Source: an uncultured Roseobacter sp.
GTDB taxonomy: Bacteria > Pseudomonadota > Alphaproteobacteria > Rhodobacterales > Rhodobacteraceae
NCBI RefSeq assembly: GCF_947496515.1
Contig: NZ_CANMDB010000004.1
Location: 124,001-188,000, forward strand
Direction: 5' to 3'
DNA length: 64,000 nucleotides
Part shown: positions 1-64,000 of the stretch, piece after piece
How positions within the stretch are numbered: the stretch's first letter is position 1
How the letters are laid out: each line of letters begins with the position of its first letter
Made by a program: the position numbers and the translations under genes
The notes under the pieces: model-generated
Database searches by the model: none
Told to the model about the DNA's origin: nothing
Seen by the model: only the letters and a program-made list of their open reading frames with translations

Positions 1-218
1 CCGTGCGACTGACCTCATCGCCGGGCGGCGACGCTGAAAACAGCGCCTCGATCTGTCACCTTGGCGTTACGAAACAGCCCTAACGGTGTTGCGACATCTT
101 GTGGCCATACTAGGACTTGCCACCTTCCTGCCACGAGATATAGTCCGGATAGACGACACGGGCTGGTGGCGCGGCAGACGTGGGACAACAGACGGATCGG
201 CAAGGAGTGTGCCTGCAC

Positions 219-803
219 ATGGATGGCGATTTTAGAACGGATTTCACGCGCAACCCTGCGGCGCTGCGACACCGGCCTGCGCTGGTGTTGAATGCGGATT
301 ACCGGCCGCTGAGCTACTACCCGCTCTCGCTCTGGCCGTGGCAGGATGCGGTCAAGGCGGCCTGGCTCGACCGGGTGGACATTGTGGCTGAATACGAGGA
401 CATCGTCCGAAGCCCGAGTACCGAGATCAGGATCCCGTCGGTCGTTGTCCTGAAAGACTATGTAAAACCTCAAAAGCGCGTGGCCTTCACGCGCTTTAAT
501 TTATTTTTGAGGGATGAATTCCGCTGTCAGTACTGCGGTGCGAAGGGTGAATTGACGTTTGATCACGTGGTGCCGCGGGCGGATGGCGGTGTGACCAGCT
601 GGCAGAATGTTGTCGCGGCCTGCTCCCCCTGCAATCTCAAAAAAGGGGCCAAGCCGCTGCACCGGACAGGCTTGTCGCTGCGCAAACCGCCCCGGCAACC
701 CGGTGCCGAAGAGCTGCGCAACATGGGCCGGAAATTCCCGCCGAACCATTTGCACGAAAGCTGGATGGATTTCCTTTACTGGGACGCTGAGCTGGAGGCG
801 TGA
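219..803 (+). CDS. HNH endonuclease family protein
   Basis: Predicted 194-residue HNH nuclease. The zinc-finger-like HNH core is visible: CQYC at residues 103-106, DH at 115-116, an Asn at 130 and CSPC at 135-138, the usual CxxC...DH...N...CxxC layout. Family members nick or cleave DNA; this is the stand-alone type found widely in Rhodobacterales, whose cellular role is not settled. ATG 219 is preferred over an in-frame GTG at 180 because AAGGAG lies 11 bases before it. A strong hairpin follows the stop, so the gene looks monocistronic. Confidence 0.85.
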   Translation: MDGDFRTDFTRNPAALRHRPALVLNADYRPLSYYPLSLWPWQDAVKAAWLDRVDIVAEYEDIVRSPSTEIRIPSVVVLKDYVKPQKRVAFTRFNLFLRDEFRCQYCGAKGELTFDHVVPRADGGVTSWQNVVAACSPCNLKKGAKPLHRTGLSLRKPPRQPGAEELRNMGRKFPPNHLHESWMDFLYWDAELEA

Positions 804-825
804 GAGAGTAGTAACAAGACGACGC

Positions 826-861
826 AAAAGGCGCTGCCCCGATCGAAGCAGCGCCTTTATT
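826..861. terminator. Bidirectional intrinsic terminator
   Basis: An 11-bp perfect stem (AAAGGCGCTGC, 827-837, with its complement at 848-858) and a 10-base loop. A-rich sequence precedes it and TTTATT follows, so it can terminate on both strands. It sits between the convergent HNH gene and the secreted-protein gene. Confidence 0.75.
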
Positions 862-897
862 GTACAGTCGTAGCGTCAACCGCTCGACAAGCTCGAT

Positions 898-1374
898 TTA
901 GCTATCGAACTTGGAGGCAATGTTGTCCGCAAACGCGTCGAGCATGGCATCATAGTAGACTTGGCTGTCCACCAGCACCTCACCGGGCGTTGTCCCGGAT
1001 GGGTAGTAGGCCATCGCCTGCTCCGCTGAAACGGTCAGCGTATAGTCCATCTTGTTGAAGAGGCCCGGCGCATCGATTTCCACGTCACCGACAAGTTTGC
1101 TGTCTGCTGTGCCGATGGTCTGGGTAAACATGTTGGCAAGCTCGATCTCATCGATGTCCACCTCGACGGTGGCGCCTTCATCGTCAATCCGCGACACCAG
1201 GCGTTCGGCGATCTCCGCTTCCAGATCGGCGCTCAGGTTGCCCCACACTTGGGCGGCCTCGGCGTTTTGGACGGCGGTAAGATCAGCTTCGACCTCGACA
1301 CTTTGCACAGAGCTGGCGGCATAGGCACCAGTGGAAAGCAGCAAGGCGGTTGCGGTGATTGTAAAGCGTTTCAT
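898..1374 (-). CDS. Secreted protein of unknown function
   Basis: 158 residues. It begins with a Sec-type signal peptide (MKRF, hydrophobic core, cleavage expected near the AYA-A at about residue 19). The mature part is very acidic and reads as mixed alpha/beta, with no motif I recognise. ATG 1374 is chosen over longer in-frame starts because GAAGGAG sits just upstream. It is probably periplasmic. The neighbours, a nuclease and xth, do not suggest a role, and no function is assigned. Confidence 0.7.
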   Translation of the reverse strand: MKRFTITATALLLSTGAYAASSVQSVEVEADLTAVQNAEAAQVWGNLSADLEAEIAERLVSRIDDEGATVEVDIDEIELANMFTQTIGTADSKLVGDVEIDAPGLFNKMDYTLTVSAEQAMAYYPSGTTPGEVLVDSQVYYDAMLDAFADNIASKFDS

Positions 1375-1618
1375 CGTAATAACTCCTTCATTTTGCTCGG
1401 ACACAGATGTGTATCGCTGTTGAGCACCGACACAACGTGCGCTCCCTGACATGGTTCCCAGAAAGTTACCGAAGAAATCGTCCGAAGATCGAAAATCGCC
1501 GCGAGCCGCTGTTTCGTGCCGCATGGAAAAGCGCTTTTTATCAGCGGTTTAAACCGGTTTTCATACGATCAGAAAAGCCTCGCCTCGGGAGGACGACAGG
1601 CACGGGTGCAGAACGAGG

Positions 1619-2401
1619 TCACCCGTCCAAATCAACCCAGACTGGTACGTGATCGGACGGTTTGTCCCGCCCGCGCACCTCTTTGTCGATCACGCAGTCG
1701 CGCAAGGCGTCCGCGGTCTGAGGGCACAACAGGATATGGTCGATGCGGATGCCTTGGTTGCGATTCCACGCGCCTGCCTGATAATCCCAGAAACTGTAGT
1801 GCCCGGGTCCCTGCACCCGCGCGCGAAAGGCATCCGTCAGCCCTAGGTTGAGCAACGCGCGAAAGGCGGTACGGCTTTCCAGTCGAAAGAGCGCATCCTC
1901 ACGCCAGCTGTCCGGCGCGGCTGCATCTTCGGCCTGTGGAATGATGTTATAGTCACCGGCCATCAGAAACGGCGTCTCTTCTGCCAGAAGTTCTTTTGCC
2001 CGGGTCTGCAGCCGCTGCATCCACGCAAGCTTGTAGTCATACTTCGGTCCCGGTGCCGGGTTCCCATTGGGCAGGTAGAGCCCGCACACCCGCACGGCTG
2101 TACGCTCTCCCATAACAGTTGCCTCGATCCAGCGCGCCTGTTCGTCACCGTCATCCCCGGGCAGCCCGCGTGTCACATCTTCCAAGGGCAGCCGCGACAG
2201 GATCGCCACACCGTTGAAGCTTTTCTGACCGTGCGTCTCGACGTTGTAGCCCCGGTCCTCGAAGAGCGCGCGGGGAAAGGCGTCATCAACGGATTTGATC
2301 TCCTGCAGGAGCACCACATCGGGCTTTGCCTCATCAAGCCACTCTGGCAGCGCCGCGATTCGTGCCTTGATTCCGTTGATGTTGAATGTGGCGATCTTCA
2401 T
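1619..2401 (-). CDS. xth: Exodeoxyribonuclease III
   Basis: 260 residues, the normal length for the family. This Mg-dependent enzyme cuts at abasic sites and removes 3' blocks in base-excision repair. Visible motifs are FNINGIKAR with the conserved Asn7, LLQEIKS with metal-ligand Glu34, the catalytic AGDYN segment, and the C-terminal SDHVPV with the general-base His. It is transcribed away from the AT-rich spacer to its right, so its promoter lies there. The alternative, a plain endonuclease/exonuclease/phosphatase-fold protein, is unlikely because the whole xth pattern is present. Confidence 0.93.
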   Translation of the reverse strand: MKIATFNINGIKARIAALPEWLDEAKPDVVLLQEIKSVDDAFPRALFEDRGYNVETHGQKSFNGVAILSRLPLEDVTRGLPGDDGDEQARWIEATVMGERTAVRVCGLYLPNGNPAPGPKYDYKLAWMQRLQTRAKELLAEETPFLMAGDYNIIPQAEDAAAPDSWREDALFRLESRTAFRALLNLGLTDAFRARVQGPGHYSFWDYQAGAWNRNQGIRIDHILLCPQTADALRDCVIDKEVRGRDKPSDHVPVWVDLDG

Positions 2402-2735
2402 GCGCAGGCTCTCCTTGATGCCTTGCTATCGCCCAGCACCGGACGCAGGGCAAGCCAACAAGTCGCGGCAATGCAGCATTTCGTTAAGGTGATTCTTGTT
2501 AATGGTTAACCAAAAAGAGCCTGATTTGGTTAATATCCACAGAATTACCCTCTGTGGATAAAAAAAAATTAACGAAGATTACCAGATCGACTTCTCAAAC
2601 TCCGCCGTTCACTACGCTCGGATTTTTGTGTGGATAACTGGGGGTTAACACATTCTTAACGCGAAAATACCTTTGCAACTCTCGTTAAGGGGGCAAGGCT
2701 GAAGGGGTAATCACTTCACTGGAAAGGGACGATCA
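2402..2735. promoter_or_regulatory. AT-rich divergent control region with DnaA-box and CtrA-type motifs
   Basis: This 334-base spacer separates xth (minus strand) from the repeat-peptide gene (plus strand) and is much richer in A+T than its surroundings. It holds about eight GTTAA/TTAAC words, two exact DnaA boxes (TGTGGATAA at 2553-2561 and 2629-2637), one near match (ATATCCACA at 2533-2541), and a 9-A run after 2560. A 10-bp inverted repeat pairs TATCCACAGA (2534-2543) with TCTGTGGATA (2551-2560). No gene is seen in it. It could be a replication-linked promoter region or an origin-like sequence; binding is inferred from motifs only. Confidence 0.55.
2645..2659. promoter_or_regulatory. Candidate CtrA binding site (TTAA-N7-TTAA)
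   Basis: A perfect TTAA, seven bases, TTAA arrangement, the full consensus of the alphaproteobacterial cell-cycle and motility regulator CtrA. It lies 77 bases before the ATG of the FTTSM-repeat gene, in a region already dense in TTAA. Background A+T makes chance occurrence possible. Confidence 0.45.
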
Positions 2736-3017
2736 ATGACCACCAACTTGGCACGCCGCACTGCAACACAAATCGATCACGATGCACCGCAAACGGATCT
2801 GCACTGCGGTGCAGGAACCGAGCTTTTTACCACCAGCATGGGCCCTGCAAGCGGCGACATCATGAGCGGTGAGGCAACGGGTCTCTTCACCACGTCCATG
2901 GGCCCGGAAGCCTCGACTCTCACCGGCGCCGAAACCGGCCAATTCACAACGAGCATGGTCTCGGGCAGCGATACGCTGTCGGGTGATGTCACCGGTCTCT
3001 TCACGACCTCCATGTAA
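2736..3017 (+). CDS. Short protein with four FTTSM repeats (precursor-peptide-like)
   Basis: 93 residues. An N-terminal segment of about 29 residues, with one Cys at 24, is followed by four units of 19-20 residues, each ending in FTTSM (31-35, 51-55, 70-74, 89-93). The protein stops exactly after the fourth copy. Units also share a Gly/Glu-Thr-Gly lead and Ser/Thr/Gly-rich spacers. The FTTSM codons differ synonymously between copies, including AGC versus TCC serines, so the repeat is kept at protein level. GGAAAGGGA is the ribosome site before ATG 2736. The layout resembles a multi-core peptide precursor or a short repetitive adhesive or structural protein; function unknown. I loosely associate it with a Rhodobacterales DUF (DUF6749) but cannot verify this. 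Confidence 0.75.
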   Translation: MTTNLARRTATQIDHDAPQTDLHCGAGTELFTTSMGPASGDIMSGEATGLFTTSMGPEASTLTGAETGQFTTSMVSGSDTLSGDVTGLFTTSM

Positions 3018-3031
3018 CGCAACAAACAGGT

Positions 3032-3051
3032 CCGGACCCCTGCGGGTCCGG
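3032..3051 (+). terminator. Intercistronic hairpin between repeat peptide and partner gene
   Basis: A perfect 8-bp stem (CCGGACCC with GGGTCCGG) closed by a 4-base loop, 14 bases after the repeat-gene stop and 47 before the next start. No T-run follows, so it is more likely an attenuator or mRNA-stabilising end than a full terminator. That would favour more product from the peptide gene than from its partner. Confidence 0.5.
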
Positions 3052-3098
3052 GCTCCACGCAACGCGCGGCCGGTGCTCGGGACAAAGGAAGAACCCCC

Positions 3099-4148
3099 AT
3101 GTCTAACGTCGTCTCTTTGGATCTGCCGCGCAAACTGCCTCTCGCGGAACGCCAGTCGGTCTTTCTGGGCAACTTTTGCTGCAACAGGCGTCGGCGTGAC
3201 GATGTCTTCTGGCTGAAGGAAAACGCGGAGCTTTTGAACATTCTGGCCAGCGGTGGTGCGATAGTGCCTGCCGAGGCCTTGGCGCCCTACCTGCGGATCT
3301 ATGACGGGTTGGACGAACGGCTGCGGTTTTTCCCACAATACTACCGGTTCCTGCTCTCTATCTGCCTCGATCTGGAGGATCTGGGGATCCGGACAGACGG
3401 CACCGGGACGGGTTTGTGCGACTGGGCCGCCCGTATGGGGCTGCCGGAGGCGGAGCTTTCCGATCTGCAACGCGCCGAGGCGCGGCGGCTTTTGGCCCGG
3501 CGGGGCGTCACCACGGACGATCCGCAGCTGACCGAGCGGTTGCACCGCTTTATCAACCGATCCGAAACCTTTGCATTGCCCAACAAAAAGGCAGTCTACG
3601 AGCTGACACATATCGTCTTTTATCTGTCGGACTACGGGGTCACCGACCCCGGTTTCGACCCCGCCGCCATCACCAGTCTGGAGTTCGCGGGGCTGCTGGC
3701 CTATCTCGATCTCGACGTTGATCTGCTCGCCGAGGTTTGCGTCGCCATGCGCTTTGCCGGCAAGATGCCCAGCCCGATCTGGGAGGATTGGGTCGAACAG
3801 CAGATGCGCGGTTTCGTCCTGAGCCCGCGTGATCCCGGCGGCGCGGATGCGTATCACGAGTATCTGGTGACCAGCTGGTGGGCGGCTTTTGCGGACCGGC
3901 CCCAGTTCCCCGGTCAGCCAGAGGCCGCAGGGCTGACCATCCAGCGGCGGGGTGGGCAGAAAGGCCCGCTGCGGGCAATGTCGGAATACATGTTCCACCT
4001 CGGGGCTGCGCGCAGTGCGGATTGGAGCCGGATGCGCCAGGCCGTAACCGATGCCGTGGGCCACGATGGTGAGGCCGTGCTCAGCGAAGCGGAGCAGTCC
4101 TCCGACCAGTTCGGCGCCTTCTTTGAGGGATTTGCGCGGGCTGACTGA
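3099..4148 (+). CDS. Partner protein of the FTTSM-repeat gene, unknown function
   Basis: 349 residues, no signal peptide, predicted mostly helical and cytoplasmic. Features seen are a CC-N-RRRR cluster near residues 27-34 followed by DDVFWLKENAELLNIL, and a central YELTHIVFYLSDYG segment whose Glu-Leu-Thr-His looks conserved and could be a metal or active-site motif. AAGGAAG precedes ATG 3099 by 7 bases. It lies 81 bases after the repeat gene on the same strand with only the hairpin between them, so the two probably form a unit. A modification enzyme or a dedicated binding partner of the repeat protein is possible but inferred from position alone. I loosely associate it with DUF6902, unverified. 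Confidence 0.75.
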   Translation: MSNVVSLDLPRKLPLAERQSVFLGNFCCNRRRRDDVFWLKENAELLNILASGGAIVPAEALAPYLRIYDGLDERLRFFPQYYRFLLSICLDLEDLGIRTDGTGTGLCDWAARMGLPEAELSDLQRAEARRLLARRGVTTDDPQLTERLHRFINRSETFALPNKKAVYELTHIVFYLSDYGVTDPGFDPAAITSLEFAGLLAYLDLDVDLLAEVCVAMRFAGKMPSPIWEDWVEQQMRGFVLSPRDPGGADAYHEYLVTSWWAAFADRPQFPGQPEAAGLTIQRRGGQKGPLRAMSEYMFHLGAARSADWSRMRQAVTDAVGHDGEAVLSEAEQSSDQFGAFFEGFARAD

Positions 4149-4160
4149 GCCTGCGCGACA

Positions 4161-4484
4161 CTACATCGAGAACGACGTGCCGCAGCCGCAGGAACTGGAA
4201 GCATTGGGGTTGTCGATCACGAACCGCGCGCCGATCAGCTCTTCGCTGAAATCAATTGTCGCCCCGCCCAGAAACGGCAGCGAAACCGCATCAACCACGA
4301 CTTTTTGGCCCGCGCCTTCGAGCACCAGATCGTCCTCGCGCGGCTCATCGAGCGCGATGTCGTACTGAAATCCGGAACAGCCGCCCCCATCCACTGCGAT
4401 GCGCAGCGCTTTGCCGTCGGTGGCGGCACCGATTTCGGCCAGCCTGTCAAAGGCGCGGGACGTGACTTTGGGCGGCAGTTGCAT
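4161..4484 (-). CDS. erpA: A-type iron-sulfur carrier (HesB/IscA/ErpA family)
   Basis: 107 residues. It carries Fe-S clusters to apo-proteins. The three ligand cysteines are present: Cys36 in GGGCSGFQY and the C-terminal CGCG pair at 99 and 101. ATG 4484 is chosen because AAGGAG lies 7 bases before it; a longer start at 4511 would add a non-conserved tail. The sequence is close to ErpA, but IscA or SufA cannot be excluded by eye. The dGTPase-like gene is divergent from it. Confidence 0.85.
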   Translation of the reverse strand: MQLPPKVTSRAFDRLAEIGAATDGKALRIAVDGGGCSGFQYDIALDEPREDDLVLEGAGQKVVVDAVSLPFLGGATIDFSEELIGARFVIDNPNASSSCGCGTSFSM

Positions 4485-4564
4485 GAGGACGCTCCTTGGG
4501 GGTGGTTTCATCCGGGCTCAGCACCGAATATAGAGATCCCGAGCACTGCCCACAAGGACCAGCC

Positions 4565-5704
4565 ATGACCGCGATATATGCAACGGATCCTGCACAGACG
4601 CGAGGACGGCGGGTGTCCGAGGAAGAAAGCACCTTTCGCTCCTGCTACCAGCGTGACCGCGACCGCATCATCCATGCCAGCGCCTTCCGGCGGCTCAAGC
4701 ACAAGACCCAGGTCTTTATCGAGCATGAGGGCGACTATTACCGGACCCGGCTGACCCATTCCATCGAAGTGGCACAGGTGGCGCGCACCATCGCCGGGGC
4801 GCTCGGGCTCAACCCCGAGCTGACAGAGGCCATCGCGCTGGCCCATGATCTGGGTCACACGCCCTTTGGCCACACCGGTGAGGATGCGCTGTCGGCCCTG
4901 ATGGAGCCCTACGGCGGCTTTGATCACAACGCGCAGGCCATCCGCATCGTCACGCATCTGGAACGGCACTATGCGGATTTCGACGGGCTCAATCTGACGT
5001 GGGAGACGCTGGAAGGCTTGGCCAAGCACAATGGTCCGGTGGAGGCCCCGGTGCCCTGGGCGCTACAGACCTACACCGAGGCGCATGATCTGGAGCTGCA
5101 CACATTCGCCAGTGCCGAGGCGCAGGTGGCCGCGATCTCGGATGACGTCGCCTACAATCACCACGATCTGCACGACGGGCTGCGGGCGGAGCTTTTTTCG
5201 ACCGATGAGCTGGCGGAGCTGCCCATTCTGCAGGGGTGTTTTGAGGCGGTGGACCGACGCTATCCAGGGCTCAACTATTACCGGCGGCGGCACGAGGCGT
5301 TGCGGCGGTTCTTTGGTCTTCTGGTCGAGGATGTGATCGAATTCGCGCAGCGGCGGCTGCGGGATCTGGACCCGCGCTCGGCGGGTGATGTGAGGACGGC
5401 GGGGCGCACGATCATCCGCTTTTCCGATGAGGTCTTTGCGGACCTCAAGGTGATCCGCGCCTTTCTCTTTGACCGCATGTACCGCGCGCCGGCGGTGGTG
5501 GAGATGCGCGCACGCGTCACCTGCGTGGTCGAAGAGCTCTTTCCCTACTTCCTCGCGCACCCCGATCAGCTGCCCAAACAGTGGCGCAAGGATGTGGAAG
5601 CGGCGGAGGGCGAGACAGCTCTGGCGCGCATCGTGTCGGACTACATTGCCGGGATGACCGACCGCTTTGCCCTGCAAGAGCACGAGCGGCTTATCGCCAC
5701 CTGA
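4565..5704 (+). CDS. dgt: dGTP triphosphohydrolase-like HD-domain protein
   Basis: 379 residues. It hydrolyses dNTPs to the nucleoside plus triphosphate, helping to balance the DNA precursor pool. HD-domain metal ligands are visible: the THSIEV His at 65, the HD pair at 94-95 in [17 protein letters not shown], and a later [12 protein letters not shown] segment. The length fits the type 2 (non-enterobacterial) dGTPase-like family, whose substrate range is broader than that of E. coli Dgt. ATG 4565 follows AAGGA. argS lies 73 bases downstream, probably in the same transcript. Confidence 0.9.
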
Positions 5705-5777
5705 CCCGGATGCAGGAGCGGTTGACCCGGCCTTGCGGCATGATACACCGCGCCAACCTCTGTCAAAGGACGCTGAT

Positions 5778-7517
5778 ATGAACCTCTTCGCCGATATTCG
5801 TGGGCTGGTGATCGCCTCGCTGGAAGAGATGGAGATCATGGCGGGGCAGTCGGACGCACCGCTTCACGCGATCACGGTCGAGCCGCCACGCGACGCGGCC
5901 CATGGTGACATGGCGACCAATGCGGCCATGGTGCTGGCCAAGCCGTTAGGCATGAAGCCGCGCGACATCGCCGAGGCTCTGGCAGAGAAGCTTGCCGCAG
6001 ATCCCCGGATCACCTCGGCCGAGGTTGCAGGGCCGGGGTTTCTCAACCTGCGGCTGGCCGCGACGGTCTGGCAAGGGATCGTGGGCGCGGTGTTGGAGGC
6101 GGGCACCGATTTCGGGCGCGCAACGCTGGGGCAGGGAAGCCGGGTGAATGTGGAGTATGTCTCGGCCAATCCCACTGGCCCGCTGCACGTGGGTCATACG
6201 CGGGGCGCTGTCTTCGGCGATGCGCTGGCGTCCTTGCTGGATTACGCAGGCTTTGATGTGACGCGGGAATACTACATCAACGACGGCGGCGGGCAGGTCG
6301 ATACGCTCGCCCGGTCGGTCTATCTGCGCTACCTCGAAGCGCACGGCCAGGAGGTCGCCTTTCCCGATGGCACCTATCCGGGCGACTATCTGATTGCCAC
6401 GGGCGAGGCGCTCAAGGACAAGGTGGGCGATGCCTATCTGGATGCCGCCGAGGACGTGTGGCTGGCGGATGTGCGGGCGTTCTCAACCGATGCGATGATG
6501 GCGCTGATCCGGGACGATCTGCGCGCGCTCGGTGTGCAGATGGACGTGTTATATTCCGAGAAATCGCTCTACGGAACGGGGCGGATCGAAGCGGCCATCG
6601 AGGATTTGCGCGGCAAGGGGCTGATATACGATGGGACGCTCCCGCCGCCCAAGGGCAAGCAGACCGACGATTGGGAGCCACGGGTGCAGACGCTCTTTCG
6701 CTCCACCGCGCACGGCGATGACGAGGACCGACCGGTCAAGAAATCAGACGGCAGCTGGGCCTATTTTGCGCCCGACATCGCGTATCACTACGACAAGGTG
6801 CAGCGCGGCTTTGATCTGCTGATCGACGTCTTTGGCGCGGATCACGGCGGCTATGTCAAACGGATGAAGGCGGCGGTCTCAGCGCTGAGCGACGGTGCCG
6901 TGCCTCTCGACATCAAGCTGTGCCAGCTGGTGAAGCTCTTCAAGGACGGGCAGGAATTCAAGATGTCCAAACGTGCGGGCACCTTCGTGACGCTGCGCGA
7001 CGTGGTCGATCAGGTGGGTCCGGATGTGACGCGGTTCGTGATGCTGACCCGCAAGAATGACGCCATGCTCGATTTCGATTTCGACAAGGTGATGGAGCAG
7101 AGCCGCGAGAACCCGGTGTTCTACGTGCAATACGCCCACGCCCGGGTCGCCAGCGCCATGCGCAAGGCGGCGGAGGCCGGGGTGTCACTGGACGATACCG
7201 CCCTCGCCGGGGCGGATCTGAGCCTTCTGGATCACCCCGCTGAGCTGACGCTCGCCGCCAAGCTGGCCGAATGGCCCCGGTTGGTGGAAACGGCGGCAGC
7301 AAGCCGCGAGCCGCATCGGGTGGCGTTTTACCTTTACGAGCTTGCGGGTACCTTCCACGCGCTCTGGAACAAGGGCAACGAAGTACCCGGTGTGCGATTC
7401 GTGCAGGATGACCCAAAAGTCACAACGGCGAAAATCGCCCTCGCGCGGGCCGTCAGCGTTGTAATTGCAGCCGGTCTTGGTATCTTGGGCGTAACACCGG
7501 CAGAGGAAATGCGGTAG
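5778..7517 (+). CDS. argS: Arginyl-tRNA synthetase
   Basis: 579 residues, a class I synthetase that charges tRNA-Arg. The HIGH-type motif is HVGH at 137-140 in [10 protein letters not shown], and the KMSK motif is FKMSKRAGT in the middle third. The C-terminal helical anticodon-binding domain is complete, and AAAGGA precedes ATG 5778. The order dgt-argS-SPOR-nagZ-scpA-scpB is common in Rhodobacterales, which supports the call. Confidence 0.97.
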
Positions 7518-7594
7518 CAAATCGCACCCTCCGCCCGAGCAGGCAAGCATCAGAAGAGATCCGTGGGGCAACGTATCCTGCGGGCAGCGAGGCA

Positions 7595-8497
7595 ATGATG
7601 GCGGATATTGAATTCTCCCATGGCATGGGTGCCTATGGTCGTGAGCACGCGGCGGAGGAGGGCACGTCCTTCGCGGCGCTGGCCACCATGACCCATTTGG
7701 CGGGCGCGGTGGTATCGCTTGCGCTGATCGCGGGCATTGGCGTCTGGGGCTACAAATTGATGGTACGCGATGTTTCCGGCATCCCCGTGGTGCGTGCCGC
7801 CGCGGGCGAGATGCGCGTGCGCCCAGAGAACCCCGGCGGTCAGCTGGCCCGCCATCAGGGGCTTGCCGTCAACGCCATCGCCGCCGAAGGTGCCGCCACG
7901 GGCCCTGTCGATCAGGTGACCCTTGCGCCACGCGATATCGATCTTGCCGCCGAGGATCAGCCCATCGGGCGGCCTTCTGCCGAGCCGATCACAGCGCCCG
8001 CACCGCTTGCCCCCGCAGCGGAAGTGATCGCGGCGCCCGACATAGACCCCGCGACCGCCACAAGTGCTGCCATTGACGCCGTTGTCGCCGAACTCGCCCT
8101 GGATGCCGTCGCAGTCGCCGAGCCTGCCGCGGTCGCCGCTGCCGTCAAACGCCCGCGTCTGCGCCCGCGCAGCGCTGCGCCCACGCAGACTGCGGCCTTC
8201 GTGGTGGAGACGCCCTCGGCAGAGGTGGATGCCGCTGCGATCCCTGCTGGTACGCGGCTCGCGCAGCTGGGCGCTTTCGACAGTGCCGAGATCGCCCGTG
8301 CGGAGTGGTCCCGGCTGGAGACGCGGTTCGGCGAATATCTGACCGATAAGTCCCGCGTCGTCCAACAGGCGGCATCGGGTGGGCGCACGTTCTACCGGCT
8401 GCGCGCCATGGGGTTCATCGATCTGGCGGATGCGCGACGTTTCTGCTCTGCCTTCAAGGCCGAAGGGGTGGATTGCATCCCCGTCGCGAGCAAGTGA
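7595..8497 (+). CDS. SPOR-domain inner-membrane protein
   Basis: 300 residues. A short cytoplasmic N-terminus is followed by a membrane helix at about 34-53, a long Ala/Pro-rich periplasmic linker, and a C-terminal SPOR domain (about 225-300, beginning GTRLAQLGAFDS). SPOR domains bind denuded septal peptidoglycan glycans, so it probably acts at the division site. ATG 7595 or ATG 7598 could be the start. Its stop overlaps the nagZ GTG by 4 bases, tying the two in translation and fitting a peptidoglycan theme. Confidence 0.85.
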   Translation: MMADIEFSHGMGAYGREHAAEEGTSFAALATMTHLAGAVVSLALIAGIGVWGYKLMVRDVSGIPVVRAAAGEMRVRPENPGGQLARHQGLAVNAIAAEGAATGPVDQVTLAPRDIDLAAEDQPIGRPSAEPITAPAPLAPAAEVIAAPDIDPATATSAAIDAVVAELALDAVAVAEPAAVAAAVKRPRLRPRSAAPTQTAAFVVETPSAEVDAAAIPAGTRLAQLGAFDSAEIARAEWSRLETRFGEYLTDKSRVVQQAASGGRTFYRLRAMGFIDLADARRFCSAFKAEGVDCIPVASK

Positions 8498-9492
8498 GCC
8501 GGTTCGGCGCGACAATCCTCGACGCCGACGGGCTGACGCTCAGCCGTGAAGAGATCGCGTTTTTCCGCGAGGCGAACCCCTTTGGCTTCATCCTTTTTGC
8601 CCGCAACATCGACACGCCCGATCAGGTCCGCGCTCTGTGCGATCAGATGCGCGATGCGGTGGGGCGCAACGCGCCGATCACCATCGATCAGGAGGGGGGG
8701 CGTGTGCAGCGCCTCCGCGCCCCGATCTGGACCGACTGGCTGCCACCGCTGGATTTCGTGACCGCCGCCGGGGCGCGGGCGGAAGAGGCGATGTATCTGC
8801 GCTACCGTCTGATTGCAGCAGAGCTTCATGCCGTGGGCATTGACAGCAACTGCGCGCCCATGGTCGATCTGGCCGGGCCCGGGACCCACGATTTCCTGCG
8901 CAACCGCTGTTACGGCAGTGACCCTGCGCAGGTCAGCCAGCTGGGCCGTGCCGTCGCCAACGGGCTGCTGGCGGGAGGCGTGTTGCCCGTGCTTAAGCAC
9001 ATGCCCGGTCACGGGCGTGCGACGCTCGACAGCCACTACGATCTGCCCCACGTGGATGCTGCCGCAGGCGCGCTGATCGCCGAGGATTTTGCCCCCTTTG
9101 CCGCACTCACCGATCTGCCCATGGGGATGACGGCGCATCTGGTTTATAACGCGCTGGACAGCCAACCGGCCACGCTGTCGCGGCGGATGATGCAGCTCGT
9201 TCGGGATGAGATCGGGTTCGACAATCTGATCATGACCGACGACATCAGCATGAAGGCGCTCAAAGGCTCACCGGAGGAGATCACCACGGGCGCGCTCGCC
9301 GCTGGGTGCGACGTGATCCTGCACTGCAACGCGCCGCTTGCCGACCGGATCCGCGTCGCCGACGCAGCGGGCGAGATGACGGACGCGGCGCAAACCCGCG
9401 CCGAGCGTGCGCTGGCGGCCCGGCAGACCCCCGATGATGTTGACATTGACGCCGCGCGCGCGCAGCTTGAGACGCTCTTGAGCGGCGCGTAA
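8494..9492 (+). CDS. nagZ: Beta-N-acetylhexosaminidase
   Basis: 332 residues, GH3 family. It removes GlcNAc from anhydromuropeptides in peptidoglycan recycling. The NagZ signature KHMPGHG is at 168-174, followed by DSHYDLP (His/Asp dyad), and the TDDISM nucleophile motif is near 248-253. The preferred start is GTG 8494, which overlaps the upstream stop (GTGA); an in-frame ATG at 8473 lies inside the previous gene. AnmK, encoded at 24.9 kb, acts in the same recycling route. Confidence 0.93.
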   Translation: MSRFGATILDADGLTLSREEIAFFREANPFGFILFARNIDTPDQVRALCDQMRDAVGRNAPITIDQEGGRVQRLRAPIWTDWLPPLDFVTAAGARAEEAMYLRYRLIAAELHAVGIDSNCAPMVDLAGPGTHDFLRNRCYGSDPAQVSQLGRAVANGLLAGGVLPVLKHMPGHGRATLDSHYDLPHVDAAAGALIAEDFAPFAALTDLPMGMTAHLVYNALDSQPATLSRRMMQLVRDEIGFDNLIMTDDISMKALKGSPEEITTGALAAGCDVILHCNAPLADRIRVADAAGEMTDAAQTRAERALAARQTPDDVDIDAARAQLETLLSGA

Positions 9493-9505
9493 ATCCGGGT
9501 GCGAC

Positions 9506-10297
9506 ATGGCTGAAACCCCTTTCGAGGAAGATACCGTCTCCGTGGCGGACCGGCTGGCCGCCGAGGCGCTGATCGTGGATGTGGACGGGTTTGAAGGCCC
9601 TCTGGATCTGTTGCTTACGCTGGGGCGCACGCAAAAGGTCGATCTGCGCAAGATTTCCGTACTGGCCTTGGCCAAGCAGTATCTGGCCTTCGTGGAGCGC
9701 GCCAAGTCGCTGCGGCTGGAGCTGGCGGCAGACTATCTGGTGATGGCGGCCTGGCTCGCCTTTCTCAAATCCCGCCTCTTGCTGCCCCCCGACCCGACAG
9801 AGGACGGACCCACGGGCGAGGAGATGGCCGCTCATCTGGCCTTTCAGTTGGAGCGGTTGCAGGCCATGCGGGACGTCGCGGCCCGGCTGATGGGGCGCGA
9901 CCGGCTGGGCAGGGATTTCTTTGCCCGAGGCCAGACCCAGGAGGTCACGCGCACCCGCAAGGTGGCCTATACCGCGACGCTGCTCGATCTCATGCAAGGC
10001 TATGCACGCATCCGGACCCGGGATGAGTTCCGCCCCTTCGTAATGGACCGCGAAGCCGTTTTCACCATGGAACAGGCGCTCGACCGCATGCGCGGGTTGA
10101 TGGGCTTTGCGGGCGACTGGACCGATATCGCGAGCTATCTCCCCGAGGGGTGGGAGCTTGACCCGGTGCGCCGCCGCTCCGCCACTGCCTCGACCTTTGC
10201 CGCCTCGCTGGAACTGGTCAAGGAAGGCCATCTGGAGATCCGCCAGTCAGAGACATTCGCGCCCATTCAGCTGCGCAAGAAAGGGCCCGCGAGTTGA
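9506..10297 (+). CDS. scpA: Segregation and condensation protein A
   Basis: 263 residues, the kleisin subunit of the Smc-ScpAB condensin. The N-terminal FEGPLDLLLTL segment that contacts Smc is clear, as is the C-terminal winged-helix end (LELVKEGHLEIRQSETFAPI). It starts 13 bases after nagZ and ends in a 4-base overlap with scpB. Confidence 0.95.
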   Translation: MAETPFEEDTVSVADRLAAEALIVDVDGFEGPLDLLLTLGRTQKVDLRKISVLALAKQYLAFVERAKSLRLELAADYLVMAAWLAFLKSRLLLPPDPTEDGPTGEEMAAHLAFQLERLQAMRDVAARLMGRDRLGRDFFARGQTQEVTRTRKVAYTATLLDLMQGYARIRTRDEFRPFVMDREAVFTMEQALDRMRGLMGFAGDWTDIASYLPEGWELDPVRRRSATASTFAASLELVKEGHLEIRQSETFAPIQLRKKGPAS

Positions 10298-10953
10298 CCG
10301 ACGAGACACCGCAGGAGGCGGAGGAGAGCCTCTTTGATGCACCGCCCATGGGCGAGCAGGAGCGAATGGTGGAGGCCATTCTCTTTGCGGCCGCCGAGCC
10401 GGTTTCCCTGCGCGAGTTGGCTGCACGCATGCCGCATGGGTCCGACCCGGCGGAGGCTCTGGTGCATCTGCGCAAACGCTACGAGGGCCGGGGCGTCACC
10501 TTAAAGCGCATCGGGGATGCCTGGACCATGCGGACGGCCCCCGACCTCGGCTTTCTGATGCAGCGCGAGACCGTCGAGACCCGCAAGCTGAGCCGGGCCG
10601 CGATCGAGACGCTGGCCATCATCGCCTACCACCAGCCGGTGACCCGCGCCGAGATCGAGGAGATCCGTGGTGTGTCGGTCAGCCGCGGCACCGTCGATCA
10701 ATTGCTGGAGATGGAGTGGATCCGCTTTGGCCGCCGCAAGATGACACCCGGGCGCCCGGTCACCTTTGTGGTGACGGAAGGGTTCCTCGATCACTTCGGG
10801 CTGGAGAGCGCGCGCGATCTGCCTGGCCTCAAGGAATTGCGCGCTGCAGGGCTTCTGGAGAACCGCCCGCCGCCCGGCGCAGGGCTGCCTGGCCCCGAAG
10901 AGGCACCGGAACCGGAGGAGACCAAAGGTCAGAGCGAGCTATTCGAGGACTAG
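10294..10953 (+). CDS. scpB: Segregation and condensation protein B
   Basis: 219 residues, the winged-helix partner that binds ScpA in the Smc complex. MVEAILFAAAEPVS and the central LAIIAYHQPVTRAEIEEIRGVS are typical. The likely start is TTG 10294, overlapping the scpA stop (TTGA); an in-frame ATG at 10348 would lose a non-conserved acidic leader. The C-terminus is an acidic Pro/Glu tail. The tat genes that often follow scpB in related genomes are absent here. Confidence 0.93.
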   Translation: MTDETPQEAEESLFDAPPMGEQERMVEAILFAAAEPVSLRELAARMPHGSDPAEALVHLRKRYEGRGVTLKRIGDAWTMRTAPDLGFLMQRETVETRKLSRAAIETLAIIAYHQPVTRAEIEEIRGVSVSRGTVDQLLEMEWIRFGRRKMTPGRPVTFVVTEGFLDHFGLESARDLPGLKELRAAGLLENRPPPGAGLPGPEEAPEPEETKGQSELFED

Positions 10954-10988
10954 CGATGCGTCGCGGAGCAGAAAGCCACGGCGCAGCG

Positions 10989-11010
10989 AAAGGTTTTTCG
11001 AAAAACCTTT
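10989..11010. repeat. Palindromic repeat, copy 1
   Basis: A perfect 22-bp palindrome centred on TTCGAA with core GGTTTTTCGAAAAACC. It is preceded by CGGCGCAG and followed by TTCGCGG. It shares its 16-base core and flank pattern with the copy at 11161. With no spacer at its centre it may act as a hairpin at the end of the scp transcript or as a dispersed palindromic repeat. Confidence 0.7.
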
Positions 11011-11160
11011 TCGCGGCCCGCTCACAGTCAATGCGGCGCGTGATGAGGTGATGTTCGGCGGTGGCTTTCACAGTTCAGCTGCCATTGGGAGCTCAAGGGC
11101 GAGCGACCTTTCAGAACCCGCCCGCGTGGCTTTGGGCTAAGCGGACAGCTGTGAGCGGCG

Positions 11161-11182
11161 CAGGGTTTTTCGAAAAACCCTG
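11161..11182. repeat. Palindromic repeat, copy 2
   Basis: A perfect 22-bp palindrome with the same GGTTTTTCGAAAAACC core as the copy 172 bases upstream, again preceded by CGGCGCAG and followed by GTTGCGG. The outer arms differ in a compensatory way (AAA/TTT in copy 1, CAG/CTG in copy 2), which suggests the paired structure is what is kept. Confidence 0.7.
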
Positions 11183-11505
11183 TTGCGGATGGATTGGGCA
11201 CCGCAAGCGACCGGTCAGTGACGCAGGCCGCTCGCCACAGGAAAGGTACAAAACTGTATATCTCGCCGATCTCGAACCGTCCGGCGCGGGTGGAAACCGC
11301 AGACGTTGACGCTCTGGCTGATACCACGTCTGCCACACGAGACGCGCAGCCTCCTGTGAGCCGATAGCTAATGGAAATGTGACGGCGCGGCATCCCTCAG
11401 CGATACCTTGTCGCACTCCGTCCGGAGTGCGACCACGCGGTCGCGGGCCTTCCCGGCTGACCGCGACAAGCCGTGGCGTCTGGTGTGCTCCGAAGGTCGG
11501 TTACC

Positions 11506-12582
11506 CTAGAGCGTGCGGAAGTGCTTCGACAGTTTCAGGCCCTGACCCTGGTAGTTCGACGCGATGCCAGCCCCGTAGAGCTGCGTGGGCTGCTCTGCCA
11601 TTCGCTCGTAGATCAGGCGTCCCACGATCTGGCCGTGCTCCAGCACGAAGGGCGCCTCATGGCACCGCACCTCCAAGACCCCGCGAGAGCCGGCGCCCCC
11701 TGCCGCATCATGACCGAAGCCCGGATCGAAAAACCCCGCGTAGTGCACGCGGAACTCACCCACCATGGCCAGGAAGGGCGCCATTTCCGCGGCATAGTTC
11801 GGCGGGATGGTCACGGCCTCGCGGCTCACCAGAATGTAAAAGGCCCCGGGATCCAGAATGATCTGGCCGTTCTCGCTATGGACCTCTTCCCAATAGGCGC
11901 GCGGGTCGTAGTGGCCGATCTGCTCCAGATCAATCACGCCGGTATGCGGCTTGGCCCGGTAGCCCACCAGCGTCGTATCCGGCAATCGCAGATCGACCGA
12001 AAACCCCAGACCGTCGTCAATCACCGCAGAGCCATCCACCAGCGGTGTCTCAGCGTGCAGATCGGTCAGTTCCGCATCGCTCAGCACCGCATTTCCCGCG
12101 CCAAAGCGGATCTGGTTGAGCCGCATGCCGGGCCGCACCAGAACGGAGAAGGACCGAGGGCAGATTTCGGCGTAAAGCGCGCCGCAGTAGCCCGGTGCGA
12201 TGCGGTCAAACTCCGTGCCGCCGTCGGTGATCGTGCGGGTCAGCAGATCGAGCCTGCCGGTCGAGCTCTTGGCATTGGCGACCGCGTGGACATCTTCGGG
12301 CAGGGCCAGCGATTCCATCAGCGGCACGACGTAGACGCAGCCTTTTTCCAGCACCGCGCCGTCGCTCAGGTCCACCCGGTGCATCTCGAATTCGCGGAGC
12401 CGGTCGATGACCCGCGCCCCTTCGCCTGCCAGAAAGGATGCGCGGACCCGGTAGGCGGTGGTGCCAAGGCGCAGATCGAGGCTGGCGGGCTGGATCTGAT
12501 CCGTGCCGATGGGGCGGCTGCCCGCGATCTCGCTGTCCGCGATCATCTGCGCAATGGTTTGATTGGGCAGCACACCGGTCAT
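11506..12582 (-). CDS. dcd: dCTP deaminase, double-domain form
   Basis: 358 residues, nearly twice the length of E. coli Dcd. It matches the alphaproteobacterial 2'-deoxycytidine 5'-triphosphate deaminase family, in which two dUTPase-fold halves are joined. It converts dCTP to dUTP for dTTP synthesis. Visible are PASLDLRLG near the start, NAKSSTGRLDLLTRTITDGG in the first half, and a second fold with SRGVLEVR near the end. It is a single gene with a clear ATG at 12582, just below the tRNA gene. Confidence 0.85.
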   Translation of the reverse strand: MTGVLPNQTIAQMIADSEIAGSRPIGTDQIQPASLDLRLGTTAYRVRASFLAGEGARVIDRLREFEMHRVDLSDGAVLEKGCVYVVPLMESLALPEDVHAVANAKSSTGRLDLLTRTITDGGTEFDRIAPGYCGALYAEICPRSFSVLVRPGMRLNQIRFGAGNAVLSDAELTDLHAETPLVDGSAVIDDGLGFSVDLRLPDTTLVGYRAKPHTGVIDLEQIGHYDPRAYWEEVHSENGQIILDPGAFYILVSREAVTIPPNYAAEMAPFLAMVGEFRVHYAGFFDPGFGHDAAGGAGSRGVLEVRCHEAPFVLEHGQIVGRLIYERMAEQPTQLYGAGIASNYQGQGLKLSKHFRTL

Positions 12583-12637
12583 CGCAACGCTCCTCTTCGG
12601 GGCGGGGGGCGCCCGAAGGCGCGGTGATGTCGGTAAG

Positions 12638-12714
12638 TGGTCGGGCTAGCAGGACTCGAACCTGCGACCTTCCGTCCCCCAGACGGACGCGCTACCAGGC
12701 TGCGCCATAGCCCG
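12638..12714 (-). tRNA. tRNA-Pro (anticodon GGG)
   Basis: Complete cloverleaf read on the minus strand: acceptor CGGGCTA pairs with TAGCCCG, D arm GCGC, anticodon stem TCCGT/ACGGA with loop CTGGGGG (anticodon GGG), T arm GCAGG-TTCGAGT-CCTGC, discriminator A and an encoded CCA end at 12638-12640. It decodes CCC and CCU proline codons. It lies between merR and the dCTP deaminase gene. Confidence 0.97.
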
Positions 12715-12770
12715 ACATCAGAGGTGTCATACCCGATCTGCGGCCCGAGGCAAGAGCGAATTGGCATCGT

Positions 12771-14702
12771 TCAACCGGCAGGGGTGTCTTTGTCCGCCGC
12801 GGCCATCCGGTCGCGCAGGCGGGTGAGTTCCGACAGCAAAGACCCGGCCTTGTCCCGCGCGGCGGGCGAGAGGTCCGAGTGCGCGAGCAGGGCCGACAAG
12901 AGAGCGGGCTTGGCGGGCATCTCTTCCTCGCGCGGCAATGGCGCGACCTCGATCACCCGTGGCTTGGGCAGGGTGGTGGGTGCCTCCTCAGGCGCGTCAG
13001 GGGTGACATCAGATGCTTCGGGGGTTGCCTCCACAGCGTCGTCAGTCGGGCTGTCCTGAGCGGCTTCTGCCACTGGCGCCGCACGGGGCCTGCGGACAAA
13101 ACTTGGCATCGCATCCCCAGCTTCCCGCTCCGGTTTGGCCACAGTGTCTGCGGCCGGTGTCAGGTCCAGTTCAGGCTGCGCGTCCATCGCGGCACTCTCG
13201 GCCACCTCTGCCTCGGGTGTGTCTTCTTCCGGCGCGTGCTGAGCTTCGGTGGTTGGTTCTGTATCGTCGTCCGCCGGTATATCGTCATCGGTCTCGGCAG
13301 CAGCGACGCCTTCTGAAGAACCGGTGTCTTGGGTGTCTTCTTCTACGATCTTCGCCTCAGAGTTTGCTGTGTCACTTGTCGCATCCTCCCCGAGTGGTTC
13401 TGACGGCACGTCATCCTCAACGGTGTCGGCAATGTTCGGCGCGTCGCCATCTGTCACGTCAGCATCGAGCGTGTCGTCTTGGGCCTGGGGGGTATCTTCT
13501 GTCCTCGCTGCGGTCAGCCTCGCATCATCGGGTGTCTCAATGTCCGCTTCGGCAAGGGCGTCAACCTGCTCTGAACTCACGCCGGTCGGTGCGTCCTCGT
13601 CAGGCGAAGCGTCCGCCTCCGGCAACGCTTGCGTGTCCGGTTCATCGGGCTTTGCGGTTTCTTCGGAGGCAGTCTCTACGGTGTCCGGCTCATCCAGACC
13701 GTCGGCGATCGCCCTCTCTGTGCTTTCGTCGTTCGAAAGCCCGGGCAGCGTCTCATCATCTGACGTTTCCAAGGTCGCCGCGGGTGCATCTTTGTCCGAG
13801 GAGGGGGCATCGGCTGCGACCTCGGCCCCCGGCGCTTCCGTGCTGTCTTCATCCTCATCTACGGAGGACAGGTTTTCGGTCGGGCCGTCCGAGGGTGCTG
13901 GCTCGTCTGGCTCCATCGCGGAGGTGGGCGTGTCCGGGACAGCGGTCGAAAGATCATCGGTTGGCGTGACCGCGGCAGTGTCGTGCGATTCTTCGTCGGT
14001 GGGCGCCGCTGGTGCGGAATCCATGCTCGAAGATTCCGGTAGCGGTGTCTCCGCGTCCGCTGCCTCCACCGTCGTGTCGGAGATGGTCTCCTCGGCGGGA
14101 CTATCCTCGAGTTCTGTCGCATCCGCGGCGGGTTGCGTGTCCACTGCCGGCATCTCCGCGGCGGTAACCGGGGCGTCGTCCTGACGCTGTTCGGTGTCTG
14201 GCTCTGCCAAAGCCTGTTCGGATCCAGCGTCGTCTTCCGGTGCAGCGGCGACTGTTTCCTCGGTCGGTTGCGCATCCGACGCGGGAAGATCGCCCTCCGG
14301 TGTCGTCTCATCCGCGACTTCAGTCGCCACGGCCTCTTCAGCCTGCTGTTCCGCCGCAGGTGTCTCGTCCGTGTCCGCCTTGGCAGCGCGCGGCACGCCG
14401 CTTTCCATCACCGCCATTGTCAGATCATCCAGCGGTTGGGACTGGTCGATGACCTCGCTCATGCCGCGTTCGCGCAGGATCTTTTGCACGCCCTTGATCG
14501 TCAGACCGTCGTCATGGAGCAGCTTTTTGATGCCCCCGAGCAACAGCATATCCGACGGCCGGTAGTAGCGCCGCCCACCGGCGCGCTTGATCGGCTTGAT
14601 CTGGTTGAACTTGCTCTCCCAAAAGCGCAGCACATGCGCCTGCACGCCCAGCCAATCGGCGACCTCCGAGATCGTGCGGAACGCGTCGGGGGATTTCGAC
14701 AT
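12771..14702 (-). CDS. MerR-family regulator with a very long acidic tail
   Basis: 643 residues. Residues 8-80 form a MerR winged helix-turn-helix ([19 protein letters not shown], then [21 protein letters not shown]). Residues from about 105 to 560 are a low-complexity Asp/Glu/Ala/Thr/Pro region with almost no Lys or Arg, and a more ordered Arg-containing end follows. Typical MerR proteins are 110-300 residues, so over 80% of this one is extra. No effector domain is visible. It follows ihfA by 4 bases in the plsX-fabH-ihfA-merR order normal for the group. The tail is likely disordered. Confidence 0.85.
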
Positions 14703-14706
14703 CAGA

Positions 14707-15009
14707 TCAGGACTTGTTGCCGTCGGCGACGCGGTCCTTCATCAGGTGCGAGGGGCGGAAGGTCAGTACCCGGCGCGGATTGATCGGGACCTCTTCGCCG
14801 GTCTTTGGGTTGCGTCCGATGCGGGCCGATTTGTCCCGGACAGAAAAGGTGCCGAAGGACGAAATCTTGACCTGTTCGCCGCGGACCAGTGCCTGGGACA
14901 GATGCTCCAGCACGGATTCGACCAATTGCGCGCTCTCATTACGTGACAGCCCCACCTCGCGGAAGACGGCTTCGCTCAAATCCATACGTGTCAACGTCTT
15001 TTCCGCCAT
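14707..15009 (-). CDS. ihfA: Integration host factor alpha subunit
   Basis: 100 residues, a DNA-bending HU/IHF-family protein. The beta-arm signature [22 protein letters not shown] holds the intercalating proline. [10 protein letters not shown] and the alpha-specific N-terminus favour IhfA over HU. ATG 15009 is chosen with GGAGG 6 bases before it. It sits between fabH and merR, as in other Rhodobacterales. Confidence 0.92.
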
Positions 15010-15106
15010 GGTCATCCTCCGCCCAGTTTCGGCAACCATAGGGGAGGGGGAATTTCAGAGTCAATATCAATGGCTTGGCGGAGAGACTTTATGCCGGTTT
15101 TCCGCC

Positions 15107-16078
15107 CTACCAGCGGAGCACGACAGCCCCCCACGCAAGGCCTCCGCCAATCGCCTCCGTCACGATCAGATCGCCGGGTTTGATCTGCCCGCGCGCCTGA
15201 CCAACCGACAAGGCAAGCGGGATCGAGGCGGCCGAGGTATTGCCGTGGTCCTGAACCGTGACGACGACCTTTTCCATGGGCAGGCCGAGCTTCTTGGCGG
15301 TGCCCTGAATGATGCGGATATTGGCCTGATGGGGCACGATCCAGTCCACGTCGCCGGGCGAGACACCCGCGCGCGCCATCGCCGTGTTGGCGGTCGCGGC
15401 CAGCTTTTCCACCGCGTGGCGGAAGACCTGATTGCCCTGCATCCGCAGATAGCCCGTGGTGCCGGTGGAAACGCCGCCGTCCACGTAGAGCAGATCCTTA
15501 TGCCGCCCGTCGGAGTTGAGGTCGGTGGCCAGGATCCCGCGATCTTCGGGGCTGCCGGTGCCGTTTTGCGCTTCCAGCACCAGCGCGCCTGCACCATCCC
15601 CGAAGAGCACGCAGGTACTGCGGTCGGTCCAGTCCATGATCCGGCTGAAGCTTTCCGAGCCGATCACCAGCACCCGCTGCGCCTGACCCGACAGGATCAT
15701 CGCATTGGCATTGCTGAGCGCGTAGATAAACCCGGCGCAGACTGCCTGAACGTCAAAGGCAAAGCCTTTCGTCATGCCAAGCTCGGCCTGAACCATGGTC
15801 GCGGCGGACGGAAAGGTCAGATCGGCGGTCGAGGTGGCCAACACGATCGCATCCACATCCGCCACGTCAAGGCCTGCATCCTCCAGGGCCGCGCGCGCTG
15901 CAGCGGTCGCCATGGCCGAGGTCGTTTCCCCTTCGGCCACGAAGTGACGCCGTTCGATGCCGGAGCGCGATCTGATCCACTCGTCATTGGTGTCGAGCGT
16001 CGCCTCGAATTCCGCGTTGGTCACGATGCGGTCGGGCAGGTAGTGTCCGGTTCCTCGGACCACGGCGCGCAAACTCAT
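15107..16078 (-). CDS. fabH: 3-oxoacyl-ACP synthase III
   Basis: 323 residues. It starts fatty acid synthesis by condensing acetyl-CoA with malonyl-ACP. The catalytic triad is visible: Cys114 in QAVCAGF, His250 in PHQANIR and Asn280 in DHGNTSA. Its ATG overlaps the plsX stop by 4 bases. Confidence 0.96.
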   Translation of the reverse strand: MSLRAVVRGTGHYLPDRIVTNAEFEATLDTNDEWIRSRSGIERRHFVAEGETTSAMATAAARAALEDAGLDVADVDAIVLATSTADLTFPSAATMVQAELGMTKGFAFDVQAVCAGFIYALSNANAMILSGQAQRVLVIGSESFSRIMDWTDRSTCVLFGDGAGALVLEAQNGTGSPEDRGILATDLNSDGRHKDLLYVDGGVSTGTTGYLRMQGNQVFRHAVEKLAATANTAMARAGVSPGDVDWIVPHQANIRIIQGTAKKLGLPMEKVVVTVQDHGNTSAASIPLALSVGQARGQIKPGDLIVTEAIGGGLAWGAVVLRW

Positions 16079-17166
16079 CCTGTAGGTTCCTCGGCGGGTA
16101 AGGCGGCCACATGGGCGGCCAGCTTATCGGTAAACTTGATGTCGGCGAGCTGTGCGGCAAGTTTGATCGCTGCCGAAACCCCTGTCGCATCTGCGGCACC
16201 GTGGGATTTGACCACCGTGCCGTTCAACCCCAGAAAAACGCCGCCGTTGACCCGCCGGGGGTCGATCTTCTTCTGCAGTCGCCGCAGTGACGTATAGGCC
16301 AGCAGGGAGGCAAGGCGCGACAGGGGCGAGAATTTGAACGCTTCGCGCAGCCGGTCCCCGATCAGGCTGGCGGTGCCCTCGCCGGTCTTGATGGCCACGT
16401 TGCCCGTGAACCCGTCGGTCACGATCACATCACAGAGGTCACCCGAAATATCGCCACCCTCCACAAACCCCACGAACTCGAACCCGGCGGTTTCACGCTG
16501 GTCGCGGATGAGCTCATAGGCTTCTTTCAGCTCGGTATTGCCCTTGTGCTCCTCGGTGCCGACGTTCAGCAACCCCACACGAGGCCGCCGCAGGTCGAGC
16601 CCGTTGCGCGCATAGGACATGCCCATCAGTGCGTAGCGCAGCAGATCATCGGCGTCGGCCTTCACATCTGCGCCCACGTCCAGCATCACGTTGAAGCCTT
16701 GCGGATTGGAGGAGGGGTAGAGCACGGCGATGGCGGGCCGGTTGACGCCCGGCAGCTTGCGCAGGCGGATCATGGACATCGCCATGAGTGCGCCAGTGTT
16801 GCCGCAGGAAACCGCGACGGTGGCGGTTCCGTCGCGCACGGCCTCGATGGCAGACCACATGGAGGTTCCCTTGCCGTTGCGCACGACCTGGCTGGGTTTG
16901 TCGTCCATGCTGACAACATCAGCCGCATCGCGGATGTCGACGCGACCTTCCAGTGCGCGGCGCCGGGCGACAAGCTCTTTCAACTCAGCCTCGGGCCCGT
17001 GCAGAATGAAACCGATGTCGGGATTTTTCTGAGCCGAGGACGCACAGCCCGCAACGATTGCTGCGGGACCTTTGTCGCCTCCCATCGCATCGACAGATAT
17101 GACAATACGTCTGGAACTGGCCCGCGCCTGATCGCGCTGATGCGTTGCTGGTTCGACTGCCCCCAC
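16075..17166 (-). CDS. plsX: Phosphate acyltransferase PlsX
   Basis: 363 residues from GTG 17166. It makes acyl-phosphate from acyl-ACP for phospholipid synthesis. VISVDAMGGDKGP is the family N-terminal signature, and SCGNTGALMA and GFTGNVAIKTGEG are also typical. The GTG start is uncertain because the first 20 residues are not conserved and the ribosome site is weak; the true start could lie closer to the IVISVDAMGG segment. It is followed by fabH with an overlap. Confidence 0.93.
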   Translation of the reverse strand: MGAVEPATHQRDQARASSRRIVISVDAMGGDKGPAAIVAGCASSAQKNPDIGFILHGPEAELKELVARRRALEGRVDIRDAADVVSMDDKPSQVVRNGKGTSMWSAIEAVRDGTATVAVSCGNTGALMAMSMIRLRKLPGVNRPAIAVLYPSSNPQGFNVMLDVGADVKADADDLLRYALMGMSYARNGLDLRRPRVGLLNVGTEEHKGNTELKEAYELIRDQRETAGFEFVGFVEGGDISGDLCDVIVTDGFTGNVAIKTGEGTASLIGDRLREAFKFSPLSRLASLLAYTSLRRLQKKIDPRRVNGGVFLGLNGTVVKSHGAADATGVSAAIKLAAQLADIKFTDKLAAHVAALPAEEPTG

Positions 17167-17197
17167 GCCCTCTGCCCTTATTGTTTAGGGGAGAGGT

Positions 17198-17404
17198 TTA
17201 GGCCGCGTCGTCTTCCAGATCAATCTCTTCTGTCAGCGCGACAATTTCTTTGTCGTCATAGTGACCGCAGGCCGCACAGACGTGGTGGGGGCGTTTCAGC
17301 TCGCCACAGTTGGTGCATTCGTTGGGGTTGGCGGCAACCAGAGAATCATGTGCGCGGCGGTTGTTGCGGCGCGATTTGGAGACTTTGTTCTGTTGAACAG
17401 CCAT
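17198..17404 (-). CDS. rpmF: 50S ribosomal protein L32
   Basis: 68 residues. The basic N-terminus ([17 protein letters not shown]) and a zinc ribbon with Cys30, Cys33, Cys43 and Cys46 mark the C+ form of L32. It is placed ahead of plsX in the classic rpmF-plsX-fabH order, with DUF177 further upstream. Confidence 0.97.
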
Positions 17405-17603
17405 TGTCTTGGGCCTTTTGTCGTTCGGGGCCGGGGGCGCAGGTGCTGCGCGGGGCCGGGTTTCTATTCGGATCCACTCATGGGGCTAGGCGTGCGTTTA
17501 GGCCCAAGCCTGACCCAAATGCAACCCCGTTCGGGTGAGCCGCGCAAAATACCGGGATTGCGCGGTGGTGCAAGTCATTTTTCGCGGGCGGTTGCCCCGC
17601 AAA

Positions 17604-18164
17604 CTACTCCTTGGTCGGATCGTCCATCTGAGCCTTCAGGGCGGCGAGCCCGGCAAAGGGCTTGGCGTCTTCGTCGCGCATCGGTGCCACCCCTTTTTCG
17701 GCAAAGACCTGAGGATCCGCCGGTTCATCGGTACTGCGGGGATAAAGAGGCAGCGCAAGCACCAGCGCCTCTATCATCACCTGTTCGGGGTCGATCCACT
17801 GGCCAAGGGGTTCAATCGTGTCGTCCTCGGGCATTTCGGTCTCGGGGGCCGTGGTCTCGTTGTAGTCTGCCAGATACGTGCGCGTCACAGGCACGTCGAG
17901 CCGCGTTGTCACCGGCTCCAGCGTGACGCCGCAGGGCTGCACCACGGTGGCACCCAAAGTGCCCGTCAGGCTCCAATCTGTCCGGCCCTGCGACGTGACA
18001 TGGCCGGTGAAGGACAGTTTGCGCAGCCCCAGCAGATCCAGTTCCGATGCCAGCGCGCGCAGCGCATCCGCTTCGGGGCGCAGCGAGAATGCTGCCTTCG
18101 CGTTGGGGTTGAGATCCGCGACCCGCAAAGCGGCGGGATGGGGGGTCGGTTGCCTGGCCATCAT
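17604..18164 (-). CDS. DUF177 family protein (YceD-like)
   Basis: 187 residues. DUF177/YceD proteins precede rpmF in many bacteria and have been linked to 23S rRNA or ribosome assembly. The QPCGVTLEPVTTRLDVPVTRTY core with a single Cys and the C-terminal acidic LYPRST segment fit the family. ATG 18164 and ATG 18161 are adjacent; either could be used. bamE is divergent. Confidence 0.85.
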   Translation of the reverse strand: MMARQPTPHPAALRVADLNPNAKAAFSLRPEADALRALASELDLLGLRKLSFTGHVTSQGRTDWSLTGTLGATVVQPCGVTLEPVTTRLDVPVTRTYLADYNETTAPETEMPEDDTIEPLGQWIDPEQVMIEALVLALPLYPRSTDEPADPQVFAEKGVAPMRDEDAKPFAGLAALKAQMDDPTKE

Positions 18165-18248
18165 ATGCTTTCGTTTCTTGAACCACCCTCGGTCCATGGT
18201 GTAAGCGAAATAAAAGCCGCGCAGGCGAAGAACAAGAGGGCAGGGCGC

Positions 18249-18728
18249 ATGGGCATCACGAAAGCTATTCAGGCCTGGGGGCCGCGCGCCGCTGTGGCGC
18301 TGCTGTGTCTCGCTGTGTCGGCCTGCGCCAGCCAGTTTCGGGAGCACGGGTATATCCCGCCGCCCGAAGATCTTGAACAGATCGTCGTAGGCATCGACAC
18401 TCGCGCTAGTGTTCAGGAAACACTCGGCAGTGCGGGAGCACGGTCGGTGACCGGCGACAGCGGCATGTACTTTGTGCGCAGCAGGTTCCGCACCTTCGCG
18501 ATGCTGGAGCCGGAAGTGGTCGAGCGCGAAGTGCTCGCGATCAGCTTTGACCAGAACGATGTCGTGACCAATCTGGAAACCTTCGGTCTGGAACGCGGAC
18601 AGGTGGTGCCGCTGACCCGCCGCGTTACCAGCTCCAGCGTGCGTGACAGCACCTTCCTGCGGCAGCTCTTTGGCAATATCGGTCGGTTCACGCCCACAGG
18701 CAGCGGCGGCGGCGGTCTCGGTCTGTAG
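18249..18728 (+). CDS. bamE: Outer-membrane assembly lipoprotein BamE
   Basis: 159 residues. A signal peptide ends in lipobox LAVSAC with Cys26 as the acylated residue. The SmpA/OmlA fold follows (GIDTRASVQETLGSAG, YFVRSRFRTF). BamE supports the BamABCD machine that inserts outer-membrane beta-barrels. The C-terminus is a Gly/Ser-rich tail. Its head-to-head arrangement with DUF177 suggests a shared promoter region at 18165-18248. Confidence 0.88.
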   Translation: MGITKAIQAWGPRAAVALLCLAVSACASQFREHGYIPPPEDLEQIVVGIDTRASVQETLGSAGARSVTGDSGMYFVRSRFRTFAMLEPEVVEREVLAISFDQNDVVTNLETFGLERGQVVPLTRRVTSSSVRDSTFLRQLFGNIGRFTPTGSGGGGLGL

Positions 18729-18790
18729 GTGTCATCGTTGCGTCACCCCGACCGTGGTAGCGCGGTCTCGACAGGGGGGTGGAGCTGGCC

Positions 18791-19516
18791 ATGACCACGC
18801 TTGAAAGAGGTCTCTACAGGGCGCGTCTTGCACAGAGCCGCGCGGATCTGCACGCGGCACAGGCCCTGCGGGCGCGTTGTTTTGGACTGGCCGGACGCCG
18901 CGATGAGGATGCTTACGACGCTCACTGCAGCCATGTCCTGATCGAAGAGGCTGCAACGGGTGCGCTTGTCTGCACCTTTCGGATGCAGGATCTCACATCT
19001 GACCGGCTGGAAAGCAGCTATGCGGCCCAGTACTACGAACTCTCCGCGCTGAGCGGCTATGAGGGTGGGATGGTCGAGATGGGGCGCTTTTGCGTCGATC
19101 CCGCCCGCCGCGACCCGGACATATTGCGGATCGCCTGGGCCGCGATGACGGCCTATGTGGACGCGCAGGATGTGCGGTTGCTCTTTGGGTGCTCATCTTT
19201 CGCGGGCACGGAGACGGCGACCTATCTGGACGCTTTCGCCATGCTCAAGGCGCGACATCTGGCGCCCGCGCGCTGGCTGCCCCGGGTCAAGGCGCGCGAG
19301 GTCTTCCGGTTTGCCGCGCGGCTGCGGCGCAAGCCGGATCTGAAAAAGGCCATGACACATATGCCGCCCCTGCTGCGCACCTATCTGATGATGGGTGGCT
19401 GGGTCAGCGATCACGCGGTGGTGGACCGGCAGATGAACACGTTGCATGTGTTCACCGGGGTGGAAATCGGCGCGATCCCGGCCGCACGCAAACGCCTGCT
19501 GCGCGCACTTGCTTGA
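18791..19516 (+). CDS. olsB: OlsB-like ornithine N-acyltransferase
   Basis: 241 residues, GNAT-related fold of the hemolysin/OlsB family. It would acylate ornithine from 3-hydroxyacyl-ACP to give lyso-ornithine lipid. RARCFGL, the GGMVEMGRFCVDP strand-helix and FGCSSFAGT match the family pattern. ATG 18791 has GGAG 6 bases before it, which is better than GTG 18779. No olsA follows; an ABC-F gene comes next, so the second enzyme would be elsewhere. A related N-acyl amino acid synthase is the alternative. Confidence 0.75.
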   Translation: MTTLERGLYRARLAQSRADLHAAQALRARCFGLAGRRDEDAYDAHCSHVLIEEAATGALVCTFRMQDLTSDRLESSYAAQYYELSALSGYEGGMVEMGRFCVDPARRDPDILRIAWAAMTAYVDAQDVRLLFGCSSFAGTETATYLDAFAMLKARHLAPARWLPRVKAREVFRFAARLRRKPDLKKAMTHMPPLLRTYLMMGGWVSDHAVVDRQMNTLHVFTGVEIGAIPAARKRLLRALA

Positions 19517-19547
19517 CCCCGAGGCCCGCGCGGCATAGCTCCGCCGC

Positions 19548-21359
19548 ATGGCCCGTATACCCTTGCTGCAACTGACCGACATTTCCCTGACCTTTGGGGG
19601 GGATCCTGTGTTCGAGGATCTCAGCCTCGTGGTGCAGCCCGGCGACCGGGTGGCGCTGGTGGGGCGCAACGGGTCGGGCAAATCCACGCTGATGAAGGTG
19701 ATGGCCGGTCTGGTGGAGGCCGATCGTGGCGAGGTGGTGGCCGGGCCGGGTGTCTCCGTCGGCTATATGGAGCAGGACCCGGATCTCACGGGCTTTGACA
19801 CTTTGGGTGATTTCGCGGCCCACGGGCTGGAGCCCGCGCAGATGTATCTGGTGGAGCGTGCCGGTGAGGGGCTGAAGTTCGACCCTGCCCGACCCGTGGA
19901 GACCGCCAGCGGCGGCGAGCGGCGGCGCGCAGCACTCGCCCGGCTGATGGCGCAGGACCCCGATCTGATGCTGCTCGACGAGCCCACCAACCATCTCGAC
20001 ATCGAGGCGATCTCCTGGCTGGAGGCGGAGCTGCGCCAGAGCCGCAAGGGCTATGTTGTGATCAGCCACGACCGCGCCTTTCTGCGCGCGCTGACCCGGG
20101 CAACGCTCTGGGTTGACCGGGGCGTGGTGCGGCGGCAGGAAAAAGGGTTCGCCGATTTCGAAGCCTGGCGCGACGACGTCTGGCAGACGGAAGACACCCA
20201 GACCCACAAGCTGAACCGCAAGATCAAGGCGGAGGCCCGCTGGGCGGTCGAGGGGATCTCTGCCCGGCGCAAGCGCAATCAGGGGCGGGTGCGCGCCCTG
20301 CAGGATCTGCGGGCCGAGCGCGCCTCGCAGATCAAACGCCAGGGCACCGCGGCCATGGCCTTTGAGGCGGGGCCGAAATCCGGGCGCAAGGTGATCGAGG
20401 CGGATCAGATCAGTAAGTCCTTTGGCGAGACTGTCATTCTGCAGCCCTTTTCCATCACCGTGCAGCGCGGCGACCGGGTGGCCTTTGTCGGACCCAACGG
20501 GGTAGGCAAGACCACGCTGCTGAACATGCTCATCGGAAAACTGGCCCCGGACAGCGGCACGGTGACCCCGGGCACCAACCTTGAGATGGCGGTTTTCGAC
20601 CAGACCCGCGCACAGCTCGACCCCGACATGAGCCTGTGGGACAGTCTGACAGGCGATCCGGACATGCGTGTGTCCGGCAAGGCAGATCAGATCATGGTGC
20701 GGGGCCAGCCCAAGCATGTGGTGGGCTATCTCAAGGAGTTCCTCTTTGACGAAGCGCAGGCGCGCGCGCCCGTCCGGTCGCTGTCGGGCGGGGAGAAAGC
20801 CCGCCTGCTGCTCGCCCGGATCATGGCGCGGCCCAGTAATTTGCTGGTGCTGGACGAGCCGACCAACGATCTGGATGTGGAGACACTCGATCTGTTGCAG
20901 GATCTCCTGGGCCAATACGATGGCACGGTGATGATCGTCAGCCACGACCGCGACTTTCTTGACCGGGTCGCGGCGGTCACCATCGTGTTGGAGCCGGGCG
21001 GGCGCGCAACGGCCTACGCCGGTGGCTGGAGCGACATGCAAAGCCAGCGCAAGGAGGTTGCCAAAGCCGAAAAGCCCGCCAGGCAAAAGACCGGTGGCAC
21101 CGCGCCGAAGCCGAAAACCGGCGGCGCGGGCCGGCTGAGCTTTACCGAGAAGCACAGGCTGGAAGCATTGCCCGACGAGATGGCGCAGCTGGAGGCGGAG
21201 ATCAGCAAACTCGAAACCTTGCTGAGCGATCCCGCGCTCTTCACCGATGCGCCGGTCAAGTTCACCAAGGCCACCGAGGCGCTCGTTGCGCGTCAAAAGA
21301 AACTGAGCGCGGCAGAGGAGGAGTGGCTGACGCTGGAGGAGCGGGCGGAGAACGGCTAG
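19548..21359 (+). CDS. ABC-F family ATPase (Uup-like)
   Basis: 603 residues with two ATP-binding cassettes on one chain and no membrane segment. Walker A is GRNGSGKST at 39-47 with a second, GPNGVGKTT, in the other half; signatures are SGGERRR and LSGGEKAR. The C-terminal Lys-rich, coiled-coil end favours the Uup branch. ABC-F proteins act on ribosomes or on DNA structures rather than in transport. It is the first of two ABC-F genes in the window. Its stop overlaps the convergent SDR stop. Confidence 0.88.
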   Translation: MARIPLLQLTDISLTFGGDPVFEDLSLVVQPGDRVALVGRNGSGKSTLMKVMAGLVEADRGEVVAGPGVSVGYMEQDPDLTGFDTLGDFAAHGLEPAQMYLVERAGEGLKFDPARPVETASGGERRRAALARLMAQDPDLMLLDEPTNHLDIEAISWLEAELRQSRKGYVVISHDRAFLRALTRATLWVDRGVVRRQEKGFADFEAWRDDVWQTEDTQTHKLNRKIKAEARWAVEGISARRKRNQGRVRALQDLRAERASQIKRQGTAAMAFEAGPKSGRKVIEADQISKSFGETVILQPFSITVQRGDRVAFVGPNGVGKTTLLNMLIGKLAPDSGTVTPGTNLEMAVFDQTRAQLDPDMSLWDSLTGDPDMRVSGKADQIMVRGQPKHVVGYLKEFLFDEAQARAPVRSLSGGEKARLLLARIMARPSNLLVLDEPTNDLDVETLDLLQDLLGQYDGTVMIVSHDRDFLDRVAAVTIVLEPGGRATAYAGGWSDMQSQRKEVAKAEKPARQKTGGTAPKPKTGGAGRLSFTEKHRLEALPDEMAQLEAEISKLETLLSDPALFTDAPVKFTKATEALVARQKKLSAAEEEWLTLEERAENG

Positions 21360-22111
21360 CGCATGCGCAGGGCGCCGTCGATGCGGATGACCTCTCCGTT
21401 CAGATACCCCGCTCCGATGATGAAGGCGGCCAGCGCTGCGAACTCCGCCGGATCGCCCAGCCGTGGCGGGCAGGGCACGTCAGCGGCCAGCTGTGCCTGC
21501 ACCTCCTCTCCCAGACCGGCCAGCATCGGCGTCATGAAAATCCCCGGCGCGATGGTCATCACCCGGATACCGCTGGAGGCGAGATCACGCGCCATCGGCA
21601 GGCAGAGCCCGACCACACCGCCCTTGGAGGCCGCATAGGCTGTCTGGCCCTTTTGCCCGTCGAAAGCGGCAATGGAGGCTGTGTTGATGATGACGCCGCG
21701 CGCGCCCGTCTCGTCAGCGGTGTTGCCCTGCATCGCCTCCGCCGCCAGTCGGGCGACGTTGAAAGTGCCCACGAGATTGATGTCGATGGTACGAGTGAAG
21801 AGCGGCAGCGGATGCGGCCCGTCGCGCCCCACGGTCTTTGCCGCATCGGCGATACCGGCGCAGTTGATGGCGGCGGTGATCCGTCCCATGCGCTTGATGG
21901 CCAGCGACACGGCTTCCTCCACCGAGGCGGCATCGGTTACATCGGTTTGCGCAAAGCTCGCGCCGATCTCGCCCGCGATGGCGGTTCCGCGCGCCGCGTC
22001 CCGGTCCAGCAGCGTCACCTGCGCGCCTTGTGCTACCAGATGGCGCGCGGTCGCCTCTCCCAGACCTGAGGCCGCGCCAGTGACAATCGCGGCAGTTTCG
22101 GTGATCTGCAT
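21356..22111 (-). CDS. SDR oxidoreductase (3-hydroxyacyl-CoA dehydrogenase type)
   Basis: 251 residues. The Rossmann motif TGAASGLGEA begins at residue 11; the catalytic residues are Ser146, Tyr159 and Lys163 (YAASK). The sequence resembles type II 3-hydroxyacyl-CoA dehydrogenase (HSD17B10-like), which oxidises 3-hydroxyacyl-CoA in beta-oxidation. Substrate assignment among SDRs by eye is only moderate. It is convergent with the ABC-F gene, with the two stop codons overlapping. Confidence 0.8.
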   Translation of the reverse strand: MQITETAAIVTGAASGLGEATARHLVAQGAQVTLLDRDAARGTAIAGEIGASFAQTDVTDAASVEEAVSLAIKRMGRITAAINCAGIADAAKTVGRDGPHPLPLFTRTIDINLVGTFNVARLAAEAMQGNTADETGARGVIINTASIAAFDGQKGQTAYAASKGGVVGLCLPMARDLASSGIRVMTIAPGIFMTPMLAGLGEEVQAQLAADVPCPPRLGDPAEFAALAAFIIGAGYLNGEVIRIDGALRMR

Positions 22112-22164
22112 GGGGTTCTCCGCTCGGGTGTGCCTTGCACAGAAGCACGCAGGCCGCGGGCTGT

Positions 22165-23058
22165 CTAGGTCCCGGCCATGAGAGCCCGGTCCAGTCTGGC
22201 CAGCGGACGCGCGAGCGGGCGCAGCGCCGGCGCATAGATCCACGTACCGCCCAGCCGCTGCGTCACAGCACCTGTGCCCAGCTTGAACCGCGCGCGTCCG
22301 GCACCCTCTTCGGTGTCGAGCGTGCCCAACTCCAGCCGCCGCATGCCCTTGCGCCGGGCCCAGAGAATGGCCTGCCACATGAGCAGCGTCTGTGCCGAGG
22401 TCAGACGCCCCAGAGGCCCGGTATGGCCGATGTGATAGCTTGCCACCTCACCGTGGCGCAGCAGCAGGAGAGCGGAGACCGGGTTGCCGCCCAGTCGCGC
22501 CGTAAAGAGCTTGGCCTGGCTGGGGTTGGCGCGGGCAAAGGCGCGGGTCAGCGCAGGCGGCCAGCTACGGTACCGGCGCGCGCGCTGCTGCTGTGCATCC
22601 ATCTGGAGCAGCCAATGGGAGGGATCATCTGGCAGGTTCTGCCGCGAGATCCGCAATTCCTGCCGCTGCGCATGGCGCAGCCGGTTACGCCACTTCTGGT
22701 GCAGACCTGCCATCAGCGCGTCCTCCCCGGGCGATAGATCGAGCCAGGCCACCGTGGTCGGGCTGACCACGGGCAGGGCGCCCAGCTGGCCCAGGGGCAT
22801 TGGCGCATCAGGGCTGAGGATAACCGGTCCGCGCCCGGGCAGCCGTTCCAGCAGGCGGTGCATGTCAAAGACCGTCTGCGCGCGGGGTCTGACGATCATC
22901 CGCACGGGAAGTGGCCCGAAGGTGCGGTGCAGGACCAACGTGCCACAGGCCAGCCGCTCGGGCGTGCGTCCGAATGCTGCCAGGGCCCGATGAAACGCCT
23001 CGCTCTGCTGAAGAGGGACAGGGGCGGAGACGGGAGCAGCATCGAACATGGGCCGCAT
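22165..23058 (-). CDS. FemAB/GNAT-like acyltransferase
   Basis: 297 residues. The second half (KWRNRLRHAQRQELRISR, then AKLFTARLGGNPVSALLLLRHGEVASYHIGHT) has the FemAB-type GNAT fold used for aminoacyl or acyl transfer. GNAT relatives in Rhodobacterales are often annotated simply as acetyltransferases, and the substrate is unknown. It starts with ATG 23058 and is divergent from a tiny membrane-protein gene. Confidence 0.65.
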   Translation of the reverse strand: MRPMFDAAPVSAPVPLQQSEAFHRALAAFGRTPERLACGTLVLHRTFGPLPVRMIVRPRAQTVFDMHRLLERLPGRGPVILSPDAPMPLGQLGALPVVSPTTVAWLDLSPGEDALMAGLHQKWRNRLRHAQRQELRISRQNLPDDPSHWLLQMDAQQQRARRYRSWPPALTRAFARANPSQAKLFTARLGGNPVSALLLLRHGEVASYHIGHTGPLGRLTSAQTLLMWQAILWARRKGMRRLELGTLDTEEGAGRARFKLGTGAVTQRLGGTWIYAPALRPLARPLARLDRALMAGT

Positions 23059-23095
23059 TAACGCATCTGAAACCTAAGTGCGGGTTAATGTGGCC

Positions 23096-23227
23096 ATGAA
23101 AAAGACTGTCCAAGGCATCGCTGCCCCCGCCCCGCGTCTGACACGCACCGCCGCTTTCCTTATTGCGGTTGGCATGTCCATCCCCGTCTTTGCCGTGCTG
23201 ACGCTGATCGACAGGCTCTGGTTCTGA
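23096..23227 (+). CDS. Small single-pass membrane protein
   Basis: 43 residues, starting MKKTVQGIAAPAP. A hydrophobic segment at roughly 20-38 (FLIAVGMSIPVFAVLTLI) is long enough to span the membrane, and the end is charged/aromatic (DRLWF). It is flanked by a divergent FemAB-like gene and free sequence. No clear Shine-Dalgarno is seen, so support is coding logic only. Confidence 0.5.
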   Translation: MKKTVQGIAAPAPRLTRTAAFLIAVGMSIPVFAVLTLIDRLWF

Positions 23228-23548
23228 ACAAGAGCGCAGGGTCGGCACTGATCCAGCGGGCTGCGGCTGTCGCATGAGCGTTCTCGGGTCGTTGCCAGCC
23301 CCGGAAGCATTCTGGTGTCGACGCGACACCACCGCTTTGATGATGGCCAACCGATAGAGCCGGCGTCGGTTTATGGCGGGCATGCTGTTTGGCTCCACCA
23401 TCCCCCCGGGGGGGGCGATTGGGATACTCGGCGGGCCCGTTCAGATGCCCAAACAAGAGCGTCTCAGATACGGCTACCTGCGGACAAAGGTGCCGACATA
23501 GCGCCGGATCGCACGATCAAAGCCACCATGCCGGACCTCTGTCTCTGC
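23228..23548. other. Gene-free spacer
   Basis: 321 bases between the small membrane protein and the tyrS stop. No RNA gene, terminator or family signature was seen. A run of C then G near 23402-23415 is its only oddity. Very short frames in it lack ribosome sites. Confidence 0.5.
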
Positions 23549-24799
23549 CTAGCCAAGCTGCACCAGCGCGTGACGTTTCTTGCCCGCGCTGAGTTTGAGC
23601 GGGCGCGACAGCGCTGCCGCGTCAATCATCAGACCCGCATCGGTGAGCGGCACATCGTCCAGCCGCGCACCATTCTCCGCGATCAGACGTTTGGCTTCCT
23701 TGCCGGAGCCCGCCAGACCCGATTTCACAATCAGCTGCACCACGGAGATACCGCTGCCGAGATCGGCTTGGCTCAGGGTCAGGGTCGGCAGATCATCCCC
23801 CACGCCGCCCTTTTCGAAAACTTCGCGGGCCGTGGCCTCCGCGGCTGTCGCAGCCTCCGCACCATGAAGCAGGGTGGTGACTTCGGCGGCCAGCGTGACC
23901 TTTGCGTCGTTGATCTCCGCGCCTTGCAGCGCGCCCAGCCGGTCGCATTCCTCGACCGGTAATTCAGTGAAGAGTTTCAGGAACTTGCCCACATCCGCAT
24001 CGGCCACGTTGCGCCACCATTGCCAGAACGCGTAGGGCGACATCATGTCAGCGTTCAGCCAGACGGCCCCTTCGGCGGATTTGCCCATCTTCTTGCCATC
24101 GGCTCGGGTCACCAGCGGTGTGGTCAGGCCGAACGCGTCCTCCCCGTCCATGCGCCGCACCAGATCGGCGCCCGAGACGATGTTGCCCCATTGATCCGAC
24201 CCGCCCATTTGAAGGCGACAATCATAGCGGCGGTGCAACTCCAGAAAATCATAGGACTGTAGCAGCATGTAGTTGAATTCGATGAAAGACAGCGGCTGTT
24301 CGCGGTCCAGACGTGATTTTACGCTCTCAAAGGCCATCAGCCGGTTGATCGTGAAATGCTTGCCGATATCGCGCAGGAAATCGATGTATTTCAGCTGGTC
24401 GAGCCATTCCGCGTTGTTCACCAGAGGCGAATCCAGCGGCCCGTCGCCGTAAGAGATGTAGCGCGAGAACACCTGCCGGATGCCGTCGGCGTTGTGGTTG
24501 ATCTGCTCAACCGACAGGATCTTGCGCATTTCGTCCTTGCCGGACGGATCGCCCACCTTGGTTGTGCCGCCACCCATCAGCGTGATGGGCCGGTGCCCGG
24601 TTTTCTGTAGCCAGCGCAGCAGCATGATCTGCACCAGATTGCCGATATGCAGGCTGGTCGCGGTCAGATCAAAGCCGATGTAGCCGGTAACAACCCCCTT
24701 GCAGAGCCGCTCGTCCAGCTCCTGCAGATTGGTGCAATCGGCGATGAAGCCGCGGCTGCTCAGCTCATGCAGGAATTCGGACTTGGGGCGATAGGTCAT
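23549..24799 (-). CDS. tyrS: Tyrosyl-tRNA synthetase
   Basis: 416 residues, class I synthetase for tRNA-Tyr. The HIGH motif is HIGN at 51-54; the KMSKS loop reads KMGKS at 237-241, within the normal range for bacterial Tyr[13 protein letters not shown] is the tyrosine-site motif, and a C-terminal S4 RNA-binding domain is present ([21 protein letters not shown]). ATG 24799 is chosen; an upstream in-frame extension overlaps anmK on the other strand and is not conserved. Confidence 0.96.
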
Positions 24800-24863
24800 C
24801 GGACTTGCTCTTGGCTGGAAAACTGCACACTCTATAGGCGGTGCGCAGACAAAGGAAAAGACT

Positions 24864-25988
24864 TTGCCCAAAGCCTCCCTGAAAACCGGCGCGCTGACCG
24901 CCATGGGCACCATGAGCGGGACGTCTCTGGACGGGGTGGATGCCGCCGCGATCAGCACCGATGGCCATCGGATCATGGGGTTCGGAGCCTCTGCCTATCG
25001 CGCCTATTCCGACGCAGAACGGGCGGTTTTGCGCGCCGCCCTGGGCCACTGGTCTGGCCCCGCGGTCGCGGCTGCGGCGGAGATCGTGGAGCGCGCGCAT
25101 CTGTCGCTGTTGGCTGCACAAGACGCGGTGGATCTGATCGGGTTTCATGGCCAGACGCTGGCCCACGCGCCAGCGGATGGGCGCACGCTGCAGGTGGGGC
25201 ACGGGGCGCGCTTGGCAACGGTGCTCGGCACACCGGTGGTCTGGGATTTCCGCGGGCTGGACGTGGCAGAAGGCGGCGAAGGCGCGCCGCTGGCACCCTT
25301 TTTCCATTTTGCCTGTGCTCAGCACATTGGCGCGGAGGCGCCGCTGGCGTTTCTGAACCTCGGTGGCGTCGGTAACCTGACATATCTCGACCCGCGCTTT
25401 GATGCGCCGGAGGCGCCCGGCGCGCTACTGGCCTTTGACACCGGGCCCGCCAACGCGCCGATCAACGATCTGATGCAGGCACGACGCGGGCTGCCCTATG
25501 ACGACGGGGGCGCCTTGGCCCGCGCAGGTCGGGTGGACCGGTCGGTCGTGGCGATGTTCGAGGCCGAAGCCTACCTCGCCCGCGTGCCGCCCAAGTCTCT
25601 GGACCGGGACGATTTTCCCCGCCTGCTGCCGTTGGTCGAGGGGTTGGGCGATGGGGATGCCGCCGCGACACTCACTGCCATTTGCGTCGCCGGGGTTGCG
25701 GCGGGGCTTGATCACTGCCCGGAGCCGCCCGCGCGTGTGCTGGTGACGGGCGGCGGTCGCAAGAACCCGGTGCTTATGCAGATGCTGGCCGCGGCGCTGC
25801 CCTGCCCGGTGGCAGCGGTCGAGGAGGTGGGGCTCGACGGGGATATGCTGGAGGCGCAGGCCTTTGCCTATCTGGCCGTGCGCGTGGCGCGCAGGCTGCC
25901 GACGAGTTGCCCAGGGACGACGGGGGTGCGGCAACCGGTCAGCGGCGGGCGGCTCAGCTGGCCGGATCGTCGGGATGTGGCGATCTAG
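24864..25988 (+). CDS. anmK: Anhydro-N-acetylmuramic acid kinase
   Basis: 374 residues. It phosphorylates and opens 1,6-anhydroMurNAc in peptidoglycan recycling, downstream of Nag[15 protein letters not shown] near the start is the family signature; [13 protein letters not shown] and [16 protein letters not shown] are also typical. TTG 24864 is preferred because AAAGGAAAAG lies just before it; ATG 24903 would begin right at the signature. It is divergent from tyrS, a common pairing in Rhodobacterales. Confidence 0.93.
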
Positions 25989-26404
25989 TCGCGGGGTATG
26001 TCAAAGCCGGGTGGCGCCAGAGTGAAACCCTCGAACTGGAAGCCGGGCGAGACGGTGCAACTCACGAGCGTGTAATTGCCCGTCGTGGCCGCCGCCTGCC
26101 AGTGATCTTTGGGCACGATGATCTGCGGAGCGCCCCGCGCCAGGTCGGGAGTGAGCAGGTGATCGGTGGCTGGGCCTTCCTCGTTGCCGCTCAGCGACAG
26201 GATCAGCGGCGCCCCGGTATGGTAGAGCCAGATTTCGGTGCCATCTACTTTGTGCCAGTGGCTGCGCTCGCCTTCGGCCAGCAGGAAATAGATGCAGGTG
26301 CCGCTTGGCCGGCCCTCGCCATCGGCGACCCATGTCTGGCGATAGTGGCCGCCTTCGGGATGCGGCTGGAGGTCGAGGCGGGCGATGATGTCGGCTGCTG
26401 TCAT
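25985..26404 (-). CDS. DUF985-type cupin
   Basis: 139 residues, one double-stranded beta-helix domain. [26 protein letters not shown] and [16 protein letters not shown] are DUF985 signatures, with the two His of SHWH likely metal or ligand contacts. Biochemical function is unknown. Its stop overlaps the convergent anmK stop by 4 bases. Confidence 0.82.
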
Positions 26405-26469
26405 GGTCTGAGACTACCTCTGGCGCGCTCAACAGCCAACGGTGGTTCTGACGCAGACCGCAGGTATAT

Positions 26470-26493
26470 GAGTATTTTTGGAAGGATGAAAGA
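26470..26493 (-). repeat. 3'-end motif, copy 1
   Basis: One of three 24-base copies in the window, with plus-strand consensus GAGTnTnTnTGGmA then rGrTGAAAGA. On the minus strand it begins 21 bases beyond the stop codon of the DarT-like gene. See copies at 35083 and 56914. Confidence 0.6.
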
Positions 26494-26514
26494 AGCGGTT
26501 TATTTTTTTAGGCG

Positions 26515-28436
<1,922 letters not shown>

Positions 28437-28465
28437 TTATCGGGCCGCGGCGCACATGGAAAGGC

Positions 28466-29338
28466 TCAGGGACCGTTAGCGCGAACATTCCGTTCCCGCC
28501 AGAGCGTATAGAGCCCCGAAGACACGATGATTGCAGCGCCGATCAGGGTGAGGCTGTCGGGCCGTTCGGAGAAGACGACGATGCCGATGACCAGAGCAAA
28601 GAGGATGCGGCTGTAGCGGAAGGGCGTGACGAACCCGACCTCTCCCACACGCATGGCGGTGACGATGCCGTAATAGGCGACGGTCTGGATCAGCACCGTG
28701 ATGGCGAGCCGGACCCAGTCGGTGGGGGACGGGGCGACAAAGGCGGTGTCATTGGCCCACATCAGCAGGGCAGACGCCGGGATCAGCACCAGAAAAGCCA
28801 GGAAACTCAACTGCATGGAGGAGGTTTGTGGCGGCACGCGCCGGGTCGCGAGATCGCGCAGGCCAAGGCCGATGACGCCCTGGACGGCAAAGAGCGAGAG
28901 CCAGCTGAACCCCTCCATCCCCGGTCTGATGATCAGCATGACGCCGAAAAACCCGACCAGAATGGCCGCCCAGCGACGCCAGCCCACGGTCTCTCCCAGA
29001 AAGAGTGCAGCCCCCAGTGTCACAAAGAGCGGGGTGGCCTGCAGAATGGCCGAAGCGGTCGAAAGCGGGATAAGCGCGATGGCAGTGACAAAGCCCAGCG
29101 TGCCGATCAGTTCGCCCAAGGCCCGCAGGCCGATGGCGGGGGTCAGCATGTCACGCGACAGAAGTGGCTGGCGCTGCCACAGCAGGAGCGGGCCCACGAT
29201 GAGGGCACTGCCCAGCCCCAGCATGCCGACGATCTGACCGACGGGCAGGGCGCTCGCCATGAGCTTGATCAGCATGTCTTCCAGGGCGAAGGCAAGCATG
29301 GCCAACACCATGAAGGCGGCGCCGCGCAGATTATCCAT
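28466..29338 (-). CDS. EamA-family DMT transporter
   Basis: 290 residues with about ten hydrophobic helices in two EamA repeats. The substrate is unknown; relatives export amino acids or metabolites, or move S-adenosylmethionine. The second repeat ends in IVVFSERPDSLTLIGAAIIVSSGLYTLWRE, typical of the family. The ATG at 29338 is clear. A second DMT protein is encoded at 34.1 kb. Confidence 0.85.
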   Translation of the reverse strand: MDNLRGAAFMVLAMLAFALEDMLIKLMASALPVGQIVGMLGLGSALIVGPLLLWQRQPLLSRDMLTPAIGLRALGELIGTLGFVTAIALIPLSTASAILQATPLFVTLGAALFLGETVGWRRWAAILVGFFGVMLIIRPGMEGFSWLSLFAVQGVIGLGLRDLATRRVPPQTSSMQLSFLAFLVLIPASALLMWANDTAFVAPSPTDWVRLAITVLIQTVAYYGIVTAMRVGEVGFVTPFRYSRILFALVIGIVVFSERPDSLTLIGAAIIVSSGLYTLWRERNVRANGP

Positions 29339-29758
29339 TGGGTGTCCTTTACCGGGGTTGATCGCGGGGTCGCAGAAACGCCCGCCCGGGTCAATCGGCG
29401 GATGGGCACAAAGGGTTAACGCACGGACCGCGCAACGGGATCGGGGCCGGGCGGCAGCGCGGGGTGAGAACGGCCTTTGCCCGTTGTAAAGAAGGCGCAG
29501 GAGGCTATCGGTATCACGTCGGTAAGACGTCGGTATTCCGTCGGTGCGCGTGTCGGTACGGGTATGGTAACGGGGCGCGCGATGGGGTTCGTGACGAAAG
29601 GATTACAGGACAGGTCCTGCGATTGTGCTGGCGGCGCGTGACGAAATAAGTGTCATTTTGGCGATCCGCGAGAGGGGGATTTACCGGATTTTAAAGTCGG
29701 CGACGCAGGCTGGCACCTAGTCGGGTGAAGGGCCTGTCAGACGAATGCGAGGTGTGTT
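29339..29758. promoter_or_regulatory. Long leader with phased TCGGT repeats
   Basis: 420 bases between the divergent DMT transporter and the 340-residue orphan gene, with no coding region. It contains five TCGGT units phased at 11-12 bp (29508-29564) and a repeated CGTGACGAAA at 29590-29599 and 29637-29646. Both arrays lie upstream of the orphan, suggesting protein binding on one DNA face. Confidence 0.45.
29508..29564. repeat. Helically phased direct repeats
   Basis: Five TCGGT(A/G) units start at 29508, 29519, 29530, 29541 and 29553. The first three are 11-base repeats: TCGGTATCACG, TCGGTAAGACG and TCGGTATTCCG. The spacing of about one helical turn suits cooperative binding. Confidence 0.65.
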
Positions 29759-30781
29759 ATGCAAGTGAACCAGTCTCTCAGCAGCTATACGACGTCCTTG
29801 TTTCAGACGGCCGGACGGAATATGCCTGCGGACCCTTTCGCGACCGCGCCGGGACCTGCGAGTGTCTTAAGCTCCGCCGTGATCACCGACATGGCAGGCG
29901 TCTACGCCGATCCAAGGGTGGCGCCGACCGTATCTGCGGCCCTGTCCCAGAAAACTCTGGACATACTGAACAGGATCCAATCGCTGATCAGCAACGAGTT
30001 GGAGACCGTCGGCGCCAGCTTTCGGGAGATGGTGGCTGTCGATCTTGAGCTTGAGCCGGACGAGGCGCTGCCCGAGGAGACGACGATCAGGGATCTGACC
30101 GATGCGCAACGCCGTGCGCTGTCGGAGGACACGCACGACGCCGGATGGTTGGAGATCAAATTTGGCCTGACCGCGCGGCTTGCGTCGCTGGACGCTGAGC
30201 AACTTGGCGGTGTCAGAGCCTTCATGTTCGGTGAGCAATATGTGGGCATGTCGGAAGAGGAACTGGCTGACGCGCGGATCAACCAGATGGTCGATGCTCA
30301 AATCAGCATGATCCGGAATACCATGGGCATGGCGCGAGAGGAGGCCTTTCAGCGCTATGCGGCCACCACCGAAACACCGACCGCGCTTGGTGACCCCCTG
30401 AGTGATGCCGATTTCGACGCAATGCGCGCGGATCTTCTGGCGAAACGCCGGGATGAGTTCCAGCGGGGTGAGCTGAGGCTTCAGGTTGAAGTTTTTGCCA
30501 GCGTCCACGCGGCCAACTACGAAAAAACCTATGCGACACTGGACACGGCTGACGCAGGGCTTGTCGTGAAGCCGGAGAACGGGGTCGCCTTTGATGAGGG
30601 CTGGGTCATGTCGGAGCGGGACAAGCAGTTCTATGGCCGGATGTTCGAGGGGATCACGGTGGTTGATGGCGAGCTTGTGCTGGACGAGGAGAAAGCCAAT
30701 TTCATGACCGAGATGGGCCTTGGTTTTCTGGAAAAGCACGGTGAGATCGGGCTGGAGTACCTGAGGGACGCGCGGGCCTGA
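29759..30781 (+). CDS. Conserved-looking orphan protein, unknown function
   Basis: 340 residues, cytoplasmic, helical and rich in Glu/Asp/Ala, without a signal peptide or membrane helix. The N-terminus is Ser/Thr/Pro-rich (SSYTTSLFQTAGRN, then DPFATAPGPAS). The middle is long helices (LSQKTLDILNRIQSLISNELETV), and the C-terminus ends KANFMTEMGLGFLEKHGEIGLEYL. No family is recognised. Coding is supported by length, a ribosome-site-like GAGG before ATG 29759, and normal composition. It is flanked by repeats and by the largest gene-free stretch. Confidence 0.7.
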   Translation: MQVNQSLSSYTTSLFQTAGRNMPADPFATAPGPASVLSSAVITDMAGVYADPRVAPTVSAALSQKTLDILNRIQSLISNELETVGASFREMVAVDLELEPDEALPEETTIRDLTDAQRRALSEDTHDAGWLEIKFGLTARLASLDAEQLGGVRAFMFGEQYVGMSEEELADARINQMVDAQISMIRNTMGMAREEAFQRYAATTETPTALGDPLSDADFDAMRADLLAKRRDEFQRGELRLQVEVFASVHAANYEKTYATLDTADAGLVVKPENGVAFDEGWVMSERDKQFYGRMFEGITVVDGELVLDEEKANFMTEMGLGFLEKHGEIGLEYLRDARA

Positions 30782-31942
30782 TTGCTGTGCGTCGTCTATG
30801 GCAAGGATCCGTTAATTTTGCACCTTCGCTGTGTCAGACCACGTTGAGGACATGGCGTGTTGGAGCCGGAATAGCGGTGCTCTCTCAGGCGGATGCAGCG
30901 CGATCCATGGGCAAACGCTAAGAGACACGCAGGGTAAAGATGTTTTTTGATACCAGCGCCTTACGCCCTTTCGGAGGAAAAGCATCCGTTTGGCACGGCG
31001 CGACCATGAGATCCGCCGGATATGTACTCTGAAGATGTGGGAAGAACGGGCTTTGACCCCCAAGCCTGTCCAAGCCGGTGGCGGAGATTGGCGCGGCAAT
31101 TCGGTCTGTGCTTTCAGCGATCCGGATGTCGGAGGACGGCGCCATCAAGCGCCGGAGAGGGCGAAATGGGTTGCTGCTTTCGTGGCGCAAACGTCACCTG
31201 GCCGTAAAAAACTAATAGCAGCATTCGGGATCTGGTGCGTATCGCTCGTGACGGCACTCTGGAAGCGCAGAGCGCTGGATTCGAGCCCATTTTAGTCTGG
31301 TCGGGATCGCGTCAGCCGCGATTGCGCGATCTAAGAAAGGGCACAACAAACGACTGTTGCGCTGCCAGCGGTGCGGTCACGCAAAATCAGGAGGTCGCGG
31401 CGTAACGAGACTTCTTATCAGGAAGGCGGCATATGCCGGTATGCTGACGTGCGAACATAGTTGCGCGGATGTGACCGACTTGAGCTATGTGCATCGGAGC
31501 CGGAACCGCGCCCCAGACTGTCCAATGCCTCTTTGCCGTGAAGATCTGCTGAACCGCGGCGGCCTCCTGGGTTCTGATTTCATGGCAATATGCGCCTTGA
31601 GGTGCGCGGACGGTGCTTGCCCTCTGGCCGGACCACCACAGGTCAGTTACTCGGGTTTCTGACACCCTACCACATCTGGCAGGTACCGTTCCGCTGTCCT
31701 GTTATGAAATCACCCACAGTGCCGAGGATGCTGGCCCCGCATAGGAATTGTGCGGCAACGGGTGTTACCCCGGGCCGTTTACCCGTGATCTTTTCGTGGT
31801 CCGGAATTTGCGTCCCGGCAAAGACCTGCCTTGGCCGCGGGGGGTGCCCCTTCGGTTTGGCCGATCGTCGGGCTATGATCGCGTTCAGGGAAGCGCGCGG
31901 CTAGACCGGTTGGTGCCGACGGGTCCTGGCCTTCAGGTGGCC
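30782..31942. other. 1.16-kb stretch without a recognisable gene
   Basis: The longest gene-free interval of the window, between the 340-residue orphan and the Fur-family gene. Frames of 90-105 codons exist on both strands, but they overlap one another, lack ribosome sites and have unusual Cys/Trp/Arg composition. No tRNA, SRP or tmRNA signature was found. The sequence looks like decayed DNA, possibly a remnant insertion, or untranslated RNA. Confidence 0.5.
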
Positions 31943-32395
31943 TCAGTCTTTCTTGAGCGGCACGCCGTATAGCTCCAGCCGGTGGCCGCGCAGCTCATAG
32001 CCCAGTTTGCGCGCGATGCGGTCCTGAAGCGCTTCGATCTCCGCGTCGACGAACTCGATCACCTCGCCTGAATTGATGTCGATCAGGTGGTCATGGTGGT
32101 CCCGCTCGGCGTCCTCGTAGCGGGCGCGACCGTCGCCAAACTCGAGCTTGTCGAGCAGGCCCGCTTCCTCGAACAGCTTCACGGTGCGGTAGACCGTGGC
32201 GATGGAGATGCCCGCATCGACGGCGGAGGCGCGGGTATAAAGCTCCTCCACATCGGGGTGATCGGCGCTTTGCTCCAGCACGCGGGCGATGACGCGCCGC
32301 TGATCGGTCATGCGCAGCCCTTTGGCCTCGCAGCGGGAAATAATGCTCTTGCCCATCGGCCTGCCCTTTTGCGTGGAGCCATCTTTTAGCGGCAT
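31943..32395 (-). CDS. Fur-family regulator, probably Mur-like
   Basis: 150 residues from ATG 32395 (GGAGG 10 bases before) or 137 from ATG 32356. It has a winged-helix DNA-binding domain (MTDQRRVIARVLEQSADHPDVEELYTRASA, SIATVYRTVKLFEEAGL) and a His-rich metal site, DHHDH. The CxxC zinc pair usual after HHDH in many Fur proteins is replaced by LIDINSGEVIEF. In Rhodobacterales and rhizobia this form often acts as Mur, sensing manganese; that role is inferred. The DEAD-box helicase is divergent. Confidence 0.85.
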   Translation of the reverse strand: MPLKDGSTQKGRPMGKSIISRCEAKGLRMTDQRRVIARVLEQSADHPDVEELYTRASAVDAGISIATVYRTVKLFEEAGLLDKLEFGDGRARYEDAERDHHDHLIDINSGEVIEFVDAEIEALQDRIARKLGYELRGHRLELYGVPLKKD

Positions 32396-32709
32396 TTGGC
32401 CGCGGCCTCCAGATGCCTTTTGCGCAGGACGCTTGACTTTGGCCTGCCGGGGCCTCATGTGGGGCTTAAGGTGACGTCTTCTGCCGCGTGAGCAGTCTTG
32501 TGCGCCCCCGGGAAAAGATCTCGGTTGTGTGCGCAATCCAAAAGGCCCGCCACTGTTCCCAAAATCACGCGTGGGTGCAAACGCTGCGGACGGGCGGCAG
32601 GCAGATGGCCTGTGCCCGCGATCCGACATGCGTCCCCAAGCGGTGCCCGGGATGGGCACAGCAAACGAGTGCGCGTGCCCCCGAATGGGTGCGCGTCGGA
32701 AAGAAAAAG

Positions 32710-34059
32710 ATGAGTGATTTCGATATGATGGACCTGCCGCCGCAACTGGTGGCACGGTTGAATGACATGGGGTTGAAGGACCCGACGCCCATTCAGAAAC
32801 AGGCCATTCCCCATGCGCTGAACGGGCGCGACGTGATGGGTCTGGCGCAGACCGGCACCGGCAAGACGGCGGCCTTTGGTGTGCCGCTGGTCGCACAGAT
32901 GCTGGAGCTGGAGGGGCGCCCTGCGCCACGCTCGGTCCGCGGTCTGGTGCTGGCACCGACGCGGGAGCTGGCGACGCAGATCAGCGTCAACCTGCGGGCC
33001 TTTGCCGAACGCACGCCGATCAAGGTGGCCATGGTGGTGGGCGGTCAGTCCATCAACAACCAGATCAAGCGGCTGGAGCGGGGTGTCGATCTTCTGGTGG
33101 CCACGCCGGGGCGCTTGCTGGACCTGATGGACCGGCGCGCGGTGCGGCTGGAGGAGGCGACGTTTCTGGTGCTGGATGAGGCGGATCAGATGCTCGACAT
33201 GGGCTTTATCCACGATCTGCGCAAGATCGCGAATGTGATCCCCAAGGAGCGCCAGACCATGCTGTTTTCGGCCACCATGCCCAAACAGATGAACGAGCTG
33301 GCGCAGAGCTACCTGCGCAGCCCCATGCGGGTGGAGGTCTCGCCCCCTGGCAAGGCGGCGGACAAGGTCACGCAGGAGGTGCACTTTATCGCCAAGGCGG
33401 AAAAGGCCGGCCTGCTGATCGAGCTGCTGGACGGCCACCGCGAGGAACGCGCGCTGGTGTTTGGCCGCACCAAACACGGCTCCGAAAAGCTGATGAAAAC
33501 GCTGGTGAAGGCGGGCTATGCGGCGGGCTCCATCCACGGCAACAAGAGCCAGGGTCAGCGGGACCGGGCGATTGCGGCCTTCAAATCCGGCGAGATCAAG
33601 GTGCTGGTGGCCACGGATGTGGCCGCCCGGGGCCTCGATATCCCGGATGTGAAGCATGTCTACAACTACGACCTGCCGAATGTGCCGGACAACTATGTGC
33701 ACCGCATCGGGCGGACGGCGCGCGCGGGCAAGGACGGCGCCGCGGTGGCGTTCTGTGCGCCCGACGAGATGGGTGAGTTCAGGGCCATTCAGAAGACAAT
33801 GGGGATCAGCATTCCCGTGGCATCGGGCCGGGCCTGGGAAGCTGCGGATCTGCCCGAAGGTACCAAACCCAAGGGGCGCAACCGGGGCCGCGGGCGCGGT
33901 CAGGGGGGCGGTGCCCAGGCGGGTGGCGGACGGCCGGGCGGGCAGCCGCAGGCGGCCAAGCCGGGTGCGGGTCGGCGCAGACGGCGGCGCGGTGGCAAGC
34001 CCGGCGGCCCCGGGGGCAGCGGTGCCAAGCCAAGCCGAGGCGGCCAGCACGCGGCCTGA
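32710..34059 (+). CDS. DEAD-box RNA helicase
   Basis: 449 residues. The RecA-like core has AQTGTGKT (46-53), PTRELATQ, DEAD, SAT and HRIGRTAR. The Q motif precedes it. The C-terminus beyond about residue 375 is Arg/Gly-rich (RGRGRGQGGGAQAGG, then RRRRRRGGKPGG), an RNA-binding tail typical of RhlE-like enzymes. ATG 32710 starts the conserved region. A 300-base leader separates it from the Fur-family gene. Confidence 0.93.
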   Translation: MSDFDMMDLPPQLVARLNDMGLKDPTPIQKQAIPHALNGRDVMGLAQTGTGKTAAFGVPLVAQMLELEGRPAPRSVRGLVLAPTRELATQISVNLRAFAERTPIKVAMVVGGQSINNQIKRLERGVDLLVATPGRLLDLMDRRAVRLEEATFLVLDEADQMLDMGFIHDLRKIANVIPKERQTMLFSATMPKQMNELAQSYLRSPMRVEVSPPGKAADKVTQEVHFIAKAEKAGLLIELLDGHREERALVFGRTKHGSEKLMKTLVKAGYAAGSIHGNKSQGQRDRAIAAFKSGEIKVLVATDVAARGLDIPDVKHVYNYDLPNVPDNYVHRIGRTARAGKDGAAVAFCAPDEMGEFRAIQKTMGISIPVASGRAWEAADLPEGTKPKGRNRGRGRGQGGGAQAGGGRPGGQPQAAKPGAGRRRRRRGGKPGGPGGSGAKPSRGGQHAA

Positions 34060-34074
34060 TTTCGAGGAAAAAGA

Positions 34075-34106
34075 GCGGGCCGGTGAATTGACATTCACCG
34101 GCCCGC
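34075..34106. terminator. Perfect 14-bp hairpin after the helicase gene
   Basis: Stem GCGGGCCGGTGAAT (34075-34088) pairs exactly with 34093-34106 around a TGAC loop. On the plus strand it lacks a T-run. On the minus strand it is followed by CTCTTTTTC, so it is a strong terminator for antisense transcripts and perhaps for the helicase too. Confidence 0.65.
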
Positions 34107-34140
34107 GGCACCTTGTGCTCCTGTGGAACGCAAAACCAAC

Positions 34141-35013
34141 ATGGACGCCTTCGGGGCGCTGGCGCTGACGGGTTTCGCGCTTCAGCTGGGGTTCAATCAG
34201 GTGGTGATCAAGGTGACGAACGGCGGGTTTGATCCGGTGTTCGCCGCAGGTCTTCGGTCAGCCGGGGCCGTTTTGGTTCTGGCGCTCTGGATGTGGGCGC
34301 GGGGGATCCCCTGGCGCGTACCCCGGGCGGCACTGGCTGCGGGGATCTTTTCCGGCAGCCTCTTTGCGCTGGAGTTCATGTGTCTTTTCGTAGCGCTTGA
34401 TCTGACGACGGTAAGCCGGGCGTCGGTGATCTTTTATTCCATGCCCGTGTGGCTGGCCATTGCGAGCCATTTTCTGCTGCCGGGCGACCGGCTGAGCGGG
34501 GCGCGCCTGGTGGGCTTGGGGCTCGCCATGGGCGGTGTCGCGCTGGCGCTGCTGGACCGGAGCGATGGGGGTGCATTCCTGCTGGGGGATCTGCTGGCGC
34601 TGACCTCTGCGGTCTGCTGGGCGGGCATTGCGCTGTGTGTCAAGATCACGCCGCTGAGCACCGTGCCGCCCGCGCAGCAGTTGATGTTTCAGGTGGTGGT
34701 CTCGGCACCGTTGCTGCTGGTGGCGTCGCTGTTCTTTGGGGATCTGATCCGTGATCTGCAGCCCATCCATATCGCCGGGCTGCTGTTTCAGATCGTTGCC
34801 GTGGCGAGCCTGGGGTTTCTGGCGTGGTTCTGGCTGATGTCGCTTTATCCGGCGTCCTCGGTGGCGTCTTTCAGCTTTCTGTCACCGGTCTTTGCGGTGC
34901 TGCTGGGGTGGCTTTTGCTGGGCGAGGCGGTGGGGGTACAGGTGTGGCTGGCGCTGGTGTTGGTGGCGGCGGGGATCTATCTGATCAACCGTCGGCCTGC
35001 GCGCAGGGGGTAG
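34141..35013 (+). CDS. EamA-family DMT transporter
   Basis: 290 residues and about ten membrane helices in two EamA repeats (VTNGGFDPVFAAGLRSAGAVLVLALW early, VASFSFLSPVFAVLLGWLLLGEAVG late). Export of an unknown small molecule is likely. ATG 34141 is used, although an in-frame GTG at 34123 is possible. It lies after the 34075 hairpin, so it probably has its own promoter. Confidence 0.85.
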   Translation: MDAFGALALTGFALQLGFNQVVIKVTNGGFDPVFAAGLRSAGAVLVLALWMWARGIPWRVPRAALAAGIFSGSLFALEFMCLFVALDLTTVSRASVIFYSMPVWLAIASHFLLPGDRLSGARLVGLGLAMGGVALALLDRSDGGAFLLGDLLALTSAVCWAGIALCVKITPLSTVPPAQQLMFQVVVSAPLLLVASLFFGDLIRDLQPIHIAGLLFQIVAVASLGFLAWFWLMSLYPASSVASFSFLSPVFAVLLGWLLLGEAVGVQVWLALVLVAAGIYLINRRPARRG

Positions 35014-35082
35014 AGCCGCCCGGGGCGTGTGGGCCCGCGTTGATGCGGGCGGCAGCGGCGGCTTCGGGCGGCAGTGCCGTTT

Positions 35083-35106
35083 GAGTTTATTTGGCAAGAT
35101 GAAAGA
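35083..35106 (-). repeat. 3'-end motif, copy 2
   Basis: A 24-base copy of the GAGTnTnTnTGGmA-rGrTGAAAGA element. In minus orientation it begins 40 bases past the SelO stop codon. A GCCCGC/GCGGGC hairpin sits between it and the DMT transporter stop. Confidence 0.6.
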
Positions 35107-35146
35107 GCTTTTGGGCCGGGTGCGCGATGTCCGGCGGTGGGGCGGG

Positions 35147-36580
35147 TCAGGTGCCGCAGAAGGTGGCGGGCACGGCCTGCGCCGGTGTCGGCGGGCGCAT
35201 CAGGTCCAGATCCGTGGTTGCGAAGGGATCGGTTAGCGCCGTTATCAGCCGCTCGAACGGGGCCATGTCGCCCGCGATGGCGGCGGCGATCATCTCTTCG
35301 ATCCGGTGGTTGCGGGGGATCACGCGCGGGGAGGCGGCCTGCATCATCTCGTGGGGGGTGGTTTCCTGCGCCAGGCGGGCCTGCCAGCGGGTGGCCCAGG
35401 CGTCAAATGCGTCGCGGTCGGTGAACTGGTCGCGTGCTGTGCTGCCGGGCGCGTCGGCCGGGCCTCGGGCGAGGGCGTCGAAGGTATTGGTGAAATCGGC
35501 ATGGGCGGATTGCATCAGATCCAGCAGGTCCGAGATCAGCGCGGCGTCCTCCTCCGAGGGCTGGCTCAGCCCCAGTTTGGCCCCGAAACGCGCGCGCCAG
35601 GCAGTCTCGATCCGGGCTGGCATGGCGTGCACGATCTCCGTCGCTTCTTCGACGCCCGCCGCGGGATCCTCCAGCTGCTGCAGCAGCGACGTGGCCAGTT
35701 GCGCCATGTTCCAGACGGCGATGCGCGGCTGGTTCGAATAGGCGTAGCGGCCCATCTGGTCGATGGAGCTGAACACCTGGTTGGCGAAATAACTGTCAAG
35801 AAACGCGCAGGGCCCGTAGTCGATGGTCTCGCCCGAAATGGTGCAATTGTCGGTGTTCATGACCCCGTGGATGAAGCCCACGGACATCCAGGCGGCGATC
35901 AGCTCCGCCTGGGCGGCGCAGACGGCGCGCAGCAGATCCATGGGGCCGCGGGCGTCGGGGTAGTGGCGGGCGATGGCGTAATCGGTGAGCTGCGCAAGCT
36001 CTGCGCGCTGGCCGCGGTGCGCGAAGACCTGAAAGGTGCCCACGCGCAGGTGGCTGCGCGCCACGCGGGTGAGCACCGCGCCGGGGAGGACGGTTTCGCG
36101 GATCACATCCTCGCCGGTCAGCGTGGCGGCCAGCGCGCGGGTCGTGGGGATGCCCAGGGCGTGCATCGCCTCCGAGATCACGTATTCGCGCAGGACCGGG
36201 CCCAGCCAGGCGCGCCCGTCGCCCATGCGGCTGTAGGGGGTGGGCCCGGAGCCTTTGAGCTGGATGTCGCGGCGGATGCCATCGGTGCCCACGGTTTCAC
36301 CCAGCAGGATCGCGCGGCCATCGCCGAGCTGCGGGTTGAAATTGCCGAACTGGTGCCCGGCGTAGAGCTGTGCGAGGGGGGCCGCGCCGTCGGGCACGGT
36401 CTGGCCCGAAAAGACGGCGGCGAGCGTGGCGTCGTCCGCCTCCGGCAGGCGGAGGCGTTTGGCCAGCGCGGAGTTGTAGGCCAGCAGTGCGGGTGCTGCG
36501 ACCGGCGTGGGGTCGAGCCGGGTGTAGAACTGCGGCGGCAGGGCGGCGTAGCTGTTGTCGAAAGGGGCGGTGAAGCGCAT
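35147..36580 (-). CDS. selO: SelO-family protein adenylyltransferase
   Basis: 477 residues, the YdiU/UPF0061 family. SelO is a pseudokinase-fold enzyme that transfers AMP to Ser/Thr/Tyr of target proteins and is linked to oxidative stress. Visible are FGNFNPQLGDGRAILLGE (glycine loop), LKGSGPTPYSRMGDGRA, and GVMNTDNCTISGETIDYGPCAFLDSY (catalytic and metal-binding segment). The length is normal. The Sec/Cys-containing C-terminal extension of animal SelO is represented here by a terminal ATFCGT with one Cys. Confidence 0.93.
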   Translation of the reverse strand: MRFTAPFDNSYAALPPQFYTRLDPTPVAAPALLAYNSALAKRLRLPEADDATLAAVFSGQTVPDGAAPLAQLYAGHQFGNFNPQLGDGRAILLGETVGTDGIRRDIQLKGSGPTPYSRMGDGRAWLGPVLREYVISEAMHALGIPTTRALAATLTGEDVIRETVLPGAVLTRVARSHLRVGTFQVFAHRGQRAELAQLTDYAIARHYPDARGPMDLLRAVCAAQAELIAAWMSVGFIHGVMNTDNCTISGETIDYGPCAFLDSYFANQVFSSIDQMGRYAYSNQPRIAVWNMAQLATSLLQQLEDPAAGVEEATEIVHAMPARIETAWRARFGAKLGLSQPSEEDAALISDLLDLMQSAHADFTNTFDALARGPADAPGSTARDQFTDRDAFDAWATRWQARLAQETTPHEMMQAASPRVIPRNHRIEEMIAAAIAGDMAPFERLITALTDPFATTDLDLMRPPTPAQAVPATFCGT

Positions 36581-36609
36581 GGGATGAATATAGGGCTTGC
36601 GGCTGTGGT

Positions 36610-37059
36610 TTAGAACCGGCGCGTCATCAGCATGTAGTCGTCGCGGGGGGAGAACCCGGCGCGGGTGTAGAGCCCTTGTGTCGGGCTGTCGCTGCGCTGA
36701 ACCTCCAGATGGAGCGCCTTGAGCCCGGCGCCCGCCAGTGCGCGGGGCAGGCTTTGCAGGGTTTCCGAGGCGATGCCCCGTCCGCGCACGCCGGGGCGGA
36801 TGTAGATTTCGTCCACGAACCCGTCCAGACCGCCGAATTCCAGCGACCAGCCGAAGGTGATCACCACATAGCCGATGGGCGCGCGGGGTGGTCCGATGAG
36901 ATAGGCAGCACCGTGGGGCGAGCCCTCCAGCAGCGGGGCGATCCCGGCGCGGCGGGCCTCATCGCTCAGGGCGATGCCGTGTTCGGTATGAAAGGCCGCG
37001 ACCAGCGGGTCGAGACGGTCCATGTGGTCGGTGGTGGCCAGGGTGAGGGCAGCGCTCAC
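36610..37059 (-). CDS. GNAT N-acetyltransferase
   Basis: 149 residues from GTG 37059. The acetyl-CoA-binding motif RPGVRGRGIASETLQSL (R/Q-x-x-G-x-G/A) is clear, with a following strand LHLEVQRSDSPTQGLYTRAGF. The substrate is unknown. The GTG start overlaps the nucleoside hydrolase stop (GTGA), so the two are co-translated. Confidence 0.85.
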   Translation of the reverse strand: MSAALTLATTDHMDRLDPLVAAFHTEHGIALSDEARRAGIAPLLEGSPHGAAYLIGPPRAPIGYVVITFGWSLEFGGLDGFVDEIYIRPGVRGRGIASETLQSLPRALAGAGLKALHLEVQRSDSPTQGLYTRAGFSPRDDYMLMTRRF

Positions 37060-37997
37060 AGCCGGGCCAGCCGGTCGGTGAGCAGGGTAAAGAAGCCGTC
37101 GGCGTTGAGATCCCCGATGAAGAGCGCGTTGGGGGTGCGGTTGGTCACGCCCCACCAGTCAGCGACGGTCATGCCCATGGTAAGCTCGGACCGGGTTTCG
37201 ATCTCGACGTTGATGTGCCGCCCGGTGAAAAGATCCGGCCTGACCAGATAGGCGGTCACGCAAGGATCGTGCAGGGGGGCGCCGTCGGAGCCGTATTTCT
37301 CCCGGTCGAAGCGTTCGAAGAATTCGGTCATTTGCGCCACGGCGATGCCTGCGGGGTTGCCCAAGGCGCGGAAGGCCTCGTTACGGGCGGCGGTGACCAG
37401 CGCCTTGTGGGTGACATCCAGCGGCATGACCACGAGGTTAATGCCTGATTTAAAAACGATATCAGCGGCTTCCGGGTCGACGTAAATGTTAAACTCAGCC
37501 GTGGGGGTGATGTTACCCACTTCGAAATAGGCGCCACCCATCAGGACGATCTGGGTCACTTTGGTGGCCAGTTCGGGCGCGCGTTGCAGCACCGTGGCAA
37601 TGTTGGTCAGGGGTCCCAGCGGGCAGAGGGTGACGGAGTTGTCTTCTGCCCGGCTCAGGGTGTCGATGATATACTCGACTGCGTGCTGTTCCTGCAGCTG
37701 CATGGTCGGGTCGGGCAGGTCCGGGCCGTCAAGGCCGGTTTTGCCGTGCACATGCTCTGCTGTCACCAGTGCGCGGCCCAGCGGGCGGTCGCAGCCAGCG
37801 TAAACCTTCACATCAGATTTGCCCGCCAACTCACAGATTTTGAGGGCATTTTTCGAGGTAAGCTCCAGCGGAACATTGCCCGCGACGCAGGTGATACCTA
37901 GCACATCGATCTCTTCGGGGCTGGCCAGTGCCAACAGGATGGCGACGGCGTCATCCTGGCCGGGATCGGTGTCGATGATGATCTTGCGGGGGGGCAT
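37056..37997 (-). CDS. Inosine-uridine preferring nucleoside hydrolase
   Basis: 313 residues. It cleaves the N-glycosidic bond of ribonucleosides for salvage. The calcium-binding DTDPGQDDA motif is at residues 9-17, with VLMGGAYFEVGNITPTAEFNIYVDPEAA in the middle and the Asp of HDPCVTAYLV near the end. The rihA/rihB/rihC subtype cannot be assigned by eye. It is followed by the overlapping GNAT gene. Confidence 0.92.
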   Translation of the reverse strand: MPPRKIIIDTDPGQDDAVAILLALASPEEIDVLGITCVAGNVPLELTSKNALKICELAGKSDVKVYAGCDRPLGRALVTAEHVHGKTGLDGPDLPDPTMQLQEQHAVEYIIDTLSRAEDNSVTLCPLGPLTNIATVLQRAPELATKVTQIVLMGGAYFEVGNITPTAEFNIYVDPEAADIVFKSGINLVVMPLDVTHKALVTAARNEAFRALGNPAGIAVAQMTEFFERFDREKYGSDGAPLHDPCVTAYLVRPDLFTGRHINVEIETRSELTMGMTVADWWGVTNRTPNALFIGDLNADGFFTLLTDRLARL

Positions 37998-38057
37998 GGG
38001 GTCTCCTGAGCACTGAGCGCGGACACTCGCAAGCGGTGCCGCGATTGTCCAGATCGT

Positions 38058-38894
38058 CTAGTCCTGTGGCGGCGTCTTTTTGCGCGCGTGTTCGGCGGTC
38101 TTGACGGTGGTCCAGAGCGCGTCCATTTCCTCCAGCGTGCTTTCGGACGGGGTCTTGCCGCGCTCGGCCAGCCGGGCCTCGACCGCCTCAAACCGCGCGG
38201 TGAACTTGGCATTGGTGCGGCGCAGGGCGGCTTCGGGATCGACGCCCAGATGGCGGGCGAGATTGGCCATGACAAAGAGCAGATCGCCCATCTCGTCCTC
38301 GATGGCGTCGGCGGTGAGCGTGTCGCGCGCCTCGACCAGTTCGGCGGCTTCTTCGCGGAGTTTGTCGAGCACCTGATCCGTCTCTGGCCAGTCAAACCCG
38401 ACGCGGGCGGCGCGCTTTTGCAGCTTGACCGCGCGCAGCAGCGCAGGCAGCCCGATGGCCACCCCGTCAAGCGTGCCGCGCTGTTCTTTTCCCGCCCGTT
38501 CCGCCGCTTTGATCGCCTCCCAATCCGCGGTCTGCTGCTCGGCGGATTTGTCCCGGCTCTGATCTCCGAACACATGCGGATGGCGCGCGACCATCTTGTC
38601 GGAGATGGCCTGCACAACCGATTGAAACGAAAAATGCCCCGCCTCTTCGCCGATGGCCGTGTGGTAGACCGTCTGCAACAGCAGATCGCCCAGCTCCCCC
38701 TCCAGCTCGGGCCAGTCGGCGCGCTGAATGGCGTCGGCGACCTCATAGGCTTCCTCGATGGTGTAGGGGGCGATGGTGTCGAATGTCTGCTCGATGTCCC
38801 AGGGACAACCCGTGTCGGGATCGCGCAGGCGGCGCATGATGAGCAGCAGACGCTCGATGCCTGCGTCGGGATCATGTATCAGGTCGTCAGCCAT
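38058..38894 (-). CDS. mazG: Nucleoside triphosphate pyrophosphohydrolase MazG
   Basis: 278 residues, two MazG domains. It hydrolyses NTPs and damaged nucleotides to the monophosphate plus PPi. CPWDIEQTFDTIAPYTIEEAYEVADAI holds the metal-binding EExxE-type acid pair, and ELGDLLLQ is in domain one; EEAAEL and IEDEMGDLLFVMANL are in domain two. ATG 38894 is chosen. A much longer open frame continues upstream, antisense to the M20 gene, and is an artefact. Confidence 0.93.
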   Translation of the reverse strand: MADDLIHDPDAGIERLLLIMRRLRDPDTGCPWDIEQTFDTIAPYTIEEAYEVADAIQRADWPELEGELGDLLLQTVYHTAIGEEAGHFSFQSVVQAISDKMVARHPHVFGDQSRDKSAEQQTADWEAIKAAERAGKEQRGTLDGVAIGLPALLRAVKLQKRAARVGFDWPETDQVLDKLREEAAELVEARDTLTADAIEDEMGDLLFVMANLARHLGVDPEAALRRTNAKFTARFEAVEARLAERGKTPSESTLEEMDALWTTVKTAEHARKKTPPQD

Positions 38895-38957
38895 TGCAGG
38901 TCGCCCATCTGTCGTGTCAGATGCACCTGACAAACAAACATCGCAGGAGTCCAGCCC

Positions 38958-40124
38958 ATGGCCGTGGTAAACCGGATCGCCGATATGAGTGCGGAGATCA
39001 CCGCGTGGCGCCAGCATCTGCATACCATCCCGGAGCTGGGGCTGGCCTGTCACAAGACGGCGGGTTTTGTGGCGGAGCGGCTGCGCGAATTCGGCGTGGA
39101 TGCGCTGCACGAGGGGATCGCGGAGACCGGGATCGTGGCCATCATCGAGGGGCAGGGCGAGGGGCCCACCATCGGGTTGCGCGCGGATATGGACGGGTTG
39201 CCCATCGTGGAGGAAACGGGGGTGGCTTATGCTTCGACCCACGAGGGGCGGATGCATGCCTGCGGCCATGACGGGCATACCGCGATGCTGCTGGGGGCGG
39301 CGAAGTATCTGGCCGAGACCCGGAATTTCGCAGGCCGTGTGGCGCTGATCTTTCAACCGGCGGAGGAAGACGGCGGCGGGGGCGAGGTCATGGTGCAGGA
39401 AGGGATCATGGACCGGTTCGACATTGCCCAAGTCTACGCGATCCACAACGCGCCCGGAAAACCCTTTGGCAGCTTCAACACGCGGCCCGGGCCGATCATG
39501 GCCGCGGCTGATACGTTTCACATCCACATCACCGGCAAGGGCGGGCACGCGGCCCGGCCCCATGACACTGTGGATCCGGTGGTGGCGGCCTGTGCGCTGG
39601 TTCAGGCGCTTCAGACCATCGTCAGCCGCAACCGCAACCCGATGGACCGCCTGGTGGTCTCGACCACGCAGATCCACACCGGCACAACCGACAACGTGAT
39701 CCCGGAGATGGCCTATATCAATGGTACCCTGCGCACCTTTGACAAGGCGGTGCAGGCCATGGCGGTGCGGCGGATGCAGGAGATCGTGGAGGGGACGGCG
39801 GCGACCTTTGGTCTCACCGCCGAGCTGGAGATCGACTACGGCTATCCACCCACGGTGAACCATGCCAGCGCTGTTGATTTCGCGGTCGAGGTGGCGGATG
39901 ACGTGGCCGGAGAGGCGGGGGTCAACAGTGACATCCCGCCGGTGATGGGGGCGGAGGATTTCTCCTACATGCTGGAGGCGCGGCCCGGGGCCTATCTGAT
40001 GCTGGGGCAGGGCGACACGGCGGGCGTGCACCATCCCAAGTATAACTTCAACGATGAGATAGCGCCGATCGGTGCCTCCTTCTTTGCCCGGCTGGTGGAG
40101 CGCGCCCAACCGGTGCAGCGCTAG
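38958..40124 (+). CDS. M20-family amidohydrolase
   Basis: 388 residues, metallopeptidase M20D (hippurate hydrolase/IAA-amino acid hydrolase type). Metal ligands are visible in GLRADMDGLP, HACGHDGHTAMLLGAA and QPAEEDGGGGEVMV, with a central dimerisation lid (GHAARPHDTVDPV). It removes an acyl or amide group from an amino acid. Three bases separate it from the first agmatinase-family gene, so it begins an operon with two ureohydrolases. Confidence 0.88.
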   Translation: MAVVNRIADMSAEITAWRQHLHTIPELGLACHKTAGFVAERLREFGVDALHEGIAETGIVAIIEGQGEGPTIGLRADMDGLPIVEETGVAYASTHEGRMHACGHDGHTAMLLGAAKYLAETRNFAGRVALIFQPAEEDGGGGEVMVQEGIMDRFDIAQVYAIHNAPGKPFGSFNTRPGPIMAAADTFHIHITGKGGHAARPHDTVDPVVAACALVQALQTIVSRNRNPMDRLVVSTTQIHTGTTDNVIPEMAYINGTLRTFDKAVQAMAVRRMQEIVEGTAATFGLTAELEIDYGYPPTVNHASAVDFAVEVADDVAGEAGVNSDIPPVMGAEDFSYMLEARPGAYLMLGQGDTAGVHHPKYNFNDEIAPIGASFFARLVERAQPVQR

Positions 40125-40127
40125 CCC

Positions 40128-41102
40128 ATGGCGCTGGAAGATGCCAAGAGCCAGATGGATCACGCCTTTACGCGGGAGGATCCCAAAGGCCCCAGTTTCG
40201 AGCTGACCTTTGGCGGTGCGCTGTCGTTTCTGCGGCGGCGCTATACCAAGGACCTGAGCGGGGTGGACATTGCCGTAACGGGCGTGCCCTTCGATCAGGC
40301 GGTGACTAACCGGCCCGGCACGCGCCTGGGGCCACGGGCGATCCGCGAGGCCAGCAGCTTGCAGGCACCCGATGCGCCCTATGGCTGGCCTTTTGATGTG
40401 CTGAGCGAGCGGGTGATTGTGGATTACGGGGATCTGGCATTCGATTATGCCAATATCCCGGCCTTTCCCGGTGCATTGACCGAGCATATCCGCGGGATAT
40501 TGCAAGCGGGTGCTGCCAGCGTCGTGCTGGGTGGGGATCACTATATCAGCTTTCCCATCCTCAAGGCCTATGCAGAGGTTTACGGGCCCGTCAGCCTGCT
40601 GCAGTTCGACGCGCACACGGATACCTGGGCGGATGATGATATGGCCCGGGTGGATCACGGCACCATGTTCTACAAGGCGGTCAAATCAGGGCTGGTGGAT
40701 CCTGCGACCTCCGTGCAGGTGGGTATCCGCACGACCAATGCAGACACCCTTGGCGTGAACATCATCGACGCAGCAGAGGTGCACCGCATCGGTCCGCAAG
40801 CGGTGGTTGCGCGCGTCAGGGAGATCCTGGGCAACCGCCCCTGCTATCTGAGTTTTGACATCGACGCGCTGGATCCGGCCTTTGCCCCCGGTACCGGCAC
40901 GCCCGTGTGGGGCGGGCTGACCTCTGCCCAGGCGGCGGCGATGCTGCGGGGGCTGGCGGGGATCAACATCCGGGGCGGCGATGTGGTTGAGGTTTCGCCC
41001 CCCTTCGATACAACCGGCGCGACGGCAATCGCGGGCGCCCATGTGGCAACTGAATTGCTGAGCCTTCTCGGTTGGCGCATGCGACAAGAGAGTGAAGAAT
41101 GA
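40128..41102 (+). CDS. speB: Agmatinase-family ureohydrolase, copy 1
   Basis: 324 residues. Mn ligands are present in VLGGDHYISFP, QFDAHTDTW and SFDIDALDPAFAPGTGTP, the arginase/agmatinase pattern. Agmatine, guanidinobutyrate or other guanidino compounds are plausible substrates; the exact one cannot be read from sequence. It lies between the M20 gene and a second, divergent copy. Confidence 0.88.
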   Translation: MALEDAKSQMDHAFTREDPKGPSFELTFGGALSFLRRRYTKDLSGVDIAVTGVPFDQAVTNRPGTRLGPRAIREASSLQAPDAPYGWPFDVLSERVIVDYGDLAFDYANIPAFPGALTEHIRGILQAGAASVVLGGDHYISFPILKAYAEVYGPVSLLQFDAHTDTWADDDMARVDHGTMFYKAVKSGLVDPATSVQVGIRTTNADTLGVNIIDAAEVHRIGPQAVVARVREILGNRPCYLSFDIDALDPAFAPGTGTPVWGGLTSAQAAAMLRGLAGINIRGGDVVEVSPPFDTTGATAIAGAHVATELLSLLGWRMRQESEE

Positions 41103-42052
41103 GCAGACAGAAGAACAAACCCATCAGCGGCAATGATCTGGCCCGGTTCTCGGGGCCCGGCAGCTTTATGCGGCTGCCGTTCGTCAACGACCTCAAAGGG
41201 CTCGATGTGGCGGTGCTGGGCATTCCGATGGATATCGGTACCTCCTGGCGGTCGGGCACGCGGTTCGGGCCCAAGGAGGTCCGCAGCCAGAGCGCGATGA
41301 TCCGGCCTTATCACATCGGCACGGGGGCGGCGCCCTTCGACAGCCTGCAGGTGGCAGACATTGGCGATCTGGCGATCAATACGTTCTCGCTGAAAGACAG
41401 CCTGCGGATCATCCACGAGAGCTACGAGGCGATCCTTGATTATGACGCGATGCCCATGGCCATCGGAGGTGATCATTCCATCACGCTGCCCATTCTGCGC
41501 GCGATGCACAAACGCCACGGGCCGGTGGCGCTGGTGCATGTGGATGCGCATTCGGACGTGAACGAAGAGATGTTCGGTGAGCGCGAGACCCACGGCACGG
41601 TGTTCCGCCGCGCCCATGAGGAAGGGCTGATCCTGCCCGAGAAGACCTATCAGATCGGGCTGCGCGGCACGGGGTATACGGCGGAGGATTTCACCGAGGC
41701 GCAGGGCTGGGGCTTTCAGCAGTTTCCCGCACAGGAGCTATGGCACCGCAGCCTGTCGACGTTGGGCGGCGAGGTGCGGCGCGACATCGGACCCGATCAG
41801 CCCACGTATGTGAGTTTCGACATCGACAGTCTGGATCCGGCCTTTGCCCCCGGCACCGGCACGCCGGAGATTGGCGGGCTGACCACGCCGCAGGCGATGG
41901 AGCTTATTCGCGCGCTCAAGGGGCTCAACATCGTGGGCTGCGATATGGTGGAGGTGTCGCCGCCCTATGATACCACCGGCAACACGGCGCTGGTGGCCGC
42001 GAACCTGATGTTCGAGCTGCTGTGCGTATTGCCCGGGGTCAAGTACCGCTGA
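41099..42052 (+). CDS. Agmatinase-family ureohydrolase, copy 2
   Basis: 317 residues, overlapping copy 1 by 4 bases (ATGA). Mn ligands are in AIGGDHSITLP, VDAHSDVNEEM and FDIDSLDPAFAPGTGTP. It differs from copy 1 in the specificity loops (HSDVNEE versus HTDTWAD), so it is an old paralogue rather than a recent duplication. The pair may form a mixed complex or act on different guanidino compounds. Confidence 0.88.
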   Translation: MSRQKNKPISGNDLARFSGPGSFMRLPFVNDLKGLDVAVLGIPMDIGTSWRSGTRFGPKEVRSQSAMIRPYHIGTGAAPFDSLQVADIGDLAINTFSLKDSLRIIHESYEAILDYDAMPMAIGGDHSITLPILRAMHKRHGPVALVHVDAHSDVNEEMFGERETHGTVFRRAHEEGLILPEKTYQIGLRGTGYTAEDFTEAQGWGFQQFPAQELWHRSLSTLGGEVRRDIGPDQPTYVSFDIDSLDPAFAPGTGTPEIGGLTTPQAMELIRALKGLNIVGCDMVEVSPPYDTTGNTALVAANLMFELLCVLPGVKYR

Positions 42053-42060
42053 GCCTGCGG

Positions 42061-42112
42061 CACGCCCGCGGGCGTGTTGGTCCGGTCGCCCCGCAAGAGC
42101 CGACCGGATCTT
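42061..42112. terminator. Hairpins between convergent genes
   Basis: CACGCCCGCGGGCGTG (42061-42076) is a perfect palindrome. A second stem, TCCGGTCG (42081-42088) with CGACCGGA (42101-42108), encloses a 12-base loop and is followed by TCTTATCTT. Together they can end the agmatinase operon. Confidence 0.5.
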
Positions 42113-42116
42113 ATCT

Positions 42117-42434
42117 TCAGCAGTTGCGCAGGCGGTTTTCCAGCGCGATGACCTTGCCCTTGGACGTGGCCAGTTCGCCTTCTACATCATTGCCGGTGAT
42201 GGAGCTGACGGGTACGAGGATGAGGAAGACACCGATGGCATCGCCGGTCTGGGCGTTGCGTTGCTTTTGCTCCAGTGCGGCGAGAATTTCCTGTTCCTCG
42301 GCCAGTTGGTTGCGGGCGTCGGTGCAGCTGGTCGCGGCAAAAGCGTTGCCCATGCTGACTGGTGCGATGGAATCGGGCCCTTTGGCACAGGCTGCGCAAA
42401 GCAGGGCGGCGGGCAGGAGATAGAATTTTTTCAT
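42117..42434 (-). CDS. Small lipoprotein-like protein
   Basis: 105 residues. The signal peptide MKKFYLLPAALLCAAC ends in a lipobox-like LCAAC with Cys16. A coiled segment follows (RNQLAEEQEILAALEQKQRNAQ), then a hydrophobic stretch FLILVPVSSITG and a final helix ending in Cys. It could be a small envelope lipoprotein. No function is known to me, and no Shine-Dalgarno is obvious. Confidence 0.65.
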   Translation of the reverse strand: MKKFYLLPAALLCAACAKGPDSIAPVSMGNAFAATSCTDARNQLAEEQEILAALEQKQRNAQTGDAIGVFLILVPVSSITGNDVEGELATSKGKVIALENRLRNC

Positions 42435-42574
42435 CGTTTTATATCACTTTTTGCAAGAATTTACTGCGTTGGTGGCGTGCCTATGGGAGTAGTGCCAAGC
42501 ATTCAACCGGCGGCGTTAATATTGGTTAACGTCGCTTTCGGACGGAGACCAGAGCGGTGACAGGGAGACGGCGG

Positions 42575-42979
42575 ATGGGCATGACGATTGTGGCAGTGTT
42601 GCTACTGATGGCGTTGGCGGGGATGGCCTACGTACGGCTGGCGCCGATTGACCCGCAGGCCTGGCATCAGCCCGTTGACCAGACGGAGAACGCGGATCTG
42701 GCGGGGAGTGCTGTGCGCGTGCTGGAGGGGGACGCGGCCCTGATGCAGGCCATTGATGCAGAGATGCGGGCCCTGCCGCGCACGCAGGTTCTGGCAGGAT
42801 CGCCCGAGGCCGGGCGCGTTACCTACGTGACCCGCTCGGCTGTCTTCGGGTTTCCGGATTTCACCACGGTGGACCTGCAGGGAGATCAGATCCGTCTCTT
42901 CGCGCGGTTAAAATACGGGGCGTCAGATCTGGGGGTCAACCGCAAACGACTGGAGCGGGTGATCGCCGCCGTGCAGTGA
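42575..42979 (+). CDS. DUF1499 membrane-anchored protein
   Basis: 134 residues from ATG 42575 (GGGAG 7 bases before); an in-frame GTG at 42557 would give 140. An N-terminal membrane helix precedes a DUF1499 domain (RVTYVTRSAVFGFPDFTTVDLQGD). Function unknown. Its last 57 bases overlap the convergent secreted-protein gene on the other strand. Confidence 0.75.
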   Translation: MGMTIVAVLLLMALAGMAYVRLAPIDPQAWHQPVDQTENADLAGSAVRVLEGDAALMQAIDAEMRALPRTQVLAGSPEAGRVTYVTRSAVFGFPDFTTVDLQGDQIRLFARLKYGASDLGVNRKRLERVIAAVQ

Positions 42980-43222
42980 GCCGCCCAGCGAGGAGGACAG
43001 GCACCCCTGCTGCACCTCGCGCCACATGGGCACGTTGAGCGACATCTGGCACTGCGCCATGAACATCCGCCCGTCCACCTGCAGGCAGATGGTCTGACCC
43101 AGCTCGATCCGGGCGCCGCCGGTGTCCGTGCAGTAGCAATCCACGGTCTTGCCGCTGGGGCTGGTTACATCCGCAACCCCCGGCAGGGCCGCACAAATCA
43201 GAAGCAGGCTCAGGCGTTTCAT
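42923..43222 (-). CDS. Small secreted Cys-containing protein
   Basis: 99 residues. Signal peptide [17 protein letters not shown] is followed by [44 protein letters not shown], with four Cys in this segment likely forming disulfides. The end ([12 protein letters not shown]) has a fifth Cys. This pattern recurs in Rhodobacterales secreted proteins of unknown role. ATG 43222 is chosen over 43258. The 3' end overlaps DUF1499 by 57 bases. Confidence 0.65.
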
Positions 43223-43285
43223 GGGCCCAAGATTAGCACGTGCCGGGGCCTTGACCAACGCCTTTCAATCCCTCAGAGACGCTGC

Positions 43286-44341
43286 ATGATCCCGGTGCAT
43301 CAATTGGAGCAGATTACGGCCCGTTTCGAATACCTCGAAGCGGCCATGTCAGCGGGCGACCCTTCCGCGGACATTGCGGCGCTGGCCAAGGAATACGCCG
43401 ATCTGCGGCCCGTGGTGGCGCAGATCAACGCCTACCAGCGGCTCGTGGCGGATATGGCCGAGGCGCAGGAGATGCTCAGCGATCCTGATATGGCGGCCCT
43501 TGCCGAAGAGGAATTGCCGCGGCTGAAGGCCGCGCTGCCGGAGGCGGAGGCGGCGTTGCAACTGGCGCTGCTGCCGCGCGACAAGGCCGATGCGCGCCCC
43601 GCGATGCTGGAGATCCGGCCCGGAACCGGGGGCGATGAGGCCGCCCTTTTTGCCGGTGACCTGATGCGCATGTACCAGCGCTATGCAGAGGACCACGGCT
43701 GGGGTTTCGAGATCATCGAGTTGCAGGAGACGGAGCTGGGCGGTGTCAAGGAAATGGTGGCGCATATCAGGGGCGAGGGCGTCTTTGCCCGGTTGAAATT
43801 CGAAAGCGGCGTGCACCGGGTTCAACGGGTCCCCAGCACCGAAAGCGGCGGGCGCATCCATACGTCGGCGGCGACGGTAGCGGTGCTGCCCGAAGCCGAA
43901 GAGGTGGACATCGCCATTGACCCCGCGGAGATACGCATCGACACCATGCGTGCCTCGGGCGCGGGCGGTCAGCACGTCAACACCACCGATTCCGCGGTGC
44001 GCATCACGCATCTGCCCACGGGGCTGGTGGTGACCAGTTCCGAAAAGTCCCAGCACCGCAACCGCGATATTGCCATGCAGGTGCTGCGCGCCCGGCTGTA
44101 CGATCTGGAGCGCAGCCGGATCGACAGCGCGCGCTCTGCGGACCGGGCGGCGCAGGTGGGATCAGGCGATCGGTCGGAGCGGATCCGCACCTATAATTTC
44201 CCGCAAGGGCGCATGACCGATCACCGGATCAACCTGACGCTCTATCGGTTGGATGCGGTGATGCAGGGCGATCTGGATGAAATCGTGGATGCGCTGACGG
44301 CTGATGCGCAGGCGCGGCAGATGGCGGAAATGGGCCAATGA
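43286..44341 (+). CDS. prfA: Peptide chain release factor 1
   Basis: 351 residues. It terminates translation at UAA and UAG. The GGQ motif is at 227-229, and the codon-reading PxT tripeptide reads PST at 183-185. It overlaps prmC by 4 bases, the usual coupling with the methyltransferase that modifies the GGQ glutamine. Confidence 0.97.
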
Positions 44342-45171
44342 CTGCGGCAGAGGCGATGGTGGCAGCGACCGCCCGGCTGCGGGCGGCGGGCGTGCCGGAT
44401 CCGGCGCGCGATGCGCGGGTGTTGCTGGCGCATGCGGCGTCTGTGGATGCAGCTCGCGTCACGCTGATCGCACCCGAGGATATCGCCCCCGAGATCGCCG
44501 AACGCTATGACAACCTCGTGGCGCTGCGGGCCGTGCGGGTGCCTGTCTCGCAGCTGATTGGCGCGCGGGAATTCTACGGCCGCAAGTTTGAGGTCAGCCG
44601 CGATGTGCTGGACCCCCGGCCCGAGACGGAGACGCTGATCGAAGCAGCTTTGGCGCAGCCGTTTGACACGGTGTTGGATCTGGGAACCGGCTCTGGCTGT
44701 ATTCTCGTGACGCTGCTGGCCGAACGTCCGGAGGCGCGGGGGGTGGCGGTGGATCTGTCCGAGGCCGCCTGCCTGCATGCCAGCGCCAATGCCGCCCGGC
44801 ATGAGGTTGCGGGCCGCGCGCGCGTCGTGCAATCAGACTGGTTCGAGGCGGTGGAGGGGCGCTATGATCTGATCGTGTCGAACCCGCCGTACCTGGCAGC
44901 CGACGAGATGAACGAGGTTCAACCGGAGCTGCGCGAGCATGAGCCGCGCCTTGCGCTGACCGACGAGGGCGACGGGCTGTCGGTCTACCGGACCATTGCT
45001 GCACACGCACAGGGGTATCTGAATTCCAATGGTCGCGTGCTGGTTGAAATCGGCTGGCAGCAGGGCGCAGCGGTCCGCGCGATCTTTGCGGCCCAGGGGT
45101 GGGGAGAGGTGGCGATTCTCCCCGATCTGGGTGGGCGCGACAGGGTGGTTTCCGCGGCGAAACCCGGCTGA
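44338..45171 (+). CDS. prmC: Release factor glutamine methyltransferase
   Basis: 277 residues. It methylates the GGQ glutamine of RF1 and RF2 using [19 protein letters not shown] is the SAM site, and NPPY at 182-185 is the catalytic motif. The N-terminal helical domain binds the release factor. It is translationally coupled to prfA. Confidence 0.95.
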
Positions 45172-45394
45172 TACGCGCTGAAAACGCTGCAAAACTTCGG
45201 AAATCTATCTAAAAAACCGTATTCCCTCTTGCAGCGTGAGGTGCTGCGTGCTTATTCAAACATGTTGCAGCAGTGGATGACCCACCAGGGTGGTCCCGCG
45301 CGGCGGTAAGCCCAACATATCGACGCCCCGGAACAGATACGGCGCTTTGCGCATCCGGCCCACCGATCCACAGCACGAAGGCTGAGCGAGCTTC

Positions 45395-46003
45395 ATGAAA
45401 TCATCGAGATCCCGGTCCCGCTCCAAGAGCAACCGCAACCGGTCCCATGGCAATCAGGGCGGCAATGTCGTCAACCGCGTGTTCGACAGTTCGGGCCCGG
45501 AAGGCAAAGTCCGCGGCACGCCGCAGCAGATCATCGAGAAGTACAATCAGCTGACGCGCGATGCGCAGCTGAGCAACGACCGGGTCGCTGCGGAGAACTT
45601 CCAGCAGCACGCGGAGCATTACACGCGGATGCTGTCGGAAGCGCAGCGCGAGATAGAGGCGCGCCGCGAAGAGCAGGAGCGTCAGAACCGCGAACGGCAG
45701 GCCGAGCGCGACCGCGAGCGCGCCGAACGGCAGGAACGCGACGCCCAGCATCAGCAGCAGCAACCACCGCAGGGGGGCGATGCCCCGCAGGATGGTGAGA
45801 GCACGCTGGTGGAAACACCCGAGAGCCAGCCCAAACCCAAGCGCAGCCCGCGCCGCAAACCGCGCGCCAAAACGGACGGTCAAAAGCCCGACAATCCGAA
45901 GTCCGACAAGCCGAAATCCGATGCGGCCACGTCTGACGTGCCGAGCGCTGACGGGTCCGGCGGTGATCAGCCGGGTGGGGATGCGCCGAAAGCCGCGGAA
46001 TAG
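45395..46003 (+). CDS. DUF4167 domain protein
   Basis: 202 residues. The N-terminus is basic and Ser/Arg/Asn-rich (RSRSRSKSNRNRSHGNQGG). A DUF4167 core (NRVFDSSGPEGKVRGTPQQIIEKYNQLTRDAQLSNDRVAAENFQQHAEHY) is visible in pieces. A Glu/Arg coiled coil and a Lys/Pro/Asp tail follow. RNA binding is plausible from composition; function is not established. It is found across alphaproteobacteria near prfA/prmC. Confidence 0.85.
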   Translation: MKSSRSRSRSKSNRNRSHGNQGGNVVNRVFDSSGPEGKVRGTPQQIIEKYNQLTRDAQLSNDRVAAENFQQHAEHYTRMLSEAQREIEARREEQERQNRERQAERDRERAERQERDAQHQQQQPPQGGDAPQDGESTLVETPESQPKPKRSPRRKPRAKTDGQKPDNPKSDKPKSDAATSDVPSADGSGGDQPGGDAPKAAE

Positions 46004-46009
46004 GGGTTC

Positions 46010-46852
46010 TCAGGTTTTCGCCACTTCTCGGGCGAGCGCGCAGAACCCCTCCACCGGGATCTGCTCGGCCCGCTCCGTGGGCGAGATCCCCGCAGCGCGC
46101 AACCGATCCTCCAGATCAGGTGTCACGCCCTTCAGGGCCGCGCGCAGCATCTTGCGCCGCTGGTTGAAGGCGGCGGCCACCACACGGCTCAGGACATCTG
46201 CATCCGCGGGGTAGCGCGGTGCGGGCAGCGCCTCCAGATGAACGACGCTGCTGGAAACCTTGGGCGGTGGCGTAAACGCCTCGGGCGGCAGCTGCAGGGC
46301 AATGCGGGCATCACTGCGCCACTGGGCCAGCACCGCGAGACGCCCGTAGGCCTTGTTGCCCGGCTGGGCCACGATGCGCGCGGCGACCTCGCGCTGAAAC
46401 ATCAGGGTCAGGCTCTGCCAGAAAGGCGGCCACGCGGGCGGCGTCAGCCAGCGCACCAGCAACTCCGTTCCGACGTTATAGGGCAGGTTGGCCGCCACCT
46501 TGATGGGCGGGGTGAGATGCGCCAGCGGATGGATCTCCAGCGCGTCGCCTTCCAGCACCGTGAGCCTGCCCGGATAGGCGGCCGCAATCTCCGCCAGCGC
46601 CGGTTGGCAGCGGCGGTCCTTTTCGATGGCCAGCACGTGGCGTGCGCCTTCGGCCAGCAGCCCGCGGGTCAGCCCGCCGGGGCCGGGGCCGACCTCCAGC
46701 ACGTCGCAGCTCTGCAGATCGCCCGCGGCGCGCGCGATCTTGGCGGTCAGGTTCAGATCCAGCAGGAAGTTCTGGCCGAGCGATTTGCGCGCACTCAGAC
46801 CGTGGGTGGCGATGACCTCGCGCAGCGGGGGCAGGGTATCGATGGCGCTCAT
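46010..46852 (-). CDS. rsmA: 16S rRNA dimethyladenosine transferase
   Basis: 280 residues, KsgA family. It dimethylates two adjacent adenosines near the 3' end of 16S r[24 protein letters not shown] (SAM site) and [11 protein letters not shown] are all present. The C-terminal domain has [14 protein letters not shown]. It is the last gene of the lptD-surA-pdxA-rsmA cluster. Confidence 0.96.
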
Positions 46853-46873
46853 CTCAGGGGGCGGGCCGGGGCA

Positions 46874-47848
46874 TCAGCGTGCGGCCAGCCGGGCGGCCAG
46901 CTTGATCGCCTCGATCATGCTGGTGGGATTGGCGGACCCCGTCCCGGCGATGTCAAAGGCGGTGCCGTGATCGGGCGAGGTGCGCACGAAAGGCAGGCCC
47001 AGCGTGACGTTCACGCCGCGGTCGAAATCCAGCGTCTTGATGGGGATCAGCGCCTGATCGTGGTACATGGCGATGGCCGCGTCATACTGGCAGCGGGCGG
47101 CTGCGTGGAACATCGTATCCGCGGGCAGAGGGCCGGTCAGGTCATACCCTTCCTGCCGCATCTCCATCAGCAAAGGGGCGATCCAGCTGCCTTCCTGCTG
47201 GCCCATCGCGCCGCCCTCGCCCGCATGGGGGTTGAGCCCGGCGATGGCCAGCCGGGGCGCGGCGATGGCGAAACGGTCGCGCAGATCCGCATGGGTGATC
47301 TCGATCGTGGTGCGTAGCAGATCGGGGGTCAGTGCCTTGGCGACCTCCTGCAGTGGGATATGGATGGTCGCGGGCACCACGCGCAGCTGATCGGAGGCCA
47401 GCATCATCACCGCGCGCGCGCCGGTGCCCGCCAGTGCCTCCAGATACTCGGTATGGCCGGGGTAGGCGAAACCCGCCCCGTCGATGAGCGCCTTTTTATG
47501 GATGGGCGCGGTGCACAGCGCGGAGGCCGCGCCGCTGCGCACCAGATCCACCCCGGCGGCGATCACGTCAATGACTCCCTGCGCGTGGCGCGGATCCGGC
47601 ACACCCGGCACGCGGGGGCCGGGGAAATCATGGGCCAGCACCGGCAGCGCGCGCGTGCAGACGGCTGCCGCCTTGCCCGCGTTGGCAATCACCTCGACCG
47701 GGATGTTGCCGGGCAGGTGGCGTGGATCGCCCATCCAGATCATCGGGATACTGCCCCGCAGCGCTTCCCATGCTCCTGCTGCCACCTCCGGGCCGATGCC
47801 CGCAGGCTCCCCGCAGCTGATCACCACGGGCGACGACGACGGTGTCAT
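46874..47848 (-). CDS. pdxA: 4-hydroxythreonine-4-phosphate dehydrogenase
   Basis: 324 residues. An NAD-dependent step in pyridoxal-5'-phosphate synthesis. SCGEPAGIGPE at the start, GHTEYLEAL (metal His), GLNPHAGEGG and MYHDQALIPIK (metal His) are the PdxA signatures. ATG 47848 overlaps the surA stop by 4 bases. Confidence 0.95.
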   Translation of the reverse strand: MTPSSSPVVISCGEPAGIGPEVAAGAWEALRGSIPMIWMGDPRHLPGNIPVEVIANAGKAAAVCTRALPVLAHDFPGPRVPGVPDPRHAQGVIDVIAAGVDLVRSGAASALCTAPIHKKALIDGAGFAYPGHTEYLEALAGTGARAVMMLASDQLRVVPATIHIPLQEVAKALTPDLLRTTIEITHADLRDRFAIAAPRLAIAGLNPHAGEGGAMGQQEGSWIAPLLMEMRQEGYDLTGPLPADTMFHAAARCQYDAAIAMYHDQALIPIKTLDFDRGVNVTLGLPFVRTSPDHGTAFDIAGTGSANPTSMIEAIKLAARLAAR

Positions 47849-49065
47849 GGGGTGATGATACGGGCGTCCGCGCGCAGCTGGTCGAGAAAGCCGTCCGCAT
47901 AGGCGGTGATACGCGCGGAGCGCAGCGCAGCGGCCACGTCTTCACGCGCCACATCTTCGTTCACGGCAGCCGTCCGGCCGCACATCATCAGGAACACCAG
48001 GGTCTGCCCGTTGTTGCGGGTCAGCGCCGTGGAGGCCTCGCCCGGGTCCAGCTTGCTGAGCTCGATGGCAAAATCCTGCGGGATCTCGGCGGGGGGCAGG
48101 GTGCTGCGCTCCAGCACTTCTTCGGGCTGGCCCTGTGCGATCCCGTAGAGATCATCGCATACGTCGATATCGGCGCGCACTTTGGCGGCCTGGGACAATG
48201 CGCTCTCGGACCGGCCACCGGGGATGTAGTAGGCGGCGTAGTCGATGGCGGCGAATTCCTGCGCGGTCGCCCCCGTTTCCTCGATGTCGCGCAGCTGGAA
48301 CAGTGCGATGGCGTTGGGGATGGGCAGCGGATCGGTCACCTCGCCCGGTGCGAGGCTCAGCAGCAGCGGCCGTAGCGATGCGGGCAAGCGGTTGATCTCC
48401 TGCCATGGCAGCCGCCCGCCAGCGTCCCGCGACGCGGTCGCGGAGAATTCACGGGCGTAGTCGGAGAAGACGTCAAAGGAGGTGGTCTCGGCGATTTCCT
48501 GCGCCAGCGCCTCCACGTCGGCGCGGCGCTCGGGCGGCGCGGGAATGATGATCTCCGACACCAGAACGCGGATGCCGGACGCGCCACCGGCCGAACCGAG
48601 CGCGCGGTCGATCTCTGCCTCGGTGATCTGGACACGGCCGCCGAAGCGTCCGCGGATCAGCTGCCGCCAGCCAACGCCGATCTCCACAAAGGCGCGAAAG
48701 CTCTCTTCGGCAACGCCGCCCTGCTCCAGCGCCTGAACAAAGGCCTCCGGCGACAGCTCGGTGCGGCCAGCAAACTCAGCCACGCCGGCGTCGATGTCCT
48801 CTTCGGTCAACTCCAGCCCCACGGCCTCGATGGCCTGGGATTGCAACCGCTCGTCCACCAGCGTGTCGATCACATCCGCGCGACCGGCCCCGGCGGAGTT
48901 GAGAAGCCGCAGAAAGGTGATCCGCTGCTCGACCTCGAACTGGGTGACCGCATCGTCGTTGACCAGCACCACCGGATCAAAAAGACCCTGTGCCACCACC
49001 GGGCCGCCGAGGATCAGTGCCGTTGTGAAGGCGATTGCGGTTCTCATGCTGCTCAGTGCCATCAT
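47845..49065 (-). CDS. surA: SurA-type periplasmic peptidyl-prolyl isomerase
   Basis: 406 residues from ATG 49065, which has AGGA 6 bases before; ATG 49083 would overlap lptD by 10 bases. A signal peptide (TAIAFTTALILGGPVVAQ) and SurA N-terminal domain (DPVVLVNDDAVTQFEVEQRITFL) precede one parvulin domain (SEIIIPAPPERR ... GGRLPWQEINRLPASLRPLL). It chaperones outer-membrane proteins such as LptD, encoded next to it. It has one clear PPIase domain, not two as in E. coli. Confidence 0.88.
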   Translation of the reverse strand: MMALSSMRTAIAFTTALILGGPVVAQGLFDPVVLVNDDAVTQFEVEQRITFLRLLNSAGAGRADVIDTLVDERLQSQAIEAVGLELTEEDIDAGVAEFAGRTELSPEAFVQALEQGGVAEESFRAFVEIGVGWRQLIRGRFGGRVQITEAEIDRALGSAGGASGIRVLVSEIIIPAPPERRADVEALAQEIAETTSFDVFSDYAREFSATASRDAGGRLPWQEINRLPASLRPLLLSLAPGEVTDPLPIPNAIALFQLRDIEETGATAQEFAAIDYAAYYIPGGRSESALSQAAKVRADIDVCDDLYGIAQGQPEEVLERSTLPPAEIPQDFAIELSKLDPGEASTALTRNNGQTLVFLMMCGRTAAVNEDVAREDVAAALRSARITAYADGFLDQLRADARIITP

Positions 49066-49073
49066 CTGTCGTC

Positions 49074-51203
49074 CTACCCGCATGTTCTTGTGTAGGTCTC
49101 GGTGCCCTTGCGGGCCGAGAACCCTTTTAACTGGATGGTAAAGCCGAAAGTCGTGTCGGGTTCAAGGCTGGTGGAGGTGGCATACTCCCGTTCGACCGAG
49201 AACCCCACGGAGACGCATTCGTTCTGGTAGGAGAACCCCAGTGCCACCTCGGAGGCCTGTTTGACCGCAATATCGTAGCGCCAGTCGGCGGTTGCAGTCC
49301 AGTAGCGGTTGATCCGGTAGCCTCCGTCCAGCATCAGCTCGGCGATGTTGTCGTCGCGGTCCTCGCCGGGATCATCGTCAAGCCAGACGTAGCTGCCGCC
49401 AAGACGCAGGCGGTCGCCTGTGTAGTCGCCGCGCACTTCGGCCTTGTTGACCTCGAACCCGTCACCAACCAGGGAGCGCGCGGTCAGGATCCAGTCGTCC
49501 TCCGCGGCCAGCTGGCCCGCCACCAGAAAATCCGAGCGCGTCCCGCCAAGCCCGGAGGTCAGCGTAAAGTCCTCGTCCGCATCCTCGCGGATGACCTGAC
49601 CCAGCGTGAGCGCGGCATCAAAGCCGTTGGGATCAAAGCGCGCCCAGTTGACCCCGAACGCCAGCGCACGGCCGCGTTCGCGCCGGTCAAATCCGGGAAA
49701 CCGGGACAGTGAGAGCAGGTTGCCCCCGTCGAATTCCACCCTTGTGCTTTGCTCATTGGGCACGTCGAGCCTGTCTCCGCCGACCCATCCCAGCTGTGCG
49801 ACCGGTTCGAGCGATTGTGTGACCCCGCCAGCACCGGTCCGGGCCAGCGGGTAGCGCAGGGTGAGGGCGCCGCGCGGTGTCAGCTGGGAGGTCGTCCGCT
49901 CAAGGGTGCTATCCTGATCGTTGCGGAATAAATCCGCCGCAGCACCAAGCTGGACATCCGCTCTCAGCCCCACAGGCAGGATCCAGCTGCGCAGCCAGTC
50001 CGCCTCCAGCCCGATGCGGGCCACGTCACGACCGACCTGATCCAGATCCGATTCGCGGAAATCTGTCTGGGCCCGGGTCTCGAACCGCAGCTCCCCGCCG
50101 ATGAGATCCGGAAAAAAGCGCTGGTCATAGATGGCGTCGGCCACGACGCTGGGAAGCTCGTCATTCACATCCTCGTCACGCAGCGAGGAGAAGACTGTCA
50201 GCCCGCCCTGAATGTACTGATCGCGCCGCGCGCGGCTGATGAAAATAGCGCTGTCGAGCCGGTCCTTGTCGGAGAAATCGTAGTTCCGCAGGTAGGCGTC
50301 ATCGCTGGAGGCTTCGATGTCAAAGGTCAGCTGGAAGTCGCGGGGCAGGGTGAAGCTGCCGTTGGCGAAGAGATAGGCGCGGGTTTCACCGGGGCGGATG
50401 TCATCGCGGCTGACAGCACCCGTGACGGTGATCCGGCCCTTGCGAAACGCCTGACGGTAGCGGAACTGCAGGGTGCGGGTGGCGCCGGACAGATAGGGTG
50501 TCAGCGTGAGGTCACGGTCGGGCGCGATGTTGATGAAGTACGGCACGATGATGCCGGTGCCCAGTTGCGAAGTGCTGCGGATCTCGGGGCGCAGGAAGCC
50601 TGTCGCACGCTCAAGCGTGGGATCGGGCAGGCGCAGGCGGGGCAGGTAAAAAACGGGAACATCAAGGATCAGAAGCTGCGCGCTGTCGAAGTAAAGCTGC
50701 CGTTCCTGTTTGTCATGGACCACGCGCTTGGCCCGGATTTGCCACAGTGGCGCGCGGCCGTCCTCGCAGATCCGGCAGGAGGTCACGGCGGTTTTGTAAA
50801 GCTGGCTGTAGCGATCGTTCACACGCTGCATCTGGACGGCTGCCAGCTGCAATTGTTGATCGAGCACCATGCGCGCGCTGCGCAGAAGTCCGGTGCGCAG
50901 ATTTGCATCAAGCTCTGCCGCGGACGCCACGACCGTGACGCCGTCGCCGTCCTCAAGCGTGATCGGGCCGGTCACGATCAGCGCGCCGGTCTCGCGGTTG
51001 TAGCGGATCTCCGGCGCGGTCAGCCGCACGGGTCCCTGAAAGGCCTCCACATTGCCGCGCGCGATCAGTTCGCTGTCGCCGGTGATAAAGACCTCATCCG
51101 CGATCAGTACCGCGGGCGCGTCTTCCTCGGTTGGAGCTGGCTGGGCCAGTAGGGCCACGGGCCAGAGCATCAGCAGCAGCGCAATAAGATGGAGAAGTCT
51201 CAA
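49074..51203 (-). CDS. lptD: LPS-assembly outer-membrane protein LptD
   Basis: 709 residues. The start is TTG 51203, 3 bases after lptG. A signal peptide (LLHLIALLLMLWPVALLAQ) leads to an OstA-like N-terminal jellyroll (IADEVFITGDSELIARGNVEAF). The LptD core has SCRICEDGRAPLWQIRAKRV with a Cys pair. A long beta-barrel follows with C-terminal Cys in NECVSVGF and TYTRTCG, likely disulfide partners. It inserts lipopolysaccharide at the cell surface with LptE. Confidence 0.93.
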   Translation of the reverse strand: MRLLHLIALLLMLWPVALLAQPAPTEEDAPAVLIADEVFITGDSELIARGNVEAFQGPVRLTAPEIRYNRETGALIVTGPITLEDGDGVTVVASAAELDANLRTGLLRSARMVLDQQLQLAAVQMQRVNDRYSQLYKTAVTSCRICEDGRAPLWQIRAKRVVHDKQERQLYFDSAQLLILDVPVFYLPRLRLPDPTLERATGFLRPEIRSTSQLGTGIIVPYFINIAPDRDLTLTPYLSGATRTLQFRYRQAFRKGRITVTGAVSRDDIRPGETRAYLFANGSFTLPRDFQLTFDIEASSDDAYLRNYDFSDKDRLDSAIFISRARRDQYIQGGLTVFSSLRDEDVNDELPSVVADAIYDQRFFPDLIGGELRFETRAQTDFRESDLDQVGRDVARIGLEADWLRSWILPVGLRADVQLGAAADLFRNDQDSTLERTTSQLTPRGALTLRYPLARTGAGGVTQSLEPVAQLGWVGGDRLDVPNEQSTRVEFDGGNLLSLSRFPGFDRRERGRALAFGVNWARFDPNGFDAALTLGQVIREDADEDFTLTSGLGGTRSDFLVAGQLAAEDDWILTARSLVGDGFEVNKAEVRGDYTGDRLRLGGSYVWLDDDPGEDRDDNIAELMLDGGYRINRYWTATADWRYDIAVKQASEVALGFSYQNECVSVGFSVEREYATSTSLEPDTTFGFTIQLKGFSARKGTETYTRTCG

Positions 51204-51206
51204 CGG

Positions 51207-52304
51207 TCAGCCATCCTCTGCGTGCAACAGAAGCCCGAGCGCCAGCAGCACCGAGGCGACCGGCGGCGCCCACGCCGCGAGATAGATCGGGATCTGCCCG
51301 TTCTCTCCCAAGATCTGCGCAAAGCTGCGAATAAAGTACAAGCCGAACCCCAGAAGTACCGCCGCAAGCACCGAAATGCCTGTGCCCCCGAAACGGGTAT
51401 GCCGCATGGTAAAGGCGCTCGCAACAAGAACCATGGCCATCAGGAACAGGGGTCGTGCGAGCTCGGCCTGAAACCAGACACGGTGCTGACGCGACGAAAA
51501 CCCTGCCTGATCCAGCTGTTCGATGAACTCCGGCAGCTTCCAGATCGAGATCGTACCGGGGCGAGCAAAGGTCTCGCGGATGCGGTCCAGTGTCAGGGTG
51601 GTGGGCAGCAACAGCTCGTCCAGCTGCTCGGAACTGGCTTCGGCGTTGCCGCCCGGGACAATCGGCCAGAGTTTCACGCCGCGCAACCGCCAGCCGCCCG
51701 CTTCCAATGCAGCACTTTCCGCCGCGATGCGCCGGTTGGGCCCACCCTCAGGGGCGTAGGACAGAAACGTCACATCGTAGAGCACCGAGGCATCCGCGTT
51801 TGATCGCCAGGCCTGAATCACGGTCTGGCCCTGTTCGCCCCCCTGCCGCAGCCACAGGCCTTCGTCGGAAATCGACAGCGCGGAGGCTTCACCCGCCCGG
51901 TAGCCATCCGAGAGTATATTGTAGCGTTGGGTTGTCGCGGCGACGATAGGGTTCAGGGTCGTGACCGCCAGCAGCCCCACGGCAAAGGCCACGAAGACCG
52001 GGGCCGCCAGCGCCCGGAGTGCCGAACGGCCCGCGGCGCGCGTGGCCACCAGTTCTGAGCTGCGCGCCAGCCCGATAAAGAGCGCGATGGTCGCCAGGAT
52101 CATGATCAACGGCAGAATCTCGTTGATCGTCTGGGGTGCTTTCAGCAGCGTGAGTTCGATGATCCCACCAAAGCTGACACCGCGGACGCCAAAAGATCGG
52201 GTGGTATCGACCAGATCAACCAGGGCCACCAAAGAGAACAGCACCAGCGTCAGCAGACCAAAGCTGATCACGAAACGGCGGGCAAAGTAGACGTGCAGGA
52301 TCAT
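51207..52304 (-). CDS. lptG: LPS export permease LptG
   Basis: 365 residues. YjgP/YjgQ family with six membrane helices around a periplasmic beta-jellyroll; it partners LptF and LptB2 in the ABC transporter that lifts LPS from the inner membrane. ATG 52304 overlaps the lptF stop (ATGA), so longer starts are rejected. The N-terminal MILHVYFARRFVISFGLLTLVLFSLVALVDLVD is typical. Confidence 0.93.
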   Translation of the reverse strand: MILHVYFARRFVISFGLLTLVLFSLVALVDLVDTTRSFGVRGVSFGGIIELTLLKAPQTINEILPLIMILATIALFIGLARSSELVATRAAGRSALRALAAPVFVAFAVGLLAVTTLNPIVAATTQRYNILSDGYRAGEASALSISDEGLWLRQGGEQGQTVIQAWRSNADASVLYDVTFLSYAPEGGPNRRIAAESAALEAGGWRLRGVKLWPIVPGGNAEASSEQLDELLLPTTLTLDRIRETFARPGTISIWKLPEFIEQLDQAGFSSRQHRVWFQAELARPLFLMAMVLVASAFTMRHTRFGGTGISVLAAVLLGFGLYFIRSFAQILGENGQIPIYLAAWAPPVASVLLALGLLLHAEDG

Positions 52305-53434
52305 GCGGGCTGGACCTCTTTGCGCCGGGCGGTGCGGCGCGATTTCGGTCGTGCCATCCACCACAGCATCAATACCGCCAGCAACGCGCCCGTCAGTGTC
52401 GGCAGATACAGCATCGGCCAGAGCTCAGGGTTGGCGCGCACCGGTTTCTGGAATGTCGATCCCACCCCGTCCATCAACAGCAGCAAGCCAAAGGCGATCA
52501 CGATCTCGCGCCAGACGCCAAAGCGCGAATACCCGCCCAGCAACAGCGTGGCAAAGCCGATGAGTGCCACGACGGCACAAAAGAGCGGCTCGGCAAAGCG
52601 GGCATGGATTTCCTCTGCCAGATCGCCCGCCCGCTGGCCCGTCAGGGCGGTCAGCTGCGGGTAGGGCGCCCAGAGCGCGAAGGTCGTCATGTTGCGGGCG
52701 CGCAGGCTGCTCGCCCCATCGGTGCGGACCAAGGAGCTGATATCAAAGGAGAAGTCACGAAACTCTGCCGTGGCGAGCCGGTTGGTATCAAGCGTCAGCC
52801 GCTGGGCAATGCCGTCGAGCATGATCAGCGTCGTGACATCCTGATTGCGCAGCAGATAGGCAGTGTCAGCGGTATATATCACCTCTTCTTCGAGGCCTCG
52901 ACGGTCTGACAGGAAGACATCCACCAGCACGCCTTCTTCGGTGATCTCGCGCGCGTAGAAGGTGACGCCTTCTGACGGGTGCAGAAACGCCCCTTCGGTC
53001 AGCAGCCGCGAGGTGGCGTTCTGCGCGATCTCCGCTTCGCGCGCGCTCAGCTGATCCGAGGCCATGGGCAGCAGGACATGGTGCAGGATCGACGCCATGA
53101 CAAAGACCACACCGCCAAAGGCCAGCACCGGACGGGCCATGCGGAACGGGCTCGACCCCGTGGCCTGCATCACCGTCAGCTCGCTTTCGTTATTGAGGCG
53201 GTTGGTCACGTAGACGGCTGCAGCAAAGGCCGCCATGGGCAGGATCGTGGTGATCAGCCGCGGCAGGCCAAGAGCGGTAAACTCCAGAAACACCAGCGCC
53301 GATTGTCCGTCGCTGATCAGCCGGTCAAACAACACTACGGCCCGGTTGATCCAGAAGATCGCCACCAGCACGAGCGAGAAAAAACCAAAGAGCATAAGCA
53401 GTTGCGACAGCACATATCTGTCGAGCTTGCTCAC
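52301..53434 (-). CDS. lptF: LPS export permease LptF
   Basis: 377 residues from GTG 53434, with GAGGAG 6 bases before it. Longer in-frame starts lack a ribosome site. SKLDRYVLSQLLMLFGFFSLVLVAIFWINRAV is the LptF start, with six helices and a central periplasmic domain. It heads the lptF-lptG-lptD-surA-pdxA-rsmA order and is divergent from pepA. Confidence 0.92.
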   Translation of the reverse strand: MSKLDRYVLSQLLMLFGFFSLVLVAIFWINRAVVLFDRLISDGQSALVFLEFTALGLPRLITTILPMAAFAAAVYVTNRLNNESELTVMQATGSSPFRMARPVLAFGGVVFVMASILHHVLLPMASDQLSAREAEIAQNATSRLLTEGAFLHPSEGVTFYAREITEEGVLVDVFLSDRRGLEEEVIYTADTAYLLRNQDVTTLIMLDGIAQRLTLDTNRLATAEFRDFSFDISSLVRTDGASSLRARNMTTFALWAPYPQLTALTGQRAGDLAEEIHARFAEPLFCAVVALIGFATLLLGGYSRFGVWREIVIAFGLLLLMDGVGSTFQKPVRANPELWPMLYLPTLTGALLAVLMLWWMARPKSRRTARRKEVQPA

Positions 53435-53570
53435 GTCGGTCTCCTCGGGTCTGCGCCTGTTTCGTTTTGGCGACGATAGACCAAAGAACGCGGCGGTAAA
53501 ACTGCTATCTGGTCTTTGCGCGCCGGGCGCGATAGTTCCGGTGGAGAGCTCGCAAAAGAAAGGTTTCCCC

Positions 53571-55043
53571 ATGACAACGCCCACCGCCGTTCGCTTTTCC
53601 GAAACCGATATCGAGCGGTTTGCCGCCCATCGGGGCCGCATTGCGCTGATCGTCGATGCGGAGGGCCGCATGGATACGGCGGCGCGGCGCGTCAACCGGC
53701 TGAGCAAGGGGGCGTTGAAACGGGCGGTTGAGGCGCGGATGGAGGACAGCTGGCAGGCGGGCGACATCCTGACGCTGGCCTATCCGGCGGGGATGGACGC
53801 GGAGGCGGTCGATGTCTTGTGTCTGGGTCGCAGTGCCGATGAGACCGCCGCCCGCGAGGCGGGCGCGCTGCTGGGCAAGTCCCGCGGCAAGTCGGATCTG
53901 CTGGTGGCCGTGGGCACCCTGCGCGGGGCCGCGCATCTGGTGCAGGGTGCTGTGTTGCGCGACTATGCGTTCCGGGATCACAAGACCTCCGGCGCGGCAC
54001 CCGCGGGAACCATCGAGGTGATGTGCAAGGACCCCTCCGAGCTGGAAGCGGCGGCGGCACCCTTGCTGGCGGTGGCTGACGGCACCTTCATGACCCGCGA
54101 TCTGGTCAATGAGCCAGCGAACATTCTGACCACGACCGAGTTTGCCGACCGTCTGGCGGAGATGAAAGAACTCGGCCTCAAGGTCGAGGTGTTGGAAGAG
54201 GCGCAGCTGGAAGAGCTGGGCATGCGGACGCTTCTGGCGGTGGGGCAGGGATCGGCCAGCCCCTCCAAGGTGGTGGTCATGCAGTGGAAGGGCGGTGAAA
54301 AGGACGCAGCCCCGCTGGCCTTGATCGGCAAGGGGGTCGTCTTTGACACCGGTGGCATCAGTCTGAAACCGGCCGCTGGCATGGAAGACATGACCATGGA
54401 TATGGGCGGCGCCGGCACCGTTGCGGGCGTGATGCGCGCACTGGCCCTGCGCAAGGCCAAAGCCAATGTGGTGGGTCTGGTGGGTCTGGTGGAGAACATG
54501 CCCTCCGGTACGGCGATCCGCCCCGGGGATGTCGTCCGCTCCATGAAGGGCGACACGGTCGAGATCCTGAATACGGATGCCGAGGGGCGGCTCGTGCTCT
54601 GTGATGTCATGTGGTACACGCAAGAGCGGTTTGAGCCCGCGGGGATGATTGATCTGGCGACGCTGACCGGTGCGATCATCATCGGGCTGGGCCATGAGAA
54701 TGCCGGTGTCTTTTCCAATGATGACGCGCTCTGTGATGCGTTCCTGAAGGCGGCCAAGGCCGAGAGTGAGGGCGCCTGGCGGATGCCGCTCGGCAAGGCC
54801 TATGACGATATGCTCAAAAGCCCCATTGCGGATATGAAGAACATCGGCGGGCGGCCCGGTGGCTCGATCACCGCGGCGCAGTTCCTGCAGCGTTTCGTCA
54901 AGGATGGCACGCCCTGGATCCATCTGGATATTGCGGGCGTCGCCTCGCTGAAATCAGCCAGCAAGCTGGCGCCCAAGGGCGCGACAGGTTGGGGCGTTCG
55001 CGCGCTCAACCGGCTGGTGGCGGACATGTTCGAGACAGGCTGA
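53571..55043 (+). CDS. pepA: Leucyl aminopeptidase (M17)
   Basis: 490 residues. Zn/Mn aminopeptidase of the PepA family. Metal and catalytic residues are in GKGVVFDTGGISLKPAAGM, the Lys/Asp site, and NTDAEGRLVL. The N-terminal macro-like domain is present. PepA can also bind DNA in some species. ATG 53571 fits; a 136-base spacer separates it from lptF. Confidence 0.95.
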   Translation: MTTPTAVRFSETDIERFAAHRGRIALIVDAEGRMDTAARRVNRLSKGALKRAVEARMEDSWQAGDILTLAYPAGMDAEAVDVLCLGRSADETAAREAGALLGKSRGKSDLLVAVGTLRGAAHLVQGAVLRDYAFRDHKTSGAAPAGTIEVMCKDPSELEAAAAPLLAVADGTFMTRDLVNEPANILTTTEFADRLAEMKELGLKVEVLEEAQLEELGMRTLLAVGQGSASPSKVVVMQWKGGEKDAAPLALIGKGVVFDTGGISLKPAAGMEDMTMDMGGAGTVAGVMRALALRKAKANVVGLVGLVENMPSGTAIRPGDVVRSMKGDTVEILNTDAEGRLVLCDVMWYTQERFEPAGMIDLATLTGAIIIGLGHENAGVFSNDDALCDAFLKAAKAESEGAWRMPLGKAYDDMLKSPIADMKNIGGRPGGSITAAQFLQRFVKDGTPWIHLDIAGVASLKSASKLAPKGATGWGVRALNRLVADMFETG

Positions 55044-55048
55044 GCCCC

Positions 55049-55507
55049 GTGGGCCGTGCGATGTTCTACCATCTGACCCGGCGCCCTCTGGAAGAGACGC
55101 TGGCGATGTTGCTGGGCAAGGCGCTGGCGGGGGACATGCGGGTCGTGGTGCGCGGAGCCGACCTGGGCAATCTGGGGCGGCTGGACGAACGGCTGTGGCT
55201 GGGACCGGAGGAGGGGTTTCTGCCGCATGGTCTGGCCGGGGGCGAATACGATGCGGCGCAACCGGTCTTGCTGACCACGGATGCCGGGATACCCAACGGT
55301 GCGCGCTGCCTCATGAGTGTGGACGGGGCAGAGGTCGATGCGGCGGAGGTCGCGGCGCTGGACCGCGTTTGTGTGCTGTTTGACGGCAATGACGAGGCTG
55401 CACTGAGCCGGGCACGCGGACAGTGGAAGGCGCTCAAAGACGCAGGTGTGAGCGCGCAGTACTGGTCCGAGGAAAGTGGCCGCTGGGAGATGAAGGCGGA
55501 GACCTGA
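55049..55507 (+). CDS. holC: DNA polymerase III chi subunit
   Basis: 152 residues from GTG 55049 (MGRAMFYHLTRRPLEETLAMLLGKAL, the family start); ATG 55061 is the alternative. Chi binds SSB and links it to the clamp loader. VCVLFDGNDEAALSRARGQWKALKDAGVSAQYW is typical of HolC. It follows pepA by 5 bases, the same order as in many proteobacteria. Confidence 0.92.
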   Translation: MGRAMFYHLTRRPLEETLAMLLGKALAGDMRVVVRGADLGNLGRLDERLWLGPEEGFLPHGLAGGEYDAAQPVLLTTDAGIPNGARCLMSVDGAEVDAAEVAALDRVCVLFDGNDEAALSRARGQWKALKDAGVSAQYWSEESGRWEMKAET

Positions 55508-55622
55508 TTGGGGGTCTGGGTGGGCGGTTGCATCTGACTGGACTGTAACACTGGTGCTCTATGGCCCCCACTGCCAACAGCGCAGTCGCCGTTGACCTGG
55601 GCGAGGATTGCTGCGCTGCCGG

Positions 55623-56210
55623 TCAGCGGGTGAGGGTCAAGGCCCCGCCCGCGATCTCGATCCTGCCCCAGTGCTGGAGGTAGCTCATGCCCAAGAGGCT
55701 CTGCTCCATGTCACCGCCATTGACGACAGCCGGAATATCCGTGTCGCTGGCCGGACCGACGGTGATGCTGTCGAGCCGCACCGGCGCAGTGGCGACGGCA
55801 CCGTTGGCTGTCATGGCACGGCCCACATAGTCGAGGCTGTCGGGGTCGAGCCCCGCGCGTGCGGCATCGGCCTTGGTCAGCACGGGCATCGTCGCTCCGG
55901 TATCCACGATAAAGCGCACGGGCGTGCCGTTGACCTCTGCCGTCAGATGGTAGTGGCCATCGGGGCTGCGCGGCACGACGATGCGGCCTTCGTCGGCGAA
56001 GACGGCCTGTTGCGGCCGGACCGACTGGCTGATGTCGCCCCAGAGCCCGTAGGCGGCGACGACACCCACAAAGATCAGCCCCCAGACCGCGGCCTGCTGC
56101 AGCAGCTTGTTGGTGGACATCCGGTTTTGCATGAAGAACCAGCCCCCGACCATCACGCCGAGAAGGATCAGGTAGATCAGACTGCCGGTGTCACCGCTGC
56201 TCATATGCAT
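55623..56210 (-). CDS. Membrane-anchored retropepsin-like aspartic protease
   Basis: 195 residues. Two N-terminal hydrophobic helices (10-27 and 39-57) anchor a clan AA protease domain with FIVDTGAT (catalytic Asp103) and the flap ITVGPASDTDIPAVV. The TIGR02281-type proteins of alphaproteobacteria are alike. The domain is periplasmic; the substrate is unknown. One DTG is normal because these act as homodimers. Confidence 0.85.
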   Translation of the reverse strand: MHMSSGDTGSLIYLILLGVMVGGWFFMQNRMSTNKLLQQAAVWGLIFVGVVAAYGLWGDISQSVRPQQAVFADEGRIVVPRSPDGHYHLTAEVNGTPVRFIVDTGATMPVLTKADAARAGLDPDSLDYVGRAMTANGAVATAPVRLDSITVGPASDTDIPAVVNGGDMEQSLLGMSYLQHWGRIEIAGGALTLTR

Positions 56211-56255
56211 CCCTTGAAGGTCATGCTCTATACATAGGGTGGCTGCGGTGAATTG

Positions 56256-56882
56256 TCAGCCCGGACCCGGCCCGAACCCGAAGGCGCTGAGCCCGTCGAG
56301 CACGAATTGCACCGACAGCGCGGCCAGCAGCATCCCCAGAAGTCGGGTGACCACGGTGACGCCGGTCTTGCCAAGGGCGCGTTCGATCACGCCGCTGGCC
56401 AGGAAAAACCCCAGCACGATCAGCATGACAATGCCTGTGGCGCCCAGCACATGCGCCGTCCCTTCCCAGTCGGGCCGCTGGCCCATCAGCAGGATCACGG
56501 AGGCGATGGCGCCAGGCCCCGCGATCAGCGGGATGGCCAGCGGGAAGACCGACGGGTCGTTATGCTCTTCCTCGCTCTGGTCCTCGCGCCGCCGGGTGCG
56601 CCGCTCAAAGAGCATGTCGAGTGCCGTGAGAAACAGCAAGATGCCGCCCGCGACCCGGAAGGCGGGCATGGAGATGCCGATGAAGGCCAGCAGCGCCTCA
56701 CCAAAACCCGCAAAGGCGAGCAGGATCGCCACGCCTATGCCGGTGGCGCGGATCGCGATCCGCCGACGTGCCGCATCGGTCATGCCTTGGGTGAGCGCCA
56801 CGAAGAGCGGGGCAAGCCCGATGGGGTCGATCACCACGAACATGGTGACGAAGGCCGTGATGAAGAAGGCGGTATCCATCAT
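56256..56882 (-). CDS. MarC-family membrane protein
   Basis: 208 residues with six hydrophobic helices. The MarC/UPF0056 pattern (FVTMFVVIDPIGLAPLFVALTQGM, IPLIAGPGAIASVILLM) is clear. Function is unsettled despite the historical antibiotic-resistance name. It lies between the aspartic protease and the ABC-F gene, all on the minus strand. Confidence 0.87.
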   Translation of the reverse strand: MMDTAFFITAFVTMFVVIDPIGLAPLFVALTQGMTDAARRRIAIRATGIGVAILLAFAGFGEALLAFIGISMPAFRVAGGILLFLTALDMLFERRTRRREDQSEEEHNDPSVFPLAIPLIAGPGAIASVILLMGQRPDWEGTAHVLGATGIVMLIVLGFFLASGVIERALGKTGVTVVTRLLGMLLAALSVQFVLDGLSAFGFGPGPG

Positions 56883-56892
56883 GGTTTTTCTT

Positions 56893-56909
56893 GGGGCTTT
56901 GCCCCAAAC
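56893..56909 (-). terminator. Hairpin downstream of the second ABC-F gene
   Basis: Seven-bp stem TTGGGGC/GCCCCAA with loop AAA, read on the minus strand, just beyond the copy-3 3'-end motif. It separates the ABC-F and marC genes and may end the ABC-F transcript, though no U-run follows. Confidence 0.45.
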
Positions 56910-56913
56910 CCCA

Positions 56914-56937
56914 GAGTTTTTCTGGCAAAGTGAAAGA
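56914..56937 (-). repeat. 3'-end motif, copy 3
   Basis: Third 24-base copy, directly abutting the ABC-F stop codon (56938-56940) on the minus strand. It keeps GAGTTTTTCTGGCAAAG then TGAAAGA on the plus strand. A 7-bp GC-rich hairpin (56893-56909) follows it in transcription order. Confidence 0.65.
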
Positions 56938-58800
56938 TCATCCCGGCTGTGCTTCTTCGAGCTTTTCCAGAGAGCTCATCCAGAGCGCTTCTGCGCGGTC
57001 CAGCGCCGCCATCACTTCGGCATATTTGCGGTTCCAGACTTCGAGTTCGCCGGTTTTCGTGTCTTCGTAGAGGGCCGGGTCCGCCAGTTTCTTGGCCAGT
57101 TTGTCGCGCATGTCGTTGAGCTTTTCGACGCGGGCCTCGGATTTGCGGGCCTCCGATTTCAGCGCGAGGATCTGGTCTCGGCTTGCGCGTTTGGGTTTGG
57201 AGACTGTGGCGGGTTTCTTGCTGTTTTTTCCCGCGGGTTTGGCCGGGCTCAGCAGCATCTGGCGGTAGGCTTCCAGATCATCCTCGTAGGGTTTCACCGT
57301 GCCGTCCGAGACCAGCCAGAGCCGATCCGCGACCATCGACAGCAGGTGCATGTCGTGGCTGACGAGGATCACGGCACCCGAGTAGGCGGTCAGCGCTTCG
57401 ACCAGCGCCTCACGGCTCTCGATGTCGAGGTGGTTGGTGGGCTCGTCGAGGATCAGCAGATGCGGCGCGTCGAGCGTGGCCAGCAGCAGCGACAGCCGCG
57501 CCTTTTGCCCGCCCGAGAGCCTGCCTACTTTGGTTTCCGCTTGATCGGGACCGAGGCCGAAGCCTGCCAGCTGCGCGCGCAGTTTGGAATGGAGCACCCC
57601 GGGGCGGGCCGAGATCATGTGTTGCAGCGGGGTCTCGTTGATGTGCAGCTCGTCCACCTGATGCTGGGCGAAAAAGCCGATGCGCAGCTTGTTGGACTGG
57701 ACCGATTTGCCGCTCATCAGGGTCAGACGGTTGCTGAGCAGCTTTGACAGGGTCGATTTGCCCTGTCCGTTCTTGCCCAGAAGGGCGATCCGGTCGTCCT
57801 GATCAATGCGCAGGTTGAGGCGGCTGAGCACGGGATCGTCGGTATAGCCCACAGACCCCCCCTCGATGGAGATGATGGGCGGCGAGAGTTCCTCGGGTTC
57901 GGGGAAGGTAAAGACGCGCCGCGCCACCTGTTCGGGGCTGGCGATCATGTCCATCTTTTCGATCATCTTCAGACGCGATTGGGCCTGTTTGGCCTTGGAG
58001 GCCTTGGCCTTGAAGCGGTCCACGAAGGCCTGCATGTGATCGCGTCGGGCCTGCTGCTTCTTGGCCATGGCGGCCTGCAGCGCGCGTTGCTCGGCGCGTT
58101 GGCGGGCGAATTGATCATAGGGCCCCTGGTAGAGCGTCAGCTTGCGGTCTTCGAGATGCAGGATCGCGCCCACCGCACGGTTCAGCAGCCCGCGGTCGTG
58201 GCTGATGATGATGACCGTATGGGGGTAGCGCGCCAGGTAGGCTTCCAGCCAGAGCGCGCCTTCCAGATCGAGGTAGTTCGTGGGCTCGTCAAGCAGGAGC
58301 AGATCCGGTTGCGCAAAGAGCACGGCGGCAAGGGCGACGCGCATCCGCCAGCCGCCCGAGAAATCAGAGCACGGCATGCGTTGTTCCGCATCCTCAAAAC
58401 CGAGACCCTTGAGAATGCTGGCGGCGCGGCCTTCGGCGGACCAGGCGTCGATGTCGGCGAGCCGTGTCTGCACCTCGGCGATGCGGCCGGGATCCTGCGC
58501 GGTTTCGGCCTCTGCCAGCAGCTCGGCCCGTTCGGTGTCAGCGGCCAGCACTGTGTCGATGAGCGAGGTGGCCGAGGACGGCACTTCCTGAGCGACACCG
58601 CCAATGCGCGCGCGGCTGGGCAGCGAGAACTGGCCGCCGTCAAGGCCCAGCTCACCGCGGATGATGCGAAAGAGCGTGGTCTTGCCCGCCCCGTTGCGTC
58701 CCACCAGACCGACCTTGTGGCCGTCGGGGATGACGGCGCTCGCGCCCTCAAAAAGCGGGCGGCCCTCGACCGAATAGCTGATGTCTGAAATGCGTAGCAT
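56938..58800 (-). CDS. ABC-F family ATPase (YheS-like)
   Basis: 620 residues from ATG 58800. Two ATP-binding cassettes: GRNGAGKTT and GKNGQGKST Walker A motifs, signatures SGGWRMR and LSGGQKAR. An interdomain linker rich in Lys/Arg/Gln ([25 protein letters not shown]) is the ribosome-contacting arm. The C-terminal Lys-rich coiled coil is present. It is the second ABC-F in the window and differs from the Uup-like one at 19.5 kb, so they are not a duplicate pair. Confidence 0.9.
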
Positions 58801-58932
58801 GGCCGCGGTGTGCCGCATCGCAGGCCAGGCGTCAATCGCCGCTTTTCAAGGGGGATGGCCCGTGTTAGGGACCCGCGAAATTCCAGGCCCGGGGCGGTTG
58901 ACAGCCCCGCGCATAACTTCACGGAGACACCC

Positions 58933-59355
58933 ATGGCCCTTGAGCGCACCTTCTCGATCATCAAACCCGATGCGACCCGCCGCAACCTCACCGGCAAGAT
59001 CAATGCCAAGTTCGAGGACGCAGGTCTGCGCATCGTCGCGCAAAAGCGCATTCACATGACCAAGGCGCAGGCCGGTGTGTTCTACGCTGTGCACGCCGAG
59101 CGCCCGTTCTACGATGAGCTGTGCGAATTCATGGCCTCCGCGCCCGTGGTCGTACAGGTGCTGGAAGGCGAAGGCGCCATCTCCAAGAACCGCGAAGTGA
59201 TGGGTGCCACCAACCCCGCCGATGCAGAGCCCGGCACGATCCGCGCGGAATTTGCCGAGAGCGTTGGTGAAAACTCCGTCCACGGCTCCGACGCGCCGGA
59301 GACAGCGGCAATCGAGATCGCCTATTTCTTCTCCGGCATGGAGCTGGTGGGCTAG
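58933..59355 (+). CDS. ndk: Nucleoside diphosphate kinase
   Basis: 140 residues. It transfers the gamma-phosphate between NTPs and NDPs through phospho-His117 in GENSVHGSD. The start is [15 protein letters not shown] clear terminator follows. It is divergent from the ABC-F gene. Confidence 0.98.
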
Positions 59356-59380
59356 GCAGCCGCCGACGACGAATGACAAC

Positions 59381-59407
59381 GGGCCTTCCGTAGGGGAGGC
59401 CCTTTTT
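59381..59407 (+). terminator. Intrinsic terminator after ndk
   Basis: Stem GGGCCTTCC (59381-59389) with GGGAGGCCC (59394-59402, one T-G wobble), loop GTAG, then TTTTT (59403-59407). It is a textbook rho-independent terminator. Confidence 0.9.
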
Positions 59408-59416
59408 CGTTGGGGG

Positions 59417-59746
59417 TCAGCGGGCGGGCCGCACCCCGATCTGATCCATCATCCGCTCAAAACCGGCTCTGTCTGCGTCAAAGGCCTCGGCCTTGATGGC
59501 GTCGAACCTTTTGCGCAGGGCGGTTTTCTCGGCACCTTTGCAATCGTTCCACGGACGATCCTGCAGACCCATCACCAGCACGTAGTAGCCGATGAAATGC
59601 GGTTTGGTGCCGGTGCGCAGCAGTTTCGCGTAGGCGGCATCCGCGCCAAGCTCGCGCAGGGCCTCCGCCGTGGGGATGCCCGCGGCGAGGCACGCGGCTT
59701 CAAAGGCGGGGCCGAGATTGCGGATAGAGGAAACGGGCGCGGGCAT
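59417..59746 (-). CDS. TfoX C-terminal domain protein
   Basis: 109 residues from ATG 59746 (AAGGTG 7 bases before); GTG 59755 would add 3. The TfoX_C helix-hairpin pattern (SSIRNLGPAFEAACLAAGIPTAEALRELGADAAYAKLL) is visible. In gamma-proteobacteria TfoX controls competence; here only the C-terminal domain exists and its role is unknown. Confidence 0.82.
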   Translation of the reverse strand: MPAPVSSIRNLGPAFEAACLAAGIPTAEALRELGADAAYAKLLRTGTKPHFIGYYVLVMGLQDRPWNDCKGAEKTALRKRFDAIKAEAFDADRAGFERMMDQIGVRPAR

Positions 59747-59796
59747 GCGTGGCACCTTAAGCCCTGCATGCCGACTGTGTCACGTCACAAATGCGC

Positions 59797-59916
59797 TCAG
59801 ATACTCGCGTAATCGGTGATCCGCGGTGCGGGCGCTGGCTGGGGCTTGCGGCTGTCGTTTCCGCTCGCGGTTTGTGTGGGTTTGGCTGGTTGTCGGGGTG
59901 TTTGGGTCTGTGCCAT
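59797..59916 (-). CDS. Small hydrophilic peptide, 39 residues
   Basis: Predicted product starts MAQTQTPRQPAKPTQTASGND and is Pro/Thr/Gln/Arg-rich, ending in ITDYASI. Support is a strong AAAGGA 8 bases before ATG 59916; a longer frame to 59997 is likely spurious. It is probably disordered. Function unknown. Confidence 0.45.
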   Translation of the reverse strand: MAQTQTPRQPAKPTQTASGNDSRKPQPAPAPRITDYASI

Positions 59917-60070
59917 GGGGATGATCCTTTCGGCTGCCGCGCCGACGATGACGCAAGACCGAGTGTCCCCGGCACAGTGTGCCATGACGCGGCACAACTG
60001 TGGCTACATCATGGTTTTTCGCGTCAGTTTGAGACGATTTGTCGGAGAACCCCTAAGCCCTGCAGCGACC

Positions 60071-60748
60071 TCAGACGGGTGGTAATTGCCGCGGCTGCGG
60101 CTGATGTTCGGCGCTGAGGTGCGCCTCGGTTCCCGCTGCATGCCCGATGCCTGCGTGATAGATGAACCGTTTGAGCAGTTCCGTGTGAAACTCGAACTCC
60201 CGCGCGCGCTCGGAAAACCCTGTCGGCAGCCTGTCGCGCGTGTCGTGCTGGCCATACTCCAGATCCCGGCACATGTTCAGAAGCGGCAGGCAGATGTCGG
60301 CCAGCACATTCGCCGCCAGCCGTTCGGCGTGGTTGGAGTAGGGCGCCTGAAAACCGATATCGGCATGAAAGGCGTTGTTGATCGAGCCCATGAACTCCTT
60401 GAAGCGCAGAATGGCATTGCGCACACCATCGTTGGCTTCCATCACCAGAAGGTGCACACCCGACAGCGCCAGACCCGGCACCTCGACCAGGAATTCGGGC
60501 AGTGACAGGACGTGGGCACCTGTGGGAACCGATCGGATGCAATTGCGGATGGCGTCGGCAAGCCGCGTGACAAAGACCTCGTCCAGCTCGCCCACATGCT
60601 GAAAGGAGATCCTGTTGCGAAATCCACGCCCCAGCACTTCGCACGAACGCACATGGACAACCCGGTCGGCCTTGAGCGTCAGGTTGACGGTCAAAACGCG
60701 ATCGGACAAATCCGAAGGCAAGGGCGCGACGATGTTTGTATTTATCAT
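60071..60748 (-). CDS. Orphan 225-residue protein
   Basis: Cytoplasmic, mixed alpha/beta start (LTVNLTLKADRVVHVRSCEVLGRGFRNRISF), a helical middle with LVMEANDGVRNAILRFKEFMGSINN, and a Pro/Gln-rich end. No family is recognised. ATG 60748 begins INTNIVAPLPSDLSD. It is divergent from the CheB-CheR signalling gene, so a partner in the same pathway is possible. Confidence is moderate that it is coding. Confidence 0.7.
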   Translation of the reverse strand: MINTNIVAPLPSDLSDRVLTVNLTLKADRVVHVRSCEVLGRGFRNRISFQHVGELDEVFVTRLADAIRNCIRSVPTGAHVLSLPEFLVEVPGLALSGVHLLVMEANDGVRNAILRFKEFMGSINNAFHADIGFQAPYSNHAERLAANVLADICLPLLNMCRDLEYGQHDTRDRLPTGFSERAREFEFHTELLKRFIYHAGIGHAAGTEAHLSAEHQPQPRQLPPV

Positions 60749-60765
60749 GAAAGTGATCCGTATAT

Positions 60766-60781
60766 GCGGAGTAGCTTCCGC
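60766..60781. promoter_or_regulatory. Inverted repeat in the divergent spacer
   Basis: GCGGA and TCCGC flank GTAGCT, 18 bases upstream of the 225-residue orphan start and 214 before the CheB-CheR start. Two TTGCAA palindromes 13 bases apart (60906-60911 and 60919-60924) lie nearer the second gene. These could be operator sites; no regulator is known. Confidence 0.3.
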
Positions 60782-60994
60782 TAAAGTGCCCTAGAAGATG
60801 CTCACAAGTATGAACCTACCGTACGGTGCCTGTTGCGTCACGCCCGGATAAATATAAACGAGCGGATGACCTTCAGGTTGAATATATGGTAAAGAACTTC
60901 ATAATTTGCAATTAAGAGTTGCAAGGTCGAGGAGAGGCGCACGATGGGCGAGAACAGGCCTGCGCGTTAATATGTCTGGTGGGAGACGTTGGTT

Positions 60995-63900
60995 GTGGAT
61001 GGGGCAGACGTAGAAGAACTTACGATCATTGGGATCGGATCGTCGGCAGGTGGTCTGGAAGCGATTCGTGAACTGGTGGCTACGCTGCCGACTGATCTGA
61101 ATGTGGCCTATGTGGTGGTGCAACACATGTCACCGCATCACAAAAGCCTCATGACGGAATTGGTGGCGCGTCAGACCAGCCTGGTGGTGCGGGATGTGAT
61201 TGATGGCACCATGCCGGAACCCAACGTCATTTACGTGACACCGCCCAAAACGGACGTTGTCTACGCGGACGGTAAGCTGACGCTGGTCAACCCCAGCCAC
61301 GAGGTGGCCTCACCGAAACCGTCCGTGGACCGGTTTTTGCTGAGCCTTGCCGATGAGCATGGTGAGAAGTCCATGGCGGTGATCTTGTCCGGCACGGGGA
61401 CCGATGGCGCCTACGGTGTGCAGGCGATCCGCGAGGCGGGCGGCATCACCATCGCCCAGGACACCGAAAGTGCCAAATACGACGGCATGCCGATGGCGGC
61501 CATGCAGACCGGCTGCGTCGATCTGGTGCTGCGCCCCTTCGAGATCGGCACGCACTTGCAAAAGATTCTGACCAGCCCGCGTGATTTCGATGATTTCCGG
61601 ATGGAAGCGTCGGAAAAGAGCCCGTCGTCGGATCTGTTGCAGATCCTGCTGGCGCGCACCCGGGTGGATTTCCGTGAGTACAAGCAGACGACCATCAACC
61701 GGCGGATCGAACGGCGGATGATCGCGCTCGGCATCGAGAACCACGAGGAATACACGCAGTTCTGCCGCGTGAACCCCAATGCGGTCGATGCGCTGTTCAA
61801 GGATCTGCTGATCTCCGTGACCCGCTTTTTCCGCGACAAGGGAGAGTTCAAAGCCCTCCGGGAGCTTCTGCCCGGTCTGTTGGAAAAGAACGGCAGTCGG
61901 CCGTTCCGGGTGTGGATTGCGGGATGTGCGACGGGGGAGGAAGCCTACTCCATTGCCATTCTGCTCTGCGAGGCTCTGGGTGGCGCAAAGGTCCAGTTGA
62001 AAGACCACGTGCAGATCTTTGCCACCGACATCGACAAGGATGCACTGGAGGTGGCGCGCAAGGGTGTCTACGGGCTTGCGGCGCTGAACGACATTCCCAA
62101 GGAGCTGTCGGACCAGTATTTCATCCAGCAGAACGACGGTATCCGGGTGATCGATTCGCTGCGCTCGGCCATTCTGTTTTCCGACCACAACGTCTGTCAG
62201 GACCCACCGTTTCAGAAGGTTGATCTGCTGTGCTGCCGCAACCTGCTGATCTATTTCGGCAACGCGCTCCAGCACAAGGTGATGTCACGCTTCCACTATT
62301 CCCTGACCGAGACGGCGCTGATGTTTCTGGGGACGGCAGAATCCGTCGCTGGCTCCGACGAATTGTTCATTCAGGACAGTCAGTCGGCGCATATCTATCG
62401 CCGCCGGTCCATCCGCCGGTCTGATCCGGCGCCGTTTTCCGCGTCGCGCAGCGCCGTGCCACAGCGCACGCCCTCCGCCATCCCGACGAAATCGAAGTCA
62501 CCTGGTCATTCGACCGACCGACAGATGTTCGAGGCGCTTGCCCTGTCGCTGGGCAAGAATTCCATGCTGGTCACCGATGAATACTCGATCGTTCGGATCT
62601 ACGGCAACGTCAGCCCCTACGTCGAGATGAATGAGACCAGCAATCTCAAGATGCACATTGATCTGTTGCGGCGACCTTTCCGGGAGGAGGCGCGCAGCCT
62701 GGTGACCTTGTCGCTCAAGAACGGCGAGCACCGCTCTGGCGTGCGTCACTTGTTGGCGGAGGGTGATGACGCGGAAATCAGGTTGGATGTCTACCCGATC
62801 ATCGCCCGCGACATCAACGAACGCGCCGCGCTGGTGGTGTTTACCGAATATGAAGTGGACCGGGCCAAGGCGGCGGAGGCCAAGGCGCACACGGGCGACG
62901 AACCCTTTGAAAGCGACCGGATCCGCTTGCTCGAAGACGAGGTGGCGACCACCCGCGAGGCGCTGCAGCAGACCATCGAGGAACTGGAAACCTCGAACGA
63001 GGAACTGCAGTCGCTCAACGAGGAGCTGCAGTCGACCAACGAGGAGCTTCAGGCCACCAACGAAGAGCTGGAAACATCCAACGAAGAGCTTCAGTCCACC
63101 AACGAAGAGTTGATAACCGTCAACGAGGAACTGCAGGTTACCGCCGCTGAGCTGAGCGGGCGGACGGGCGAGCTGATGTCGGTACTGGAGACAGCGCCAC
63201 TGGCGATCATGGTGCTGGATACCGCGTTGCAGATCAGCCAAGCGACAAATGCCGCCGCCGAGATGTTCGGGCTGACACGGCCCGTGTCCAATCCGCATAT
63301 CAGCCAATGCGTATTGCCGGACAATTGCCCGTCGCTTGCGCCCATTTGCAACGAGACGCTCAAGCTGGGCGAGCCGATCACGCGCGAGTTTACCTCGAAA
63401 GGGTCGCGCTACAAACTCACCTGCTCGCCGTTCTTTGACATGCGCGGGCAGATGAAGGGCTCCACCATGGTGATCTCGGAGTTCCCGGGACTGGCGCAGG
63501 AGCTTGATCTGATCCTGGACCACGCGGAAATTTTCATGCTCAACCGCACGCCGGACGGTAAAATCCTGCGGATTAGCCAGAAATCCGCCGCGGTGCTCGG
63601 TACCACGCGGCGTGACGCAGAAGGGGAGAATTTCTTCAAGCTGGCCAACAAAGCAACCGCAGACGCCGTTAAACAGCGTGACAATGAGTTGATGAGCAGT
63701 GCCAACGGTCGGGTCCGCTTCGTCAATAGCGTCGTGTCCAAGGAGACGGGCGAAACCTACTGGATGAACACAGAGAACTTCATCTTTGCCGACCCGCTGC
63801 TGAACGAATCCTCGATCTACACGGTCGGGACGGACATCTCAGAGGTGATCGAGGCCCGCGACAATGCCAAGGATGCGCTGGCCCAGCTGGAACTGCTGCA

Positions 63901-64000
63901 GGATCTGGCCAAGGTTGGATTCTGGTCGCTGGATCTCGAAACCAAGGAGATCCATTGGTCTTCGGAAGTCTACCGGATCCACGGTGTGGATCCCGATACC
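60995..64000 (+). CDS. CheB-CheR-PAS signalling protein, partial
   Basis: 1002 residues to the right edge without a stop. The start is GTG 60995 with GGAG 9 bases before. CheB methylesterase domain: Ser17 in GSSAGG, His44 in QHMSPHH, Asp137 in GTGTDGA. CheR methyltransferase domain: FFRDKGEF, WIAGCATGEEAYS near 305-320, then CRNLLIYF. A Glu/Leu/Asn heptad coiled coil (662-717) and at least three PAS segments follow. Such hybrids usually end in a histidine kinase, expected beyond the edge. No separate CheY is visible nearby. It probably senses a signal and adjusts methylation or a kinase output. Confidence 0.9.
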   Translation, partial: MDGADVEELTIIGIGSSAGGLEAIRELVATLPTDLNVAYVVVQHMSPHHKSLMTELVARQTSLVVRDVIDGTMPEPNVIYVTPPKTDVVYADGKLTLVNPSHEVASPKPSVDRFLLSLADEHGEKSMAVILSGTGTDGAYGVQAIREAGGITIAQDTESAKYDGMPMAAMQTGCVDLVLRPFEIGTHLQKILTSPRDFDDFRMEASEKSPSSDLLQILLARTRVDFREYKQTTINRRIERRMIALGIENHEEYTQFCRVNPNAVDALFKDLLISVTRFFRDKGEFKALRELLPGLLEKNGSRPFRVWIAGCATGEEAYSIAILLCEALGGAKVQLKDHVQIFATDIDKDALEVARKGVYGLAALNDIPKELSDQYFIQQNDGIRVIDSLRSAILFSDHNVCQDPPFQKVDLLCCRNLLIYFGNALQHKVMSRFHYSLTETALMFLGTAESVAGSDELFIQDSQSAHIYRRRSIRRSDPAPFSASRSAVPQRTPSAIPTKSKSPGHSTDRQMFEALALSLGKNSMLVTDEYSIVRIYGNVSPYVEMNETSNLKMHIDLLRRPFREEARSLVTLSLKNGEHRSGVRHLLAEGDDAEIRLDVYPIIARDINERAALVVFTEYEVDRAKAAEAKAHTGDEPFESDRIRLLEDEVATTREALQQTIEELETSNEELQSLNEELQSTNEELQATNEELETSNEELQSTNEELITVNEELQVTAAELSGRTGELMSVLETAPLAIMVLDTALQISQATNAAAEMFGLTRPVSNPHISQCVLPDNCPSLAPICNETLKLGEPITREFTSKGSRYKLTCSPFFDMRGQMKGSTMVISEFPGLAQELDLILDHAEIFMLNRTPDGKILRISQKSAAVLGTTRRDAEGENFFKLANKATADAVKQRDNELMSSANGRVRFVNSVVSKETGETYWMNTENFIFADPLLNESSIYTVGTDISEVIEARDNAKDALAQLELLQDLAKVGFWSLDLETKEIHWSSEVYRIHGVDPDT
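62978..63145 (+). repeat. Eight 21-bp coding repeats (EELxxxN heptads)
   Basis: Eight seven-residue units of the form EEL-Q/E-S/T-x-N, coding for a parallel coiled coil between the CheR and PAS domains. The DNA copies differ at synonymous sites, so the heptad is kept by selection on the protein. Confidence 0.85.

Follow-up and report, generated by a model that had tools for sequence, protein, structure and literature searches.

The window, i.e. the whole 64-kb stretch of DNA analysed here, carries two adjacent genes that probably form a RiPP-like system: a precursor peptide with several copies of one short core, and a DUF6902 protein which would modify every core, most likely by L-to-D conversion, before short peptides are freed (Table 1). 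That they are a precursor and its dedicated partner is near certain. The pairing, the variation in copy number, the selection on the core and the relationship of DUF6902 to another family, DUF6895, were all computed from genome data. A preliminary description of this DNA had seen in the succession of leader, repeated core and dedicated partner something like a multi-core peptide system, and both the pairing and the varying copy number support that view.

Table 1. Features of the two-gene locus and its flanks (positions in the window)
Feature	Position	Strand	Basis or remark
Divergent neighbour, Exo_endo_phos family, site marker	1619..2401	-	Pfam
TTAA-N7-TTAA, predicted CtrA-type binding site	2645..2659	+	91 bases before precursor start codon
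Multi-core precursor peptide gene	2736..3017	+	93 aa, four FTTSM cores
Core 1 FTTSM, residues 31-35	2826..2840	+	pattern match
Core 2 FTTSM, residues 51-55	2886..2900	+	pattern match
Core 3 FTTSM, residues 70-74	2943..2957	+	pattern match
Core 4 FTTSM, residues 89-93, abuts stop codon	3000..3014	+	pattern match
Intergenic hairpin, 11-pair stem, loop of 4	3029..3054	+	stem 3029-3039/3044-3054
DUF6902 protein, 349 aa, presumed core-modifying enzyme	3099..4148	+	PF21843 463.3 bits; AF2 pLDDT 94.7
YELTHIVFYLSDYG signature with Y167, T170, H171, F174, G180	3597..3638	+	DUF6902/DUF6895-like alignment
Convergent neighbour, Fe-S_biosyn family, site marker	4161..4511	-	Pfam

The layout of the precursor was reproduced from the sequence as first described: the FTTSM units are spaced by 20, 19 and 19 residues, the protein ends on the methionine of the last one, and the copies differ in their codons, serine being encoded by AGC, TCC, AGC and TCC in cores 1 to 4. 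Neither Pfam nor NCBIfam gave a match for the peptide at E ≤1. Repeats of this sort are rare among other ORFs of the same loci, since only 2 of 4346 control ORFs contain at least three copies of one 5-mer, vs 94 of 114 DUF6902 loci (one of these, L104 at a contig edge, was read in the wrong frame); a chance origin was therefore rejected. Two copies alone constitute no evidence, because 219 of the 4346 control ORFs also have a doubled 5-mer; 11 of the 114 loci rely on two exact copies. A metal-binding array of Cys and Met residues was considered too and discarded, as 103 of the 155 core labels contain neither amino acid.

Comparison of the repeats within each precursor was anchored only on the glycine at -6 and the phenylalanine or tyrosine at position 0, and was made for the 149 of 158 precursors with at least three anchors. 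Amino-acid identity between copies was 0.93 in the core (a value biased upward, since precursors were chosen by a repeated 5-mer) vs 0.26 in the spacers, the core being higher in all 149 precursors, while fourfold-degenerate sites in matching codons had the same identity in core and spacer, 0.46. Identity at core positions +1 to +4 is 91-96% within one precursor vs 34-58% between precursors (n=149), and spacer positions -13 to -7 reach only 19-32% even within one precursor. The choice by repeated 5-mer favours neither the difference between lineages nor the equal synonymous divergence. Since the core amino acids are kept and the fourfold sites are equally diverged, selection acts on the peptide itself; judging from these alignments, most copies are old and selection has maintained the peptide, in agreement with what had been proposed from the window alone. 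Recent duplication was rejected because synonymous sites have diverged between copies. For the window precursor, the corresponding identities are 1.00 for the core, 0.17 for the spacers and 0.31 for the fourfold sites of the core. One contrary case was found in Ruegeria pomeroyi (L217), where the cores are mixed (identity 0.64) and the copies are apparently recent, with a fourfold-site identity of 0.97.

The association of the two genes was studied in 394 Rhodobacteraceae genomes, nearly all from different genera. Of these, 108 encode DUF6902, and so do 107 of the 393 genera represented. A precursor profile, built from 13 precursors, matched 97 genomes, all of which are among the 108; thus a precursor match without DUF6902 was found in none of the 394 genomes, and the reverse in 11. 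A divergent repeat peptide, e.g. of the MMCCS or ALSPS type, lies upstream of DUF6902 in eight of these 11, two others (loci L143 and L163) are without precursor, and the last one (G167) is a fragment that was not fetched. At the level of individual loci, a repeat ORF was detected upstream of DUF6902 by script in 94 of 97 clean family loci and by eye in one more (L154, two near-copies), leaving only L143 and L163 (2 of 97) with none; eight of the 105 fetched loci had been set aside, their upstream DNA being short or masked, and five DUF6902 matches were not fetched (G167:C17, G209:C73, G349:C22, G398:C214 and G398:C216). A second set of 80 loci, which overlaps the first, gave a repeat ORF in 78, one of them (L264, at a contig edge) being the wrong ORF; the two misses have only 200 and 85 bases of upstream DNA. 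With all 114 loci of the first set counted, the two sets amount to 194 loci and 173 distinct partner proteins. In the genus of the window, DUF6902 preceded by a repeat peptide is present in all 17 genomes compared, 16 besides that of the window. The preliminary description had suggested asking whether the two genes always occur as a pair and whether the number of units varies: all 97 precursor-positive genomes do have DUF6902, and the precursors hold from 2 to 20 copies. It had also named a partner mostly devoid of the repeat gene as the outcome that would speak against the proposal, and the two loci mentioned above are the only such cases among the 97 clean ones.

Contrary to the initial impression that the partner is of unknown family, it matches Pfam DUF6902 (PF21843) over residues 1-348 with 463.3 bits for a gathering score of 27, and more weakly DUF6895 (PF21836) over residues 71-231 (72.7 bits, cut-off 23.8). 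Its closest named matches are Roseobacter records. Attention had been drawn to two features. The Cys-Cys cluster (C27-C28) is not one that the family keeps: in an alignment of 75 sequences, position 27 is alanine in at least 90% and position 28 is variable. The segment YELTHIVFYLSDYG, on the other hand, turned out to be a superfamily signature, for it contains five of the 12 positions that are shared, at a level of 85% or more, in an alignment of 22 proteins (10 DUF6902 and 12 DUF6895-like): W38, E44, E119, Y167, T170, H171, F174, G180, D208, E212, Y252 and H253. The window protein carries all 12. Conservation was then counted over 109 rows (the 114 fetched loci minus L145, L146, L153, L155, L164 and L165, plus the window): 107 keep all 12 residues or have one changed, the single departures being F174Y (eight times) and Y167F, T170L, Y252L and Y252F (once each). 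The only two partners with several invariants lost are those of the precursor-less loci, L143 (E44A, Y167R, T170V, H171R and D208S) and L163 (nine of the 12 changed, including H171, D208, E212 and H253). From these few cases, two that point in the same direction, it seems that the putative active site is retained where the peptide exists and decays where it is missing.

By sequence, DUF6902 found no counterpart among known structures, the lone match having an E value of 0.39. The model predicts an all-helical protein, perhaps an alpha/alpha toroid: in a structure ranking, alpha/alpha-toroid enzymes came top, with class II terpene cyclases and the beta subunits of protein prenyltransferases as the best-ranked solved folds. 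The structure alignment comprised the partners of the second set without six of the 80 (L194, L196, L246, L249, L250 and L254).

The mechanism that we propose would be as follows. A short core, FTTSM in the window, would be presented several times by the precursor, always behind a conserved stretch (-6 to -1) serving as recognition sequence; DUF6902 would bind the linear precursor and modify each core, most likely by L-to-D inversion, i.e. epimerisation, with conserved acid/base residues among H171, H253, D208, E212, E44 and E119 on the inner helices of the putative toroid; and host proteases whose genes lie elsewhere would finally release identical short peptides, several from each precursor. 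The action of DUF6902 on the core, its chemistry, the cleavage, the export and a signalling or interbacterial role are things that we infer, with unequal confidence. That DUF6902 acts on the cores is very likely, in view of the pairing, of the decayed cases and of the parallel with DUF6895, and the release of short peptides is probable. Epimerisation is proposed because DUF6902 is related to DUF6895, a family with one reported epimerase, going by the title of the paper concerned; drawn by analogy from a distant homology to one reported enzyme, it is a serious candidate which we put forward tentatively.

The alpha/alpha-toroid fold serves many reactions, and for this reason chemistry other than epimerisation had to be considered: within the same layout, DUF6902 could cyclise, dehydrate, prenylate or hydroxylate the cores. 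The leading place of terpene cyclases and prenyltransferase beta subunits in the fold ranking is in favour of this, and would-be targets exist, namely the phenylalanine at position 0 and the Ser, Thr or Cys found at +2 in 148 of 149 consensus cores. Against it, the sole characterised relative found is, according to the title of its report, an epimerase, and the positions shared by DUF6895 and DUF6902 include H171, D208, E212 and H253. We regard such other chemistry as rather unlikely, with a real share of the doubt nonetheless.

The precursors themselves vary a great deal between lineages. Among 155 partners, 46-47 core types were counted (46 if two ties are taken as FTTSC), e.g. FTTSM, FVSAS, FSSGS, FTSGL, FTSWS, FTNWC, FTTSC, FITSC and MMCCS, and at least 66-67 changes of type are needed on an approximate DUF6902 tree (FastTree). 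In the genus of the window, FTTSM is present in at least one copy in 16 of 17 genomes; L011/L166 has FVSAS in all four copies, whereas in its sister L012/L167 two copies read FTSAS and one FTTSM. Two different repeated cores within one precursor were seen, by the criterion applied, in 2 of 94 family precursors. The commonest constants are Phe at 0, Gly at -6, Thr or Val at -3, Ser, Thr or Cys at +2 and Pro at +6, the stretch preceding each core having, besides Gly -6 and Thr/Val -3, mostly Asp or Glu at -5 and Met or Leu at -1. Near-identical repeated cores, constant flanks and variable copy number, which define a multi-core precursor, were thus all observed. For the 140 precursors whose core begins with F, the protein ends exactly at core position +4 in 98, suggesting a genuine C-terminus there, and the copies are mostly 19-21 residues apart; spacing is 8 residues in eight of these precursors and irregular in 25. 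Some precursors hold just two copies, the shortest of them being 57 residues long.

This pattern bears on the alternative raised in the preliminary description, that the repeat is structural and the partner its chaperone. The repeats would then be forming the coils of a beta solenoid or a multi-site ligand binder, with DUF6902 as its chaperone or binding partner. The period of 19-21 residues in most copies would suit such a structure, and so would the strand predicted by AF2 at each core of the nine-copy precursor L203, albeit with low confidence (pLDDT 53, pTM 0.47). Yet this explanation fits less well because of the 8-residue spacing, of the two-copy precursors and of cores switching together between lineages, which is hard to conceive for the core of a fold; furthermore, the strict residue set of the partner decays where the precursor is missing. 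We consider it improbable. More improbable still is an uncleaved array, in which the repeats would stay joined and work as a multivalent ligand or scaffold, either within the cell or beyond it: a series of identical motifs separated by linkers of variable length might suit such a ligand, and export or protease genes are absent from the conserved neighbours, but 98 of 140 precursors stop exactly at +4, as a released peptide might, and at 8-residue spacing the cores are nearly fused.

Multi-core precursor and DUF6902 occupy one largely fixed chromosomal site. In tblastn searches of 182 loci (not all independent, since the locus sets overlap), the Exo_endo_phos gene, which we take to be of the exodeoxyribonuclease III type, is divergent upstream in 179, and the Fe-S_biosyn gene, presumably an A-type carrier, is convergent downstream in 160. 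No transporter or protease was detected among the conserved immediate neighbours (tblastn for the 182 loci, Pfam for six window genes), and no lasso cyclase or leader peptidase among the same six neighbouring genes by Pfam. A leader-removing protease or a transporter is common, not universal, in RiPP clusters. An origin as plasmid, phage or other mobile cargo was rejected, the locus being syntenic; the window DUF6902 protein had no match at E 0.001 in 72 556 plasmid and 50 697 phage records. A defence system was rejected as well for want of a PADLOC match.

Two sequence elements may contribute to expression. The 81 bases between precursor and partner contain, as had been pointed out, a hairpin without a T-run on the + strand, and the absence of the T-run led us to reject it as a terminator of the precursor gene; it could possibly be an attenuator, or set the ratio of precursor to enzyme. 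The hairpin is not unusual for its stretch (z -0.28). Stems of at least eight pairs, of differing sequence, are present in 61 of 151 precursor-partner gaps vs 17.7 in mononucleotide shuffles. Upstream of the precursor, the TTAA-N7-TTAA site is the sole exact match in the window, and all 17 same-genus loci have an exact copy between -88 and -95. Of 157 upstream regions in total, 33 contain the site, vs 1.7 on average in controls from a first-order Markov model; this genus accounts for 18 of them, and elsewhere the site is present in 15 of 139 regions. The CtrA consensus is TTAA-N7-TTAAC, and CtrA has been tied to quorum sensing in Dinoroseobacter (PMC4046655). Present in all same-genus loci and sparse elsewhere, the predicted site makes control of the precursor by CtrA likely in this genus and no more than possible in other lineages. 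The uniform, lineage-specific cores and the CtrA-type site together raise the idea of a signalling role, which is doubtful at this point. Still more speculative would be its fullest form, in which very short, lineage-specific peptides containing D-amino acids, linked in some lineages to CtrA and quorum sensing, act as a private pheromone or an interbacterial signal, the letters of the pentapeptide being an address that is altered in all copies together as lineages diverge; we think this unlikely.

Rhodobacteraceae are abundant in the sea, and a compact two-gene peptide system found in about a quarter of those sampled looks undescribed. No publication naming DUF6902 was found in the literature searched, nor was the pairing of precursor and DUF6902 in the accessible parts of the literature on RiPPs, roseobacters, epimerases, lasso peptides and CtrA (PMC13352647 included). 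FTTSM gave only matches that are unrelated, judging by their titles. What is of a known kind is the existence of multi-core precursors and, by title, that of a DUF6895 epimerase; what was not met in the literature searched is the association of such a precursor with DUF6902 and the way in which it has evolved. Should DUF6902 prove to be an epimerase, it would be a transferable means of placing D-residues in short peptides made in many identical copies, and the 46-47 core types with their matched partners could reveal the altered residue and the tolerance of the enzyme. Repeats that keep their amino acids although their codons have drifted apart, and that switch from one lineage to the next, are a clear example of selection for a repeated peptide product; they also open the use that roseobacters make of the peptide, be it a message or an action, to direct testing.

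Several known systems invite comparison. Model NF052472, presumably named for FlmA of Flagellimonas, has no match in the window precursor (NCBIfam, E ≤1); one of ten related precursors (L059) passes it with 40.8 bits for a cut-off of 30, over a best stretch of 20 residues. We take this, like the passing of the zf-FCS and TRASH_ZMYM4 cut-offs in Pfam among ten longer relatives, again over short stretches, for matches inflated by the repeat, and kinship with FlmA through L059 was rejected. FlmA is described as a peptide of 55-56 residues, of DD(I/V)LF type, which is the substrate of the peptide arginase FlmR (PMC12703449). Closer in layout are the multi-core precursors of other RiPPs. Our candidate substrate shares with those of cyanobactins, dikaritins and burpitides the presence of several cores per precursor and of recognition sequences between them; in contrast, their modifying enzymes are other than DUF6902, and here the two genes sit at a chromosomal site between housekeeping-type genes with no protease immediately adjoining. 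Multi-core RiPP precursors with recognition sequences between the cores are known from cyanobactins, dikaritins and plant burpitides. As to the proposed chemistry, another enzyme, MslH, belongs to a different, metallophosphatase-like protein family; it is reported as the epimerase of the lasso peptide MS-271, and the reaction that we propose for DUF6902 would also introduce a D-residue into a peptide of ribosomal origin.

The nearest relatives are in the DUF6895 family. DUF6902 is a separate Pfam family and, unlike DUF6895, almost confined to Rhodobacteraceae: 385 genomes of the class gave one match outside the family, below cut-off (G019), with a 78-aa peptide ORF upstream (L165). At E 0.001, matches to the DUF6895 profile came from eight genomes among 299 of the phylum; DUF6902 proteins make up four of these matches, and two others lie below cut-off. 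DUF6895 was also found on plasmids of Streptomyces, Kitasatospora, Pseudalkalibacillus, Cupriavidus and Gemmatirosa (seven of eight plasmid records were read). A short peptide gene lies directly upstream of DUF6895 in six of the nine loci read (L179, L180 and L267-L270), and in L271 a 62-aa peptide gene is followed by another ORF, a tandem DUF6895 pair and a P450 gene, the peptide being two genes away from the enzyme; the last two loci, L272 and L273, are ambiguous in this respect. By eye, most of these peptides have an SGLID..TTLEQL-type leader and one or two aromatic patches, e.g. LVGPWFVL or YVLAWDKYVLVV, the Pseudalkalibacillus peptide fitting least; this type of leader was not seen in the tandem multi-core candidate substrate of DUF6902. 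One DUF6895 protein is, by the title of its report, a lasso-peptide epimerase (Shi et al., ACS Catal. 2026), whereas the six genes neighbouring the window locus are not lasso genes. The two families are nevertheless alike in the profile match over residues 71-231, in the 12 shared positions and in the small peptide genes that adjoin them.

At locus L059 (the same place as L089), the precursor, the multi-core peptide gene upstream of DUF6902, carries cores of two types, FCSWS and FSSLS; this single gene might give two products. Mixed cores also occur in the precursors of L116 and L226. The DUF6902 proteins of locus L143 in family genome G316 and locus L163 in family genome G067 have lost conserved residues, and a search upstream of these two genes found no precursor; they are apparently decaying or repurposed copies. 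In the Roseovarius litorisediminis record (L254), the DUF6902 frame ends after 140 codons while the tblastn match continues beyond, reflecting either a frameshift or a sequencing error; this protein was excluded from the alignment.

A separate window gene encodes a 158-aa protein with, by eye, a hydrophobic stretch at its N-terminus; a Pfam scan gave no match at E 0.001.

Coordinates of the features discussed
Locus	Position	Feature
Window	898-1374 (-)	158-aa protein
L059	898-1434	precursor with mixed cores
L254	4001 onward	interrupted DUF6902 frame
L179	751-2388	DUF6895 gene(s) with preceding short peptides
L180	922-2838	DUF6895 gene(s) with preceding short peptides
L271	1451-5603	gene group, Streptomyces fungicidicus plasmid p1

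Short peptides ahead of DUF6895 carry GxLVG[PR]W[FY]V-like segments, in two genes at L179 and as two copies within one gene at L180, and possibly represent a further precursor family. The L271 group has the appearance of an uncharacterised peptide cluster: it holds a cytochrome P450, a gene for a 62-aa peptide, an ORF of 231 aa and a tandem pair of DUF6895 genes, after which comes a serine hydrolase gene.
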